Below, piece by piece: positions 1 to 64,000 of a stretch of DNA of 64,000 nt. Position 1 is the stretch's first letter. Every line of letters begins with the position of its first letter. This DNA is from Arcobacteraceae bacterium (lineage in GTDB: Bacteria; Campylobacterota; Campylobacteria; Campylobacterales; Arcobacteraceae): positions 186,001 to 250,000 of the forward strand of contig JAQUAG010000002.1 in assembly GCA_028687375.1 (NCBI GenBank), given 5' to 3'. The notes beneath the pieces were generated by a model. The model made no database searches. It was given only the letters and a program-made list of their open reading frames with translations, and was not told the origin of the DNA. A program made the position numbers and the translations under genes.

Positions 1-1163
1 CTATTCAAAATGCACTTCAAGCTTTGTGGATGAACCAAATAGGTGGAGTTGCTATATTGATTGCGATACTTTTATCTCTTTATTATTACAACACACTTTA
101 TTTGGATTTGCTTTTATTGTTGGTTGATGGGAAATTTATCTTGCCTCTTTCATTTTTAGTGATAGCTTCATTTGTAAAAGGTGCATCTATCCCTTTTGAA
201 AAATGGCTACTTGGTGCGATGGTTGCTCCTACTCCTGTGAGTGCCATTTTACATAGTGCAACGATGGTAAAAATAGCTCCCTATTTGATACTCAAAATCG
301 CCCCTGCATTTTCTCCACTTTTAGCTTTGATTGTTACATTTTCTGGAAGTTTTGTATTTATGTCGGCGTCACTTATGGCTTTAAGTCGTGATTATTTCAA
401 AGAGATTTTAGGACTTTCAACGATTGCACTTCTTGTACTTATGATAGCAATAGCTAGTATTGGAACTCCAATGGCAGTTAATATTGCACTTATTTTGATT
501 GTTTTTCATGCTATTTCAAAAGCACTTTTATTTTTACAAGCTGGGATTTTAGAAAAAGTTTATCATTTGAAATATCTTCAAGATATAGATTATCTCACTT
601 CCAAATCCCCTTTAATAGTGTTTTTTATCCTTGTTGGTTTTGGTTCTTTAACTTTACCACCATTTGGAGCTTTTTTAGCGAAATTTGCTTCGATTGAACT
701 GCTAGCAAACCTTGGAAAAGAGAATATCTTTTACCTTTTTAGTTTAGTGTTTCTCTTAATTGGTTCAGTATTTTTAACACTCCTCTATTTTAAAGTTGTC
801 ACAAAACTTTTACCGAAAAATAAAACGATGATGGTTGAAAAAATAGCTATCCCAACAACTTATAAACTCACCTCTTTTACTTTGGTATTTTTACTTATTG
901 TGGGGATTTTCTTTAGCTTTAGATTTAATATTTTAGATTTTTATGAGATAGTTATTCCAGCTATTTTGATATTTATCATTCCCCTACTTTTTTATCTTTT
1001 AAACTTTTCAAATATAAAAAGAACAAACGAATACAATTGTGGAGAGAAAGATGAACTAGCGTTATCAGCTTATTATTTTGAAATAACTCCTAAAGTGCAA
1101 AAAGCCATTTTTTATATCTCAATATGTTTGATTATCTCTATTATACTTGGAGGTTTAGTATGA
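1..1163 (+). CDS. echA: Ech/Coo-type hydrogenase membrane subunit (NuoL/HyfB-like), 5' end missing
   Basis: The frame is open from base 3 with no credible start, so the window holds only the C-terminal part of a proton/sodium-pumping antiporter-like subunit. The signature of the Nuo/Mrp/Hyf family is present: a WL..AM.APTPVSA.LHSATMV segment about 50-75 residues after the TTG at base 24, followed by many hydrophobic helices. It ends with a soluble NEYNCGE segment and a last helix. It is the ion-translocating arm of the membrane-bound group 4 [NiFe] hydrogenase whose other five subunits follow with overlaps. The full-length family is usually about 600 residues or more, so roughly a third or more is outside the window. 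The Ech name rests on the gene order A-B-C-D-E-F; Coo (CooM) is an equivalent label. Confidence 0.9.
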   Translation, partial: IQNALQALWMNQIGGVAILIAILLSLYYYNTLYLDLLLLLVDGKFILPLSFLVIASFVKGASIPFEKWLLGAMVAPTPVSAILHSATMVKIAPYLILKIAPAFSPLLALIVTFSGSFVFMSASLMALSRDYFKEILGLSTIALLVLMIAIASIGTPMAVNIALILIVFHAISKALLFLQAGILEKVYHLKYLQDIDYLTSKSPLIVFFILVGFGSLTLPPFGAFLAKFASIELLANLGKENIFYLFSLVFLLIGSVFLTLLYFKVVTKLLPKNKTMMVEKIAIPTTYKLTSFTLVFLLIVGIFFSFRFNILDFYEIVIPAILIFIIPLLFYLLNFSNIKRTNEYNCGEKDELALSAYYFEITPKVQKAIFYISICLIISIILGGLV

Positions 1164-1984
1164 TTGAATATCTTTTAATAGCACTCACTCCACTTTTTGG
1201 AGGGCTAATTTATGGAGTTCAGCGAGTTGTAAAAGCTAGGATGCAAAATAGAGTTGGACCTCCTATTTTACAGCCATTTTACGATATGTTTAAACTCCTT
1301 GATAAAGAAGTGATGATTATCAACAATTACCACATCATCTTTGCTATTATGCACCTTCTTACACTTTGGATAGTGGTTGCTTTTGTAATTTTGGGAAAAA
1401 GTTTACTCTATGTGATATTTTTACATCTGTTATCTTCTATTTTTGTTGTACTTGCTGGGTATAGTGTAAAGTCTATCTATTCACATATGGGGTCAAATCG
1501 AGAGTTACTTTCGATTGTTGCTTATGAGCCTATTTTGATACTTGTTGCTGTTGGTTTTTATATGGTAAATGGGAGTTTTGATATTGAGACTATTCGTTCA
1601 AATCCAAGTACAATTGCAAGTATGATAGCTTTATTTGTAGCTTTTTTACTCACAATGCCCATAAAACTAAAACTCTCTCCATTTGATGCGACAGAAGCTC
1701 ATCAAGAGATAGTTGGTGGAGTTGAGGTTGAGTATAGTGGAGTATTTTTTGAGATACTTTATATGGCAAAATGGATTGAATATGTTTTTATATATTTACT
1801 TTTGATTCTTTTTGCTGGGGATAATTACTTTATCGCTTTTGGTTTGTTTGCGATAGTTTTTTTAGCCCTTAATCTAGTAGATAATGCAACAGCAAGGGTG
1901 CGAATAGATAGTTTAGTCAAAATTGTTTTAGGATTTGGACTCTTTTTAAGTATCGTAAATCTTATAGGACTTCATTATGTTTGA
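1160..1984 (+). CDS. echB: Ech/Coo-type hydrogenase membrane subunit (NuoH-like)
   Basis: This NuoH/HycD/CooK family protein anchors the hydrogenase module to the pump. It has about eight hydrophobic segments and the family loops: a QNRVGP stretch near residue 30 and a SPFDATEAHQEIVGG-type loop after mid-protein, which in complex I lines the quinone or coupling site. I place the start at 1160 because a GGAGG lies 6 bases upstream and the ATGA overlaps the echA stop. A longer reading from 1124 would run through the end of echA and has no ribosome site. Translational coupling to both neighbours is likely. Confidence 0.92.
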   Translation: MIEYLLIALTPLFGGLIYGVQRVVKARMQNRVGPPILQPFYDMFKLLDKEVMIINNYHIIFAIMHLLTLWIVVAFVILGKSLLYVIFLHLLSSIFVVLAGYSVKSIYSHMGSNRELLSIVAYEPILILVAVGFYMVNGSFDIETIRSNPSTIASMIALFVAFLLTMPIKLKLSPFDATEAHQEIVGGVEVEYSGVFFEILYMAKWIEYVFIYLLLILFAGDNYFIAFGLFAIVFLALNLVDNATARVRIDSLVKIVLGFGLFLSIVNLIGLHYV

Positions 1985-2435
1985 GTTTAAAAAATTTAGA
2001 AAAAAATCCCCGTGGATACTCCACTACAACGCTGGAAGTTGTAATGGTTGCGATATAGAGATATTGGCGTGTCTTAGTCCAAAATACGACCTTGAAAGAT
2101 TTGGAGTGATAAATACAGGAAACCCAAAACAGTCAGATATATTCCTAGTAACTGGACCAGTAACCTATAGAAGTAGGTCAAGACTCCTAGAACTCTACAA
2201 CCAAATGCCAAATCCAAAAGTGGTAGTCGCTGTTGGAAGCTGTGCGTGTACGGGTGGAGTTTTTAGAGGAATGTACAATGTGGAAGATGGAGTAGATAGA
2301 TATATCCCTGTAGATGTCTATATCCCAGGATGTGCAAGTAGCCCTGAACTTATAATGGATGGTGTGGTAAAAGCTTTAGAGATATTAGAAAAAAAAGAGC
2401 AAAAAGAAAAAGAGAGAAGTGAAGATGATAAATAG
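1977..2435 (+). CDS. echC: Ech/Coo-type hydrogenase small subunit (NuoB-like)
   Basis: A 152-residue small subunit carrying one [4Fe-4S] cluster next to the NiFe site. The four cluster cysteines sit in GSCNGCD near residue 22, GSCACTGG near 88 and PGCASSPE near 118, as in NuoB, CooL and EchC. It has no signal peptide and no extra ferredoxin clusters, so it faces the cytoplasm. The gene overlaps echB by 8 bases. The lysine/glutamate-rich tail after residue 130 is an appendage that neighbours of this family often lack. Confidence 0.93.
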   Translation: MFEFKKFRKKSPWILHYNAGSCNGCDIEILACLSPKYDLERFGVINTGNPKQSDIFLVTGPVTYRSRSRLLELYNQMPNPKVVVAVGSCACTGGVFRGMYNVEDGVDRYIPVDVYIPGCASSPELIMDGVVKALEILEKKEQKEKERSEDDK

Positions 2436-2775
2436 AATTCCCACAAGTTTGCCTACAGTTGTTGCAAATATAAAAGCTTTTTATGATAAAAAGATATGGC
2501 ACTTTTTGACTTTAAATGGTGTCAAACTCGATAGTGAAACTACCGAAATCCAATGGATATTTTCAAAATATGGTGCTATTAATGAAGTGACTATGTTTTA
2601 TACAAGTGTGAAACAAGATGAGATAATACCAAGTATCGTTGAAGTTCTCCCAAGTGCTATTATTTCCCAAAGGGAGATAGTTGATATGTTTGGGATAACT
2701 GTAGAAAATAGTGAAAAAGGGCTTTATTTAGATGAGGATAGTGAACAAATGCCACTTAGTAGTTGTGGGATATAA
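2425..2775 (+). CDS. echD: Ech/Coo-type hydrogenase subunit (NuoC-like)
   Basis: A short NuoC/CooU/EchD-type protein of about 116 residues. The recognisable part is the C-terminal half, with a SAIISQREIVDMFGI stretch corresponding to the conserved E.ReI.DmfGi segment of NuoC. It bridges the small and large subunits in this enzyme class. I prefer the ATG at 2425 over the in-frame GTG at 2419; both lie inside the end of echC, so the genes overlap. It stops two bases before the echE start. Confidence 0.85.
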   Translation: MINRIPTSLPTVVANIKAFYDKKIWHFLTLNGVKLDSETTEIQWIFSKYGAINEVTMFYTSVKQDEIIPSIVEVLPSAIISQREIVDMFGITVENSEKGLYLDEDSEQMPLSSCGI

Positions 2776-2777
2776 AA

Positions 2778-3884
2778 ATGGAAACAAAACCAATGACAAA
2801 TAAAAAAATAATAAATATTCCTCTAGGGGCTCAACATATCTCTCTTCTTGAACCTGTAAAGTTTCGTTTTTCTTGTGAAAATGAAACGATAGTTGGGGTG
2901 GAGAGTGATGTTGGATTTGTCCATAGAGGGATAGAAAAAGCTTGTGTGACAAAATTTAAATACGATGCTATCCCTTATGTGGTGGCTCGTATTTGTGGGC
3001 TTTGTGCGATTACACACTCTTTATGTTACACCACTGCAGTTGAAAATCTTCTTGATGGGGAAGTGAGCCGTAAAGCAAAATATCTTCGTATGTTGATGGT
3101 GGAGCTTGATAGGATTCATTCTCATATGTTGTGTTTATCTCATACTTGTGAAAATGCTGGATTTGAAGCGATGTTTATGCAAATTATGGGTGATAGGGAA
3201 TATGTGATGGATTTGCAAGAGAAGATGAGTGGAAATCGAGTACAGTTTGATTATATCAGTATTGGTGGGGTGAATAGAGATATTACAACAGATATCATCA
3301 AAGATATAAAAACAAATCTTGCAATCGTTAAAGAGAAAGTCAATAGTTATATCGATGAGTTTTCTTCTAATTGGAGTTTATCTTTGAAGTTTCAGGGGAT
3401 TGGAACTTTGAGTTTGGATGAAGCGTATAGTTATAATGCAATTGGACCACTAGCTCGTGCAACTGGACTAGCAACCGATGTGCGAAGTGAAACGGAGTAT
3501 CTTCCATACAAAGAGGTAGGCTATGAGATGCAAACAGCACAGAGTGGCGATATTTTTGGAAGAAATATGGTACGACTTGCTGAGATACGCAACTCCATAC
3601 AGATGTGTGAAAATATCGTTGATGGGTTGCCAGATGGGGAGATTATGACGAAGCTAAAAGGGAAACCAAATGGGGAAAGTATAGTGCGACTTGAAGCTCC
3701 AAGGGGTGAACTTATGTATTATATCAAAGGTGATGGAAAAGCGATGCTCAATCGTGTTCGTATAAAAACGCCTACATTTTCGTGTATTCCTGCTTTTATG
3801 GAAGTTTTTAAAGGTGCGAATTATGCTGATGCACCAGCGATTTTAGCGTCATTTGACCCCTGTTTGTCGTGTACTGCGAAGTAG
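2778..3884 (+). CDS. echE: Ech/Coo-type [NiFe] hydrogenase large subunit (NuoD-like)
   Basis: The catalytic subunit for H2 turnover. Both Ni-binding motifs are intact: RICGLC (Cys73, Cys76 from this start) and a terminal DPCLSC (Cys362, Cys365), so it is a true hydrogenase and not a NuoD. The protein ends three residues after the last cysteine. There is therefore no C-terminal peptide for a maturation protease to remove, as in CooH, and unlike the other hydrogenase of this window. The GGGATAT before the ATG at 2778 serves as ribosome site; TTG 2763 and ATG 2793 are alternatives. No maturation (hyp) genes are in the window. Confidence 0.93.
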   Translation: METKPMTNKKIINIPLGAQHISLLEPVKFRFSCENETIVGVESDVGFVHRGIEKACVTKFKYDAIPYVVARICGLCAITHSLCYTTAVENLLDGEVSRKAKYLRMLMVELDRIHSHMLCLSHTCENAGFEAMFMQIMGDREYVMDLQEKMSGNRVQFDYISIGGVNRDITTDIIKDIKTNLAIVKEKVNSYIDEFSSNWSLSLKFQGIGTLSLDEAYSYNAIGPLARATGLATDVRSETEYLPYKEVGYEMQTAQSGDIFGRNMVRLAEIRNSIQMCENIVDGLPDGEIMTKLKGKPNGESIVRLEAPRGELMYYIKGDGKAMLNRVRIKTPTFSCIPAFMEVFKGANYADAPAILASFDPCLSCTAK

Positions 3885-3893
3885 GAAACAATT

Positions 3894-4295
3894 ATGTATC
3901 AAAGTTTTAAAAAAGCATTTCAAAATCTATTTAAAAAACCTCAAACGATAGATTATCCAGCATCGCCAATAGAGAAGCCTCAAGGGAGTCGTGGACTTAT
4001 TGAGTATGGAGAGAGTGAATGTATCTATTGTTTAAAATGTGAAAAGGCTTGCCCTCCACAAGCGATACTTTTTGTCCACACAGATACCCCAAGCGATAAT
4101 GAAAAAAATAAAAAATCTTTAAAATACAACTACAATCCACATCTTTGTATCTATTGTGGAGAGTGTGTACGAGCTTGCCCAAAACCACAAGAGGCTTTAT
4201 GGCAAAGTGAAAAAAAACCTTGGATTGGGGTGAAAGAAGACAGGGTAAATGATGAGTGGTTTGAGATAGAAAAGTTAAAGAAAGAGACTCCTTAG
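3894..4295 (+). CDS. echF: Ech/Coo-type hydrogenase 2x[4Fe-4S] ferredoxin subunit (NuoI-like)
   Basis: A 133-residue polyferredoxin with two CxxCxxCxxxCP motifs, ECIYCLKCEKACP near residue 42 and LCIYCGECVRACP near residue 84. It would pass electrons between soluble ferredoxin and the EchC cluster. A 25-residue spacer with many Asn/Lys residues separates the two cluster motifs. The start has AGGAAA seven bases upstream. It closes the operon and ends 10 bases before the converging DUF2779 gene; I see no clear hairpin terminator in that gap. Confidence 0.92.
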   Translation: MYQSFKKAFQNLFKKPQTIDYPASPIEKPQGSRGLIEYGESECIYCLKCEKACPPQAILFVHTDTPSDNEKNKKSLKYNYNPHLCIYCGECVRACPKPQEALWQSEKKPWIGVKEDRVNDEWFEIEKLKKETP

Positions 4296-4305
4296 AAGTT
4301 TTATT

Positions 4306-5793
4306 TTATCTTTGTATCTCTTCCTTTAATCTCCCCAGCACCTTAACCATAGCCAAAGTATCCAATTTACAATACTTTAAAAGTGCTTTTCTCATCTTTT
4401 GTTTTTTACCCTCTTCCATATCACTCATATTTGCAAATGCGTTCATAGCTTGGCTTCCATTTTGGACACCATCTAGCTCTTTATAGGCTTTTTCAAATTC
4501 TGGTACAAGTGCAGGCAGTACATATTTGATAGAGTAACTTCGTTGCATCGTTGGGGTTACATACCATTTTTTTTGGAAAGGTATCATAAGGTCTTGGGTA
4601 TTTTCATTTATAGCTAAAAGATGCTCTTCTAGTTCTGGAAATAACGAAGCCAATCTTTTTATCACACCTTTTTCAAAGCTCATATTGTAAGCCAATACCA
4701 TCACATCTTTTGGGATATCCTCACACAGTCTATGAGCTAGTTCATATCTACTATCGATTCCATCTTGGGATAAATACTCTTTATGTTCTAAAGTCCCATC
4801 TGCATATTCGATATGAAGTGAATATTGGAAAGGGATTTGCTCGAAAGGTTTTATCCCTTTGTACTCTGGTATCGCTTGTTGGTAGGTTTCAAAATCAAGA
4901 TGATAGAGTGGATAGGTGAGATTTTCTATAAACTCCCCTATTCTTTCTTTATCGATAAATGTTGTTTGAGATTTGTAGTTTTCTACCGCTTGTGATTGAA
5001 GTGCTGTGAGTTCAAAATCTGGTGGAATATCACCAATATTTACGATACCTCTACTATAAAGTTCGATTTGTTTTTTGCTTCCAAGATTGAAAATATTAAA
5101 TATCGAATAATCTGAAATTTGTCTTTGAACTTTCCAGCAATACTCTTTTGCATCACATTCATAAGGGGTATTACAATGTTTCCCTATATCTATTTTTGGC
5201 TCATTTTCTCTGTCGTTTAGATAGGTTTCAAACTCACTTAGTAAGGTTGGGATATTTGATTGTAAATCCTCTATCTCACTTGTCACATCAACTATTGTAA
5301 AAAGTTCATCTATATCTAACTTATCACCTCTAATATAGTTGTTATTTATATGAACTACATTTGCACTTTTGATTTTAAAACCTAAGTTTTGAAGGACAAA
5401 ATACTGAATAGATACATCATGAAGATATATCTCTTTTACATCCGTTGAGCTTTTCACTTCATAGATAGAAACTTCCCCATCCTCACTAATCGTCAAAATA
5501 TCAACCATAACCAAAATACCCGAAAAATTAAAAGTAGCCTCATAGATATTTGATATCTCATCATCAATCCATTGTCTTGTCGTAGCTATCATCTCATCAT
5601 AGTTTTTAGAATATGGCACTTCTTTTCCATGAGGGAAAAGCTGACAAGCCAAATCTCCTACTCTATTTCCAGTTTCAAATACTGCAAGAGCAGTCTCATC
5701 AGGCGGTGCAAGTACATTTGGATTGTACTTTTTTAGCCATAATGCTTTTTTGCATTGGATGGCACGGGTGTAGAGGGATTTAGAGAGGGTCAT
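4306..5793 (-). CDS. DUF2779 protein: Cas4/RecB-like Fe-S nuclease domain plus DEDD exonuclease domain
   Basis: 495 residues. The N-terminal half looks like a PD-(D/E)xK nuclease: Asp98, then Glu112-x-Lys114 (YEVKSS) and Gln130. Cys14 plus Cys207, Cys213 and Cys219 are spaced like the one-plus-three cysteines that hold a [4Fe-4S] cluster in Cas4 and AddB. The C-terminal half has a DEDD 3'-5' exonuclease pattern: DFET (Asp300, Glu302), YN..FE (370-374), Asp401 and YCKLD (Tyr474, Asp478). The family name DUF2779 is recalled from the overall sequence type; the two-nuclease reading is inferred from motifs. The ATG follows the helicase stop codon directly, so the two proteins are probably made together and may act as a helicase-nuclease. 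Not Cas4: there is no CRISPR array or cas gene here. Confidence 0.8.
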   Translation of the reverse strand: MTLSKSLYTRAIQCKKALWLKKYNPNVLAPPDETALAVFETGNRVGDLACQLFPHGKEVPYSKNYDEMIATTRQWIDDEISNIYEATFNFSGILVMVDILTISEDGEVSIYEVKSSTDVKEIYLHDVSIQYFVLQNLGFKIKSANVVHINNNYIRGDKLDIDELFTIVDVTSEIEDLQSNIPTLLSEFETYLNDRENEPKIDIGKHCNTPYECDAKEYCWKVQRQISDYSIFNIFNLGSKKQIELYSRGIVNIGDIPPDFELTALQSQAVENYKSQTTFIDKERIGEFIENLTYPLYHLDFETYQQAIPEYKGIKPFEQIPFQYSLHIEYADGTLEHKEYLSQDGIDSRYELAHRLCEDIPKDVMVLAYNMSFEKGVIKRLASLFPELEEHLLAINENTQDLMIPFQKKWYVTPTMQRSYSIKYVLPALVPEFEKAYKELDGVQNGSQAMNAFANMSDMEEGKKQKMRKALLKYCKLDTLAMVKVLGRLKEEIQR

Positions 5794-8493
5794 TTAAAGA
5801 ACTTCTTTATATTTAGATTTTAATAAATTTATATCTCTGTTGCTATCTCTTTTTTCTAAGCCTTTAAGTATTTTATTTTCTGTTTCAGGAGACCAATATA
5901 TTTTTAATTTGTTTTTTGCTCTTGTTATTGCAGTATAAAATATATTATGATTTATCATTTCTTCAATTTCATCAGTTATTACAATTTTAACAGAACTATA
6001 TTCTAAACCTTGGGCTTTATGAATTGAAACAGCATATGCAACTTGGAATGGAATAGCTGCATCTGATGAATCATCATCTTCATCACCACTTTTGTGTTTG
6101 CTAACAAAGAATCCAATCACTGATTTATTTGTATAATCACTTTCAACTAATTTAAAGTCATATTGAATAACATCTAACTCATTAATAGTTTTTTCTATTT
6201 CTACTTCAAAATAAATTTTTTCATCATATAGTTTTATGTCAGTTATCTTCCCTTTTAAATTATTATAAATTGATGGACCAAATCTTTTTGTATCATTAAA
6301 TAAAATTGGATCATTTATTTTATAAATATGATCCCCCCATTTAAAAGAACTATTTTCATTATTAGCTTGTAAAAATCTGTTAATATTATTTATGCCGTAA
6401 AGACCATCATAATTTAAACATAAAATTATCTCATCTTCTTCAAAATGCTCAAATATAGAACTATCAAGTCTAAATGTATATCTATTTTTTGTTAATTGCT
6501 CAAGGATATCATCTTCTATATTTCTAACCTTTCCCCATAAATCAAGTAATTGTTTATTATCACTTCTATATGTTTGTGTTAACTCAGTTACAGAACTTTG
6601 AGGTATAAAACTTTGTGCAATACTAAACCAGTTTCCAAAATTTATTGATTCAATCTGAAACATATCTCCTACTAAAACTAATAATTGAAAAGAAGCTTTT
6701 TTTATAATTGCTTTCATATCAGAGTTACTAACAGTACTGCACTCATCAATAATTAATATATCAAATTCGGTCTGAATTCTACTGCTTGCTGAAAAACTTG
6801 CAATAGTTTTAAATTCACCATTTGAGGCATGAACTTTTCTTTTTAAATTCTCAGTAGCAGGATTAGTATGTGCTAAATATAATTTTGATTTATCATTAAA
6901 GAAATTAGATATATGATTTATCATAGTTGATTTACCAGTTCCAGCAGAACCATAAACTAATGCTACTTTCGAATTTTCAAACATTATGCTTAAAGATTTT
7001 TTTTTATCTATACAATCAATCTGATTTGGATTACTTTCCAACCATGAATCAACTGACTTTGAATAGCCTTGAAGACCCTTAGAAGATAACTTTTTTAACT
7101 CTTCAATAATCTTTATTGTATCTTCTTCATATCCTTTAATATATATAAAGTTTTTATAAGTATCCATTTTACGATGAGGGTGTTTCTTGTATACTTTGCT
7201 ATTATATATTTTTATTAAAGCGTCTATATCTTTAAAATTTTTAACATCTTCTTTATAAGTAAATAAGGTTCCTCTTTGTACGGTATTATTTTCTATAAGT
7301 CTTGCTAGGAGTTCATGTTCTCTATTATTTGAATCAATACAATCAAAAAGATCATATATTCTTGGATTATGATTAATTAAAGCAGAGTTAAAAGGCATTT
7401 GGTCAAAAGGTATACAGCCCCAATTAAGATATAAATAAGACAGTAATTTACATTCTTCATAATTTCGTTGACTTTTAATAATCTTATTATTTAATTTATA
7501 TAATAGATATTTTATGACATTGCTACCAGCTACATTCCTTTTTATTAGATTACGACATTTATCTAAAATATTAAATAAGTTTGCTACTTTAACTTCATTT
7601 GTCATTTTAGTTTTTATGGTTAAATAGTAAGAATCATCCGTATTCAGTAATTCTACTAAATCAAAACCAGTTTCCGTTAGAAATTGCATTAGGTTTTGAT
7701 ACTCTTTATTACTAGCTAGCATTTTAGGATGAGAACCAAATATATCTGCAAAATTATTAACTTCACAAGGTCTAATTGAAACTTCCCAATCTGTAATAAT
7801 ATATATTGGCATATCCTTATCTAAAATATGAATAGTATTATTACTAATTATTAGCCTTACTGCATAATTTGGCAGAATATCATGTTTTGTAAAAGCAATA
7901 ATTCTATCAGTTTTACTTGTATAGTCATTAGCTCGGAAGAACGTTACTTCGTAATATACTTCATAGTTAACAAAAAAAGGTTTTATCTTTTGGATATAGT
8001 ATCTTTCATTATCTAAGTTTCGCAGATTGAATTGGTTTATTTTATTAGCTATTTTCTCATAATACTCTTTTGTTGTAGAATCTGTATCAATTGGAAAATC
8101 ATCTATATTTTGTAAAACTTCCAAATTGTACTGTTTTTTTAAATATGATTTGATTTTAAGTAAGTATTCATAATACTTTAACATTAGTCTTTCTGAATTC
8201 TCTTTGTCCATTGTATAGTGTGATGCTACAGGTTGTAAAAACTTATGAAACTTTGATAGAAATTTTAAACTTCCATTAGGTTTAACAAAGTTCATTGCAT
8301 TAACTATGTTAGCATGGGTAATATCAATATCTTGTCCTCGACTATATGCTTTTAAAGAAATTGCTTCAACAAAGTTTCTAAGCTGAGATAAAATATTTTG
8401 TGATAGCAATCCTCTTTTTGAATCGTCAAAAACACTAATGTTTCCACAAATTACATCATTTATTTCTAAAATAGCCGAATCTACTTTTTTCAT
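5794..8493 (-). CDS. RecD-like SF1 DNA helicase with a ~500-residue unassigned N-terminal region
   Basis: 899 residues. The C-terminal 400 form an SF1B helicase: Walker A GSAGTGKS (515-522), Walker B IDEC (582-585), GDMFQ (609-613), TYRS (641-644) and, near the end, a UvrD_C_2-type SIHKAQG and YTAITRAK pair. Residues 1-500 match no family I recognise; they contain repeated Asn/Lys/Ile-rich helices and no obvious nuclease motif. AAGGAG lies 6 bases before the ATG. Base composition looks more A+T-rich than sbcC or the DUF2779 gene by eye, hinting at a separate origin. It abuts the nuclease gene with no gap. The 109 bases upstream, after the ORF6N gene, hold short open pieces in two frames that may be debris. 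Confidence 0.85.
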   Translation of the reverse strand: MKKVDSAILEINDVICGNISVFDDSKRGLLSQNILSQLRNFVEAISLKAYSRGQDIDITHANIVNAMNFVKPNGSLKFLSKFHKFLQPVASHYTMDKENSERLMLKYYEYLLKIKSYLKKQYNLEVLQNIDDFPIDTDSTTKEYYEKIANKINQFNLRNLDNERYYIQKIKPFFVNYEVYYEVTFFRANDYTSKTDRIIAFTKHDILPNYAVRLIISNNTIHILDKDMPIYIITDWEVSIRPCEVNNFADIFGSHPKMLASNKEYQNLMQFLTETGFDLVELLNTDDSYYLTIKTKMTNEVKVANLFNILDKCRNLIKRNVAGSNVIKYLLYKLNNKIIKSQRNYEECKLLSYLYLNWGCIPFDQMPFNSALINHNPRIYDLFDCIDSNNREHELLARLIENNTVQRGTLFTYKEDVKNFKDIDALIKIYNSKVYKKHPHRKMDTYKNFIYIKGYEEDTIKIIEELKKLSSKGLQGYSKSVDSWLESNPNQIDCIDKKKSLSIMFENSKVALVYGSAGTGKSTMINHISNFFNDKSKLYLAHTNPATENLKRKVHASNGEFKTIASFSASSRIQTEFDILIIDECSTVSNSDMKAIIKKASFQLLVLVGDMFQIESINFGNWFSIAQSFIPQSSVTELTQTYRSDNKQLLDLWGKVRNIEDDILEQLTKNRYTFRLDSSIFEHFEEDEIILCLNYDGLYGINNINRFLQANNENSSFKWGDHIYKINDPILFNDTKRFGPSIYNNLKGKITDIKLYDEKIYFEVEIEKTINELDVIQYDFKLVESDYTNKSVIGFFVSKHKSGDEDDDSSDAAIPFQVAYAVSIHKAQGLEYSSVKIVITDEIEEMINHNIFYTAITRAKNKLKIYWSPETENKILKGLEKRDSNRDINLLKSKYKEVL

Positions 8494-8602
8494 CTACAAC
8501 TCCTTCTCGGTAAATCAAAACACTCGTCCAGCACCCTTAAGCTCAACCTTTATCTGCAATGGGATTCTTTTCTTTGTTCTTCCATATTTAAAATTACACC
8601 AC

Positions 8603-9490
8603 TCACTTCTCTAACTTCTTCAAAACACCAAAACTCTCAATATCCAACTTAGAAAATGCAAACCATTTTTTACCTAAGTCTTTTAAACTAGCTCCGATAT
8701 GATAAATATTCACATCATCGATTATCATAAATCTATCATGTGAGTATTTGAAACTTTTTATTTCGATGGCTTTGTATTGGGCGTTGTATTTTTCAAGGTC
8801 GAGGGTGAGTTGTTTGGAGATAGTTTGTGTATAAATCATCACATCTATATTTTGATTTTTACTAAAAAGTGTTAAGACGCTATCATCTACATAATTATCT
8901 ATCAAGATGATTTTATTTTTTGCACTTCGTATCAAATCAGCTACAAATCTATAAGCATCGAACACTTCCCCATCGTAAAATATCCCTTGCTTTGGTTTGA
9001 TGGTTTTATCTTCTAACGCTTCAAAAAGCTTATTAAATTTTTCATCATTTTTTGATTGTTTGTTTTCTAAAGTTTCCAATCTTTGAAATATCAAAGCATT
9101 GTTTGAGATAAATTTTCGCATATTTACAAAAGCTTCGATTATTTGAATACTTACTTGCACGGCTATCTTGCTTTTGAGGACAGCGGAGAGCATTGATACA
9201 CCTTGTTCTGTGAAGACGTAAGGTAAATATTTCGTGTGTTTTCCCCATTCATTTTCTGAATCCAATCTTAAGGTCACAAATTGTGACCTTAAGATTTTGT
9301 ATTCGGCATCTGTCAATTGAAACCTAAAATTCTCAGGAAATCTCTCTATATTTCTTTTTACAGCTTGATTAAAAACTTTTGTTTCCACACCATAAAGTTC
9401 CGCCAAGTCACTATCTAACATCACTTGCAAACCCCTTACAGTATAAATCTTACTTTTTATATTTTCTTCATTTACCATAATTTCATTCAT
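8603..9490 (-). CDS. ORF6N-domain protein with PLD-like C-terminal domain, copy 1
   Basis: Residues 1-120 are an ORF6N domain (KIYTVRGLQVMLDSDLAELY near the start, then YVFTEQGVSML), a DNA-binding module common in phage and island proteins. The last ~135 residues, starting at QGIFYDG, carry HDRFMIID, a HxKx4D phospholipase-D motif with Arg for Lys, followed by HIGASLKDLGKKWFAFSK. One motif per chain suggests a dimer if it is active. I start at ATG 9490, one base after the sbcC stop, because GGAG lies 7 bases upstream inside sbcC. Two relatives with the same C-terminus lie at 43651 and 44670. The coding sequence contains a 33-bp inverted repeat. Confidence 0.85.
   Translation of the reverse strand: MNEIMVNEENIKSKIYTVRGLQVMLDSDLAELYGVETKVFNQAVKRNIERFPENFRFQLTDAEYKILRSQFVTLRLDSENEWGKHTKYLPYVFTEQGVSMLSAVLKSKIAVQVSIQIIEAFVNMRKFISNNALIFQRLETLENKQSKNDEKFNKLFEALEDKTIKPKQGIFYDGEVFDAYRFVADLIRSAKNKIILIDNYVDDSVLTLFSKNQNIDVMIYTQTISKQLTLDLEKYNAQYKAIEIKSFKYSHDRFMIIDDVNIYHIGASLKDLGKKWFAFSKLDIESFGVLKKLEK
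9264..9296. repeat. Perfect 33-bp intragenic inverted repeat in ORF6N copy 1
   Basis: Two 16-base arms (left arm AATCTTAAGGTCACAA) flank a single central base. It lies inside the ORF6N domain and encodes the KILRSQFVTLRL segment. The other ORF6N gene has a different palindrome at the matching codons (44308-44342). Confidence 0.95.
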
Positions 9491-9491
9491 C

Positions 9492-11861
9492 CTACAACTC
9501 CACAACTCTCTCAAACATCTCTTTTATCTCCATTTCATGAGATATTAAAAATATCTGTCGATACTGTTCTTTGATAGTATGAAAAGCTTCGAGTATCTCC
9601 ATTCTTCTACTTTCATCTTGACTACCAAACACTTCATCAAATGCCAAAAATCCAATATTTCCAGCACCACTTAGTTCCCCTAAAGTTTTTGAAATAGCGA
9701 TTCTTAAGACCAAGTTCGCAAGGTCAACTTCACCGCCACTAAATCTATCAATTGGAAACTTTTTACCCTCGTCGTAGATGTAGAAGTCAAAGTCATTATC
9801 TACTTCTATATGTTGGTATTTTCCTTTGGTGATTTGAGAGTACATCGTTGATGCTATGGTGGAGATTCTTGGGGCTACTTTTGAGTTGAGTTTGGTTTTA
9901 AATTCTCCAAGGGATAGTTTGATTTTCTCGTAGTCACTTACATCTTGTTGTTTGGTGGAGAGTTTTGCAAGGTGAGTTTTATTGCTATCGAGTGCATTTT
10001 GGAGTGTTTTTATCTCCCCATCTAGTGAGGCGATTTGTACTTTAAAATCGTTGATGATGGTGGTTAAACTATCTTTTTCTTTTTGGAGTTGTGTAAATGC
10101 TGTTTGTTTTTGTGTATGGGTTACTTCATCGTACACGACCGCTTTTATCTCATTTTCTTTTAATGAAAACAACTTTGTTTTCTCTTCTAGATTAGTTTTT
10201 AACTCTTCTAGCTCTTTTTGAACCACAGAAACTCTTTGCACTTCTGTTTGAAGTTTTTGGATAGTTTCATATTTTGGTTTTAGGGTTTGCTCTTTGAGTT
10301 CTAACTCTTGATGGATTTTCCCATCGTAACTATAAGTTGAAAGTTCATCTAGCTCTTTTTTATTTTGTTTCCCTTTGGCTTCCACCTCTTGAAAATGGGC
10401 TTGAACTTTTAAAAGGTCTTTTTGTTTTACCTCTATAATCGAGATTTTTTTTGCGAACTCTTGTAGCTCTTTTTCATCTTTTTCTTTTTGAGTATCAAGT
10501 GTAGTTTTTCTATTTTCAAAAACAAAAAGTTTCTCTTTGTACTTTTCAATCTTCTCTTTTTGGATAGATTCTACAGTTTCCAGCAAAGTAGATATAACAT
10601 TATCATACTCTTCAAGAAGTGGTCTTGTGCAAGTTGGGCAAGCTGAAGCTTTCCCTAAAGTTTCTATTTGAGCGATTTGAAGTTTTGTAGTATCGATAAG
10701 TTTTTGCTCCCCTGATATTTGAGAGTTGATAGCTTTTATCGCTGTATCATTTTCTTTGATTTTTGTTGATAAACTCTCCATTGAAAGTTTGCTAGTTTGA
10801 TGAGAAAGTTTGAGTTGATTATAATCTTTCACTTCAAGTTCAAGGATTTCAATATCTTTTTTGGCTTTTGAATATTGCTCTCTTAGTTGAGTTTGTTCTT
10901 TACCTAAACCATCAATTTTAAGCTGTATCTCTTTGAGTTTTTGCAACTCTTTAAGTTTGATTTGGAGTTGTTCATACTCAATTTTAAGTGGATTTAGATT
11001 TGAAAGCTCTTTTTGTTTGAGTTCTAGTGCTTGATAATCTGCTGTTGATTTTATTTGTTGCTTTGTTAATGAAGCTATTGAAGTTTTTAATACCTCTAAT
11101 TCACTTTGCAGTTTTGTTTTATTTTCTTTTGTTTTTTGTAAACTATCTAACTCTTTTTTGGCTTCAAGTTCTTTTGTTTTCAATATCTCCAATGTTTTTG
11201 AGTTGTTGGCTAACTCCTCTAAAATCTTCATTTTTGAATCATTTTGAATCTTGATAAGCCCCTCTTTGTGTGTCACTTCATCATTTGAAAGCAAAACTTC
11301 CCTAAAAGCATCAATTTCCCTTTTAAGTCCCCTACTTTTTTCAATCAGCATAGTTTCAACCGCATCGATTTTTTCCAACCCCAAAAGACGTCGTATCATC
11401 TTTTTTCTATCTTCTGGTTTGAGATTACTAAGGCTCGTAAGCTCTTTTTGAGAAGCAAATAATGTATGAAGAAACGCATCTTTATTCATCTTTGTAAGTT
11501 TAACTATGGAGTTCGTAACCTCTTTTGCACCAGTTGTGATAAGTTCACCATTTTTATAAAGTTTTGCATTTGCACTTAAAGTTTTACCTCGAAATTCCCT
11601 TGCAACTTTAAAAGTCGCATCATCAAATTCAAACTCTAAAGTAACCGACACAACCTCTTTTTCACTCACATTTGAGTTACGAATCAGCTCTTTTGAACCT
11701 TTATTTTTGAGTTCACCATAAAGTGCAAAAAGTATAGCTTCAAAGATGGTTGATTTTCCACTTCCATTTTTACCTATGATTCCAACTAAACCTTCTTCAA
11801 AAGCGAAAGTTTTATGGGTGTATTTTTTAAAGTTTAGTAGTTCAAGATTAAAGAGTATCAT
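9492..11861 (-). CDS. sbcC: SbcC/Rad50-type exonuclease ATPase subunit
   Basis: 789 residues. The N-terminal Walker A GKNGSGKS is followed by long heptad-rich coiled coils, a zinc-hook CPTC near residue 407 and a second coil. The C-terminal lobe has the FSGGE signature and a Walker B with the FDEVFGS D-loop. With SbcD it forms the ATP-driven nuclease that opens hairpins and blocked DNA ends. I start at 11861 because AAGAAGG is suitably placed upstream; the in-frame ATG at 11876 lacks a site. It overlaps sbcD by 14 bases. Shorter than E. coli SbcC (over 1000), as is usual for compact Rad50-like forms. Confidence 0.92.
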   Translation of the reverse strand: MILFNLELLNFKKYTHKTFAFEEGLVGIIGKNGSGKSTIFEAILFALYGELKNKGSKELIRNSNVSEKEVVSVTLEFEFDDATFKVAREFRGKTLSANAKLYKNGELITTGAKEVTNSIVKLTKMNKDAFLHTLFASQKELTSLSNLKPEDRKKMIRRLLGLEKIDAVETMLIEKSRGLKREIDAFREVLLSNDEVTHKEGLIKIQNDSKMKILEELANNSKTLEILKTKELEAKKELDSLQKTKENKTKLQSELEVLKTSIASLTKQQIKSTADYQALELKQKELSNLNPLKIEYEQLQIKLKELQKLKEIQLKIDGLGKEQTQLREQYSKAKKDIEILELEVKDYNQLKLSHQTSKLSMESLSTKIKENDTAIKAINSQISGEQKLIDTTKLQIAQIETLGKASACPTCTRPLLEEYDNVISTLLETVESIQKEKIEKYKEKLFVFENRKTTLDTQKEKDEKELQEFAKKISIIEVKQKDLLKVQAHFQEVEAKGKQNKKELDELSTYSYDGKIHQELELKEQTLKPKYETIQKLQTEVQRVSVVQKELEELKTNLEEKTKLFSLKENEIKAVVYDEVTHTQKQTAFTQLQKEKDSLTTIINDFKVQIASLDGEIKTLQNALDSNKTHLAKLSTKQQDVSDYEKIKLSLGEFKTKLNSKVAPRISTIASTMYSQITKGKYQHIEVDNDFDFYIYDEGKKFPIDRFSGGEVDLANLVLRIAISKTLGELSGAGNIGFLAFDEVFGSQDESRRMEILEAFHTIKEQYRQIFLISHEMEIKEMFERVVEL

Positions 11862-12966
11862 TGTTACCTTCTTCATAAAAGCTAAATAACTCTTGGATTT
11901 TATTTTTCAATCTATCAAAATCAACCTCATTTGCATCCTCTTTGATATGCTCTATAAAATAATCTTCAAGAGAAAGTGACTCTACATCGTCTATTGTTTT
12001 TAAGTCATTTGAGCTTTTAAACTCCCTTTTAACATTGACATAAAGGGCGTTTTGAAATATCTTTTTGATATCAGCTGTGTTTATATCGATTGATTGGAGA
12101 GTTGTTAAGTTTGTTAGTTTCACTTCACAAATAGTATCTTTGATATTTGACAATTCAAGTTTTTCTATACTCGGGAAAAAATCCTCACAATCTATCTCAA
12201 AAAAGAGAATCGGACGAATATCTATCTCTTTGTACGCAACTTTGAGTTCATCTTCAAGTGTGACGATGACAAAACCTTTTGAGTTTCTTTTATCGTTGAG
12301 ACTTGTTCGCTCAGTACTTCCGCTGTAGTAAACATTTTCATGTTTACCAACTTTTCCAAACCCATGCCAATGTCCAAGTGCTACATAATCAATTTTAGAA
12401 AATATATACTCTTTAGAGGCTGGATAGACCCACTCTCCAAATTCTTGCATCAAATACCAAGCACCAACAGAGCAATGCATCATCATAATGTTTTTTTTAG
12501 TTTCACTAATTGACTCTTCACAAAGCTCTATTTGAGAGAGTGCTTTTGAATCATCGTTCATATGCGGAAGACAATGAAATATAATATCTTTAAACTCATA
12601 TTTTTTGTATTGTTGCTCATAAGCTACATATAGATTTTCAAAATTTTCAAATATTTTTAGGATAGGACTACTAAGATTAGTTCGTGGAGTTGAGTGATTT
12701 CCTGCTATAAGGATAAATGGGATATTCAAGGAGTTGATGATTTTAAACTGTTCAAGTGCAAAAGTAATAGCACGATTGCTAGGGCTTGTACGATGAAACA
12801 AATCTCCAGTATGGATGATGAAATCAGGTTTTATCTCTTTTATTTGTTCAACAACTTGTGAAAAAGCATCATAAAAATCTGCTTCTCTTTGGTTGATATT
12901 GTCACTATTTAAAACATCCAAATCGTTAAAACCAAGGTGAGTGTCGCTAAAGTGAAGTATCGTCAT
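11848..12966 (-). CDS. sbcD: SbcD/Mre11-type nuclease subunit
   Basis: 372 residues with the calcineurin-like phosphoesterase motifs in order: FSDTHLG near residue 6, HTGDLFH near 53, AGNHSTP near 90, then HC and GHWHG further on, which together bind two metal ions. The C-terminal ~100 residues form the capping and SbcC-binding part. It is the first gene of the minus-strand run sbcD-sbcC-ORF6N-helicase-nuclease. The 108 bases upstream should carry the promoter; I cannot single out boxes with confidence. Confidence 0.92.
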   Translation of the reverse strand: MTILHFSDTHLGFNDLDVLNSDNINQREADFYDAFSQVVEQIKEIKPDFIIHTGDLFHRTSPSNRAITFALEQFKIINSLNIPFILIAGNHSTPRTNLSSPILKIFENFENLYVAYEQQYKKYEFKDIIFHCLPHMNDDSKALSQIELCEESISETKKNIMMMHCSVGAWYLMQEFGEWVYPASKEYIFSKIDYVALGHWHGFGKVGKHENVYYSGSTERTSLNDKRNSKGFVIVTLEDELKVAYKEIDIRPILFFEIDCEDFFPSIEKLELSNIKDTICEVKLTNLTTLQSIDINTADIKKIFQNALYVNVKREFKSSNDLKTIDDVESLSLEDYFIEHIKEDANEVDFDRLKNKIQELFSFYEEGNNDTL

Positions 12967-13074
12967 TTGTCTATTGTTTCCAGTTCAATTAAAATATATC
13001 AATATGATAGCAATATTTTGTCACGAATACTGTTACGAAAAAAGAATTTACCTAACTTTTCAAAATTTTCTTAC

Positions 13075-13383
13075 CTAGTGATACAGTCTCTCTTTTAACT
13101 CATCACTCTTTATAGGTTGAGCCTTTTGGGTTTGCTCTTTGCCACAATATCTACAAAACAAATCATCTTTTTCAATCAGTTCTTCACAGTATTTGCACTC
13201 TTTTAATTCTCTTCGAACAACCACATTACTCTTAATAGGTGAAACTATTAAAGCGATGATAAATCCAAACAATGGAGATAAAATAAGTGACAATAAAATA
13301 AATCCAACTCCAGAACGCCCTTTTGTGTCAGCATATACCCCAACTAATATTGAAAATACAATCCAACCTATAAAAAAATCCAT
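13075..13383 (-). CDS. Small membrane protein with zinc ribbon
   Basis: 102 residues: two hydrophobic helices (about 2-18 and 26-50) and then a zinc-ribbon CKYC...CRYCGK in the cytosolic tail (residues 63-81). AAAGGA lies 7 bases upstream of the ATG. Such two-helix plus zinc-ribbon proteins are common and of unknown role. It stands alone between sbcD and the small lipoprotein gene on the same strand. Confidence 0.75.
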   Translation of the reverse strand: MDFFIGWIVFSILVGVYADTKGRSGVGFILLSLILSPLFGFIIALIVSPIKSNVVVRRELKECKYCEELIEKDDLFCRYCGKEQTQKAQPIKSDELKERLYH

Positions 13384-13409
13384 TTATAATCCTTTGTAGT
13401 TCGCTGTTT

Positions 13410-13517
13410 TTATTTTAGTATTCTTACTAAATCATTTCCTAGATTATTTGTATTTGTTGCACAACCAGTTACAAATAAGGAGAGAATTAGAGTGATTAGA
13501 AAAAGATATTTTTTCAT
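13410..13517 (-). CDS. Predicted 35-residue lipoprotein
   Basis: The peptide starts MKKYLFLITLILSL and continues to a lipobox VTGC-A with the lipidated Cys at residue 19. That leaves a mature part of only 17 residues rich in Asn/Thr. AAAGGC lies 5 bases upstream of the ATG. The lipobox and ribosome site in a stretch otherwise lacking genes support it, although such a short gene could be a truncated relic. It may be cotranscribed with the zinc-ribbon protein. Confidence 0.6.
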   Translation of the reverse strand: MKKYLFLITLILSLFVTGCATNTNNLGNDLVRILK

Positions 13518-13579
13518 TTATTGCCTTTTTTTATTTTTGCGAATTTTATCTAATTTGGTTTTAAATAAGAGGTAATTTT

Positions 13580-14059
13580 TTAGAAAGTATCATCTCTAAG
13601 AGCTTCTCTACTTGCTTTATCAACCATTGAAAAAATCTTATCGATTTCATCTTTTAAATTTTTTTGTTTATGCCCTTTTATTTTTACAAATCTACACTCG
13701 TATCTATCAATCCACTTGAAAAAGTTTTGGTATAAAATATGATTGTTGATAAGTTTATTTTTGCTGTTTTGATAATTATTTTGTGTCAATTTATCTCTCC
13801 TATCAAGCAAAGATAAAATATTTTGACAGTCTGTATAGATAACCAAAGAATAGCTATTTGGTGCTATATCTTCAAATGCCCAAAGAAGTGTTTCTAACTC
13901 TAATTTGGTTGAAGATGTGTTTTGAAACTTTTTTGTTTTGATAAGATTTGAACTCTCTTGTGATAATTCTAATTTATCTAAAAAAAGATACGCTCCATAA
14001 CCAATCTTTAGTTGCGGATTTACACTTCCATCTGTAAAAAGGTATTTATAGTTCATCAT
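13580..14059 (-). CDS. RNase H-like protein
   Basis: 159 residues with the RNase HI fold pattern: FTDGS near residue 8, a KLELETL glutamate near 53, YTDCQ near 75 and a late Asp in SMVDKASREAL near 147. The acidic residues expected for RNA-DNA hybrid cleavage are therefore in place. A basic stretch (WIDRYECRFVKIKGHKQK) matches the GH loop before the last Asp. It overlaps the end of acyP by 14 bases and is probably coupled to it. Whether it is the main rnhA of the cell cannot be judged here. Confidence 0.75.
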   Translation of the reverse strand: MMNYKYLFTDGSVNPQLKIGYGAYLFLDKLELSQESSNLIKTKKFQNTSSTKLELETLLWAFEDIAPNSYSLVIYTDCQNILSLLDRRDKLTQNNYQNSKNKLINNHILYQNFFKWIDRYECRFVKIKGHKQKNLKDEIDKIFSMVDKASREALRDDTF

Positions 14060-14324
14060 ATCTGATGTGAAATATTTCAGTAAAAGATAGAGTTGAGGGG
14101 AAAATCTCTATCTTTTCAACGATACTATCTGGTGAACCTTGTTTTAAAATCTCTAAAAATCTCTCAGTATCTTCTTTTTTACAAGTCACACAAGCTTCAA
14201 CATCTCCATTTGGCAAGTTTTTTACATACCCTTTAAAGTTCTCTTTCAAAGCATTTTCACAGACATTTTTTCTGTAATATACCCCTTGAACTCTCCCTTT
14301 TATTATGTACTTATGATTTATCAT
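14046..14324 (-). CDS. acyP: Acylphosphatase
   Basis: 92 residues, the standard length. The active-site loop GRVQGVYYRKNV carries the catalytic Arg, and the Asn of GYVKNLPNGDVE completes the site. It hydrolyses acyl phosphates in the cytosol. AAGGAG is spaced 7 bases before the ATG and a TATAAT lies a short distance further upstream. It is the first gene of a two-gene unit with the RNase H-like gene. Confidence 0.92.
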   Translation of the reverse strand: MINHKYIIKGRVQGVYYRKNVCENALKENFKGYVKNLPNGDVEACVTCKKEDTERFLEILKQGSPDSIVEKIEIFPSTLSFTEIFHIRYDEL

Positions 14325-14345
14325 TATTTTTCTCCTTATTAAACT

Positions 14346-14351
14346 ATTATA
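14346..14351 (-). promoter_or_regulatory. Candidate -10 box (TATAAT) for acyP
   Basis: The minus strand reads TATAAT 22 bases upstream of the acyP ATG. No strong -35 is needed by the vegetative sigma factor of this group. The same ~210-bp interval must also hold the promoter of the divergent kinase gene at 14536. Confidence 0.5.
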
Positions 14352-14535
14352 ATTTTTTCTAAAATGATTAAAAATCGGGTAATTGATTTGCTATGATACC
14401 GATATACTCATAATGAAAGAGTTTAAACTCCAAGTCTAATAATTATTAGAAAATTAAAATATAATTTAATATAATGTATAACATAAAAAATATGTATAAA
14501 ATATTTTAATTGAATGAGGGAGTTCTAGAGAAAAA

Positions 14536-16335
14536 ATGAGTTTTAAATTTCTAAAAGATAATTTTTTATTAATGAGTATTGCAATAGCAATATTTTTGAT
14601 TTGTACAATTTTTATAGGTGCAAATTATCTAAAAGATCAATTATTTGTTGTAGAACAAAATAAATATAGTATTATCGCTTCTAATATGAGAAACCGAACA
14701 GCTAATTTGATATCCGATAAACATAGTTCCACTACTGCTATTGCATTAAGCCTTTCAAATAATTCAGATTTGATAAATATTTTTCAAAATCAACGACAAT
14801 ATAATGCTGTTAATAACCTATCTAAAGTTCTTGCTGATTCGACTGATTATAAAAACGTTTGGATTCAGCTTATAAATACAGAAGGTCAAAGTATATATCG
14901 AAGTTGGGATAACTCTAAAGGGGATTCTTTATCAACAATAAGAGGAGATGTGCAGAAAGTTTTAACTACAAAACAGATGGTAAAAAGTATCTCTGTAGGA
15001 AAATATACCATCTCTTTTAAAAGTATGGCACCAATTTTTGATGGAGAGAAATTTGTAGGTATCATTGAAGTTATTACCCATTTTAATTCCCTTTCAAATA
15101 AACTTGCTATTGATAATATAGATTCGCTCTTTATTGCTGATAAGAAGTTCAAAAATCAACTCAAAAAAGCTGTGACGAAAAGATTTATCGATGGATACTA
15201 TATCGCAAATTTAGAACCTTCAACATCGATGTTAGAGTTTCTAGAAAATAATAATATTGATAAACTAATAGCCATAGATGACTTTAAAATACTCGATGAT
15301 AATATTGTTACCTCCTATAGAATTAAAGATGAATCAAATAATGTGATAGGTTATGCACTATTAAAATATCGTTTAAGTGCTGTTAATAATCAAGATATCA
15401 ATACTTTTGCCGTACTTATCAAATTTTTTACATTTGTTTTACTTGCATTTGTTGTAGGTGTTATCTATCTGTTTAAACTTTACAAAGATTCAAAAGAGAC
15501 TGAAGAAGATTTGGAAAATATGCAGAAATACGAAGCTATTCTAAAACAAAAAGTGATTGAAAAAACTCATGAATTAGCTGACTTAAATGCCACTCTTGAA
15601 GAGAGAATCCGTATAGAATTAGAAAAAAACAAAAATCAAGATATTATGTTACAACAACAATCAAAACTAGCAGCTATTGGAGAGATGATAGACGCGGTTG
15701 CTCACCAATGGAAACAACCAATCAATATTATTAAAATGAGAGTTGATACTTTGGGGTATGATTTTACCGATAAGCTTGTAAATCAAGAATATATCACAGA
15801 TTTTCAAACTAAAATATTTCACCAAATCAAACATATGACAGATACACTTGATGGATTTAGAAGTTTTTTTAGACCAAATAAAGAGTTGAAAGAGTTTGAT
15901 ATGAAAATTGCAGTTGATAAAGTCCTACTATTAATAAAAGATGAATTTATAAAACATCAAATAAATATAGATGTAAATGTTATTCAAAACTTTCAATTGC
16001 TAGGGATGGAGAATGAGTTCAAGCACCTTATACTAAATATTCTCAATAATGCTAAAGATGCATTCTATGACAATAACATAGAAAATAGAAATATAACAAT
16101 CAATATCTTACTAGATGATAAAAGTAAAAAAATAGAAATTTGCGATAATGCAGGGGGAATTCCAAGTGAAATCATTGAACATATTTTTAAAGCAAATGTA
16201 ACAACAAAAGAGCAAGGGAAAGGGACTGGAATTGGACTTTACATGAGTAGCCAAATAGCTGTAAAACATCATGGAACGCTCAGTGCTATTAATATAGAAA
16301 ATGGTGCAAAATTTATTTTTGAGCAACTATTCTAG
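14536..16335 (+). CDS. Membrane histidine kinase with periplasmic Cache-like sensor
   Basis: 599 residues. Helices at about 10-30 and 295-315 bracket a ~260-residue periplasmic region with a SIYRSWDNSKGDSLS motif of the dCache type (the chemoreceptor at 57269 has a similar [14 protein letters not shown]). A coiled coil follows, then HisKA with His390 in AVAHQWKQP, and the ATPase domain with NILNNAKDA, DNAGG and KGTGIGL boxes. No response regulator is adjacent, so it is an orphan kinase. It faces the heme-sensor kinase tail to tail with a 20-base gap. Confidence 0.88.
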   Translation: MSFKFLKDNFLLMSIAIAIFLICTIFIGANYLKDQLFVVEQNKYSIIASNMRNRTANLISDKHSSTTAIALSLSNNSDLINIFQNQRQYNAVNNLSKVLADSTDYKNVWIQLINTEGQSIYRSWDNSKGDSLSTIRGDVQKVLTTKQMVKSISVGKYTISFKSMAPIFDGEKFVGIIEVITHFNSLSNKLAIDNIDSLFIADKKFKNQLKKAVTKRFIDGYYIANLEPSTSMLEFLENNNIDKLIAIDDFKILDDNIVTSYRIKDESNNVIGYALLKYRLSAVNNQDINTFAVLIKFFTFVLLAFVVGVIYLFKLYKDSKETEEDLENMQKYEAILKQKVIEKTHELADLNATLEERIRIELEKNKNQDIMLQQQSKLAAIGEMIDAVAHQWKQPINIIKMRVDTLGYDFTDKLVNQEYITDFQTKIFHQIKHMTDTLDGFRSFFRPNKELKEFDMKIAVDKVLLLIKDEFIKHQINIDVNVIQNFQLLGMENEFKHLILNILNNAKDAFYDNNIENRNITINILLDDKSKKIEICDNAGGIPSEIIEHIFKANVTTKEQGKGTGIGLYMSSQIAVKHHGTLSAINIENGAKFIFEQLF

Positions 16336-16355
16336 GAAAGATGGATGCAATTTTA

Positions 16356-18152
16356 TTAAATTGCATCAAGACTAAATTTTATTGAAATTTTAAGCCCTTT
16401 ATATTGCTCTCCATTGTATTCAAATGAACAATTCTCAGCTACCATCATACCGTTAAATTGTTCTTTCACAAGTTGATAAGCGATATATAATCCCAACCCT
16501 TTTCCAACGCTTTGGTGTTTAGTTGTAAAATAAGCTTCAAAAAGCTTATTTATAATTATATCATCAACTCCACCTCCACTATCTTTTATCTCTAAAAGAT
16601 AACTGTTTTCCACTTTATGAAAATCTACAAATATCACTTTATTATCAATTGTGTGTTCTTTTATATTATTCAAAATATTTGAGATAATTTGCATAAATTC
16701 ATTTTCATATACTAAAAGATGCACCTTTTCAATATTTTTAATCACTTCTATTTTATTTGATGATAAATAGCTACTATAGTCATTCAAAACTTTAGTTATT
16801 AACTGTTCAATATCAACCTCTTTTTTTATAGAATCTCTTGTAAACAATAATTTAAAATCATCTATTGTCTTAGAAAGACTTTGAACATTGTGATTGATAG
16901 TAGTTGACATCTTTTCTACATCTTCAGAAGATAACATATTCATCTCATTTTTAAATTGCATTGTTGTAGCTAAAGTACTCACCACAGATAAAGGTTGTCT
17001 CCAATGATGTGAAATATTTTCTAAAAGAACTGACATTGTTTTTAATTTCGCCATCTCTTCTGTTTTTGTTCTTAATTTGTTGAGTTCAGTTACATCCCTA
17101 GCAGCTGCAAATACACCTGCTATATTTCCATTTTCATCATTGTATGTTGTAGCATTGTAAAGTACATCTATCGTTTTCCCATCTTTATTTTTCAATTGCA
17201 ATGGATAATCCAATACTTTCCCCTCTTCTAAAGCCTTTTCATAACCTTTTTTTGCATCATCTCTATTTATAAAATACGAAGAAAAATCAGAACCTATTAA
17301 TTCATCTCTTGATATACCTATCGCCTCAACAGTAGCTTTATTTAGACCAGTAATTTTTCCGTCACTTGAAATTGTTACCAATGGATCAATACTAGCTTCA
17401 AGTAAATTTCTATGATAAATATTTTGTTGAGAGATTTCTTTTGTTTGAATTTTAACTTCTTCTTCTAGTCTTTTATTATTTGTAAGTTGCTTATGTATCA
17501 ATAAAGCAATAATAATACTAAAAGTCATAATGATAATTTTACCAAGTATAGATATCCACTCTATATTTGAAATTTGTTCTAAAAAATGATTTGCATTTAA
17601 AGTGACACTAATTCCACCTCGAATATCTCCAACTTTATACCCTTGGTCTTGATGACACAACAAACACTCCTCTTGCACAATCAAAGGTCCCATATATTTG
17701 AACTTATTCTCTTGAAATTTAAAATACTCTGTTCCTTTCGTTTTTTCAAAATATTCTAATGCTTCTGTTTCAAATTTATCTGCTTTATTATATGGATTTT
17801 TGAGTTTTAAACTAGAGATATGAAAAGAAAAATCGTTATTTTCTAGTTGTTCTGAAAGTTGTCTTGTCATCCAAGCTGGATTAATTCTAATCAAAGTTAA
17901 TTCATCACTAACTTTCAAAGTATTATTTTCTAGATAGGGATTTGGTTTCATCCCCTCTTTTGGTTTTACATACACCCCACCATATTGTGCATTCCAATGT
18001 CTCATATTTACTAAGCTTAAATAGTGAGTTTTAGCCTCTTTAACTAAAGTTTCTTTTTGATTATTAATAAGAGAGTCTCTATAAAAATTGATAAAAAGAT
18101 CTGTCACAACTATAACAACAATCAGTAAGAAATAATTAATAATAATTTTCAT
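16356..18152 (-). CDS. Histidine kinase with DUF3365/Tll0287-like heme-binding sensor and PAS
   Basis: 598 residues: a membrane helix at 5-22, a periplasmic domain with one CxxCH heme-c motif (CLLCH, Cys163-His167) followed by the GDIRGGISV segment typical of DUF3365/Tll0287, a second helix near 203-222, a PAS domain near 250-355, HisKA with SHHWRQP (about His383) and an ATPase domain with GKGLGLY. It probably senses redox state or a gas such as NO or O2 through the heme. The GGDEF/EAL protein at 28032 has the same sensor type. No partner regulator lies nearby. Confidence 0.87.
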   Translation of the reverse strand: MKIIINYFLLIVVIVVTDLFINFYRDSLINNQKETLVKEAKTHYLSLVNMRHWNAQYGGVYVKPKEGMKPNPYLENNTLKVSDELTLIRINPAWMTRQLSEQLENNDFSFHISSLKLKNPYNKADKFETEALEYFEKTKGTEYFKFQENKFKYMGPLIVQEECLLCHQDQGYKVGDIRGGISVTLNANHFLEQISNIEWISILGKIIIMTFSIIIALLIHKQLTNNKRLEEEVKIQTKEISQQNIYHRNLLEASIDPLVTISSDGKITGLNKATVEAIGISRDELIGSDFSSYFINRDDAKKGYEKALEEGKVLDYPLQLKNKDGKTIDVLYNATTYNDENGNIAGVFAAARDVTELNKLRTKTEEMAKLKTMSVLLENISHHWRQPLSVVSTLATTMQFKNEMNMLSSEDVEKMSTTINHNVQSLSKTIDDFKLLFTRDSIKKEVDIEQLITKVLNDYSSYLSSNKIEVIKNIEKVHLLVYENEFMQIISNILNNIKEHTIDNKVIFVDFHKVENSYLLEIKDSGGGVDDIIINKLFEAYFTTKHQSVGKGLGLYIAYQLVKEQFNGMMVAENCSFEYNGEQYKGLKISIKFSLDAI

Positions 18153-18220
18153 TTGAATCCTTCAAATATTAAGGGGGATTATAACACTATAGATATTAAA
18201 TAAATCAACTCAAAATCTAA

Positions 18221-19771
18221 TTACATTGTTACTCTTGATTCAAACTCTTCAAAACTTTCCCCTGCTAATTTATTATTTTTGTAGTTTAAAACTATCTCTT
18301 TGACTTTCTCTTTTGCAACATCTAAAGGGAGAGCCTTATATAAAATTCTTGCTTCTTTGGCTTCAAGTGTCGCTTTCCCACCTATAAAGATATGAACACC
18401 ATCAACTTTATTTCCATTTTCATCTTTTGCTTTACATCCTTCAAATCCAATATCTCCCACACCGTGGATTCCACATCCTTTTGGGCATCCAGACCAATAA
18501 AATCTTATTTTTCCATCATCAAATGGTATCTCATTTGTAAGATAATTTGCCATCTCAATAGCATCACTTTTACAAGGTATTACTCCAAATGAACAAGTTT
18601 TTGTTCCAGCACAAGCGATGAGGTTTCTAAAATATATATTTTGATATTTGTGATATTTTATTGATAAAGAACTGTTTTTTAAAGCCTCTTGATGCTCTTT
18701 TTTACAAACAATATAAAAGCTTTGCTCTACTGAAAGTCTTATTTGCCCAAGGACAAGTTCAGCTAAAGTTCCAGCTTCCATCATCGCCTCACCTGTAAAA
18801 ATACCACTTGGGATTGAAAAATTATAAGCGATAAGGTTTTCGTTTAGAGTTAAAATCCCATCACTATCAAGGATAAATTCATCTTTAGCTAAAATCTCCC
18901 CAGCTTCTTGAAACTCTAAAGAGCTATAAACTTTAATCGCTTTTACAAATTCATCCATCCCAACAGCTTCAAGTAAAAAATGGAGTCGATTTTTATTTCT
19001 ATTATCTCTAAATCCAAACTCTTTAAAAAGATTTATAATAGCTTTATAGACACTTGTCACATCTTTTTGCTCCACAAAAATTCCACTATTTGTAGCTTGA
19101 ACTCCAACTTTCCCACCTAAATAAAGATTAAACCCAATCTTCTCATCTTTTTTAGCAACGATAAAACAACAATCATGCCCATAAATATTACAGTCATTTA
19201 CAGATGTACCTAAAATAGCTGTATTAAATTTTCTAGGTAATGTTCCTATCCACTCCTCATCTTCTAAAAATATCTCTTGCATACTATTTATAATAGGTTT
19301 ACACTCTATGATTTCTTGATTTCCTAGTCCATCAAATGATGAAGTGACAATATTTCTAAAGTTATCAATCCCTGTTTGAAAAGTGCTAATTCCTACATTT
19401 TGAAGTTGTTTTATAACCTCATACAAATCATTAAATTTTAAATATCGTAGTTCAATTTGTTGTCTTGTAGTGATATCTATATAATTTTCTCCATACCAAA
19501 TAGCGATTTTTCCTATCTCTATTGCTTGAAAAAAAGTAAGCTGACCTGCTGGGATTCTAACTCGAAGCATAAAAGTATCATCATCTTTATGAAATATTCC
19601 AAAACATTTCAAAAAATAATTTTTATCTGTATCAGTTAAATCTTCAATTGAACCTTTGCAAAGATTTTCAAGATTATTAAAAAAATCTATTGGTTTACCT
19701 GTTTGTTTTAGAAGTTCTATTTTATTTACTTTTCCATCTCTTAGCTCTTTTGCTTCTTGTAACTTAATCAT
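18221..19771 (-). CDS. nirA: Ferredoxin-type assimilatory nitrite reductase (siroheme, [4Fe-4S])
   Basis: 516 residues with the duplicated ferredoxin-like and 4Fe-4S halves of the nitrite/sulfite reductase family. The siroheme/cluster cysteines are in ACAGTKTC near residue 386 and GCPKGCGIHG near 427. It reduces nitrite to ammonium with six electrons from ferredoxin. The genomic setting next to a nitrate transporter, siroheme synthase and nasA favours nitrite over sulfite. I start at 19771 (ATGATTAA overlap with the cysG stop, AGAGG upstream); the frame is open further up but without support. Confidence 0.9.
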   Translation of the reverse strand: MIKLQEAKELRDGKVNKIELLKQTGKPIDFFNNLENLCKGSIEDLTDTDKNYFLKCFGIFHKDDDTFMLRVRIPAGQLTFFQAIEIGKIAIWYGENYIDITTRQQIELRYLKFNDLYEVIKQLQNVGISTFQTGIDNFRNIVTSSFDGLGNQEIIECKPIINSMQEIFLEDEEWIGTLPRKFNTAILGTSVNDCNIYGHDCCFIVAKKDEKIGFNLYLGGKVGVQATNSGIFVEQKDVTSVYKAIINLFKEFGFRDNRNKNRLHFLLEAVGMDEFVKAIKVYSSLEFQEAGEILAKDEFILDSDGILTLNENLIAYNFSIPSGIFTGEAMMEAGTLAELVLGQIRLSVEQSFYIVCKKEHQEALKNSSLSIKYHKYQNIYFRNLIACAGTKTCSFGVIPCKSDAIEMANYLTNEIPFDDGKIRFYWSGCPKGCGIHGVGDIGFEGCKAKDENGNKVDGVHIFIGGKATLEAKEARILYKALPLDVAKEKVKEIVLNYKNNKLAGESFEEFESRVTM

Positions 19772-21041
19772 TATTAACCTCTTGTGTTGATTTATATTTT
19801 GGTAAGATATTTGCAAACTGTACAACATCACCAAAAACTATAATTGATGGTTGTTTTGTTAATTTTGAAGTGATATCTAAATTTTCTAATGTTGTAACCA
19901 ATACCTCTTGATTTTCTCTACTTGCATTTGAAACAATTGCACATGGTAGATTTATATCGCATCCATTTTGTAAAGCTGCATCTTTAATTTGTGAAGCACG
20001 AGAAAGTCCCATCAATACAACTGTTGTATGATTTGGAATTTTGAGTAAATCTATCCAGTCAAGATTTAAAGAGTTATTTTTCAAATGAGCAGTAACAACA
20101 GAAAAACTTTTTGAAATATCTCTATGAGTTACAGGAATTCCAGCAACCGTACAACCACTAAGAGCTGAAGTTACCCCTGGAATAACCTCTATATTTGAAA
20201 AATCATTTTGTATCAGATACAAAGCCTCTTCTGCACCTCTTCCATACAAATATGGGTCTCCACTTTTAAGTCTTCCTACAGATTTACCTTTTTGCAAGTG
20301 TTCTAAGAAGATTTGATTTATCTCATCTTGAGATTTTTTATGAAACCCTTTTGCTTTGCCAACATCTATAATTTCACAATTTTTTGGGATAATCGCTTTT
20401 ATCTCTTCACTTATAAGATTATCCACAAGTGCTACTTCAAGCGATTGGATAGTTTTATAAGCTTTGAGGGTAAGTAGTTCTACATCACCTATACCACAAC
20501 CAATAATATAAGCTTTTGCAAAGATTTTATTTGCAACACTCTCTAGTTTGTCTTTATTGATAATTCCATTTTCCCTCTCATCACTTGCCATTTCTAGTAA
20601 ATTTTCAAGTGGTTCTTGTGGAAGTGTGTTTTTTATTTTATCTCTTATTGTTTTAGCTAATAATGGTGAAGCACCATTTGAAGAGACTCCTATTTGTACT
20701 TTTCCAATATTTAATAAAGCCATAAAATAAAAATCACAATAGAGAGGAACATCAACAACATTTAACATAAAGAATCTTTTTGTTTTCTCTTCTAAAAGTA
20801 ATTTTGTAACTTCACTATTCCCTGTTGCATCGATGATAAAAGAGAAATCTTTTATATCTTCTACTTCAAAAAGTTTTTTTTGATTATTTTTTGAGTATTC
20901 AAAGAATTCACTTTTAAACTCTTGTGAAATAGTAAAAAATTCAATCTCATTTTCATTTAAAACTTTTGCTTTTTGTAATGCTACATTACCAGCACCAAGT
21001 AAAAGTATTTTTGGGTTTTTAAGTAGTACTGGTAAACTCAT
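19764..21041 (-). CDS. cysG: Siroheme synthase: precorrin-2 dehydrogenase/ferrochelatase fused to uroporphyrinogen-III methyltransferase
   Basis: About 425 residues. The N-terminal third has a LLLGAGNVAL nucleotide-binding motif and a SSNGASP loop as in CysG-N/Met8. The C-terminal two thirds form the SAM methyltransferase, with GCGIGDVELLT, RLKSGDPYLYGRG and PGVTSA motifs. It makes siroheme for nirA, which it precedes and overlaps by 8 bases. I start at ATG 21041, one base past the nrtD stop; the ATG at 21053 has AAAGG directly against it, which is too close to work as a ribosome site. Confidence 0.92.
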   Translation of the reverse strand: MSLPVLLKNPKILLLGAGNVALQKAKVLNENEIEFFTISQEFKSEFFEYSKNNQKKLFEVEDIKDFSFIIDATGNSEVTKLLLEEKTKRFFMLNVVDVPLYCDFYFMALLNIGKVQIGVSSNGASPLLAKTIRDKIKNTLPQEPLENLLEMASDERENGIINKDKLESVANKIFAKAYIIGCGIGDVELLTLKAYKTIQSLEVALVDNLISEEIKAIIPKNCEIIDVGKAKGFHKKSQDEINQIFLEHLQKGKSVGRLKSGDPYLYGRGAEEALYLIQNDFSNIEVIPGVTSALSGCTVAGIPVTHRDISKSFSVVTAHLKNNSLNLDWIDLLKIPNHTTVVLMGLSRASQIKDAALQNGCDINLPCAIVSNASRENQEVLVTTLENLDITSKLTKQPSIIVFGDVVQFANILPKYKSTQEVNND

Positions 21042-21042
21042 T

Positions 21043-21834
21043 TTAATGGTCATCCTTTGCAAATTTTTTATATAAAAATTCTAATATTGCTTCTCTACAT
21101 CTAATATATTCTGGATCACTTTGAAGAGCAACTCTATCTCGTGGTCTTGGCAAATTTACTTCCAAAATCTCTCCAATTGTAGCTTCTGGTCCATTTGTCA
21201 TCATAATAACTCTATCACTTAAAAGTACCGCTTCATCAATATCATGAGTGATGATAACAACTGTATTTTTAACATTTTGTTGAATTCTCATAAGATGTTC
21301 TTGAAGGTTTGCTCTTGTTAAACTATCCAATGCTCCAAATGGCTCATCCATTAAAAGTACTTTTGGCTTGATTGAAAGTGCTCTTGCAATTCCAACTCTT
21401 TGTTTCATCCCACCACTTATCTCATCTGGTTTTTTATCTTTTGCATGGTCAAGTCCAACCATATCTACAAACTTCATAACTCTCTCTTTGAGTTCCTCTT
21501 TTGTAAGATTTGGCATAACTTTTTTAACAGCCATCTCTATATTTTGATACACTGTAAGCCAAGGGAGAAGAGAGTGATTTTGAAATACAACTGCTCTATC
21601 AAAACCAGGACCCTTTATCTCTTTATTTTCAAGAACCAAAACACCATTTGTAGCAGTATCAAGTCCAGCAATAATATTTAAAATTGTAGATTTTCCACAA
21701 CCACTATGTCCAATAATAGATACAACTTCATTTTCTTTTATCTCTAAATTTACATTGCGTAAAGCTACATATTCTTTGTTCTTTGGCAAAGGAAATATTT
21801 TGTCAACATTCTCTAAAACTAAAAACTTTTTCAT
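21043..21834 (-). CDS. nrtD: Nitrate/nitrite ABC transporter ATP-binding protein
   Basis: 263 residues with Walker A GHSGCGKST (near 42), Q-loop, signature ISGGMKQR, Walker B LLMDEPFGALD and the H-loop histidine. Belongs to the nitrate/sulfonate/taurine ATPase group. It lacks the C-terminal substrate-binding-like domain of NrtC (over 600 residues), so NrtD is the better label. The ATG overlaps the permease stop by 4 bases. Nitrate specificity is taken from the cluster, not from the protein itself. Confidence 0.88.
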   Translation of the reverse strand: MKKFLVLENVDKIFPLPKNKEYVALRNVNLEIKENEVVSIIGHSGCGKSTILNIIAGLDTATNGVLVLENKEIKGPGFDRAVVFQNHSLLPWLTVYQNIEMAVKKVMPNLTKEELKERVMKFVDMVGLDHAKDKKPDEISGGMKQRVGIARALSIKPKVLLMDEPFGALDSLTRANLQEHLMRIQQNVKNTVVIITHDIDEAVLLSDRVIMMTNGPEATIGEILEVNLPRPRDRVALQSDPEYIRCREAILEFLYKKFAKDDH

Positions 21835-22616
21835 TTTGTAACTCCTTTTTTTGTATAATCAAATCTATCAGCAATCATCCCCATAATAATATCAAGGATA
21901 AATCCGACAATTCCTATTAAAAATATCCCTATGATAATTGAAGTATAGTTTAAATTATTGTACTCATCCCAAATCCAAAATCCAATTCCAGTACCACCAG
22001 TTAACATCTCAGCAGCTATAATTACAAGCCAAGCAATCCCAAGACTAAGCCTCATCCCTGTAAAAATATAAGGAACAGCTACAGGTAAAATAATTTTTCT
22101 TATTCTTTCCATTGGGGTAAATTGTAAGACTTTTGCTACATTCATATAATCATTACTAACACTATTTACTCCAAGTGCCGTATTTATAATAATTGGCCAA
22201 ATAGAAGTGATAAAAATTGTTGCAATTGCAGTAATATTTATATCTTTAAAAACAAGTAATGCCAATGGAAGCCAAGCTAGTGGAGAAACTGGTTTAAAGA
22301 TTTGGATATAAGGATTTACAATAAAATAAATCTTTCTATTCATCCCAATAGCAAGTCCAAGGGGAATCCCAACCAAACAAGCGATTACAAATCCACCAAA
22401 TACCCTCTCTAAAGAACTTAGTATTTGCCAAAAAAGTCCTTTGTCATCTTCACTATTTACATAAAATGGATCAGACAATTGAGTAACAGCTTGTGTATAA
22501 GTATCTGATGGTGTTGGAAACCCCTCCACAATATTCGCAACATACGACCATATTGGTATAAATATAAATAGTAATAAAATTGGTAAAACAATTTTTTCTA
22601 TTAATTTTGAATTCAT
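21831..22616 (-). CDS. nrtB: Nitrate/nitrite ABC transporter permease
   Basis: 261 residues, about six membrane helices, and an EAA-type loop (NVAKVLQFTPMERIRKIILP near residue 160) that docks on the ATPase. AAGGAT is spaced 7 bases before the ATG. A stem-loop sits just upstream of this site, so its translation may depend on local RNA structure. Separated from nrtA by 138 bases while the downstream genes overlap. Confidence 0.88.
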   Translation of the reverse strand: MNSKLIEKIVLPILLLFIFIPIWSYVANIVEGFPTPSDTYTQAVTQLSDPFYVNSEDDKGLFWQILSSLERVFGGFVIACLVGIPLGLAIGMNRKIYFIVNPYIQIFKPVSPLAWLPLALLVFKDINITAIATIFITSIWPIIINTALGVNSVSNDYMNVAKVLQFTPMERIRKIILPVAVPYIFTGMRLSLGIAWLVIIAAEMLTGGTGIGFWIWDEYNNLNYTSIIIGIFLIGIVGFILDIIMGMIADRFDYTKKGVTK

Positions 22617-22632
22617 TTCATATCCTTTATTT

Positions 22633-22761
22633 CAAAGAGACTTTTGCCTCTTTGATTATTTTTTCAATCTATTTGATAATATATTTTCAAGAAACATCAT
22701 TATTATACTTCTTGCGAAGTATCTAAACTACCGTTTACCTTCAAGTAGTCAGGACTACTTG
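22633..22761 (-). promoter_or_regulatory. Three stem-loops in the nrtA-nrtB intercistronic region
   Basis: Read on the minus strand in transcript order: (1) 22761-22742, a 9-bp stem CAAGTAGTC/GACTACTTG overlapping the nrtA stop codon; (2) 22722-22705, a 7-bp stem ATACTTC/GAAGTAT closed by a GCAA loop of the GNRA type; (3) 22654-22633, a 7-bp stem CAAAGAG/CTCTTTG about 8 bases before the nrtB ribosome site. None is followed by a clear U-run, so stabilisers or attenuators are likelier than full terminators. The last nrtA codons are also partly repeated at about 22672-22690. Confidence 0.8.
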
Positions 22762-24134
22762 ATAATATATTTGGGATCAGCACAACCAGCAGGTCCATAA
22801 AAACAACCATATTTTGGTTGAGCAGTTTTTACTTTCCATTTGTTTGCTTTTGCTAAATCAGCTTTTTTTACTTTTGCATTTACAATATCAAAACTGTAAA
22901 TATAATCAACTGCTTTATTTGGGTCATAGATTTTACCATCAACAAATTTGTTGAATTGATCTTTTCCATCTATTTTCCATGGACTGGCAGGGAGTTTGTA
23001 CCCTACATTTTTAGCAGCCGCTTCAAATAAATCTGGTCTATAAACATTTTCAACAACTTTTTTCATATCAAGTGGTTTGTCAATTTGTCCCCATCTGTAC
23101 ATTTGTGTTAAAAACCACATACCATGACTATAAAATGGATATGCTGCATAGTTGTTTGCAAATACATTAAATTGTGGATTTGACTCACCTTTGAAATCTT
23201 TTAGATATTGAAAAGTTCCCGTCATAGAGTTATCAAGTACATCAACTGGAGCATTTACATATTGTTTCATACTTAAAATTTTTGATGCTTCTTTTCTATT
23301 TTCCCAACTTGTATCAAGCCATATTTGAGCTTCAATAATAGCTTCTATCATAGCTTGTGTCGTTCCTGGATATTTTTTTGCAAAGCTTTGCGTTACTTGT
23401 AAAACTTTCTCAGGATTATTATTCCAAATATCATAGTTTGTGATAAGTGCTGAACCTAATTTTTCCATAACAGCTCTTTCATTCCAAGGTTCACCAACAC
23501 AGTATCCTTCAATATTTCCAGCTTTTAAGTTAGCAACCATTTGTGGTGGTGGGAATACCTTTAAGGCAGTTTCGGTATCTGGATTTATTTTACTAGCAGC
23601 TAACCAATATCTCATCTCATACATATGAGTACTTACTGGATAAACAACCCCAAATTCTAAAGCTTTAAAATTTCCTTTTTGAACAGCTTTTTGCTTATCT
23701 ATCACTTTTCTTAAAGCATCAGCTGAAACTGGTCTTTTTTTAGGGTCAAGTCCCTCTGCTTGCATTTTTGCAATAATATCATTTCCCATAGTAATAGCAT
23801 TTCCATTAAGGTCAAGTGACATTAAAGCATACATAGGTACATTTCCATTTATCCCTATAGTTGAAGCCAATGGCATTCCAGCTAATGCATGAGAAGCATC
23901 GTACTCTCCACTTGCTACTTTTTGTTGGATTCCAGCCCAACCGCCACCTTCTTTTGCAACATCAACATTAAGTCCATGTTTTGCAAAAAAACCTTTCTCT
24001 TTAGCTATAACAATTGGCGCACAATCTGTTAAAGCTATAAATCCAATTTTTAAATTCGGTTTTTCAATTTGAGCTAAAAGTGAACTAGCAACTAATGAAA
24101 GTCCTAAACCTATTTTTAAACAACTGTTTTTCAT
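22755..24134 (-). CDS. nrtA: Nitrate/nitrite ABC transporter substrate-binding protein
   Basis: 459 residues, typical for NrtA/CmpA. A Sec-type signal peptide ([18 protein letters not shown]) ends near residue 21; no twin arginine or lipobox is evident. The mature protein begins with the [23 protein letters not shown] type sequence of NrtA and has GEPWNERAV in the second lobe. AAGGAA lies before the ATG. It leads the minus-strand operon and is divergent from nasA across 174 bases. Bicarbonate (CmpA-like) or cyanate binding is the alternative; the nasA/nirA context argues for nitrate. Confidence 0.88.
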
Positions 24135-24262
24135 TTTAATTTCCTTAAATATTTCTAAGATTAAATCTTGTACTGAAACTATACTCCATAAAAATCTTTT
24201 ATGTACAGTTAAATTGTATATTTTATATACATCTATTCTTAAAGTTTATTAAGTTTAATTGA

Positions 24263-24268
24263 TATAAT
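24263..24268 (+). promoter_or_regulatory. Candidate -10 box for nasA in the divergent nitrate promoter region
   Basis: TATAAT lies 40 bases before the nasA ATG. The 174-bp region between nrtA and nasA is very A+T-rich; around 24215-24235 it has TGTATA and TATACA half-sites that could bind a dimeric regulator controlling both directions. Only the box itself is a direct match. Confidence 0.45.
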
Positions 24269-24308
24269 CTCTATAGAAAATATAAATACAATAACAAAAG
24301 AGGATAAG

Positions 24309-26339
24309 ATGATAAAATCAGTTTGTGGCTATTGCGGGGTTGGATGTGGAATTGAATTTGATGAATTAAAACTTGTTGGGGATTTAGCATATCCTACTAA
24401 TGAAGGATTGATTTGTGCAAAAGGGGCAAGTGAACTGCAGTCAGTTTTAACAGCAACTAGACTTTTACGAGTAAAAAGTAGAGATAATATAGATGAAGAG
24501 TATAAAGAGATAGGTTGGGATGAAGCAATTGAAAAGATTGCCATTAAAATTTCTCAAACAAATCCAAAAAATATAGCTTTTTACCTCTCTGGGCAACTTA
24601 TGACTGAGGATTATTATATTGCTAATAAATTAGCCAAAGGATTTATTGGTACAAATCATCTTGATACAAATAGTAGAACTTGTATGGCTTCAGCAGTTGT
24701 AGCACACAAAAAAGTTTTTGGGGTTGATTATGTCCCTGTACGAATGGATGATTTAAAAGAGAGTGACTTACTTATACTTGTAGGGGCAAATCCAGCTGAA
24801 GCACATGTTGTTTTATTTAATAAGATAAAAAAATTAAAAAAACAAGGTTTAAAACTTATTGTTATTGATCCAAGATTAACTGAAAGTGCAAAATATGCTG
24901 ATCTTTATTTACCTATTAAGGTTGGAGCTGATATTGATTTTTTAAATCTTGTTGCTATTCGATTGATTGAAGATAATAAAATAGATGAAGAGTTTGTTTA
25001 TAATCATTGTAATGACTATGATGCTTTAAAAAAACAACTCTTAAAATTACCAAAAACAAAACTTCTTAAAAGAACGGGGCTTTCTAAAGAGTTATTTGAA
25101 GAGTTTATTCAAATGTTTTATGAAAATGAAAATATTATAAGTGCTTGGACTATGGGATTAAATCAAAGTAGCCAAGGTACTGATAAAAATTTTGCCCTTA
25201 TCAATCTTCATTTACTTAGTGGAAAAATATGTAAAAAAGGGAATGGTCCTTTTTCACTTACAGGTCAACCAAATGCAATGGGTGGAAGGGAAGTTGGAGG
25301 ACTTGCTACAATGTTGGCAGTTCATTTAGATTATAATGAGGAAAATGTTGCAAAAGTAAATGAATTTTGGAATACTACAAATACCCCAACATCAAATGGA
25401 TTAACAGCAGTTGAGATATTTGAAGAGGCACTAAAAGAGAATATTGAAGTGCTTATAATTTGTCACACTGACCCTATTTATCACCTTCCAAATAGAAAGA
25501 AAATGGAAAAAGCAATCTCTAAAATTGGCTTAGTAATAGAGATAAATGCCTATGAAAATAGCGAAACAGCAGCTTTTGCACATATAAGACTTCCAGCATC
25601 TCCTTGGGGTGAAAAGGAAGGAACTCAAACAAATCTTGATAGAACAATCACAAAACAAGAGAGGCTTACAAGACGCTCAATTGATTGTAAAGATGATTGG
25701 GAGATTTTTGCTTCAATAGCTCAAAAATTAGGCTATGGGGATAAATTTAATTATAGTTGCCCAGAAGATATTTTTAAAGAGTATCAAAAAATGTGTTATT
25801 TAAGTAAAGATGCTCATCTTGATATTTATAAAACAAGTTATGCAGAGTTAAGAACTAAACCATTTATTTGGGGGAAAGGTTTATTTGATAAAAAAGAGTT
25901 TTTAACACCAAATAAAAAAGCAAATCTTTTCTTTGTAACCAATAAACTACTTTCTGAAAAAACAAATAAAATTTATCCATTTACCCTTTTAACAGGTCGA
26001 ACAAGAGACCAATGGCATAGTGGTACAAAAACAGGTTTTGTAGATAGTTTAAATAAATTTAAAAAACATAATTTTGTTGAAATTAATAGTGATGATGCAA
26101 AAGAATTAGAGATAAAAGATGGGGAAAAAGTGATTATTCAATCCCAAAGAGGGGAACTTGTATCTTTTGCAAAAATTGTAGATACGATATTGCCAAAAAC
26201 AATTTTTATCCCAATAACAAATAGAGAGATAAATTTTTTAACGGATGATTTGCTTGATCCCCTTTCAAAAGAACCAGATTATAATCATAGTGCAGTAAAA
26301 ATTAAAAAAGTTTACTCCACAAACTATGAGATTAAATAA
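24309..26339 (+). CDS. nasA: Assimilatory nitrate reductase, molybdopterin [4Fe-4S] subunit
   Basis: 676 residues. The N-terminal cluster motif uses Cys6, Cys9, Cys13 and Cys36, and the Mo-ligating cysteine is Cys125 in SRTCMAS. FTLLTGRTRDQWHSGT near the end is the typical molybdopterin dinucleotide-binding segment. It lacks the C-terminal BFD-like [2Fe-2S] domain of Klebsiella-type NasA, so a NarB-like ferredoxin-dependent enzyme is likely. No signal peptide: cytosolic. AGAGGA precedes the ATG. Its operon stands alone on the plus strand opposite nrtA. Confidence 0.92.
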   Translation: MIKSVCGYCGVGCGIEFDELKLVGDLAYPTNEGLICAKGASELQSVLTATRLLRVKSRDNIDEEYKEIGWDEAIEKIAIKISQTNPKNIAFYLSGQLMTEDYYIANKLAKGFIGTNHLDTNSRTCMASAVVAHKKVFGVDYVPVRMDDLKESDLLILVGANPAEAHVVLFNKIKKLKKQGLKLIVIDPRLTESAKYADLYLPIKVGADIDFLNLVAIRLIEDNKIDEEFVYNHCNDYDALKKQLLKLPKTKLLKRTGLSKELFEEFIQMFYENENIISAWTMGLNQSSQGTDKNFALINLHLLSGKICKKGNGPFSLTGQPNAMGGREVGGLATMLAVHLDYNEENVAKVNEFWNTTNTPTSNGLTAVEIFEEALKENIEVLIICHTDPIYHLPNRKKMEKAISKIGLVIEINAYENSETAAFAHIRLPASPWGEKEGTQTNLDRTITKQERLTRRSIDCKDDWEIFASIAQKLGYGDKFNYSCPEDIFKEYQKMCYLSKDAHLDIYKTSYAELRTKPFIWGKGLFDKKEFLTPNKKANLFFVTNKLLSEKTNKIYPFTLLTGRTRDQWHSGTKTGFVDSLNKFKKHNFVEINSDDAKELEIKDGEKVIIQSQRGELVSFAKIVDTILPKTIFIPITNREINFLTDDLLDPLSKEPDYNHSAVKIKKVYSTNYEIK

Positions 26340-26481
26340 AATATAGTTGATTTACTATTTTGTGAAAGCAATAATATAGCCTGATTTTGTATAATTCCAA
26401 GGTAATAAATACTAATTATCTTGTATTACAAATTCTACTTTTAGTGAAGAGTAAGCTATCTTTTAAATAATGGGTGTAAAA

Positions 26482-26994
26482 ATGAAACTTCTTTTTATAT
26501 TATGTTTTTCCTACATAGTCAGTATTGCAAATGATACATTATACTATATTGGAGTTGGTGGTTCTTCATATAAAGGATATAGTAGTGGCTCTGATGTAAG
26601 TTTTGGAATTACTAATATTCAGAATAATGGAAAAATAGAACTTGTATTTAATTATATTGAAGAAGATAATCAAAATATTGCAAAAGAAGATAAATTTAAT
26701 ATTCATGGCATAGATATAAATCTTAAATTACCCCTATACCAAAAAAATATATTTACAACATATTATAAATTTGGTATGGGTATATACACCCAAGAATATG
26801 GAGACAATGACCCTATGATTAAAGATGACAATAAGATTAAAAAAGGCAAAAATTTTAATACTGGTTTAGGCATTAGCACTTATATATGGAACTTTGCAGA
26901 AGTTTATTTAGAATATACTGTTACTTATTTTGCAGAAGAATACTTTGATGAATTTTTAAATGGTTTTAAGTACGGTGTATTAATAAAATTTTAA
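26482..26994 (+). CDS. Predicted small outer-membrane beta-barrel protein
   Basis: 170 residues. The N-terminus is a Sec signal (LLFILCFSYIVSIA, cut after SIA or nearby). The rest alternates hydrophobic and polar residues in strand-like runs with Gly and Tyr, and ends in a Lys-Phe, the terminal aromatic typical of barrels inserted by Bam. No family recognised. I choose ATG 26482 (GGGTG upstream) over 26470. A TATAAT at 26390-26395 could be its promoter. Confidence 0.65.
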   Translation: MKLLFILCFSYIVSIANDTLYYIGVGGSSYKGYSSGSDVSFGITNIQNNGKIELVFNYIEEDNQNIAKEDKFNIHGIDINLKLPLYQKNIFTTYYKFGMGIYTQEYGDNDPMIKDDNKIKKGKNFNTGLGISTYIWNFAEVYLEYTVTYFAEEYFDEFLNGFKYGVLIKF

Positions 26995-26999
26995 AACTG

Positions 27000-27899
27000 C
27001 TAAATCTTTTGATATAAACAAAATTCTACCGCAACACCTTCTCTTAGCCCATCATCAAAAACGATAGAATATTCTTTATCCAAAATTTTAAAAAAGAGTT
27101 TGAATATCTCTACACCTGTATTGATATAAGCTGTTCTTCCAGTACCTACTTTCTCCATCAAAATCTCTTCACTCATAGTTTGAAACTCTTTTTGTATTTT
27201 ACAAACATCCTCTAAATACAATTTTGTTCCATTAATTTTGCTTTTATCGTATGTTTTATAATCCATCCCAAGATTGATAGCACTTATAGTTGTTGGTGTT
27301 CCAGCTGTACTTATAAAAGGGAAATTTGTAATCTCTATCTTACTCTTTTCCAAAAACAAATAAACCTCCCTTTTTAATCTTAAAAAATCATCTTTTTGAT
27401 TTTTTGATTGGGTGAGGGTTACTATTCCAAAAGGGAAACTTTTAGCTATTTTATTCTCTTTTGAAAATATAATAAGCTCAGTTGAACCACCACCAATATC
27501 AAGTAAAAGAAATTCATCACTTGGAAGTTTTTCCCTTTTAAGAGCGTACTGGATAGCTAATAGTGTAAGATTTGCCTCTTTCTCTCCATCAATTATTTGG
27601 AAAGTTACCCCTGTTGTAGCTTTGATTTTTTCACATACCTCTACACTATTTTTGGCCACTCTCATAGCTTGCGTAGTAACTGCAATAGCATCTTTTGGAT
27701 TGTAGTTTAGTTTTTCGATACTCTCTTCTATCGCTTTTGTGATTCTTCCCACAGCATCCAAAGATATATTTCCAGTTTCCATCAATCCATCAGCAGTACC
27801 AACAGTTTTTTCATATTCACCAATTGTCTCTTGTGTAGCACAATCATATTTTAAAACTCTAAAAGAATTTGATCCTAAGTCTATAGTTATTATTTCCAT
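27000..27899 (-). CDS. Ppx/GppA-family phosphatase
   Basis: 299 residues with the ASKHA ATPase-like fold: an opening IDLGSNSFR phosphate loop and a second LLDIGGGSTEL loop near residue 139. It covers only the ~300-residue catalytic core, without the HD-like C-terminal domains of the long Ppx. Exopolyphosphatase or pppGpp phosphatase activity is possible and cannot be told apart. Its stop lies 5 bases beyond the end of the converging barrel gene. Confidence 0.85.
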   Translation of the reverse strand: MEIITIDLGSNSFRVLKYDCATQETIGEYEKTVGTADGLMETGNISLDAVGRITKAIEESIEKLNYNPKDAIAVTTQAMRVAKNSVEVCEKIKATTGVTFQIIDGEKEANLTLLAIQYALKREKLPSDEFLLLDIGGGSTELIIFSKENKIAKSFPFGIVTLTQSKNQKDDFLRLKREVYLFLEKSKIEITNFPFISTAGTPTTISAINLGMDYKTYDKSKINGTKLYLEDVCKIQKEFQTMSEEILMEKVGTGRTAYINTGVEIFKLFFKILDKEYSIVFDDGLREGVAVEFCLYQKI

Positions 27900-28031
27900 A
27901 CGACATAGTAAGAAGTTTCACTTAAAAAAAGACTTATTTTATATGCTATTAAGGTGGTATTGGAAAAAATGCTTATTCAATTTATTTTTTAAATTATAAA
28001 TAATCTTTATATCTATATCAAGGGACATTTT

Positions 28032-29996
28032 ATGGCAAAACAGTCAACAACTTATAATAAAATCACTGCAAAGATTATTTTTTCAATGTTATTTTTCACC
28101 CTATTATCATCGATTATATATAGTCAATATATCAAAGAAGAGGTTATTTTAAATCTTGCAAAAGTTGATGCTAGAAAAACAAGTAAATTAGTTTTTGAGT
28201 CTATGTATTCAGCTATGCAAAAAGGTTGGAATAAAAATGAAATTGCAGAAATCATAGAAAGGCTAAATAAAGTTGATGACAAATTAGAAATATCTGTTTA
28301 TAGAGGAGAAAAAGTTGCTTCCATCTATGGTGATATAGAAAAAGATAAAGAGGTAAGAACTAAAGATGCAAATGTCCAAAGTGCTTTTAGTGGAAAAGAA
28401 ACTCTTGATATAGAAAATGTAGAGATTATCAAATACTATTTTCCAGTTATTGCAAATGACAAATGTAAAGCTTGCCATACAAATGTTCAAGTTGGGGATG
28501 TTTTAGGTGTTATCAATATCAATTATCCTATTACTGACCTCAAAGTTTCCCTTAATGATATTATAAATCTCTTTTTATTTTTTATTATTACCTTTACTTT
28601 TATTATGTTTACACTTCTTTTTATCAACTTTAATAAATACCTTTTAAAACCTATGCAAAATTTTATCAATACGGCAAACCTTATCAAAAAAAGTTCAGAT
28701 ATATCTCAAAGGGTGCAAGTTGACCATAATATCAATGAGATAGAATCTATGCAAGAGATGTTTAATGGAATGCTTGACTCCATCGAATATCAATTTTACA
28801 ACGATGCTTTAACTGGATTAAAAAATAGAAGAGCACTCCTTGAAGATTTAGATAAACATCAAAATATACTTTTTATGATTATAAATATTGATAAATTTCA
28901 ACAAATTAATAATCTTTATGGGTGTGAAATTGGAGATAAAATTTTACTTCAATTTAGAGATAAATTTATAGAGATGCTCCCAAAAACGACCACTTTATAT
29001 AAAATGCATGCAGATGAATTTAGTGTTATTTCCCATGGAAGTGTAGATTTACATGAATTTGAAAATATCGCTTCATTTATCATATCACATCTAGGAAAAT
29101 ATGAATTTGAACTAGATAATGGAGAAAAAGTCTTTATCAATCTTACTATTGGTATCTCACATGGTTCTAGTATGTTGCTACCAAATGCTGACATTGCACT
29201 TAAATTAGCAAAAAAAGATAAAAAACATTTTCTTACTTATAACGATGATATGCTTGCACTCAAAGAGTATGAAAATAGGCTCAACTGGACAAAACGGCTT
29301 ATGAATGCTATAGATGAAGATAGAATAGTACCACTCTTTCAGCCAATCGTGGACTGTGAAACAGATGAGATAGTAAGATATGAAGCACTTATGAGAATAC
29401 AAGAAAGTGCTGATGATTTTATCGTACCTATTCACTTTTTAGATATCTCAAAAGATAATAAGATTTATTTTAAATTGACTCGAATTATGCTTGAAAAAAC
29501 ATTTGCAATCGCAAAAAGAACCGATGCAATTTTTTCAATCAATCTTACAAAAGATGATATGATGAACAATGAAATAGTTAATTTTATTGTAGAGGAATTT
29601 AAAAAAGAGAAGTTTGCTCACAAAATTTCATTTGAGATTTTAGAATCCGAAGGGATAGAAAATTTTGCCCAAATCGAACAATTTATCCTCAAAGTAAAAG
29701 AGTATGGAGCTACGATATCTATTGATGATTTTGGAACTGGATATTCAAATTTTGAGTATCTTATGAAACTCAACTTTGACTATCTTAAAATCGATGCAAG
29801 TATGATAAAAAATATAGATAAAGATTTAAAATCACAACTTGTTACCAAAACTATCGTAGAGTTTTCAAAAAAAATGGGTGTAAAAACAATCGCAGAGTTC
29901 GTTTCAAGTAAAGCGATTTACACTAAAGTACAAGAACTTGGGATTGATTACGCACAAGGATACTATTTAGGTGAACCAACAATATTAAATATTTGA
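28032..29996 (+). CDS. Heme-sensor GGDEF/EAL protein, probable c-di-GMP phosphodiesterase
   Basis: 654 residues: a membrane helix at about 14-30, a periplasmic DUF3365-like domain with one CxxCH (CKACH near residue 153) and GDVLGVINI, a second helix near 178-200, a HAMP-like linker, a GGDEF domain whose active site reads HADEF (degenerate, so probably no cyclase), and an EAL domain. The EAL domain keeps YEALMRI, SINLTKDD, FEILESEG, IDDFGTGYSN and LKID, so hydrolysis of c-di-GMP is plausible, although the late AEgVE motif reads AEFVSS. Heme input would link redox or gas sensing to c-di-GMP. AAGGGA precedes the ATG. Confidence 0.85.
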   Translation: MAKQSTTYNKITAKIIFSMLFFTLLSSIIYSQYIKEEVILNLAKVDARKTSKLVFESMYSAMQKGWNKNEIAEIIERLNKVDDKLEISVYRGEKVASIYGDIEKDKEVRTKDANVQSAFSGKETLDIENVEIIKYYFPVIANDKCKACHTNVQVGDVLGVININYPITDLKVSLNDIINLFLFFIITFTFIMFTLLFINFNKYLLKPMQNFINTANLIKKSSDISQRVQVDHNINEIESMQEMFNGMLDSIEYQFYNDALTGLKNRRALLEDLDKHQNILFMIINIDKFQQINNLYGCEIGDKILLQFRDKFIEMLPKTTTLYKMHADEFSVISHGSVDLHEFENIASFIISHLGKYEFELDNGEKVFINLTIGISHGSSMLLPNADIALKLAKKDKKHFLTYNDDMLALKEYENRLNWTKRLMNAIDEDRIVPLFQPIVDCETDEIVRYEALMRIQESADDFIVPIHFLDISKDNKIYFKLTRIMLEKTFAIAKRTDAIFSINLTKDDMMNNEIVNFIVEEFKKEKFAHKISFEILESEGIENFAQIEQFILKVKEYGATISIDDFGTGYSNFEYLMKLNFDYLKIDASMIKNIDKDLKSQLVTKTIVEFSKKMGVKTIAEFVSSKAIYTKVQELGIDYAQGYYLGEPTILNI

Positions 29997-30032
29997 AGTT
30001 TATAATTACTACATTTTAGCTACAATTAAACT

Positions 30033-30692
30033 ATGGAAAATTTAAATTATTTAGGAAACGAATATCTAGGTGCTGATTTTAGTATCTTATCGATGATTTT
30101 GCTTATTGGTGTTTTAAGCCTTGTTATCACTTTTAGAAAAAAAATATTTTTCTTTATTTATAAAGAAACTGATATGGATCTTTTTTTAAGACAACTTGAT
30201 GAGAAATTAAAAACAACCTATCCAAAACTCAAATTTGATTTTAGATATTTAGATAAGATACAAGATGAACCAAATCCAGATGCAAAAAAATACGCACTTA
30301 TTGATAATATCATCAATCAATACGAAGCTTTAGAATTCACAGCAAAACATTCAAATAAATCGATACCATCAAATATGCTCTGGAGTAGTTATGCTTTTAA
30401 TTCTAAAAATATAAAAAATAAATTGCCAGAAGATTGGTTGCTTAGAAAAAATGCTATTTTTGAACGAGATGAAAAAATTTGTCAAAAATGTTCAAAAAAA
30501 CTTCAACCAAAAGATAGTGATATATTATTTGTCAAACCACTAGAAAAAGGTGGAGATTTTTACTTAGAAAATATGATTTTAGTGTGCAATGATTGTGCTA
30601 AGATTGAAAAATACAAACTTGATAAAACACAATCTGTAAAATTTTTAGAGATAAGAGAAGATTTGTATTCCCTTGTAAAAGACCATTACTAG
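30033..30692 (+). CDS. Membrane-anchored protein with degenerate HNH-like zinc domain
   Basis: 219 residues. One helix near 17-34 anchors the N-terminus. The C-terminal ~80 residues resemble an HNH endonuclease, with CQKC, a PLEKGGDFYLENMILVC segment and CNDC as zinc ligands. The DH of the catalytic motif is replaced by FVK, so nuclease action is doubtful while metal binding is likely. No clear ribosome site is seen. It follows the GGDEF/EAL gene by 36 bases and may share its transcript. Confidence 0.65.
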   Translation: MENLNYLGNEYLGADFSILSMILLIGVLSLVITFRKKIFFFIYKETDMDLFLRQLDEKLKTTYPKLKFDFRYLDKIQDEPNPDAKKYALIDNIINQYEALEFTAKHSNKSIPSNMLWSSYAFNSKNIKNKLPEDWLLRKNAIFERDEKICQKCSKKLQPKDSDILFVKPLEKGGDFYLENMILVCNDCAKIEKYKLDKTQSVKFLEIREDLYSLVKDHY

Positions 30693-30715
30693 AAATTATA
30701 TTTTCGTAAAACTCT

Positions 30716-30740
30716 CCCCTAAACTATTTTAGGGTATAAT
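30716..30740 (+). promoter_or_regulatory. Candidate folD operon promoter overlapping a short hairpin
   Basis: TATAAT at 30735-30740 sits about 45 bases before folD. Directly upstream, CCCTAAA and TTTAGGG pair into a 7-bp stem at 30716-30733, which could end the preceding transcript or be an operator. Confidence 0.5.
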
Positions 30741-30785
30741 CCAAACTTCTTAAATTATCAACATTGAAATAAAAAGGCTTGAATT

Positions 30786-31637
30786 ATGACTATCTTAGAC
30801 GGTAAAAAATTATCAGACAAAATCAGAGAAAATGTAAAAAAAGAGGTTATCGAACTTCAAAAAAATGGAACTACACCAGGACTTGCGGTTGTTTTAGTAG
30901 GAAATGACCCTGCGAGTGCTGCTTATGTAAATATGAAAAGTAAAGCTTGTAAAGAGGCTGGAATCTATAGTATAGCTCATGAGATGCCTGACACTATCTC
31001 ACAAGAAAATATTTTAGAAATCATCAAAATGATGAATCAAAATCAAAATATCGATGGTATTTTAGTACAACTTCCACTGCCAAAACATATCGATACAACT
31101 GCTATCCTTGAAGCAATCGACCCAAATAAAGATGTGGATGGATTTCATCCATACAATGTTGGAAGAGTTGTTGCTGGACTTGATGGATTTATCCCAGCAA
31201 CCCCTTATGGTGTAATGGAACTTTTAAAAGAGTATGAAATCGATCCAAAAGGAAAAAATGTATGTGTAGTAGGAGCTTCAAATATCGTAGGAAAACCTAT
31301 GGCTACACTTCTACTTAATGCAAATGCAACTGTTGATATTTGTCATATCTATACAAAAGACCTTAAAGCTCATACTTTAAATGCTGATATCATTTGTGTT
31401 GGTGTTGGTGTTGTAAACCTTATCAAAGAGGATATGGTAAAAGATGGGGCAATTATCATTGATATCGGTATCAATAGACTTGAAAGTGGGAAACTTGTGG
31501 GAGATGTAGACTTTGAAAAAGTTGCTTCAAAATGCTCATATATCACACCCGTTCCAGGTGGAGTTGGACCTATGACAATAGCAATGCTACTAGAAAATAC
31601 AATCAAATCTGCAAAAAATAGAAAACAAAAGGCTTAA
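30786..31637 (+). CDS. folD: Methylenetetrahydrofolate dehydrogenase/cyclohydrolase
   Basis: 283 residues, the usual length. Signature stretches are AAYVNMKSKACKEAGI with the catalytic Lys, DGILVQLPLPKH, NPNKDVDGFHP-type (DPNKDVDGFHPYN) and the NAD(P)-binding GASNIVGKPMA, ending in TPVPGGVGPMT. Interconverts one-carbon units on tetrahydrofolate in the cytosol. It heads a tight string with lepB, rpiB and two more genes, a familiar order in this phylum. Confidence 0.96.
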   Translation: MTILDGKKLSDKIRENVKKEVIELQKNGTTPGLAVVLVGNDPASAAYVNMKSKACKEAGIYSIAHEMPDTISQENILEIIKMMNQNQNIDGILVQLPLPKHIDTTAILEAIDPNKDVDGFHPYNVGRVVAGLDGFIPATPYGVMELLKEYEIDPKGKNVCVVGASNIVGKPMATLLLNANATVDICHIYTKDLKAHTLNADIICVGVGVVNLIKEDMVKDGAIIIDIGINRLESGKLVGDVDFEKVASKCSYITPVPGGVGPMTIAMLLENTIKSAKNRKQKA

Positions 31638-31640
31638 CTT

Positions 31641-32510
31641 ATGAGTATAGAAACACCCGATTTAGAAACACCAAATTTAGACAATCTAACTGATTTAAAC
31701 AATGCAAATGAAACCCAATCGAAAGGGGCAATACAAAAACTCTATGAATGGAGTGGAAGTTGGACAGGGACTGTTGTTATTGTTTTGAGTATCATCTTTT
31801 TTGCAGCTCAAGCTTTTGTGATTCCTAGTGGAAGTATGAAAAACTCACTTTTAGTTGGTGATATGCTTTTTGTAAAAAAATTTGCTTATGGAATACCAAC
31901 TCCTACAATCCCTTGGATTGAACTTCAAGTATTACCAGATTTTAATAAAAATGGACATCTCATAGAGGGTTCAAAACCACAAAGAGGTGATATTGTAGTA
32001 TTTAGATATCCACATGACCCAAAAGTACACTATGTAAAAAGATGTGTAGCAACAGGTGGAGATATCTTATTTTTAAAAGATAAAGATTTGTATATTGCTC
32101 CAAAAGATGGAAATGAATTTACAAAAGAGCATTTTAAAAACTATGAGCTTATTGATATCAATGGATTATTATTTGTAAAAAATCCATATGAAAAAGAGCA
32201 TCCAGGTATCCATCACGATAAAGAGATTACAAGATACAACAACGACCACACTCAACTTTTTGACTTTGAACCTATTAGAGTTCCAGATGGAGAGTTTTTT
32301 ATGATGGGTGACAATAGAGACCACTCAAATGATAGTAGATTTTGGGGAACTGTTCCATATAAATATATAGTAGGAACACCTTGGTTTATTTACTTTAGTT
32401 GGGATGAAGATAAAAAAATCAGATGGGACAGAGTATTTAAAACTCCATCATCGCTAGAAGATACAAAATACACAAAAGAGACAACAAATCATCAAGAGGG
32501 GATTTACTAA
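31641..32510 (+). CDS. lepB: Signal peptidase I
   Basis: 289 residues. A cytosolic acidic N-terminus of ~45 residues is followed by one membrane helix (about 46-66). The catalytic Ser is in IPSGSMKNSL and the general-base Lys in HYVKRCVATGGD; box E, MGDNRDHSNDSR, is intact. Cleaves Sec and Tat signal peptides on the outer face of the inner membrane. Three bases separate it from folD and its last base is the first of rpiB. Confidence 0.95.
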   Translation: MSIETPDLETPNLDNLTDLNNANETQSKGAIQKLYEWSGSWTGTVVIVLSIIFFAAQAFVIPSGSMKNSLLVGDMLFVKKFAYGIPTPTIPWIELQVLPDFNKNGHLIEGSKPQRGDIVVFRYPHDPKVHYVKRCVATGGDILFLKDKDLYIAPKDGNEFTKEHFKNYELIDINGLLFVKNPYEKEHPGIHHDKEITRYNNDHTQLFDFEPIRVPDGEFFMMGDNRDHSNDSRFWGTVPYKYIVGTPWFIYFSWDEDKKIRWDRVFKTPSSLEDTKYTKETTNHQEGIY

Positions 32511-32965
32511 TGAAATATTATATAGCTGCAGATCACGCTGGGATTGAGATTAAAAAGTTTGTAAAAGAATTATTTGAAAAAAAAGGACATACAGTTGAAG
32601 ATTTAGGACCATATAACACAGATAGAGTTGATTATCCTGATTATGCTTCTAAAGTGTGTGAAGCTGTTTTAAGTGATGAGGGAAGTAAAGGGATTTTGAT
32701 TTGTGGAAGTGGTATTGGGATGTCTATGGCAGCTAATAAATTTGATGGAATTAGAGCAGCCCTTTGTCACAATGAATACTCTGCAAAAATGGCACGAGAA
32801 CACAACGATGCAAATGTACTTTGTATGGGTGAGCGAGTGAGTGGATATGGTATGGTTGAAGCTATTGTTGATGCTTGGGATAGTAACACATTTCAAGGTG
32901 GAAGACATGAAGGAAGAGTTGAAAAAATCAATGCACTTTCTAAAATGGGAAGTTGTAGAGTATAA
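32510..32965 (+). CDS. rpiB: Ribose-5-phosphate isomerase B
   Basis: 151 residues with the LacAB/RpiB sequence AADHAGIEIK at the start, DYPDYA and the active-site loop GSGIGMSMAANK. Interconverts ribose 5-phosphate and ribulose 5-phosphate. TAATG links its stop to the next start, so translation is coupled. The active-site Cys precedes the loop in ILICGSG. Confidence 0.95.
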   Translation: MKYYIAADHAGIEIKKFVKELFEKKGHTVEDLGPYNTDRVDYPDYASKVCEAVLSDEGSKGILICGSGIGMSMAANKFDGIRAALCHNEYSAKMAREHNDANVLCMGERVSGYGMVEAIVDAWDSNTFQGGRHEGRVEKINALSKMGSCRV

Positions 32966-33189
32966 TGGTAAGAAGTACACCACCAAGTGATTGGGTCGCT
33001 TATGTAGTTGTTGGATTAACTGTTGGAGGGATGCTTTTAGGAAAATATCTTATAGGTCGTGGAGATACTCCTATTGGTGAAGTTATCAACGAAGAGATTG
33101 AAGAGGTGAAACATCTAGCTTCTGAAATTGAACATAAGATAGAAGAAGAAATAGAGTTAATCGAAGAAAAAATTGAGAAACTAAAATGA
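32965..33189 (+). CDS. Small membrane protein with acidic coiled-coil tail
   Basis: 74 residues: one helix at 10-30 (AYVVVGLTVGGMLLGKYLIG) and then a Glu/Lys heptad region of about 35 residues that should form a coiled coil in the cytosol. Gene overlaps on both sides (TAATG with rpiB, ATGA with the next gene) show it belongs to the folD-lepB-rpiB transcript. Function unknown. Confidence 0.75.
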   Translation: MVRSTPPSDWVAYVVVGLTVGGMLLGKYLIGRGDTPIGEVINEEIEEVKHLASEIEHKIEEEIELIEEKIEKLK

Positions 33190-34412
33190 TAAACCCAAGA
33201 ATAATAGATAGTATCTTTAGTGCTGCATCTATCCAAAGATGGAACGACTATCCAAGGATGGTTGATCTTGTAGAACTTGACAAACAAGCCCACAAATTTA
33301 TCATCGCTTATTTTATAGCAAAACTTGAAGATGATGTAAACTATACACACTTAATAGAAGCTGGAATTTTTGAGTTTTTACGAAGAGTTGTAGTGACTGA
33401 TATCAGACCTGATGTTTTTAGAAAAGCACTAAAACAAAAAGGGAAAGAGATAAATAAATGGGTGATTGGTAAGTTATCTTCTAGTCTAAAAGATATAGAT
33501 AATGGGGCATTTTTAAAAAAGTTTGAGAGATATTTGGAAGATGAAACACTTTATAAAAAAGAGAGATTTATCCTCAAAGCAGCCTCATATCTCTCGACAA
33601 AATGGGAGTTTGGGATAGTCTACCAAACAAGTCAATTTTTAAATGGTATTGATGAAGTTAAAAAAGATGTTGAAGAGGAGATTGAGGATTATTATGAACT
33701 TATTGGTGTTCGTAAAATTGCTTTAAATAAAAAATTAGCAAAAGTGATTGACCTTAGTGGAAGACTTCGATTTCAAAAACGATGGGCACAAACTCCAAGA
33801 ATCCCTGAAACTTCTGTTTTAGGGCATATGCTTACTGTTGCCATATTCTCTTATTTTTACTCTATCAAAGTAAATGCTTGTGAAAAAAGAGTTGAAAATA
33901 ACTTTTTTACCGCCCTCTTCCATGACCTCCCAGAAGCTCTTACAAGAGATATTATAAGCCCAGTAAAATACAGTGTAGATGAACTTAGTGAACTCATTGC
34001 TGAGTTTGAAATATCAAAAATAGAAGATGATATTTTGCCAAATGTCCCTGAATCTTTACAAAATGAGTTTAGATATATTTTAGGACTTTATGATGGGAAA
34101 AAAGATGAATTTTTAAATAAAATTATCCTCGATGGAAAAGTTGCCATCGTTGACAATCTAGCCCCTTTCAATGAAAATCAATATGAATGTATCGATGGTT
34201 TGGCTCTAAAACAATGTGATAAATTATCAGCTTTTGTGGAAGCTAGCCTCTCTATCTCACACGGTATCAAATCAAAAGAGTTAGTCAATGGGAAAAAACA
34301 AATCTTACAATCACTTCTAAGTGTAGATGGTGTTGATTTTAAAGCAATTGCCCAAGAGATAGATGAAGAATTTGGAACTTCTGGACAACTACAGATGAGG
34401 ATGGAGTTTTAA
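33186..34412 (+). CDS. HD-domain hydrolase (YfbR-like)
   Basis: 408 residues. The central part has TSVLGHMLTVA and FFTALFHDLPEALTRDIISPVK, the H...HD...D metal site of HD phosphohydrolases of the YfbR/HD_3 group, which dephosphorylate deoxynucleotides. An N-terminal section of about 150 residues repeats a weaker similar helical pattern and has no assigned role. The start overlaps the preceding stop as ATGA. It ends the operon. Confidence 0.82.
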   Translation: MINPRIIDSIFSAASIQRWNDYPRMVDLVELDKQAHKFIIAYFIAKLEDDVNYTHLIEAGIFEFLRRVVVTDIRPDVFRKALKQKGKEINKWVIGKLSSSLKDIDNGAFLKKFERYLEDETLYKKERFILKAASYLSTKWEFGIVYQTSQFLNGIDEVKKDVEEEIEDYYELIGVRKIALNKKLAKVIDLSGRLRFQKRWAQTPRIPETSVLGHMLTVAIFSYFYSIKVNACEKRVENNFFTALFHDLPEALTRDIISPVKYSVDELSELIAEFEISKIEDDILPNVPESLQNEFRYILGLYDGKKDEFLNKIILDGKVAIVDNLAPFNENQYECIDGLALKQCDKLSAFVEASLSISHGIKSKELVNGKKQILQSLLSVDGVDFKAIAQEIDEEFGTSGQLQMRMEF

Positions 34413-34432
34413 AAAGGGAGATTTTCCCCTTT
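34413..34432. terminator. Weak hairpin between converging genes
   Basis: AAAGGG pairs with CCCTTT across an 8-base loop in the 32-base gap between the HD protein and the multi-PAS kinase. The stem is short, so it may terminate only partly. Confidence 0.4.
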
Positions 34433-34444
34433 CATTCAAAAGTT

Positions 34445-37400
34445 TTACCCTCTAGGACAAAAAAGTTTTATATTAAAACAAGCACCCATATATTTTTTCT
34501 GCTTGTACTCAAAAACAATATTTGAAACTTCTATTGTTCCATTGTGCATCTCAGTTATTATTTTGTATGCCATAGATAGCCCAAGTCCTGTACCATGAGC
34601 TTGATGTTTTGTAGTGAAGTATGGTTCAAAGATACGATTTATAACCGATAACATAACCCCACCACCATTATCTTTTATAGTTATCTCACAATGATGATCA
34701 ACTATTTTTGCATCTATAAATATATATTTATCTTCGATAGCTTCATTTGCCACTAAAGCATCTTTTGCATTATTGATAATATTGATAAAAGCTTGCATAA
34801 GCTCATTTTCATACCCTTTTAACTCTAAAGTTTCATCAATATTACTAATTACCGTAATATAATTATTTTTTAAACTAGGTCGAACAATCGAAAATGTTTT
34901 TTCAAATACAGAAAAGATATTTATCATATTTTCTGTACTTCCACCTTTTATAAAGTTTCTAAAATCATCTATTGTTCTAGATAAATAATTTGTTTGTGCG
35001 ATGATATTTTCCATATCAGGGAGAATCTCTTCTTGTGTTAAAGTACCAAATTCTTGTTTAAATGCAATACTACTAGCCATAGTGCTTATAACATTTAAAG
35101 GTTGTCTCCATTGATGTGCGATATTGCCTATCATCTCACCCATTGAAGCTAGTTTTGCTTGAGATTCAAAGAGTTTCAAAGAGGAAACATCTTTTGTAAC
35201 TAATAAAACTCTTTTCTTATCAGGTAATAAAGAGAGACTCATATTTACAGTTATAACTTTATTATTATTCACAATGCAACTTTTTTCAACATTTTGTATA
35301 TGCCCATATTTAAGTATATATGCAAAAGCATCTATACTCTTTTGTCTATCTTCAGGAACAGTTAATTCTAAACAAGATTTTGTAAACAACTCTTCTCTTG
35401 TAAAACCTGTTATCTCAAGGTAGGCATTATTAAAGTTTAAAAATTTATAATTTAGGTCTAATATCGCTATACCATCTTTTGAGTAATTAAATATTGTTTC
35501 AAATTCCTCTTTTTGTTTTTCAATTAACTCCCCTTGTACTTTCATCGCTGTTATATCAAAAGCTATACCAATAGCCTCTGTTGAGTTCTTTTTCAAAGAT
35601 GTCATACTAGTTAAAAGAAACAATTGCGTCCCATCTTTTTTAACACATCTAATCTCTCGCGTAAAAACTCCCGTAGTTGTTAGTGCTTTATAACCCTCTT
35701 TCCCATAATTGTTATATTCTGCTTCATCTTGATACATTATTCTGGCTGGTTTAGCTTGAAGTTCCCCTTTCTCATAACCAAGCATTCTTTCAAATGTCTC
35801 ATTTGTCCATTGAAAGTGTCTATCTTTTAAGTGGACAAACCCAGTTGTCTGAACTTTAAAAAGTGCTTCTTGTTCGTTTAAAAGTGTTTTTAATTGCTCT
35901 TCTTTATTTTTTTGTTCCGTTATATCATGAAAAGTAAGATGTAAGATATCGCTATTATCCATATTTATTGTTCGTATACTCACAATAATATCTTTTAATA
36001 CACTATCTTTTGTTTTATGTTTTGTTATGAATCTATCCCAACCTTTTTTAATAATATTTTGTTGAGTTAGTATAGTTTGTTCTTCATCGTGAATAGCATC
36101 AATATCTTTTGGAGTCAAAAGTGAAAATTCCTCTTTTGTGTAACCGTACATCTCATAAGCTTGATGGTTAAATTCAATAAATTTTTGTGTTTTTGGATCT
36201 AATAATGCAATTCCATCAAGTGATTCTTCAAAAAGAGTTTGAAATTTTAATTGAGCTTTTTGTATTTGCACATTCTTTTCTTGAATCATTTTCAATTGTT
36301 TTGATTGTTCTGTTATATCAATCCCAATCGTTACTAAATAATCCATCGTTCCATCTGGATGTTGAACTAATGCATTTGACCACTCAAAAAATCTCTCTTC
36401 TCCACTTTTTGATATCCAACTATTTTGAAAACTTTTTTTAATATTCCCTTTCTTTGCTTCCTCTATAATTCCCACAACTTTATCTTGCATCTGATTTGGT
36501 AGAAATCTCTTCCAAAAATAAGGCTCACTTTTTACCTCATCTTCACTATATCCTACAAAATCTTGCCCAAATTGGTTCAAACGAAACATTACCCCATCTG
36601 CACCAATAACAGCTATAAGGGCATTTGAATTATTGATGATAGTTGAGATAAAATTTTGCTCTTTAAGAATCTCAACTTTTAGTAACTCAGATTCAGTGAT
36701 ATCTCTAACAGATGCATAAATATATGCAATGTCCATTATATAAATTTTCACTACTGTAATAGAAGCATCATACACACTTCCATCTTTTCTTTGATGCTTT
36801 GTTTCAAAACTAATTGGATTGGTTGGTGTATTTCTTACATGTTCTAGTGCTTCCTCTTTTGTATGAGAAATATCCCAATCATAGACGAAAAGATTTTTCA
36901 TCTCATCTATTGTATATCCAAGCATCTCCCCAGCCCTTTTACTACACTCTATAAGACGACCCTCTGTATTCATAATAAACACCCCATCAGAAGCATTTTC
37001 CATTATTGCTTTATAGTGTTGCCTATCTGTTTCTACTTTGATACTTAGTTCTTTGAGTCTATTTTCATTTGCTTTTGCTTGTGAAATATCTTCTATAATC
37101 GAATACAAAATAGTTTTATTAGCTGTTTGAATAGGGGAAGAATGAACTTTTACATCTTTGATAGTGCCATCTTTTAGAGTATGTTTAAACTCAAAATCAT
37201 TGTTAATATTCTTTTTTGCTTCATCCATATGTAAAATTAATTGAGGTTTTAGAGTTTTATTAATATCACTTATATTGAGAAGTTTGAACTCTTCCTTGGT
37301 ATATCCATAAAATAAAGAAGCACTTTTATTTGCATCAACAATATTTCCATTTTCCCAATCGACTAAAAGCATAATTGCATTATGAGATGCAAACATATTT

Positions 37401-38239
37401 AAAAACATTTGCTTTATATTTTCATTTTCAAGAGAAGATCTTTTTTGTTCATCAATATCAGAATGCGTACCTGTCATAATAAGTGGTTTTCCATCTTCTT
37501 GATACTGTGTTATACTCCCACGGTCTAGTATCCATTTATAAGAACCGTCTTTACAAAGAACTCTATGTTCACTCGAATAACTTTTACTTCTACCAGATAT
37601 ATAATCTTCAATATCTCTTTCAATTTGAGCTATATCATCTTTATGAACTCTTTTTTCCCACTCTGCAAGGGTATTTGAAATTTCATTTTCCTCAAATCCA
37701 AGCATTTTTTTCCATTGAGGGGAAAAATAAACTTCATCTGTAACAATGTTCCAATCCCATAAACCATCACCATTTTTTTCAATAGCATCCATCCACATCT
37801 GTCTTGAATTTTGAATCTCTTTATTTGCATTATTAAGTTCTTCAATAAGAATTATCTCTTTGGTACAATCGTAAATATATCCTACATAATGGGTAATTTC
37901 TCCATTGTTATAGATAATCGTTGTTGCATCTTTTACCCAAATATATTCCCCATTTGATTTTCTAATCCGATATGGTTCGTGGATGAAGTTTTTTCCTTTA
38001 TTAGCTGAATTATCAGATACCTCTTGAGAGACCCTTTTTAAATCTTCTGGAAAAATAAGATTTGAATATACAACAGAATTTGAGTAAAAATCAGCTTGAG
38101 TATAACCCAATAAGTTTTCAATATTTTTGGAAATACCCTCAACCGACCAAGAGGAGTCATTTTTCCAAATACAAAGAACGACAGGACCCTCTTCAAATAA
38201 TTCTATACTTAGCGATAAATGTTCAAGACTACGATTCAT
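34445..38239 (-). CDS. Soluble histidine kinase with eight PAS domains
   Basis: 1264 residues with no membrane helix. Eight PAS/PAC repeats start near residues 10, 148, 277, 403, 527, 658, 783 and 908, recognisable by GYT..E / GFTREE-type motifs and following PAC strands (for example GYTKEEF, GYTIDEM, GYEKGEL). HisKA follows with IAHQWRQPLN (about His1041), and an ATPase domain ends the protein with NIINNAKDA, DNGGG and GTGLGLS. An orphan cytosolic integrator of several signals. Translated from an ATG; upstream bases 38240-38434 hold no gene. Confidence 0.88.
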   Translation of the reverse strand: MNRSLEHLSLSIELFEEGPVVLCIWKNDSSWSVEGISKNIENLLGYTQADFYSNSVVYSNLIFPEDLKRVSQEVSDNSANKGKNFIHEPYRIRKSNGEYIWVKDATTIIYNNGEITHYVGYIYDCTKEIILIEELNNANKEIQNSRQMWMDAIEKNGDGLWDWNIVTDEVYFSPQWKKMLGFEENEISNTLAEWEKRVHKDDIAQIERDIEDYISGRSKSYSSEHRVLCKDGSYKWILDRGSITQYQEDGKPLIMTGTHSDIDEQKRSSLENENIKQMFLNMFASHNAIMLLVDWENGNIVDANKSASLFYGYTKEEFKLLNISDINKTLKPQLILHMDEAKKNINNDFEFKHTLKDGTIKDVKVHSSPIQTANKTILYSIIEDISQAKANENRLKELSIKVETDRQHYKAIMENASDGVFIMNTEGRLIECSKRAGEMLGYTIDEMKNLFVYDWDISHTKEEALEHVRNTPTNPISFETKHQRKDGSVYDASITVVKIYIMDIAYIYASVRDITESELLKVEILKEQNFISTIINNSNALIAVIGADGVMFRLNQFGQDFVGYSEDEVKSEPYFWKRFLPNQMQDKVVGIIEEAKKGNIKKSFQNSWISKSGEERFFEWSNALVQHPDGTMDYLVTIGIDITEQSKQLKMIQEKNVQIQKAQLKFQTLFEESLDGIALLDPKTQKFIEFNHQAYEMYGYTKEEFSLLTPKDIDAIHDEEQTILTQQNIIKKGWDRFITKHKTKDSVLKDIIVSIRTINMDNSDILHLTFHDITEQKNKEEQLKTLLNEQEALFKVQTTGFVHLKDRHFQWTNETFERMLGYEKGELQAKPARIMYQDEAEYNNYGKEGYKALTTTGVFTREIRCVKKDGTQLFLLTSMTSLKKNSTEAIGIAFDITAMKVQGELIEKQKEEFETIFNYSKDGIAILDLNYKFLNFNNAYLEITGFTREELFTKSCLELTVPEDRQKSIDAFAYILKYGHIQNVEKSCIVNNNKVITVNMSLSLLPDKKRVLLVTKDVSSLKLFESQAKLASMGEMIGNIAHQWRQPLNVISTMASSIAFKQEFGTLTQEEILPDMENIIAQTNYLSRTIDDFRNFIKGGSTENMINIFSVFEKTFSIVRPSLKNNYITVISNIDETLELKGYENELMQAFINIINNAKDALVANEAIEDKYIFIDAKIVDHHCEITIKDNGGGVMLSVINRIFEPYFTTKHQAHGTGLGLSMAYKIITEMHNGTIEVSNIVFEYKQKKYMGACFNIKLFCPRG

Positions 38240-38407
38240 TTTTACTCTTTATAAATCCTATTTCATACTACAATAATTTTAAAATTATCTCTGAAAGGAT
38301 TATATTTTTTATAGAGATTCTACAGAAAATTCTTAATTAAGAACTTAAAATTATAAAGTTTATTACTATTTTATTACATTTGGGAACTATTAGAAAAAAT
38401 TATTCAA

Positions 38408-38431
38408 AGAAGGCAATCTAAATTGCCTTCT
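38408..38431 (-). terminator. clpB terminator hairpin
   Basis: A perfect 10-bp stem AGAAGGCAAT / ATTGCCTTCT with a 4-base loop begins 4 bases after the clpB stop; the minus strand continues with T-rich sequence. The rest of 38240-38434 shows no gene. Confidence 0.8.
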
Positions 38432-38434
38432 TTT

Positions 38435-41011
38435 CTATCCTATATGAACTTCAACACTACCATTTTGATAGTCAAACTCTACCGTTGAACCCTCTTTAAT
38501 TTTATCTTCCAAAATAAGTTCCGCAAGTCTATCTTCAACAATCTCATACAATGCTCGTTTAAGTGGTCTTGCTCCATAATCAGGGTCAAATCCAACACTT
38601 GCAATATACTCTTTTGCTTTTGGAGTAAGAGAAATTTTAATATTTCTAGCCTCTACTTTTTTAGCAATTGAAGCAAACATAATATCTACAATATTTGTAA
38701 TCGCTGCAAGGTTCAGTGCATCAAAGATAATAATATCATCAAGTCTATTTAAAAACTCTGGTTTAAAATGCCCTTTGAGTTCCCCCATCACTTCATTTTT
38801 TCTTTGTTCTCTATCTTTAATATTGATGATTTTTGCACTTCCAATATTTGAAGTTAAGATGATAATTGTATTTTTAAAATCAACCGTAACCCCTTTATTA
38901 TCAGTAAGTCTTCCATCATCTAACACTTGAAGCAAGATATTAAACACATCGATATGAGCTTTTTCAATCTCATCAAAGAGCACTACACTATAAGGTTTTC
39001 TTCGCACCGCTTCTGTGAGTTGTCCCCCTTCATCGTATCCAACATATCCAGCAGGTGCACCCACAAGTTTACTCACAGAGTGTTTTTCCATATATTCAGA
39101 CATATCAAATCTAATAAGTGATTTTTCGTTATCAAATAAAAATCTAGCTAATGTTTTTGCACTTTCAGTTTTTCCCACTCCAGTTGGACCCAAAAACATA
39201 AAACTTCCGATTGGTTTATTATCACTACTTAACCCTGCTTTATTTCTTTTTATCGCCCTTGCTATCGCATGGATTGCCTCATCTTGACCAATTACCTCTT
39301 TTTTGAGGACATCTTCAACCCCTAAAATTCTTTGTTTTTCAGTTGTAAGCATTTTATTTACAGGGATTCCAGTCCATCTGCTCACGATACTTGCGATACT
39401 CTCTTCACTTACAAAGTTTCTTAAAAGTGTTCCAGATTCCTCCATCTTTGCCCAAGTGTTTTCATACTCTTTTATCTGAGTTTCTAGTGCTGGAATATCT
39501 CCATATTCGATTTTTGCAGCCTCTTCAAATCTACTCTCTCTTTTTGCTCTCTCTGCTTTTGTTTTTAGCTCATCTATTTGGATTTTTAAAGCTGAAATCC
39601 CATTAAATGTTTTTTTCTCATTAAGAAATTGATTTTCTAACTTTCTTTTCTCCTCGTTTTTATCGGCTAACTCTTTTTCTATCTCTTCAATTCTTGCACT
39701 ATTTTTATCACTTTTTTCCATTTTAAGGGCTGATTTTTCAACCTCTAAAGTGCTGATTTGTCTTTTAATAACTGAAAGTGCTGTTGGTTCACTTTCAATT
39801 TGCATTTTAAGTTCTGCTGCTGCTTCATCTATCAAATCTATCGCTTTATCTGGCAAAAATCTATCTGTGATATATCTATCACTTAGTTTTGCAGCTGCCA
39901 CTAAAGCACTATCATTTATCGTTACATTGTGATGGGTTTCAAGTTTCTCTTTTATCCCTCTTAGTATTTGTAAAGCTTCATTTACAGAGGGTTCATCCAC
40001 TTTTACAGGTTGAAATCTTCTTTGCATCGCTGCATCTTTTTCAAAATATTTTCTATATTCTTTTAGAGTTGTAGCCCCAATCGTATGAAGTTCCCCTCGT
40101 GCAAGTGCTGGTTTTAGGATATTTGCTGCATCCATAGACCCCTCACTCGCCCCTGCTCCTATAATTGTGTGAATCTCATCGATAAAAAGGATAATATTCC
40201 CGGCTTTTTGCACCTCTTTGATAACCGCTTTGAGTCTATCTTCAAACTCCCCTCTATATTTTGCCCCAGCAATTAAAGCACTCATATCAAGACTGATAAC
40301 TCTTTTGTTCATCAGGCTTGTAGGGACATCGTGGTTTACTATTCTTTGAGCCAACCCTTCAGCAATTGCCGTTTTTCCAGTCCCTGGTTCACCTAGTAAG
40401 ATTGGATTGTTTTTTGTTTTTCGTATCAAGATTTGCATCATTCTACTGATTTGTTCATCTCTTCCAATAACTGGATCTAGTTTCCCATCAATCGCCATTT
40501 TATTAAGGTCAATCCCATATTTACCAAGGGCCTCCAGATTATCATCACTACTCGCACTATCAACTTTAGCTCCACCTCTTATTGCCTCAAGCTCTTTTTT
40601 GATTTCAGTTAAATCGACATATTTCCCAAGTATTTGTTTAAAAGTCGCATCACCAAGATTTGCAATAATCCAACTATCAACAGCCAAAAAGCTATCTCCA
40701 GTTGAACTCATTTGCCCCTCTGCTTTTTGCAAACTATTGGCTACATTTCGCCCTATTTTGATATTTTCTTTTGTGAGGCTTGAAACTTGCGGTAATTTAC
40801 TCGCTACACTTTTTGCTTCAAGTTCAAGTGCAGTTTTATCAATATTCATCTTATTTAAAAGTTGATTTAAAAGGCTACTTGTATTTGTAAGAAGCCCCCA
40901 AAGTATGTGAACTATCTCAACTTCTTGATTTTTATTGTGTAGAGCTAAACTTAGCCCTGATTCTATCGTTTCTCTCATTTGATTTGTTAGTTTTTCAAAA
41001 ATTTTATTCAT
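38435..41011 (-). CDS. clpB: ClpB disaggregase chaperone
   Basis: 858 residues. Double Clp N-domain, first AAA+ with Walker [10 protein letters not shown] and DEIHT, the coiled-coil middle domain (about 410-520), second AAA+ with GPTGVGKTE and FDEIEKA, and the C-terminal GARPLKRA segment. It rescues aggregated proteins with DnaK. I use the ATG at 41011, downstream of CIRCE; the frame is open to 41044, but that start would lie within the operator. It is likely repressed by HrcA and induced by heat. Confidence 0.95.
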
Positions 41012-41037
41012 TATATCTACTCCAAAAAGTTTAAATT

Positions 41038-41064
41038 TTAGCACTCTATGTTTATGAGTGCTAA
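41038..41064. promoter_or_regulatory. CIRCE operator (HrcA binding site) of clpB
   Basis: A perfect TTAGCACTC-N9-GAGTGCTAA match, 27 bases upstream of the clpB ATG and just downstream of the promoter. HrcA binding here would block or hinder initiation until heat shock. hrcA itself is outside the window. Confidence 0.96.
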
Positions 41065-41070
41065 TGTGAA

Positions 41071-41100
41071 ATTGTATCAGATATGAAATTGATTTGTCAA
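41071..41100 (-). promoter_or_regulatory. Vegetative promoter of clpB
   Basis: On the minus strand, TTGACA (41100-41095) and TACAAT (41076-41071) are 18 bases apart, directly upstream of CIRCE. A full -35 box is notable in this phylum. Confidence 0.8.
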
Positions 41101-41137
41101 GAGGAAAATATAAAAAGATTTGATTTATTTGTAGAAG

Positions 41138-41300
41138 TTAAAGTAAACTCCCGCTAAAAGCAGAAGTGTTCATCTTCACACTATTTACTAAATCTTTGAT
41201 ATCAGCTCCTCTTTTGATTAGGCTATAAAATTGTATTTCACCCAAGTAAATATTTGTTGTTGTTTCAATAACAAATAATTTTAATTATTACCGATTTCAT
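41138..41300 (-). pseudogene. Possible decayed small coding fragment
   Basis: An ATG at 41300 opens a frame that stops early, but after a one-base correction it continues through ETTTNIYLGEIQF and IKRGADIKDLVNSV to a stop at 41138, about 53 residues. No family recognised. A second, shorter open piece (about 28 codons, reading SARWLYHVIKTSNEIRGW near its middle) lies at about 41365-41465. Both may be relics or chance; the 486-bp gap from 41065 to 41550 holds no intact gene. Confidence 0.3.
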
Positions 41301-41489
41301 TGCTAATTTAATTTTAAGTTTTGTTCCCTAAATGTTGGCAGACCCATTATATTATTTTTTACAATTTATCATTAATTAGTATCCCATCCACGAATTTCGT
41401 TAGATGTTTTTATTACATGATATAGCCATCTTGCAGAAATAAAATATTTTTTGTATTTTTAGTTGTTTCTATATTATAACATTTATCTT

Positions 41490-41524
41490 GAGAGATATTT
41501 GAGCCACAAGGTCAAATATCTCTC
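41490..41524. terminator. Strong hairpin downstream of the DUF2971 gene
   Basis: A perfect 13-bp stem (arm GAGAGATATTTGA) with a 9-base loop, 27 bases after the stop of the minus-strand gene. The U-run is poor (AAGATAAATG follows on that strand), so termination is probable but not certain. Confidence 0.6.
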
Positions 41525-41550
41525 TCCAATTAATTGTTGTACATTTTAGT

Positions 41551-42435
41551 CTATAAACTTCTAAATGGTATTTTTGAGTTTTTTATTTCAATGTCAAGAT
41601 TTAAACTTTTAATAAAAAATTCTAAACTTTCTCTTGCCAACATTTGGTTTGTACTTGGACCTATAACAATTTCTTTAATACTTTTAACATCAAATTTTCT
41701 TTCATAATATGGTATTAAAATATTTGATTTTGTTCTAAAGGAGAGTTCTTTATTTTTATATATTTTAAAGCTTTCATCGTAGTTTTGATAAAAATAATTA
41801 TGGTGTGACATATTAAATATATCTATTTCATCAAATTCTTTATGCATAAAAGTTGCTAGTCTCACTTCTTGTTCTTCTTGAAAACTTATATTTTTAGATT
41901 GTATAACAAACATCAGCCAATAATAGATAGTAGTTTTAAAACATGTTCTTTTATTATTATCAAATTCTCCTTTTTGTGAATATCCAAGTATTAAATCTTC
42001 ACCAAAAGTTTTTGCTAATCGTTGTTTTTCATTTTCATCATATACACAATCGTACACTCTAGGGGAAAACTCATTATGATTTTCTAATTTATCTAGAGCT
42101 TTTTTTTCAAAACCTATTGAGAATCCACCTTCTATTGGGCAATAGCTTCTCCATTGTGAAAGTAAATCACTATTTTTTGAAAACGATGTGGATAAGACTA
42201 AAGTATTGTCAAGTAGAATAAGTAATTCTTTTACAGTTTCTTTTGTTGCATCACTTAAAGTTTTATCATTTTTCTTTAAACAATCATTGATAGATTGTGT
42301 GAGTCTATTATATCCATCTTTAAATTCTTCAGTATCATTTAAAAATTTATGTGATGTCATCCATAATGTATTATTATTTAATATGTTTTGTAATGCATTT
42401 ATATCAGTATAATGATATATAAGTTCCTGACTCAA
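41551..42435 (-). CDS. DUF2971 protein
   Basis: 294 residues, beginning LIYHYTDINALQNILNNNTLW and followed by FLNDTEEFKDG, the hallmark of DUF2971. SKNSDLLSQWRSY and the GFSIGFE segment come next. Function is unknown; members tend to sit in accessory regions, as here. The start is a TTG with AAGGAG nine bases upstream; no ATG is better placed. A hairpin follows the gene. Confidence 0.8.
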   Translation of the reverse strand: MSQELIYHYTDINALQNILNNNTLWMTSHKFLNDTEEFKDGYNRLTQSINDCLKKNDKTLSDATKETVKELLILLDNTLVLSTSFSKNSDLLSQWRSYCPIEGGFSIGFEKKALDKLENHNEFSPRVYDCVYDENEKQRLAKTFGEDLILGYSQKGEFDNNKRTCFKTTIYYWLMFVIQSKNISFQEEQEVRLATFMHKEFDEIDIFNMSHHNYFYQNYDESFKIYKNKELSFRTKSNILIPYYERKFDVKSIKEIVIGPSTNQMLARESLEFFIKSLNLDIEIKNSKIPFRSL

Positions 42436-42550
42436 AATTAATCACTCCTTTTTTGTGTACAACTATTTATTGAAGATACATTATATATAGAACACCCTAA
42501 AAATCAACAAATAACATACACAAAATATGTCGTATATCAAAACACCCTTC

Positions 42551-42806
42551 CTCGTCCCAAGTTGTACTTGGGGATGCATACAACAATCAAAATATCAAGT
42601 AATATACGAATTCCAAAACTAAAGCTTTTGGAACTAGAGCAAAACTTTCCCATTTTCAATACTTTGTTATTGGAGATGGGGATTTTATGTTATCGATTGT
42701 TTTAAAAAATAACCGACTGAAGTCGGTGTTACGAAAAGCTGTAAAGCTGACTTTAGTCGGCTTTCACATTCTCCCCAAGGGACGAGCAAAGAGAAAAATC
42801 CCCATC
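42551..42806. repeat. Hairpin-rich MITE-like or REP-like segment
   Basis: The ends form nested inverted repeats: CTCGTCCC..TTGGGGA (42551-42574) against TCCCCAA-GGGACGAG (42772-42786), and GATGGGGATTTT (42675-42686) against AAAATCCCCATC (42795-42806). Inside, ACCGACT/AGTCGGT (42712-42727) and a similar CTGACT/AGTCGG (about 42746-42762) make two related small hairpins. The left end also folds on itself through CCCAAGT/ACTTGGG. No protein is encoded. It fills most of the 441-bp gap 42436-42876. Confidence 0.6.
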
Positions 42807-42869
42807 CAAAATACTTAAAAATACTATACGACAAACTCTCTAAAACTCATCCAAAACCAATCTTTTTAG
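42806..42869. repeat. 64-bp direct repeat, left copy (flanks toxin-antitoxin pair)
   Basis: Identical to 43541-43584 over its first 44 bases, then about four differences in the last 20. It begins at the edge of the MITE-like segment and ends 7 bases before the toxin stop codon. Confidence 0.9.
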
Positions 42870-42876
42870 AAAAAAA

Positions 42877-43161
42877 CTAGATTAACTTTTCCATATATTT
42901 ATTTATACCGATGATAATAATTTGATTTTTAACAGTATCAATCTTATAAGGAACCACATACCCTTTAAAGATAAGGTCTCTTATATTTTTGTCATTGAAG
43001 TAAATTGATTTTCTATATTTAAAAGGCATATTTGGTATATCATCTATAATTTCATCTAACTCTACTTGAAAATTTAGAGCCTGATTCACACTATCTTGTG
43101 CTATATATTCCATAATAGATTTAAGTTTTTGAAGATAATTGGTATCCCTAATTATTTGCAT
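42877..43161 (-). CDS. RelE/ParE-family toxin
   Basis: 94 residues from MQIIRDTNYLQKLKSIMEYIA, with the RelE/ParE helical pair and the FKYRKSIYF...VVPYKID strand pattern (plasmid-stabilisation family). Predicted mRNA interferase or gyrase poison; the family is clear, the target is not. I use ATG 43161; the frame runs up to 43191 inside the antitoxin gene. It overlaps the antitoxin by 14 bases, the usual antitoxin-first order. Confidence 0.82.
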   Translation of the reverse strand: MQIIRDTNYLQKLKSIMEYIAQDSVNQALNFQVELDEIIDDIPNMPFKYRKSIYFNDKNIRDLIFKGYVVPYKIDTVKNQIIIIGINKYMEKLI

Positions 43162-43414
43162 ATTTAGATTTAAGATTTTCTTTGAAATCATTCATTTGAT
43201 TGGTATATTGTTCTTGTGATAATAACTGTGTATTACCATTTTCAATATTTTCTAAGCATTTATGAAAATATATTTTAGTTTGTTCAAAATCGTTATCTAT
43301 AGCATCATCCTCTTTTACCAAGAAATTTTTGATCATACCCTCTTTCAAACTTTTTATAACAGTTAAAAATGAATTATAATTATCATCTTCTACTTGAAGC
43401 TGTATAGTTCTCAT
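43148..43414 (-). CDS. Antitoxin partner of the RelE/ParE-like toxin
   Basis: 88 residues, beginning MRTIQLQVEDDNYNSFLTVIK, with an acidic centre (KEDDAIDNDFEQ) and a lysine-rich tail. No well-known DNA-binding fold is obvious, so the label rests on size, order and overlap with the toxin. AAGGGG lies before the ATG. The promoter region is the 120 bases between it and the right direct repeat. Confidence 0.72.
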   Translation of the reverse strand: MRTIQLQVEDDNYNSFLTVIKSLKEGMIKNFLVKEDDAIDNDFEQTKIYFHKCLENIENGNTQLLSQEQYTNQMNDFKENLKSKYANN

Positions 43415-43540
43415 CTTTACCCCTTTTTTCTTTTATTGTATCTTGTTTTGAATATAAAATTGTTTATAAATTTAGATTTAACAAAAGAGTTTCACAAAGA
43501 AATTATCCCAAAAGAATGACTAAAAAGAAAAAATTTCAAG

Positions 43541-43604
43541 CCAAAATACTTAAAAATACTATACGACAAACTCTCTAAAACTCACACAAACCCAATCTTT
43601 TTAG
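43541..43604. repeat. 64-bp direct repeat, right copy
   Basis: Same orientation as 42806-42869; the 44-bp core is perfect. The pair encloses the toxin-antitoxin genes and their promoter region (671 bases between copies). Confidence 0.9.
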
Positions 43605-43650
43605 TTCCCTCTTTTGCTTCATTTTGAATATTTTGCTTATTTGAAATCAT
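43582..43650 (-). other. 22-codon open frame directly after ORF6N copy 2
   Basis: ATG 43650 follows the ORF6N stop with no gap; the peptide reads MISNKQNIQNEAKEGTKKIG and stops in the direct repeat. It may be the first codons of a gene lost when the repeat formed, or chance. Confidence 0.3.
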
Positions 43651-44526
43651 TTATTTTAGCCTCTCTAAAACTTCCAAAGCCCCCATCTCAAATTTTGAAA
43701 ATGCAAACCATTTTTTACCCAAATCTTTAAGACTAGCTCCGATATGATAAATCTCTTTATCATCAATGATTATAAATCTATCATGAGAGTCTTTAAAAGT
43801 TTTTATCGTGATATTGTCATATTGTGTATTGTATTTTTCTAAATCTAATTTGAGTTGTTTTGATATGATGTGGGTATAGATAGTTACTTTTATATTTGGT
43901 ATCTTAGAAAATATAGTAAGGGTACTATCATCTATATAGTTATCGATAAGTATAATTTTGTTATTTGCTTCCCTTATTAAATCAGATATAAAACTATAAG
44001 CATCAAAAATTTGACCGTTATAAAATATACCTTGTGTTGGTTTTAATTGTTTTGATTCTAAAGCATCAAATATTTTATCAAATTTTTCATCTATCTCTAT
44101 TTTATCTTTTAATCTTAAAGTTTCAATATTGTCAAGTCTTTGAAAAATAGACCCATTTTGAGATAAAAACTTTCTCATTTGTGCAAATGTTCTAATGATA
44201 GAGATAGTTACATCTGAAGCAATTTTACTTTTTAAAATAGTTGCCAACATATAAACACCCTGTTCTGTAAATACTTTAGTATTATATTTACGATGTATTC
44301 CTCGACTATTCTTTAAGGTCAAAATTTTTGACCTTAAAGAATTTTCTTCTTCACTAGTCAATTCAAAATAAAAATCTTCAGGAAATTTAACAATATTATT
44401 TCTAACTGCTTGATTTATATGTTTTGTTTCTACTCCATATAGTTCTGCTAAATCTTTATCTAACATCACCTGTACATTGCGTACTGTATATATTTTATTA
44501 TGTATATCTTGAATTGCTAGTTCCAT
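43651..44526 (-). CDS. ORF6N-domain protein with PLD-like C-terminal domain, copy 2
   Basis: 291 residues. The ORF6N domain (NKIYTVRNVQVMLDKDLAEL, then KVFTEQGVYML) and the C-terminal HDRFIIID...HIGASLKDLGKKWFAFSK domain closely match copy 1 at 8603, and the 3' part is also alike at DNA level. AAGGTA precedes the ATG. It is divergent from the RhuM/PLD gene, which has the same C-terminus, across about 140 bases. The coding sequence contains a 35-bp palindrome. Confidence 0.85.
   Translation of the reverse strand: MELAIQDIHNKIYTVRNVQVMLDKDLAELYGVETKHINQAVRNNIVKFPEDFYFELTSEEENSLRSKILTLKNSRGIHRKYNTKVFTEQGVYMLATILKSKIASDVTISIIRTFAQMRKFLSQNGSIFQRLDNIETLRLKDKIEIDEKFDKIFDALESKQLKPTQGIFYNGQIFDAYSFISDLIREANNKIILIDNYIDDSTLTIFSKIPNIKVTIYTHIISKQLKLDLEKYNTQYDNITIKTFKDSHDRFIIIDDKEIYHIGASLKDLGKKWFAFSKFEMGALEVLERLK
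44308..44342. repeat. Perfect 35-bp intragenic inverted repeat in ORF6N copy 2
   Basis: Two 17-base arms (left arm ATTCTTTAAGGTCAAAA) around one central base, at the codons for NSLRSKILTLKN. The position matches the palindrome of copy 1, but arm sequence differs on both sides in a compensating way. Confidence 0.95.
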
Positions 44527-44669
44527 TTTATTTACCTTGTATAATTTTATTTTACAAACTATAACACAAAATATTTTTTCAACTTAAAAACATTGCAATC
44601 TGACATACTTTTAAATAAAAATAAAAATTTATGTTATTGTTATCAAAACAATTTATTAAAGGTGATGCT

Positions 44670-45536
44670 ATGAAAAATATTTCAAATATTGTACTTTACA
44701 ATGATGGCGAACTGGAGTTAAAAGTTTCTCTCAATGAAGAAACGATTTGGCTTACTCAAAAACAGCTTAGTGAACTTTTTAATGTAGAAATTCATACCAT
44801 CAACTATCATATTAAAAATATCTATAAGCAAAAAGAATTAGATAAAATTTCAACTATTCGAAAAATTCGAATAGTTCAAAAAGAGGGAAATAGAGAGATT
44901 CAAAGAGATGTTGAACACTATAATCTTGATATGATAATTTCTATTGGATATAAAGTAAATTCTATCACAGCAACAAAATTCCGCCAATGGGCAACATCAA
45001 TCCTCAAAAACTATATTAAAAATGGCTATGTAATAAATGGTGAAAAAATCTCAAATGAAAGATTTATCGCACTTGAAAATGATGTAAATATTCTAAAATC
45101 TCAAATGAATACGGTTCAATCACTTATAAAAAACAATACTTTAGAAACAGCCCAAGGGATATTTTACGACGGACAAATTTATGATGCTTATGTTTTTGCC
45201 AATGATTTATTAAGAGGTGCAAAAAATGAAATAATTTTGATAGATAACTATATCGATGATACCGTTTTTACTCTATTTTCAAAAGTTCCAACTATTCAGG
45301 TGACGATATATACTCATAGTATTTTAAAGCAACTCAAACTTGACTATGAAAAATACTCCAAACAATATTCCAATATCACCCTAAAAACTTTTCAAAACTC
45401 TCACGATAGATTTTTGATACTTGACAGTAAAGAGATATTTCACATCGGAGCAAGTTTGAAAGACCTTGGCAAAAAATGGTTTGCATTTTCTAAGATAGAT
45501 TTAGAAGCGGAGAGCTTGATAGAAAGATTAAGATAA
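44670..45536 (+). CDS. RhuM-family N-terminus fused to the same PLD-like C-terminal domain
   Basis: 288 residues. The first ~130 are RhuM-like (ETIWLTQKQLSELFNV, then GYKVNSITATKFRQWA), a winged-helix-type module unrelated to ORF6N. The last ~135, from QGIFYDGQIYDAY, carry HDRFLILD and HIGASLKDLGKKWFAFSK as in both ORF6N genes. I start at 44670 because AAAGG lies 7 bases upstream; the ATG at 44631 has none. It is followed by RhuM debris. Confidence 0.83.
   Translation: MKNISNIVLYNDGELELKVSLNEETIWLTQKQLSELFNVEIHTINYHIKNIYKQKELDKISTIRKIRIVQKEGNREIQRDVEHYNLDMIISIGYKVNSITATKFRQWATSILKNYIKNGYVINGEKISNERFIALENDVNILKSQMNTVQSLIKNNTLETAQGIFYDGQIYDAYVFANDLLRGAKNEIILIDNYIDDTVFTLFSKVPTIQVTIYTHSILKQLKLDYEKYSKQYSNITLKTFQNSHDRFLILDSKEIFHIGASLKDLGKKWFAFSKIDLEAESLIERLR
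44852..44876. repeat. 25-bp intragenic inverted repeat in the RhuM/PLD gene
   Basis: Arms AACTATTCGAA and TTCGAATAGTT around AAA, at codons STIRKIRIVQ, in the DNA-binding half just after the winged-helix-like part. Confidence 0.9.
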
Positions 45537-45540
45537 AAAC

Positions 45541-45660
45541 TTGACAGTTGAATTTTTATCAAGTTCTTTCTCTTTAAAAATATTATTGATATGCAAACTT
45601 ATATTTTGTTTTGTTACATCAAAAAGCTCTGCAAGTTGTTTTTGAGTAAGCCAAATATTT
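45541..45660 (-). pseudogene. Inverted RhuM N-terminal gene fragment
   Basis: Read on the minus strand it gives IWLTQKQLAELFDVTKQNI, then SLHINNIFKEKELDKNSTV, matching residues about 25-65 of the RhuM/PLD protein but not identical to it. It begins abruptly at 45660 and breaks off in the STV codons, where the intact gene has its inverted repeat, 4 bases past the stop of that gene. Confidence 0.85.
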
Positions 45661-45730
45661 TTGTTATTGTTATCAAAACAATTTATTAAACGTGATGCTA
45701 GGGGAAATATTTCAAATATTGTACCTTACC
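45661..45730 (+). repeat. Duplicate of the RhuM/PLD gene 5' end
   Basis: Matches 44631-44700 with about six changes, including loss of the ATG (ATGAAA became AGGGGA) and of a base in the ribosome site. It runs into the stop codon of the Amt-GGDEF gene on the opposite strand. Confidence 0.88.
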
Positions 45731-47533
45731 AACAATAAACCTTATTTCTCCCAGTTTCTTTTGCTTGATACAACCCTTTATCGGCTTTTTCTAATATCGC
45801 TTCAAAAGTTTCAAATTCATTTTTAGCACAACTCAGACCAAAGGAAGCGGTTACTTTTTTTACTTCTGGGAAAGTATGTTTTTCTATCGCTATTCTTATC
45901 TTTTCCGCTATTTTTTCCGCTGTAACGATATCTGTTTTAGTTGTAACCAGAACAAACTCCTCTCCACCCCATCTAGCAAATAAGTCATATTCTCGTATTT
46001 GCTTTTGCACTATAAGAGCTAACTCTTTTAAAACTTCATCTCCTACACCATGACCATAAGTATCATTGATATTTTTAAATTTATCTATATCTATCATCGC
46101 TACACACATAGAACTAGCAAATGGATTTATCTCTTCGATTCTCTCCATTAATGCTCTTCTATTGATCACTTTTGTCAAAGGGTCAATCTCTGCTTTATTT
46201 TTTAAAGTGGTATTTTGGTGTCTTAATTCCACTTGTTTTTTTTGTAAGATTTCTAAAAGATAATTAAAAAATTTTGCCACAAGTCCAACTTCTGTACCTC
46301 TTTCTTCATGTATCTTACTTTTAATATTTCTAGTTTTCATAATCTTCACGATACTCTCTATAGTATCTACCCAAGGGAGTTTTGCATTGTGTTCTGTTAC
46401 GTTTAATCCTAACACTTCATGTTTTTTTCGTACCCTTAAAATACCCAATTTGGCCAAAAGGAGAAATACAATAAGCCCAAACACAAAAGCAAATACAAAA
46501 GCAACAGTGATACCAAGTGTTTGTACCAAAATATACTCTATTCGTGTTTGCCCATCTTGAAGTGGTGCAAAGATACCAACAGCCAATGTACCCCAAACTC
46601 CAGCGAAACCGTGGATTCCAACTACGCCTAAAGGGTCGTCTATTTTAAATCTTAATATTAATTTATCAAAAAAGAACATAACAAAAGCGGAGATAAGTCC
46701 TACAAGTGCTGATTCTTGTGTAGTGAATTGGTCACAACCTGCTGTTATCCCTACAAGTCCTGCGATAAGACCAAAAGAGAACACCTCTACACCAACTCTC
46801 TCTTTGTTGATTAAAGTTATTATCCAACCACCAAGTCCACCAAAAGCTGCTGCAATTGTTGTGTTTAAAAGGATTAAAGTGACAAGTGGGTCAAAGCGAA
46901 GTAAACTTCCAGCATTGAATCCAAACCAAGCAAAAAAGAGGATAAAAACACCAAATACAATAAAATTATGATTGCTAGGTGCAAAATACTTCACTTGACC
47001 ATGTGTAAATTTACCAAGTCTTGGACCTAATACCAATGCTCCAGCCAATCCTATCCAAGCACCTAAAGAATGGACTACCGTCGAACCAGCAAAATCTTTA
47101 AAACCTAAAGCGTGAAGCCAACCACTATCACTCCATGCCCAATGCCCAAATATAGGATAGATAATAGCACTCACAATTATTGAAATAAATATGTAAGCAT
47201 TAAACTTTATCCTCTCAGCAACAGCACCTGAAACGATAGTAATAGCGGTTGCTGCAAACATCGCTTGAAAAAAGAAAAAACCATTTTGAGTATAATTTGC
47301 ACCGTCAATTGCAAAATCACTCCACCGATATCAGTCCCAAACATCAAACCAAAACCAATAAGCCAAAAAAAGATGATACTAAAAACGGTATCAATAAGGT
47401 TTTTCATAGCCACATTGATAGTATTTTTTGACCTAACAGTCCCCGTTTCAATAAGTGCAAATCCAAATTGCATCATAAACACTAAAAATCCACAAAGAAG
47501 TACCCATAAAAGATTGATATTTTCTATAACCAT
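45726..47533 (-). pseudogene. amt: Ammonium transporter fused to GGDEF domain, one-base frameshift
   Basis: Two overlapping frames make one gene. Codons from 47533 encode LLWVLLCGFLVFMMQFGFAL and the first helices up to TDIGGV; after a likely missing base near 47318-47322 the other frame continues DGANYTQNGFFFFQAMFAAT to the end. The Amt part has DFAGSTVVHS, WFGFNAGS and VGIHGFAGVWG, including the pore histidines. A coiled linker leads to a GGDEF domain with RWGGEEF and an upstream RxxD inhibitory site. If intact it would couple ammonium uptake or sensing to c-di-GMP synthesis. The shift may be a real mutation or a read error; neighbours show no other errors. Confidence 0.85.
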
Positions 47534-47788
47534 TGTATTATCCTAAAATTATTTTTTGATTTTAGCATCTAAAATAACCAACTTTTATTATAATTATGTA
47601 TATTATTTATACAACTCAAAAAATGTAATCAAATACCTTTTCAAATAATTATTTACCACTTACCACTATATTTTTAGTTCAATATAAAATTGAAATATCT
47701 AAAAAATTATCAATTATTTTTAAATAAGCAATCGTTTCGTAATCATAATTTTACTAAAATTCATTATCCAATAAGAAAAGGACTTACA

Positions 47789-50218
47789 ATGAAAATAGTA
47801 ATAGTCGGTGGTGGAATAACAGCTGTATATCTGGCAAATAATTTGCTTTTAAAAGATAGTTCTTTAGAAATTTTAATTTTATCAAATGAAAAATTTCCCC
47901 CTTATGATAGGATTCATCTTTGTGCACTTGTAGATAACTCTTTAGGGCTTGATGAAATAACACTAGAACTAAGTCCAAATGCGAAACTATTTTTAAATGA
48001 AGAGGTCACAAATATTGACCCAAAAGAAAAAGTGGTAACAACAAAAGATAACTCTTACCCTTACGATAAACTTATCATTGCAACTGGAAGTAAGCCAAAA
48101 GTTACCTTTGATATCTCAAATATAAAAAATGCTACAACTTTTAGAAGTGCCACTGATGCTTATAAGATACGAGACAATATACCTCATAAAAATGTAGTTC
48201 TAGTAGGTGTTGGACCTATTTCACTTGAACTTTTAGATACATTAAGTAAGATTGAAAATCTTGAAAATATCTATCTTATAGGACGAAAAGAGCATCTTTA
48301 TTGTAAAGATTTGGATATTGGTGCAGTTAAACTTATCGATACTATTTTTACTCAAAATAAAAAAATAAAAATCTCTTACAATGATGAGATAACAGATACT
48401 CAAATAGAAAATAATGAAATAAAAAAAATAATTACAAAAAACCATACCATAGAGAATCCATTTTTGATTTTTGGGGTTGGAATTGAGCCAAATATTGAGT
48501 TTGCTAAATCATCGCTTTCTTGCCATAGGGGAATTTTAGTTGATGATTGTATGCGAACAAGTGATGAAAATATCTATGCAGTTGGTGAAGCTTGTGAGCT
48601 AAGCTCAAGTAAATTTATAGCTGGAAGAGTTAAAGAGTGTACTAATGAATGTGATGTTGCTATTGCTTCTATTGTAGGGGAAGAAAAAGAATTTTTAGGG
48701 GAAGTGGCTATTGATGCCCTTAAAGTTGGCTCATTTTTATTGGCTGATATCACATCTAAAACTTATGATGGGAACGATATTAACAATGAAAATATCATCA
48801 TCTCTTCCAAAAAAGAAAATCGTTTTGATCAATATATCATCAACCAAAATAAACTTGTAAAATTTATAGGAATCAATACAAATATCGATATTTTACATCT
48901 TAAATCTTTGATGGAAGAGGAAAAATCAATCGATGCTGGATATTTCTTTGACAATAGATTAGTAAGTGAAAGAGGTCGACTTGTATGTAGTTGTTCTCCT
49001 ACTCATGAACTTGATTTGGTAGAGATTATTGAGGAAAACTGCGTAAGAGAATTTTGTGAACTCAAAGAGTTTAGTGAAGCTGGAAGGGTATGTGGAAGAT
49101 GTAAACAAGATATCTCTAAAATCATCCAATCTACACCTACAGACCCTATTATTGCGCAACAAAAAAAAGAGGCAAAAGCGCAAGCAAAACTTGAAAAAGA
49201 GCATCAATTAGTTGAAAAAAGGATTGATAAATACAATCAACTCCATGCAACAAATCAAATAGACACTACAAATTTAGATGCAGCAATGGAGAGTTTTGAC
49301 CTTAAAAATGAGTACAATAAATGGATTTCGATGATGACTGCAAGTCTACGACTCCATCCACAATATGAATCTACTATCCAAAAAGCGGTGAAAAACTTAA
49401 ATAAAATCCCAATCATTTGGCTTGAACTTTCAGACTGTACAGGGAATAGCGAAAGCTTTATAAAATCATCCCATCCAACAGTTGAGGATTTGATTTTGGA
49501 TTTTGTTTCACTTGACTATCATGAGTTACTTATGGCAGCAGCTGGAGATGAGAGTGAAACTGTCCTAGAGGAAACTATCAAAAAACATAAAGGAAAATTT
49601 GTTTTACTTGTAGAAGGTGCTGTTCCACTAGGACTGGATGGGAAGTTTTTACGAATTGGACCAAAAGGGGAAACGGGACTTGCACTTTTACAAAAATGTG
49701 CTAAAGAAGCGGCCATAGTTATCAGTGTGGGGAGTTGTGCTTATGATGGTGGAATAGTAGCTGCTGGAACAAATCCCACAGGTGCTGTTGGGGTTGCAGA
49801 GGCACTGCAAAGAGATGATATCATCAATCTACCAGGTTGTCCAACAAACCCTATCAATATTGTTGGAACTCTTTTACATTACATTATGTTTGAGGAACTT
49901 CCAGCCCTTGATACAAAAAATCGACCACTATGGGCTTATTCACATAAAATTCACGATAACTGCGAGAGAAGAGGACATTATGATGCTGATGAATTTGTCC
50001 AAGAATGGGGAGATGATGGAGCAAAACAAGGTTGGTGTTTATTTAAAATGGGATGTAAAGGACCGTATGCAAACCTTAATTGTTCGTTGGTGAAATTTAA
50101 TGAGGGTTCTAGTTGGCCAGTTCAAGTTGGGCATGGTTGTTTTGGTTGTGGCGAGGGGAAAATCGCTTTTGATAAATATGCAAATAATAGAGAACTTCCT
50201 GCTGAGGAGCAAAAATGA
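47789..50218 (+). CDS. FAD/NAD(P) oxidoreductase - BFD-like [2Fe-2S] - [NiFe] hydrogenase small subunit fusion
   Basis: 809 residues. Residues 1-300 are a two-dinucleotide flavoprotein like NirB or rubredoxin reductase (IVGGGITA at the N-terminus, ATGSKP, LVGVGPISLE, IYAVGEA). Residues 398-445 are BFD-like with CSC (400, 402) and CGRC (435, 438). A charged coiled linker (about 455-485) leads to the small subunit from ~540, with DCTGNSES, GSCAYDGG, LPGCPTNP, HDNCE, GWCLFKMGC, NC and GHGCFGC. The last three clusters are complete, but the second proximal Cys is Asn553. There is no Tat signal, so it is cytosolic. It could pass electrons from H2 to NAD(P)+. AAAAGG precedes ATG 47789. Confidence 0.9.
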   Translation: MKIVIVGGGITAVYLANNLLLKDSSLEILILSNEKFPPYDRIHLCALVDNSLGLDEITLELSPNAKLFLNEEVTNIDPKEKVVTTKDNSYPYDKLIIATGSKPKVTFDISNIKNATTFRSATDAYKIRDNIPHKNVVLVGVGPISLELLDTLSKIENLENIYLIGRKEHLYCKDLDIGAVKLIDTIFTQNKKIKISYNDEITDTQIENNEIKKIITKNHTIENPFLIFGVGIEPNIEFAKSSLSCHRGILVDDCMRTSDENIYAVGEACELSSSKFIAGRVKECTNECDVAIASIVGEEKEFLGEVAIDALKVGSFLLADITSKTYDGNDINNENIIISSKKENRFDQYIINQNKLVKFIGINTNIDILHLKSLMEEEKSIDAGYFFDNRLVSERGRLVCSCSPTHELDLVEIIEENCVREFCELKEFSEAGRVCGRCKQDISKIIQSTPTDPIIAQQKKEAKAQAKLEKEHQLVEKRIDKYNQLHATNQIDTTNLDAAMESFDLKNEYNKWISMMTASLRLHPQYESTIQKAVKNLNKIPIIWLELSDCTGNSESFIKSSHPTVEDLILDFVSLDYHELLMAAAGDESETVLEETIKKHKGKFVLLVEGAVPLGLDGKFLRIGPKGETGLALLQKCAKEAAIVISVGSCAYDGGIVAAGTNPTGAVGVAEALQRDDIINLPGCPTNPINIVGTLLHYIMFEELPALDTKNRPLWAYSHKIHDNCERRGHYDADEFVQEWGDDGAKQGWCLFKMGCKGPYANLNCSLVKFNEGSSWPVQVGHGCFGCGEGKIAFDKYANNRELPAEEQK

Positions 50219-51900
50219 AAACGCTAAAAAAAATTATAATAGACCCCATCACGAGAATAGAGGGGCATTTAAGAGTAGAAGTTGAAGTGGATGAGAATAA
50301 TATCATAAGGGAAGCTTGGGCAAGTGGGCAACTTTTTCGAGGACTTGAAATCATCTTAAAAGATAAAGACCCACGAGATACGCCACTTTTAGCTCAAAGG
50401 ATTTGTGGTGTGTGTACAAACTCACATTATCGAGCTTCAACAAGAGCTACAGAAGATGCTTATGGAATAGAGATACCTAAAAATGCAAAAATTATCCGTG
50501 ATTTAATTTCTCTTAGTTTATTTGTTCAAGACCATATCGTTCACTATTATCATCTTCACTCTTTTGATTTTGTTGATGTTACAAGTGCTTTAAATGCAGA
50601 TGCTACAAAAGCTAGTGAGGTTGCTTTAAAATATACTTCTAATCCATATAGAAACTCTGTTTCCCATCTAAACGCAGTCAAAGAAAAATTAGTTAACTTT
50701 GTAAATGCTGGGAAATTAGGGATTTTTGCAAATGGATATTGGGGGCATGATACTTACAAATTTACCCCTGAAGAAAATCTACTCCAACTCTCCCACTACT
50801 TTGAAGCATTACGAATCCAAAGGGAGATAAGTAAAGCAATAGCAATTTTCGGTGGAAAAACTCCGCACCCACAATATATGGTTATTGGTGGAGTTACAAG
50901 TATTATGGATATGTTAACAGCTTCAAGGGTAAATGACTTTTTAGCAATCATCAAAGATATAAATGACTTTATCCAAAGAGCGTATATCCCTGATATAAAA
51001 ATGCTTTGCACTGCCTACAAAGAGGATATGCAATCAGAGAACGGGAAAGCTATGGGGAACTTTATGGCTGTAGGAGGATATAGTTTTTCTAGTGGTGATA
51101 GAGTTTTTGAAGATGGGATTATTTACGATTTTGATTTTGCAAATGTGGTCGATTTTGATGAAACAAAAATAACTGAAGAGGCTTATCGTGCGTGGTATGC
51201 AAAAGAGGATAAAACAAAACCCTACGATGGGGAAACAGAAGTTCTTTACACAGACCTTAATGATGATGGAAGTTTGAAAACGGAAGGGAAATATAGCTGG
51301 ATAAAATCCCCAAGATATGGTGGTAAAGCTATGGAAGTTGGACCATTAGCTCGTATGATAATAGGATATGCAAAAGGTTCAAAAATCATCAAACCCTATA
51401 TCGCAAACTTTTTAGAGGAACTTGACCTTGAACTTAAAGACCTTTGCGGAACAATTGGACGAAATGCAGCTCGTGCTATAGAAGCTCAAATATGCTGTGA
51501 ATTTATCTTTGATTTTGTAAATGATTTGCTTGAAAATGTTAAGTACTATGATGAAAAAGTGTGGACAAAATACGATTTTGATAGCTTACCAAAAGAGGCT
51601 ATGGGAAGAGGAATGTTTGAAGTTCCAAGGGGAGTTTTGGGACATTTTATAAAGATACAAAATGGGAAAATAAGTAACTACCAAGCGATTGTTCCTACAA
51701 CATGGAACGCTTCTCCAAAAGATGAAGATGGAAAAAGAGGAGCTTACGAAGAGGCACTAATTGGGCTAAAACTCAGTGACACAGCTAAACCCCTTGAAGT
51801 TTTAAGGGTGATTCATAGTTTTGACCCTTGCATCGCTTGTGCTGTGCATATTGTTGATACGAAAAAACGAGAGTTGGGACAATTTAAGATTAAAAGATAA
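50215..51900 (+). CDS. Cytosolic [NiFe] hydrogenase large subunit
   Basis: 561 residues. Ni ligands in RICGVC (Cys64, Cys67) and DPCIAC (Cys539, Cys542); after His545 a 16-residue tail should be removed by a maturation protease. It opens with DPITRIEGHLR, normal for group 1 and 2 large subunits. The ATGA overlap with the fusion gene shows a two-gene unit. No cytochrome b, Tat or hyp genes follow, so electrons must leave through the fused flavoprotein and maturation genes lie elsewhere. Group 1 or 2 type cannot be settled by eye. Confidence 0.93.
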   Translation: MKTLKKIIIDPITRIEGHLRVEVEVDENNIIREAWASGQLFRGLEIILKDKDPRDTPLLAQRICGVCTNSHYRASTRATEDAYGIEIPKNAKIIRDLISLSLFVQDHIVHYYHLHSFDFVDVTSALNADATKASEVALKYTSNPYRNSVSHLNAVKEKLVNFVNAGKLGIFANGYWGHDTYKFTPEENLLQLSHYFEALRIQREISKAIAIFGGKTPHPQYMVIGGVTSIMDMLTASRVNDFLAIIKDINDFIQRAYIPDIKMLCTAYKEDMQSENGKAMGNFMAVGGYSFSSGDRVFEDGIIYDFDFANVVDFDETKITEEAYRAWYAKEDKTKPYDGETEVLYTDLNDDGSLKTEGKYSWIKSPRYGGKAMEVGPLARMIIGYAKGSKIIKPYIANFLEELDLELKDLCGTIGRNAARAIEAQICCEFIFDFVNDLLENVKYYDEKVWTKYDFDSLPKEAMGRGMFEVPRGVLGHFIKIQNGKISNYQAIVPTTWNASPKDEDGKRGAYEEALIGLKLSDTAKPLEVLRVIHSFDPCIACAVHIVDTKKRELGQFKIKR

Positions 51901-51918
51901 CCGTTGTATAAAAACTAA

Positions 51919-51945
51919 AAAAGCTTCTCAAATTGAGAAGCTTTT
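51919..51945. terminator. Bidirectional terminator between hydrogenase and cheY-like genes
   Basis: A perfect 13-bp stem (AAAAGCTTCTCAA and its complement) with almost no loop; A-run on one side and T-run on the other suit termination both ways. Confidence 0.9.
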
Positions 51946-51966
51946 AAAATTTCTTTGAGAAAAGAT

Positions 51967-52353
51967 TTATATCTCAAGCTCACTTACAAGATTGATAAAC
52001 TTTATAAAATCAAACGGTTTAAGAATGTAATCTGTCACTTTAAGTTCATCAGCACTTTTAAGATATTCAGGTTCTGTATGTGCGGACATGATGATACAAG
52101 GAATATCGGAACCACTTTCTCTTATATGACGAATCATCTCAATACCATTCATCACAGGCATATTTATATCAGATACAACAAGTTGAATATCACTGTTATT
52201 TTTAAGTATTTCTAAACCTTCAGCACCATTTCTAGCTGTTAAAAAGTTTGCTCCAAGCTTTGATAGCGTATCACTAATGATAGTTATCAAATCATTTTCA
52301 TCTTCAACAAAAAGAATTTTTATAGTCCTAAGTTTCGCTATTTTATTTTGCAT
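51967..52353 (-). CDS. CheY-like single-domain response regulator
   Basis: 128 residues: a short basic lead, then a receiver domain with LFVEDEND acidic pair, phospho-Asp in VVSDINMP, MSAH switch and the LKPFD lysine. No output domain. It lies 9 bases after cheW. Because all kinases in the window lack partners, it could serve any of them or CheA. Confidence 0.88.
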   Translation of the reverse strand: MQNKIAKLRTIKILFVEDENDLITIISDTLSKLGANFLTARNGAEGLEILKNNSDIQLVVSDINMPVMNGIEMIRHIRESGSDIPCIIMSAHTEPEYLKSADELKVTDYILKPFDFIKFINLVSELEI

Positions 52354-52362
52354 TTATAATTC

Positions 52363-52854
52363 CTATGATTTGAGAAGTTCTGACTTATGAACCACATTTT
52401 CTATATCCATCATTACAAGCATTTGATTATCTTCAAGTCTTACAAAACCTTTAAGATATTTCGAAGGGATCGCAGAACCCATATCTGATACTGGAGATAA
52501 AGAATCTGTCTCAATTTTTTGAACATCATCAACTTTATCAACAACGATACCAATCATTCTATCATCGCTTGTAATAACTGCAATTACTGCTGTATTATCA
52601 TTGTAAACTATATCACCTGTATTAAATTTGATTCTAATATCTAAGATAGGTACAACTTCCCCTCTAAGATTGATGAGTCCTTTGACCCAGTCAGAAGTGT
52701 TTGGTAATGGAGTAATAATCTCTGGATAAGTTAATATTTCTCTTATTTTAGGTAATTCTATAGCGTACTTCATTTGACCTAAGATAAATGTCATATATTC
52801 ATTCGGTGTTGTCCCTTTTCTAGGCGGTTGATTACTTTGTTGATCAGCTTGCAT
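52363..52854 (-). CDS. cheW: CheW chemotaxis coupling protein
   Basis: 163 residues with EYMTFILGQMKYAIEL, EIITPLPN..DWVKGLINLRGEVVPILDI and the later KVDDVQKIE segment of CheW. It bridges chemoreceptors such as the one at 57269 to CheA. The N-terminal 15 residues are polar and unstructured. Confidence 0.92.
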   Translation of the reverse strand: MQADQQSNQPPRKGTTPNEYMTFILGQMKYAIELPKIREILTYPEIITPLPNTSDWVKGLINLRGEVVPILDIRIKFNTGDIVYNDNTAVIAVITSDDRMIGIVVDKVDDVQKIETDSLSPVSDMGSAIPSKYLKGFVRLEDNQMLVMMDIENVVHKSELLKS

Positions 52855-52915
52855 AATTACTTCCTTAGTTTGTAATAAAATTATCCTATTGTATCTTGTT
52901 TTCTCTTATATGCTC

Positions 52916-54118
52916 TTAATTTATTCTATTTTTTTCAACTATTCTACATTCAAATTTGTATTTTGTTGTCTCTAAAGTTATATTATCATCAATTTGATAA
53001 TCATTAATATTTATGATTTTTTCATCTTTTGTAACTTGTACAAATCCTATTTTTATTTTTTTATCTGGATGATTATTTAGAAAACTTTGTTTAAAAAAAT
53101 CAATTCTTTTTTGTTCCTCTTGAAGATATTGTTTAAGTTTATTGTTTAAATTTGATTTTATAGAAGTAATTGTTTGATTTGCAAAATTAAATCTTTTAGA
53201 AAAAGAGTGTTGACTAAATAATAATTTCATATTTTCCAACTCAATAGTTTTATTTTTTAGAATTATTTTCATTTTATGCGTAAATTCATCATTGATACTA
53301 TCTGTGAGCATCACTAAATCATTTTTATTTGGAGTTGCTAATTCAATAGCATTTGAGGGAGTACTTGCTCTTACATCAGCAACAAAATCACTTATCACAA
53401 AATCATTTTCATGGCCGACCGCACTTATAATTGGAGTAGTTGCTTCAAAGATAGCAACCGCAACCATCTCTTCATTAAAAGCCCAAAGATCTTCGATACT
53501 TCCACCACCACGACCTACGATTATAAGAGAACTATCTACTTTTTCTGCTAGATTATCAGCCAACTTGATACCTCTTACTATATCCTCTTTAGCCCCATTT
53601 CCTTGAACTAAAGTTGGTATTAATATCATCTTAGCAAGTGGATAACGATTGGTTAATATTTTTTTCATATCTTCTATTGCAGCACCTGTATTTGATGTTA
53701 CTACATAGATATTTTTAGGATAATTTGGTAACTTCTTTTTTTTTGCAATATCAAAATAGCCTTTGATTTGAAGTTTTGTTTTGAGTTGTTCGTAAGCTAA
53801 AGCTAATTCACCAATCCCACTTGGTTCTATTTTTGTACAAAGTATCTGATAAGTTCCCCTTGGAACATACACCGTGACGCTTCCTCTAATAATTATTTTA
53901 CTTCCAGCAACTAGTCGAAATTTAAGATGTTGAGCATTTCCCTTGAACATCACACAAGAGAGTGTTGATTTGTCATCTTTTATACTAAAATAGATATGTC
54001 CACTACTGTGATAGGTAAGATTTGAGATTTCACCTTCTACATATACACTTGCAAATGTAGTTTCTAAAATCCCATTTATTTGATTGTTGAGTTCATTAAC
54101 ACTCAGCGGGCTATACAA
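52916..54118 (-). CDS. xseA: Exodeoxyribonuclease VII large subunit
   Basis: 400 residues. An N-terminal OB fold (SVNELNNQI..., EGEISNLTYHSSGHIYFSIKD) is followed by the nuclease region with PSGIGELALA, GRGGGSIEDLWAFN and GHENDFVISDFVADVRASTPS, all hallmark stretches. A charged helical segment follows at about 300-345. Degrades single-stranded DNA with XseB. The start is a TTG with AAAGG eight bases upstream. It follows ubiE by 11 bases. Confidence 0.94.
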   Translation of the reverse strand: MYSPLSVNELNNQINGILETTFASVYVEGEISNLTYHSSGHIYFSIKDDKSTLSCVMFKGNAQHLKFRLVAGSKIIIRGSVTVYVPRGTYQILCTKIEPSGIGELALAYEQLKTKLQIKGYFDIAKKKKLPNYPKNIYVVTSNTGAAIEDMKKILTNRYPLAKMILIPTLVQGNGAKEDIVRGIKLADNLAEKVDSSLIIVGRGGGSIEDLWAFNEEMVAVAIFEATTPIISAVGHENDFVISDFVADVRASTPSNAIELATPNKNDLVMLTDSINDEFTHKMKIILKNKTIELENMKLLFSQHSFSKRFNFANQTITSIKSNLNNKLKQYLQEEQKRIDFFKQSFLNNHPDKKIKIGFVQVTKDEKIININDYQIDDNITLETTKYKFECRIVEKNRIN

Positions 54119-54129
54119 AAAATAGCCTT

Positions 54130-54843
54130 TTAGATTTTTCTAGCGATAAAAGTTGTACTCATATCAAGTGAATACCCTTTTACAAAAATAGGCTCCAATC
54201 CAACATCTTTTAACTCTTTTATCATCTCTTTAGTCGTTATAAATCCATCGATTGATTCTGGTAAATAGATATATGCATCACGACTACCTGAGATAAGCCC
54301 ACCAATAACTGGCATAATAGTGTGCATATAAAAACGAGTTAGTTTTGAAGCTAAATCATTTTTATCATTTTTTGTAAACTCTAAAATTACAACTAATCCA
54401 TTTGGTTTAAGAACTCGTGCGAACTCTTCCAGTCCCTCTTTTCTTTTTACGACATTTCTAATCCCGTACGAAATAGAGATAATATCAGCTGAATTATCTT
54501 CAAGTGGAAGATTTTCAGCCCCTGCTTCTATAAAAATCCCATCTTTAATCTTAGTTTTTCCAACTTCCATCATCCCAACACTTGGATCAATACCTACTAT
54601 TTTGTCAATCGTTATACTATTGTCATTAGCAACATTTTGCCAGTCAATCATCAAATCACCAGTCCCGCAAGCAACATCGACAATTTTCTCAATATGCTCT
54701 TTCCCATAAAAAGAAAAAGCCATATTGCAAGCTTTCTTTCTCCATAATTTATCGATTCCCATACTTAAAATTCTATTAGCTAAATCGTAAGTTTTTGCTA
54801 TTTGGTTGAACATTGTCACTATATCACTTTGTCTTGAATCCAT
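54130..54843 (-). CDS. ubiE: Menaquinone/ubiquinone methyltransferase UbiE/MenG
   Basis: 237 residues with FNQIAKTYDLANRILSMGID near the N-terminus, the SAM-binding VDVACGTGD (near 57) and the SISYGIRN segment. It methylates demethylmenaquinone, the quinone expected in this group. Placed between the ParA-like pair and xseA, with short gaps. Confidence 0.92.
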   Translation of the reverse strand: MDSRQSDIVTMFNQIAKTYDLANRILSMGIDKLWRKKACNMAFSFYGKEHIEKIVDVACGTGDLMIDWQNVANDNSITIDKIVGIDPSVGMMEVGKTKIKDGIFIEAGAENLPLEDNSADIISISYGIRNVVKRKEGLEEFARVLKPNGLVVILEFTKNDKNDLASKLTRFYMHTIMPVIGGLISGSRDAYIYLPESIDGFITTKEMIKELKDVGLEPIFVKGYSLDMSTTFIARKI

Positions 54844-54889
54844 ATTTTCCTCTTTATTTATTATTTGGTACTTTTTCTTGAGAGATTTT

Positions 54890-55138
54890 TTATATTAAAA
54901 ATTTTGAAACTAACAATCCCAAAACAAAACCAAAATTTATTCCAACTAAAATTTTCATATTATTAAGTTTTTTATCTGTTGTTGGCATCGCATTCATTAT
55001 CTGTTTTTGTTGTGATAAAGTTTCCTCAAAAGCTTTAGTGCTTTTTTCAACATTTGCTAAAAGATGATTGAGACTAAGTTCAGCAAGTTCAAGCCTATCG
55101 GCTATCTCTTTTGCTTGCTTTAAGCTCATATCACTCAT
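54890..55138 (-). CDS. Small tail-anchored coiled-coil protein
   Basis: 82 residues: an N-terminal helical region with heptads (residues 5-50) and one C-terminal membrane helix (about 61-80). The ATGA overlap with the ParA-like gene implies paired action, perhaps as membrane anchor for it. No family recognised. Confidence 0.7.
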   Translation of the reverse strand: MSDMSLKQAKEIADRLELAELSLNHLLANVEKSTKAFEETLSQQKQIMNAMPTTDKKLNNMKILVGINFGFVLGLLVSKFLI

Positions 55139-55923
55139 TTTATTTTAATCCACTTATCAAGTTGAAAAAATATCCCGTTGAGATTATTTAAAACATAATC
55201 TTTAGCTTCTGTTTGTATTCTTCTAAAAAAAAGATATTTTCTAGCACTTTCATTATCTCCTGCATTTTTAGCTTCAACTGCTTTTGCTGCAAAATCTGTG
55301 TTATTGTATGCCATTTCCCAAACAGTACTTCCAAGATATCTACTCATTGTGATAACTTTATCATTTTTTACTGCAAAATATTTTGGGTTTTCTACGAAGT
55401 CAGTAATTGTTGAATTACTTCCTAAATATTTATGTCCAAAAAAGTTTATAAACTGCTCTTCAAGGTAGTCTTGATCGATAGAAATAGCACGATTCAGTGC
55501 AAATAAAAGATTGTCTTGCGAATTATTCTCAATTTTTTTAAGTTTTTTCATCGTTGCAATTGCATTTTTACCATCAAGTTCCCCATCACCCATTGGTATA
55601 ATCCATTTTACATTCCCAAATGTTCCCACTTTTGCTATCTCTTCAAGTACATACGATGATGTTTTGTTTCCACCAACATCAACTATTACTTCATGATTAT
55701 CATCCATCAATATAAGTTCATCAAGCTCTTTGAGCTTATTTGTACTTAACATTCTTTTATCAACTATTTGTGTTCTAGTAAAACTTTGAGAATCATTGTT
55801 TTCATCATCAATCTCAATATAAGTTATTTTTTTACCATGTTTTTTGTAGAGATATGGAGCAATCACCTGCATAGCAACTGTACTTTTACCAACTCCACCT
55901 TTTGTCTGAGGGATAATAATCAT
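55135..55923 (-). CDS. ParA/MinD-like P-loop ATPase
   Basis: 262 residues. Deviant Walker A KGGVGKST at residues 8-15, IEIDDENND at switch I and VDVGGNKTS at the later Asp motif. It differs from chromosomal ParA in lacking an N-terminal DNA-binding part and a ParB neighbour. A role in placing a protein complex at the membrane is possible, with the overlapping tail-anchored protein. Confidence 0.75.
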   Translation of the reverse strand: MIIIPQTKGGVGKSTVAMQVIAPYLYKKHGKKITYIEIDDENNDSQSFTRTQIVDKRMLSTNKLKELDELILMDDNHEVIVDVGGNKTSSYVLEEIAKVGTFGNVKWIIPMGDGELDGKNAIATMKKLKKIENNSQDNLLFALNRAISIDQDYLEEQFINFFGHKYLGSNSTITDFVENPKYFAVKNDKVITMSRYLGSTVWEMAYNNTDFAAKAVEAKNAGDNESARKYLFFRRIQTEAKDYVLNNLNGIFFQLDKWIKIK

Positions 55924-55981
55924 ATCTTGACCTTTTTTAAATTTTTTTTATTTTAACTAACTTTTAATTTATAATCCCTTT

Positions 55982-56794
55982 TCAAGAGATTATAGCTTTT
56001 GTTATAATTGGTTCTCTATCGCTAAAAAATTTCAACTTCATCCCATCGATAGCTTTTCCATCACTATCAACATCTACAACAATAAGTTGAAATATTGTTT
56101 TGCAACTATTTGGAATATCAAAATGTCCACCAATCCCTGTAAGTGCTTTTTTAATTGGAACATAACTATCCATCCCTATCACATTATCTCTACATCCAGT
56201 AAGTCCAATGTCAGTTACATAAAATGTACCCTCTGCAACTTCATAATCATCTGTTCCAATATGGGTATGAGTTCCACAAATTGCGCTTATTTTCCCTTTT
56301 AAAATCTCAAACATCACCCTTTTTTCTGCTGTTGCTTCTGCATGAAAATCTACAAAAATATGTTTTATCCCATCTTGATGTAATGTTTCCACAACCTCTT
56401 GTGCAAGTAAAAAAGGGTTGGTAACTTGTGGCATCCCATAAAGTCCCATAAGATTTAAAATAGCTATTTTTGTATTTTGAATCTCAATGATTTTAAGTCC
56501 AGTCCCTTCAACACCAAGAGGATAATTGTGTGGACGTAGAACTGGTGAATTTTGAAGTAACGATAAGATATCTTTTTTTTTATCCCAAGTATGATTACCA
56601 CCTGTTAAGATATCAATACCAGCTTTAAAAAGTTCGTTTGCATTATCAGCAGTGAGTCCAAAACCATGACTTACATTTTCCCCATTGGCGATAACAAAAT
56701 CAATATTGTAGTTTTCTCTTATCCTTTTGAGTTCTTTTTTTATATGAACTCTCCCAGGACGACCTATAATATCCCCAATAAATGCAACTTTCAT
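55982..56794 (-). CDS. YmdB-like metallophosphoesterase
   Basis: 270 residues, starting MKVAFIGDIIGRPGR, then IANGENVSHGFGLT and GGNHTWD, the metal and substrate loops of the TIGR00282/YmdB group. Members hydrolyse 2',3'-cyclic nucleotides. HTHIGTDD near residue 174 completes the metal site. Soluble. Single gene between the ParA-like unit and the PAS gene. Confidence 0.88.
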   Translation of the reverse strand: MKVAFIGDIIGRPGRVHIKKELKRIRENYNIDFVIANGENVSHGFGLTADNANELFKAGIDILTGGNHTWDKKKDILSLLQNSPVLRPHNYPLGVEGTGLKIIEIQNTKIAILNLMGLYGMPQVTNPFLLAQEVVETLHQDGIKHIFVDFHAEATAEKRVMFEILKGKISAICGTHTHIGTDDYEVAEGTFYVTDIGLTGCRDNVIGMDSYVPIKKALTGIGGHFDIPNSCKTIFQLIVVDVDSDGKAIDGMKLKFFSDREPIITKAIIS

Positions 56795-56868
56795 AACTAC
56801 CTACCCAATAAAATTTATGGCATAGTAGCATAAAAAGAATAATGCCCTTATTTATAAAAAGGTGTTAT

Positions 56869-57258
56869 CTATTGCATAGTTTTGTACAATTCACCATATT
56901 TAGCGACATCTTCCCTTGATGGTTTTCGTCTGCAAGAGAGATAACATTGTTCATCTTTTTCATTTTTAAATGGATAAACTGTAGCAAAAACCCAATAAAA
57001 CCCACCGCTTTTTGTAGCATTTTTAACATATCCTTGCCATACTTTTCCACTTTGAATAGTGTCCCAAAGATTTTTAAATGCAGCTTTTGGCATATCTTTA
57101 TGTCTTACAATATTATGGTTCTTCCCCATCAAATCTTCAAGTGCATATTCGGCAATTGCACAAAATTCTTTATTTGCAAATCTTATAAACCCTTTTGCAT
57201 CAGTTTCACTTACTAAAAATGCATCATCACTTAAAATTGTTTCTTGATTTAAAGCCAT
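56869..57258 (-). CDS. Aer/CetB-like PAS protein for energy taxis
   Basis: 129 residues, one PAS domain with the Aer motif HNIVRHKDMPKAAFKNLW (near residue 47), then WQGYVKNATKSGGFYWV, which in Aer and CetB binds FAD. No membrane helix, no signalling domain. The gene follows the chemoreceptor with a 10-base gap, like the bipartite CetA/CetB systems of Campylobacter, but the partner here has a large periplasmic domain. Confidence 0.82.
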   Translation of the reverse strand: MALNQETILSDDAFLVSETDAKGFIRFANKEFCAIAEYALEDLMGKNHNIVRHKDMPKAAFKNLWDTIQSGKVWQGYVKNATKSGGFYWVFATVYPFKNEKDEQCYLSCRRKPSREDVAKYGELYKTMQ

Positions 57259-57268
57259 CTATTTTCCT

Positions 57269-59809
57269 TTATTTGCATTCTACTTCACGAATTGAATTTA
57301 ATCTTTCAACAACATCAGCAATATTGAGCTCTATATTATCAGAGACTGCAAAAAGTTGCCCATTATCGTATCCTCTTGTTTGAAGATCAACAACATCTTG
57401 TGTCATCATATGAACATTTTTGTGATAGTGTTTTAACTCTTCCCAAGCTTTACTCGTTGCTATTTGTTTACCATCTCTTTCTTGCTCATCTATCCATTTA
57501 CCCAATGCACAATCATGATGAGATGTTACTTTAAATTTAGTTCCAGCACCTGCTTTTGTAAATGCATTATTTTTAAATGTTATGTGATTTAGTTTCATAC
57601 GCGCCATATCAAATATCATATCTATATCGCAAACTCTTTTACCACTATTTTTATCAAATGATGTTCTATTAATAGCTTGTTGTAGATTATGTGCTAACTC
57701 TTTATTTACTTTTGCCATATCATTGATTGCAAAAGCTTCTTGAGCATTTCTTTGTGTTGATTGATCAAGTAAAGATATAGCATCATTTATCTGTATCATC
57801 GCTTCTTGTTGCTCTTTACTAGCTGTTGATACATCACTAATAAGATCAATTGTACTATTGATATCACTAATCAATTTTGAATATCCAGAAATCATATTTT
57901 CAGAGATAATTTTCCCCTCTTCAGTTTTTGCTTTTGCAGATTCTACAAGTGCTTTTATCTCATTAGCTGCATCGCTACTTCTATTTGCCAAATTTCTAAC
58001 CTCTTGTGCAACAACTGCAAATCCTTTTCCAGCCTCCCCTGCTGTTGCTGCTTCAACAGCAGCATTCAATGAAAGGATATTTGTTTGGAATGCAATTTGC
58101 TCTATGAGTCTAATTGATTCATTTATTGCTGTCACTTCATCTGCTATTTCATCCATAGATTGAGCCGTTTTATTTGCTAAATCATTCCCTTTCGTTGCAG
58201 AAACAGTTACATCTTTTGCTAAATTGCTCATTTTTATTGTACTTTTAGCTGTATTTGCGATTGTACTTGTCACCTCTTCTACTGCTGCTGCTGTTTGTTC
58301 TAAACTTGCTGCTTGAGAATTTGATGCTTGACTTAAAAGCTCTGAAGAGTGTGAAAGTTGTTCTGAACTATTGATAAGTTTTGTATTTGATTGATCCATC
58401 AAAGCTAAGAGTTCCGAAGCTGTGTTTCCAGTTGCCTCAATTCCAACAAATAATGAAGCAATAATTCCTGTAATACCTTCAAGTTTAGGAACTTTATAAT
58501 CAAATTTTGAATTTCCATAAGCAATTAAAACTTCAGAAAGAATTTCTAAATTCTTTTGTACATTTGATGTTAGTTCATTAACTGAAACTACTAATTCCTG
58601 AACCGCTGCAGAGTTTGCTTGTGCTTTTACTGATGAATTGAACATCCCTCTATTAGCTCGAACAATGATACTTTTCACTTCATCAATAGCAATTCTATCA
58701 ATTTTAAGACCTTCAGTTATTGAGCCTAAATATTCATTGAAACTATGTACAACTTCACCGATTTCATCATTGCTTGTTATCTCTATAGATTCTGTAACAT
58801 TCGCATTTTTTACTTTATCAATAGAGTTTTTTAAAGCTTGAATCGGAGTTAAAACCGTTTTTTTCATATTAATAAGTGAAGCTATCAAATTTATTAAAAT
58901 TGCCAAAACCAATCCAATAAGAGCTAAATAGATAAGGTGTGTTGTTTTATCCAATGCTAAATTTACAACACTTAAAGGTCTTGCAACTATCACTATCCCT
59001 ATTTTAGTCCCTTTAAAATCTTTAATATTGTCAAAAGTATAAAAATAATTTTCATCAATCAAAAATTTATTCTCTATTAACTTTTTTATATCAATTTTTG
59101 AAACATCAGCTAAAAAATCTTTATTGATAAATTTTTGTGATATTACATATTTTTTTTGAAAGATAAGTTCAGGTGCAACGTCTTTTGTTTTTTGGTCAAG
59201 GTCCATCAAAAGTAAAAATCCATCTTTATTTTTATCAAAATCTTTAGCTACAGAGTTCATCCCCTGCATAAATTCTAAAGAACCAACAGGTGTAATGCCA
59301 TCAATAACAGGAACAACAGACCGTAAACTTAAACCATCATTTCCTATTTCAAACTCATTTATAGGTTTTTGATCACTATTAACTGAAACAACACTTGCTC
59401 TAAAAGAACTTAAATCATCACCAAATTTTTCTGGTTTCCAATTTCTCAAAAATGATTTATTATCTTTTGTATGAATATGCACTTTAACATTATTAAAATC
59501 TGTATGTTCTTTAAAAGTACTACTAATATTTTTCAAACTAACAATCGCTAAATCTCTTTGATTTTCCCCTAGAGCCTTTTTAACCATCGCATCATTTGCT
59601 ATAGAATACGCATTTGTAATCCCTACATCTTTTTTAGCTTTTAAACTGCTATCAAGTAAAGTTATCAAATCTTTTTGTGTATTTTCATAGACACTATCTT
59701 TTATAGTTGATTTATAAATATTCAAACCTATATAACTTAAAATAATTGTAAGGATAGAAACAATAACAGATATTGTTGTAAATTTACTAAGAATTGAGCT
59801 TTTTTGCAT
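57269..59809 (-). CDS. Methyl-accepting chemotaxis protein with Cache-like sensor and CZB domain
   Basis: 846 residues. Helices near 12-30 and 290-312 enclose a ~260-residue periplasmic region of Cache type ([14 protein letters not shown]). A HAMP domain and a long signalling coil follow, with the hairpin tip [19 protein letters not shown] near 570-590. At the C-terminus a CZB zinc-binding domain ([16 protein letters not shown], then DCALGKW and YHKNVH) could sense oxidants or zinc. Probably works with the PAS protein downstream and CheW at 52363. Confidence 0.9.
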
Positions 59810-59918
59810 AATGTCCCTTTTGTAATAGAATAGTAACCATTATGCCAAAATGAAGATAAGTTTTATATTATTTTCTTATAGTTCAATAAAGAAAAATTAC
59901 ATTTTTGAAAGATTATAA

Positions 59919-60971
59919 TTATCCTTGTAAAATATTGTTAGCACAACAGTAAGAACTACTAAAAGCCCATTGAAAGTTATATCCGCCAAGTTCCCCAGTT
60001 ACATCAAGAACTTCCCCTATAAAAAAAAGATTTTTTTGAAGTTTACTCTCAAAATGTTCATTGATTTCTTCTGTATCAACTCCTCCTTTTGTAACTTCAG
60101 CCTTGGTAAAACCGAAATTTCCAGCAGGTGCAAACTTATAGTTATGAATATCGATATCTATATTTTTAATAGCTTGCTTAAACCTTTTAGGCAGATAACT
60201 CTCTTTTGATGGAGCAAAATCGATAACAATTTGCCCTTTTTTCCAATAAAGTGATGTACTTAAAATTACAGGTCCACTACACCCTTTATGGGTAAAAAGT
60301 AAACTTCCTTCTAAAATCTTATCTTCAACTTTTATTTTTACATTCATTGAAAGACCACTAAGTTCTTTAAACCAAAATTGCTCTTTTTGAACTGTAAAAC
60401 CTACAAGTGCTGGATTTAGTGTAACTATTGTATGCCCAAATTTTTGAGCTATCTTATATCCTATATCTGTTGCACCTAAACTAGGATACGAGAGTCCACC
60501 TGTTGCAATAAGTAATTTTTTAGATTTTATTCTTTTTTTATTTGTAGTTATTATATATTCATCATTGAGATAACTCACATCCAAAACTTCATTATCAAGT
60601 AAAAAATCACATCCTTTAGTCAATTTTGAAAAGAAAGATATTACATCATCGCTAGAATTACAAAAGTATGTCCCTTTAACGATCTTTTCATTTAAAATTG
60701 GAATTAGATTATTTGTTCTTAAAAATTTTAGAAGTAAATTATTATCAAATTTTTTAAATGTATTTTCAATAAATTGTTGATTTCCAAGATAAAAATTTGA
60801 ACTTAAATATTTATTTGTAATATTACATTTTCCACCACCGCTTACTTTGATTTTAGCACCAATTTTGGGATTTTTATCGATAATACAAATTTTGAGATTT
60901 TTTTGTTTTTGAAGTATTGAAGCAGAAAAAAGCCCACTGGCTCCTGCTCCAATTATAATTATGTCATACAT
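59919..60971 (-). CDS. HI0933-like flavoprotein (BaiN family)
   Basis: 350 residues: IIIGAGASGLFSA FAD loop at the N-terminus, KVSGGGKCNITN near 43-54 and a C-terminal EVLDVTGELGGYNFQWAFSSS, the typical HI0933 ends. Family members are predicted NAD(P)H or electron-donor dehydrogenases of uncertain substrate. Slightly shorter than the usual 390-420. It follows the DEAD-box-helicase gene on the opposite end, reading toward the chemoreceptor gene. Confidence 0.86.
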   Translation of the reverse strand: MYDIIIIGAGASGLFSASILQKQKNLKICIIDKNPKIGAKIKVSGGGKCNITNKYLSSNFYLGNQQFIENTFKKFDNNLLLKFLRTNNLIPILNEKIVKGTYFCNSSDDVISFFSKLTKGCDFLLDNEVLDVSYLNDEYIITTNKKRIKSKKLLIATGGLSYPSLGATDIGYKIAQKFGHTIVTLNPALVGFTVQKEQFWFKELSGLSMNVKIKVEDKILEGSLLFTHKGCSGPVILSTSLYWKKGQIVIDFAPSKESYLPKRFKQAIKNIDIDIHNYKFAPAGNFGFTKAEVTKGGVDTEEINEHFESKLQKNLFFIGEVLDVTGELGGYNFQWAFSSSYCCANNILQG

Positions 60972-60997
60972 AATTTTAGTTAACTCAAGAGAGGAGA

Positions 60998-62563
60998 TTA
61001 TCCTCTTCTTGATCCACCACCCTCACCTCTTGGTCTTGATGGTCTACTATCATTATCTCTTCGTGGAGGTCTAGCATCTCCATCTCTTCGTGGTCTGCTT
61101 GCTCCACTATCATTTCTTGGAGGTCTGCTGTCGTTATCTCTTCTTGGTCCTCTGCTATCACCATCTCTGCTTGGTCTTCTATCGTTTGATCTTGGACCTC
61201 TGTTTCTTCCTCTTGAACCACTTCCACCTCTATCATTTTTCAATCTTTCAATAAGAACTGCGATATCTTGATGAGATTTTCCTATTTTATTTTTCCCTTT
61301 AACTTCATCTTTTGCAGTTAAAATAGATAACAATTTATACGCAATTGTAGAAAGATCAAACTCCTCTTTTAAAGTATCAATCATATCACAAACAGCAGGA
61401 TCTACAACTTGATTTTTGATGTTATCCATAAATCCAGTGTGTTTTTTAGATTTTACATCATCAATTGTTGGAACAACTTTAGCTTCCATCATTGCACCAA
61501 TATTTGATTGGATTTTTTGAAGACTTCTAAACTCACTTGGAGTTACAATAGATACAGCAGCACCAGTTTTTCCACCTCTACCTGTTCTTCCAATTCTATG
61601 TACATAAGGCTCACTATCAAATGGTAATTGGTAGTTAAATACATGACTTACATCACTTACATCAAGTCCACGTGCAGCAACGTCTGTTGCAACTAGTACT
61701 TCAATTGTACTTGCTTTAAATGCTTTGATAACCTCTTCTCTTTGTCTTTGTTCAAGATCTCCGTGAAGTGCTTTTGCACTATAACCTTGAGATACAAGGT
61801 AAGTAGCAAGTCTATCAACATCTCTTTTCATTTTACAAAATACAATCGATTTAGTTGGGTTTTTGAAATCGAAAAGTCTCATAAGAGCATCATCTCTTTC
61901 ATACTCTTCAACAACATAAAATGATTGAACAATATTTGTATTTGTCATATCTTTTTTTGTAACAGTTACAAATTCTGGCTCAATTAAAATTTTTCTTGCC
62001 AAATCTTTTATAGGTTCAGGCATAGTTGCACTAAATAAAAGTGTTTGTCTCTCTTTTGGCATAAATTTGAAAATAGTTTTAATATCATCTAAAAATCCCA
62101 TATCAAGCATCTCATCAGCTTCATCAAGTACGATAAATCTTGGATTGATATTAATTTGTTCATTTTTAAGAAGTTCTAGAAGTCTCCCTGGAGTTGCTAT
62201 TACAATTGAAGCATTTTCAGTATGTTTGATTTGTCTTGAGTAAGAAGTACCACCATAAACAGTAGCAGTTTTGATATCTAAAAATTTACCAAATTTAAAT
62301 AGTTCATCACTTACTTGCATTGCAAGTTCTCTTGTTGGTACGATTACAAGTGCTTCAACACTTCCATCTCTTCTTAAATTTTGTAAAATTGGTAAACCGA
62401 AAGCTGCAGTTTTCCCTGTACCTGTTTGCGCTTGAGCTACTATATCTTTTCCAGAAAGTACGATTGGTATCGCATCTTTTTGTATTGGGCTTGGTTCAGT
62501 AAACCCAGCCTTATTGATAGCTTGCATTAATTCGTCTTTAAAATTAAAGTCTTTAAATTCCAT
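60998..62563 (-). CDS. DEAD-box RNA helicase with RG/RP-rich tail
   Basis: 521 residues. Q motif, AQTGTGKT, PTRELA, DEAD, SAT, RGLD and HRIGRTGR are all present in residues 1-370. A dimerisation-like part (about 370-445) precedes a ~75-residue tail built from Arg, Gly, Asp, Ser and Pro in near-repeats (RPPRRDNDSRP and variants), likely to bind RNA without specificity. RhlE/DeaD/CshA-like; cold adaptation and RNA turnover are typical roles. Confidence 0.92.
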   Translation of the reverse strand: MEFKDFNFKDELMQAINKAGFTEPSPIQKDAIPIVLSGKDIVAQAQTGTGKTAAFGLPILQNLRRDGSVEALVIVPTRELAMQVSDELFKFGKFLDIKTATVYGGTSYSRQIKHTENASIVIATPGRLLELLKNEQININPRFIVLDEADEMLDMGFLDDIKTIFKFMPKERQTLLFSATMPEPIKDLARKILIEPEFVTVTKKDMTNTNIVQSFYVVEEYERDDALMRLFDFKNPTKSIVFCKMKRDVDRLATYLVSQGYSAKALHGDLEQRQREEVIKAFKASTIEVLVATDVAARGLDVSDVSHVFNYQLPFDSEPYVHRIGRTGRGGKTGAAVSIVTPSEFRSLQKIQSNIGAMMEAKVVPTIDDVKSKKHTGFMDNIKNQVVDPAVCDMIDTLKEEFDLSTIAYKLLSILTAKDEVKGKNKIGKSHQDIAVLIERLKNDRGGSGSRGRNRGPRSNDRRPSRDGDSRGPRRDNDSRPPRNDSGASRPRRDGDARPPRRDNDSRPSRPRGEGGGSRRG

Positions 62564-62673
62564 ATTTATTTTTCCTTTTTATTATTGAATCTTTTAATAG
62601 AAAGTTGTTAAATAATATATAATTCTTGACCTAATTTCATCTTATTTCATTTCTATCGTAATTCAAATTAGGC

Positions 62674-62693
62674 GGAGTTTATCTAAAAACTCC
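62674..62693 (-). terminator. Hairpin after recA
   Basis: GGAGTTT and AAACTCC pair over a 6-base loop, about 41 bases past the recA stop. No clear U-run follows, so the call is tentative. The remaining 170-bp interval shows no gene. Confidence 0.4.
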
Positions 62694-62733
62694 TTAAAAT
62701 AAAATTGGTCTATTTTTTGCCCTTAATTATCGT

Positions 62734-63771
62734 TTACTCATCACCCATTTCATCATCACTATCTGTTGTTAATGCAACATTTGAATTTCCCATAGCATTT
62801 AATATTTTTTGTTCAATCTCATTTGCAATTTCAGGATGCTCTCTTAAAAATACTTTACTATTTTCTTTCCCTTGTCCAATTTTGCCATCGTTATAACTAA
62901 ACCAAGCTCCAGCTTTATCAACAATCTCCAATTTAACCCCATAATCTATAAGTTCACCTAATTTAGAGATACCTTCTCCAAACATAATATCAAACTCTGC
63001 TGTTTTAAAAGGAGGTGCAACTTTATTTTTTACAACTTTTACTTTTGTTCTATTTCCAATACTATTTTCACCTTGTTTCAATGTAGCAATTCTTCTAATA
63101 TCAAGTCTTACTGAACTATAAAATTTTAGTGCATTTCCACCCGTTGTAGTTTCTGGACTTCCATACCCAGTCATCCCTATTTTCATTCTTATTTGGTTGA
63201 TAAAAATAACCGTTACATTCATTTTACTCATGATACCAGTAATTTTTCTAAGTGCTTTTGACATAAGTCTTGCTTGAACACCAACTTGTTGATCATCCAT
63301 ATCACCATCAATCTCAACTTTTGGAGTAAGTGCTGCAACACTATCCACTACTATTAAATTAACTGCACCACTTCTTACAAGTGTTTCAAGTATCTCCAAA
63401 GCTTGCTCACCATAATCAGGTTGAGATACAAGTAAATTTTCAGTGTCAACACCTATATCTTTTGCATACTTCACATCAAGAGCATGTTCAGCATCTATAA
63501 ATGCACAAATTCCACCAGCTTTTTGACACTCAGCAATTGCATGGAGTGTTAAAGTTGTTTTTCCTGAACTCTCAGGTCCATAAATTTCAATCACTCTTCC
63601 TTGTGGTAATCCACCAACACCAAGAGCTAAATCAAGTCCAAGGGAACCTGTACTAATTGTTTCAACAGGCTCAATAGCTTTATCTCCAAGTCTTACCAGT
63701 GTCCCTTTTCCAAATGCTTTATCCATTTGTTTAATAGCTAAGTCTAGTGCTTTTCTTTGATCATCAGTCAT
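62734..63771 (-). CDS. recA: Recombinase A
   Basis: 345 residues. Walker A GPESSGKT (65-72), VDSVAAL Walker B, the L1/L2 DNA loops ([10 protein letters not shown] and [12 protein letters not shown]) and an acidic tail DSDDEMGDE. Central to homologous recombination. No LexA-like SOS box is evident upstream, in keeping with the phylum. AGAGAG serves as ribosome site. In many relatives another order is seen downstream of recA; here the DEAD-box gene follows after 170 bases. Confidence 0.97.
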
Positions 63772-63876
63772 TTTATTTTCTCTCTTTTCTTAATTTTTAT
63801 CTTTTATCGTTTTTTGTAATGAAATCTTATCATAAAATATTTTCATAATTGAAAAATATAACAAATTGACATACTT

Positions 63877-64000
63877 TTAAAAACTTTTTTGTTTTAAAGT
63901 AGCTTCCTCTTTTTTATAGTCACTCATATAAAGTGATACAAGGTTATAAAATCTAGCACTATGATTTTTCTCTTCTATATGACAAAGCTCGTGTAGTACA
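63877..64000 (-). CDS. YgjP-like metallopeptidase (DUF45), N-terminus outside window
   Basis: The last 40 codons of a gene that enters from the right edge, reading VLHELCHIEEKNHSARFYNL and ending KQKSF. HELCH plus the downstream His in NHSARF form the zinc site of YgjP/DUF45 proteins, related to SprT. Separated from recA by about 105 bases. Confidence 0.8.
   Translation of the reverse strand, partial: VLHELCHIEEKNHSARFYNLVSLYMSDYKKEEATLKQKSF

Follow-up and report, generated by a model that had tools for sequence, protein, structure and literature searches.

A [NiFe] hydrogenase small subunit fused to a NirB-like flavin module probably gives sulphur-spring bacteria a direct path for electrons from H2 to NADP

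The 64,000-nucleotide stretch of an Arcobacteraceae genome analysed here (the window; contig JAQUAG010000002.1, positions 186,001–250,000) contains a gene in which a [NiFe] hydrogenase small subunit is fused behind a flavoprotein, followed by a large-subunit gene (Table 1). The fused gene starts with an ATG at 47789, preceded by an AAGGA Shine-Dalgarno sequence, and continues in an unbroken frame to the TGA at 50216–50218. It overlaps the large-subunit gene by four nucleotides (ATGA), with the large-subunit ATG at 50215. The Fe-S ligands of the small-subunit part are present (C550, C650, C684, H722, C725, C750, C756, C765, C784 and C787). The hydrogenase pair stands alone, and its neighbours are a group of chemotaxis and response-regulator genes and a gene that joins an ammonium transporter to a GGDEF domain (Amt-GGDEF). 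The latter lies upstream in divergent orientation (45726–47533, reverse strand) and is split into two overlapping frames of 511 and 108 residues, a pattern that a frameshift or an error in sequencing would produce. Locus L071, in another genome, also has an ammonium-transporter-like gene close to its fused gene, there with a chemoreceptor-like tail. In positions 43651–45536 of the window, two divergent genes encode an ORF6N-domain protein and a RhuM-family protein that look alike in their C-terminal halves and differ in their N-terminal domains. An Rfam scan of the window gave no matches.

Table 1. Positions of hydrogenase genes and protein regions in the window
Feature	Position	Strand	Characteristics
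Group 4 (Ech-type) energy-converting hydrogenase operon	3-4295	+	NuoL, H, B, C, D-like and dicluster ferredoxin; RICGLC and DPCLSC motifs
Fused protein, 809 residues	47789-50218	+	FAD/NAD(P) oxidoreductase, BFD [2Fe-2S], linker and [NiFe] small subunit
FAD/NAD(P) oxidoreductase domain, residues 1-390	47789-48958	+	GGGITA FAD motif, GVGPIS NAD(P) motif, Arg166, NirB-type GE motif
BFD-like [2Fe-2S] domain, residues 394-450	48968-49138	+	CxC (400, 402), CxxC (435, 438)
Helical linker, residues 451-505	49139-49303	+	Least conserved part, 35-46% identity
Apparent decayed Tat signal, residues 506-543	49304-49417	+	Gapless alignment to membrane 1b small-subunit signal peptide; RR and hydrophobic core gone
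[NiFe] small subunit, residues 539-800	49403-50188	+	Fe-S ligands present; proximal CxxC is CxxN (Asn553)
[NiFe] large subunit, 561 residues	50215-51900	+	RICGVC and DPCIACAVH ligand motifs; C-terminal extension past His

An earlier note on this DNA, made from the sequence alone, described one continuous three-domain frame overlapping the large-subunit gene, and the domain searches agree with it. Pfam profiles matched the flavin part (Pyr_redox_2, residues 1–269, E = 3.6e-38), the BFD part (Fer2_BFD, residues 398–447, E = 2.3e-6, score above the gathering threshold), the small-subunit part (Oxidored_q6, residues 550–697, E = 1.2e-27; NiFe_hyd_SSU_C, residues 717–792, E = 1.4e-26) and the large subunit (NiFeSe_Hases, E = 3.9e-201). 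The NCBIfam model TIGR00391 (hydA) matched residues 507–791 (E = 2.7e-111). The flavin module is NirB-like and not of the HoxFU type, as the note had proposed, since TIGR02374 (NirB) matched residues 3–460 (E = 8.1e-42), with a score below the full-length cut-off and coverage of profile positions 1–479 of 794 only. The sirohaem nitrite reductase domain is absent from the fused protein, and its identification as a NirB nitrite reductase was rejected. Among solved structures, the best matches to the small subunit are of the E. coli-type hydrogenase 2 kind, and those to the flavin part are the NirB-family proteins 1xhc and 3klj. The predicted model of the whole fusion was confident for the flavin and BFD parts only, and poor for the small-subunit part.

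The fusion is present at full length in at least 38 of 397 Campylobacterota genomes, including that of the window; this number is a lower bound because the search scored two candidates per genome. The 37 other copies, from four families, are 52–63% identical to the window's protein. Two further genomes contained partial matches to the fusion, and the remaining matching genomes encode separate small subunits only. A scan of named genomes with an FAD-BFD alignment gave 120 relatives, 80 of which were kept, and this search for the architecture, which the earlier note had called for, found the complete fusion in 77 of the 80 loci, with the other three interrupted by contig ends. Similar fusions in related epsilonproteobacteria, which the note had only surmised, are thus real. 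Chance or misassembly is excluded as the origin of the fused frame, because the frame is open at full length in both sets of genomes. The large-subunit gene is next after the fused gene in 67 of the 80 loci, nearly always overlapping it or less than about 100 bases away, and 26 of the loci have genes for Hyp or HycI maturation proteins close by. Five fused genes (L071, L087, L090, L108 and L114) have no adjoining large-subunit gene though the contig goes on. In L114, the fused gene is followed by other genes and, after these, by hypE and hypA, and in L071 by a small cluster of unrelated genes. A metagenome-assembled genome labelled Helicobacter pylori PMSS1 (L035), probably wrongly, has an FAD-BFD region 93% identical to that of the window and encodes ATP-citrate lyase. 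Two named loci are gammaproteobacterial (Thiomicrorhabdus sp. ZW0627, L066, and a Piscirickettsiaceae metagenome-assembled genome, L072). Their fused small subunits nest within the Campylobacterota clade (97/94 in the small-subunit tree), which suggests gene transfer.

The novelty implied by the earlier note did not hold, as the fusion architecture was described for Hydrogenovibrio and Campylobacterota in 2006, 2016 and 2019. The paper of Hansen and Perner (2016; PMC4744846) reports, for Thiomicrospira (Hydrogenovibrio) crunogena XCL-2, a small subunit of 813 residues that carries a pyridine nucleotide-disulfide oxidoreductase domain, credits it to Scott (2006), and names similar fused subunits in Sulfuricurvum kujiense, Sulfurimonas autotrophica, Sulfurovum sp. 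AR (locus L062 of our 80) and others. A 2019 report describes the fused subunit as present and expressed in Hydrogenovibrio crunogenus SP-41 (PMC6501319). The window's gene is a member of this XCL-2-type family of FAD-BFD-small-subunit fusions: a single frame of about 810 residues joins a pyridine nucleotide oxidoreductase to a [NiFe] small subunit, the protein has no Tat motif, with the RR missing at the aligned position, and no cytochrome b gene adjoins it in the window. No biochemistry or enzymology of any member of the family was found in the literature. New here are the conservation of ligands, the Asn shared with active enzymes, the NADP-type signature, the Tat remnant and the Ech-type synteny.

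The 32 residues preceding the small-subunit core align without gaps with the Tat signals of group 1b hydrogenases (for example, SREFNRW versus RREFMKW). The mean identity is 31% in register and at most 9% at shifts of one to six residues, and none of 2000 column permutations scored as high. The twin arginine is absent from the aligned position in all 77 fused sequences, and the mean peak hydropathy decreases from 1.48 in the 1b Tat signals to 0.36 in the fused proteins. As judged from this alignment, the linker holds a decayed Tat signal, and the protein appears to be a periplasmic 1b-type enzyme that was held back in the cytosol and linked with a flavin module. In the small-subunit tree, the fused clade (100/100) is sister to the Campylobacterota 1b enzymes (99/98), with long branches elsewhere that make deeper placement unsure. 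The large-subunit tree, midpoint-rooted and calculated with a reference set without Desulfovibrio, groups 1b with 1c/1d (91/87). The large subunit has the RxCGVC and DPCxACxVH motifs and the C-terminal extension of the 1b type, and scored 523 bits against NF033181, below the cut-off of 600. This model and that of Hyd-2 were the best, at about 500 bits. However, the fused enzyme and its locus lack the hallmarks of 1b: the Tat signal, the anchor at the C terminus and the cytochrome b through which 1b enzymes reduce quinone.

Assignment to group 3 (Hox/Shy) was rejected, since group 3 models gave the large subunit only 65–147 bits and there is no HoxFU/FNR-type diaphorase. Group 2 (2a/2d) was rejected as well: the small subunit matched Huc at 2e-20 and Hyd-2 at 2e-82, and the fused subunit and its large subunit are unlike the small subunit of about 290 residues and short, extension-less large subunit of group 2d. 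A separate 2d-like pair exists in the window's genome, which has four [NiFe] hydrogenases: the fused enzyme, the group 4 enzyme, a 1b enzyme and this pair (L003, contig C34 of genome G000). This second cytosolic pair comprises proteins of 292 and 423 residues, the large subunit ending in CSVCTTH without an extension, and sits by the 1b operon and a TetR-like gene. Its 2d-like label is drawn by analogy.

The cofactor-binding residues are conserved in the 77 complete fused proteins, which are mostly 50–60% identical to that of the window. The CxC/CxxC cysteines of the BFD domain are invariant, as are the small-subunit ligands save one gap at C787 and the proximal position, where Asn replaces the second Cys of the CxxC motif in every one of the 77. 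The FAD glycines are likewise conserved save one gap, and the NAD(P) glycines are present in 77 of 77. Arg166 is present in 75 of the 77 aligned proteins, and the residue before it is Gly, Ser, Ala, Val, Leu or Ile, and never Glu. The site lies where the second strand of the NAD(P) fold ends. NADH-preferring relatives carry a selectivity Glu there (Glu196 in MDHAR, Glu186 in Pdr), the removal of which from rice MDHAR, a fold relative, increased NADP affinity 16-fold (PMC5031999). An Arg in the alignment column of Arg166 is also found in P. furiosus 1xhc and CoA-disulfide reductase. The top fold matches of the flavin part include E175A/T176R/Q177G mutants of BphA4, whose changes, in a register set by eye, resemble the natural pattern of a small residue and Arg in the fused family. 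These mutants were reportedly built to switch BphA4 from NADH to NADPH. A phmmer search with the 66-residue NAD(P) segment gave no matches. Because a small residue and a near-invariant Arg replace the Glu of NADH-specific relatives, these two alignment positions favour a preference of the flavin module for NADP(H) over NAD(H).

Based on the fusion and its domains, the conserved ligands, the relationship to group 1b and the synteny described below, a mechanism can be proposed. We consider it reasonably probable that the fused protein and the large subunit form a cytosolic two-protein H2:NADP+ oxidoreductase, with the cofactors, electron path, direction and NADP preference deduced from sequence. 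The large subunit would split H2 at its NiFe site. Within the small-subunit part, the electrons would pass through the proximal Fe-S cluster, with three Cys and Asn, and then through the medial and distal clusters, and from there to the BFD [2Fe-2S] cluster, FAD and NAD(P)+, most likely NADP+. The fused enzyme probably lets sulphur-spring bacteria transfer electrons from H2 directly to NADP. Its ancestor was probably a respiratory hydrogenase of Campylobacterota that resembled group 1b and was exported through the Tat system. The signal peptide would have gained a NirB-like FAD-BFD reductase at its front and, with its twin arginine and hydrophobic core gone, would now act as a linker. The decay of the signal would keep the enzyme in the cytosol, where it would deliver reductant rather than reduce quinone.

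The same enzyme could run in reverse as a redox valve, evolving H2 at the expense of NAD(P)H when acceptors are scarce, which we consider unlikely. Cytosolic NAD(P)-linked hydrogenases of groups 3b and 3d are often bidirectional, the fused enzyme is also found in hosts other than reverse TCA autotrophs, and its host cells contain adjacent Ech-type enzymes that act on H2. However, the fused enzyme comes from an uptake-type lineage, its closest solved relatives are uptake hydrogenases, and any effect of the proximal Asn should be a higher cluster potential and a bias towards H2 oxidation.

The earlier note had allowed for ferredoxin as an acceptor beside NAD(P)+ and for a tie to carbon fixation. 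NAD(P)+ is the leading candidate, with NADP(H) favoured by the sequence. There is only a slim chance that the FAD-BFD part docks ferredoxin or another low-potential carrier to feed the reverse TCA cycle. The flavin part resembles ferredoxin and putidaredoxin reductases in fold, and ATP-citrate lyase is encoded in the window's genome and in most fused Campylobacterota tested. The Ech-type operon of the window is 43 kb from the fused gene, and a homologous operon adjoins the fused gene on the same strand in 20 loci (13 upstream, 7 downstream), including 11 of the 35 loci with enough flank. However, RuBisCO is present and ATP-citrate lyase absent in both gammaproteobacterial hosts, and three fused hosts from the window's own family (G122, G299 and G324) also lack the lyase, which favours NAD(P)H over ferredoxin as the product. 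The conserved glycines and Arg of the NAD(P) site point the same way, and a proximal cluster of raised potential would be a poor route to ferredoxin. The same hosts contradict a strict link to the reverse TCA cycle, and the carbon-fixation tie does not stand as stated. Recycling of H2 from nitrogenase was another candidate role and was set aside: nifH is present in 11 of 21 fused genomes versus 17 of 59 others in a chosen set counted by hand, which is suggestive, not decisive.

Hansen and Perner saw neither consumption of H2 nor activity in any cell fraction for H. crunogenus XCL-2, which carries the fused enzyme, and suspected that Fe-S sites had been lost (PMC4744846). In strain SP-41, where a group 1d enzyme is present as well, hydrogenase activity was reported in the membrane fraction (PMC6501319). 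It is highly unlikely that the fused family consists of decayed hydrogenases without proper Fe-S clusters. One proximal Cys is indeed replaced in every relative, but all other ligands are invariant, and purifying selection is indicated by a mean identity of 72% in the small-subunit part, compared with 52% in the flavin part. The proximal Asn looks like a tuned ligand position and not decay, because the window's genome also has it in the small subunit of its Tat-type membrane 1b enzyme (DCAGNSE), and it recurs in the active Huc (ACSGNT), which has three redox-active [3Fe-4S] clusters (PMC10017518). Other Campylobacterota 1b small subunits have it as well. This comparison weakens the published suspicion of dead enzymes. 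By analogy with Huc, the Asn may give rise to a [3Fe-4S] cluster of higher potential, which would be unfavourable for NADP reduction.

We regard it as very improbable that the small subunit is also made from an internal start or cleaved off the flavin part. The linker is the least conserved stretch and Met residues occur near 500–514, but no Shine-Dalgarno-like sequence was seen by eye ahead of the internal ATGs, the frame and total length are kept in complete copies, and no Tat motif is left for a separate product. Electron bifurcation is unlikely, since domain searches recognised one flavin site only.

Returning to the H2:NADP+ oxidoreductase, we speculate, at somewhat less than even chance, that an exported group 1-type hydrogenase was converted into a soluble enzyme and paired with an Ech-type hydrogenase, so that H2 supplies both NADPH and ferredoxin, as a second evolutionary solution that arose apart from the group 3 enzymes. 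Should H2-dependent reduction of NADP+ prove true, the enzyme would be among the simplest NAD(P)-linked [NiFe] hydrogenases, with two polypeptides, and could be useful in H2-driven NADPH recycling. It would provide vent and spring Campylobacterota and relatives of Hydrogenovibrio with a direct route from H2 to NADPH without reverse electron transport, and would exemplify an exported respiratory enzyme rerouted to the cytosol.

The fused subunits of XCL-2 and SP-41 share with that of the window the architecture, length, supposed cytosolic site, 1b-like large subunit, and lack of cytochrome b and Tat motif, whereas the accessible parts of their descriptions do not mention the BFD domain, NADP-type Arg, Tat remnant, Asn shared with active enzymes or Ech synteny. 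The membrane-bound group 1b enzymes of Campylobacterota have the nearest small subunits, the CxxN proximal motif and large subunits 47–50% identical to that of the window, but are Tat-exported, have a C-terminal membrane anchor and a cytochrome b partner, and lack a flavin module. The soluble group 3 enzymes (HoxHYFU of 3d, ShyABCD of 3b) resemble the fused enzyme in presumed cytosolic H2-linked NAD(P) reduction. They have HoxFU/FNR-type diaphorase subunits and a different large-subunit group, whereas the fused enzyme has two proteins and a NirB-like FAD domain. Its NAD(P)H:FAD module is shared with the N-terminal FAD-BFD part of NirB, the flavoprotein of tungsten aldehyde oxidoreductase (8c0z_E) and PadH of phenylglyoxylate dehydrogenase, which likewise exchange electrons with the Fe-S clusters of a separate catalytic core, but their cores are different and none is a hydrogenase.
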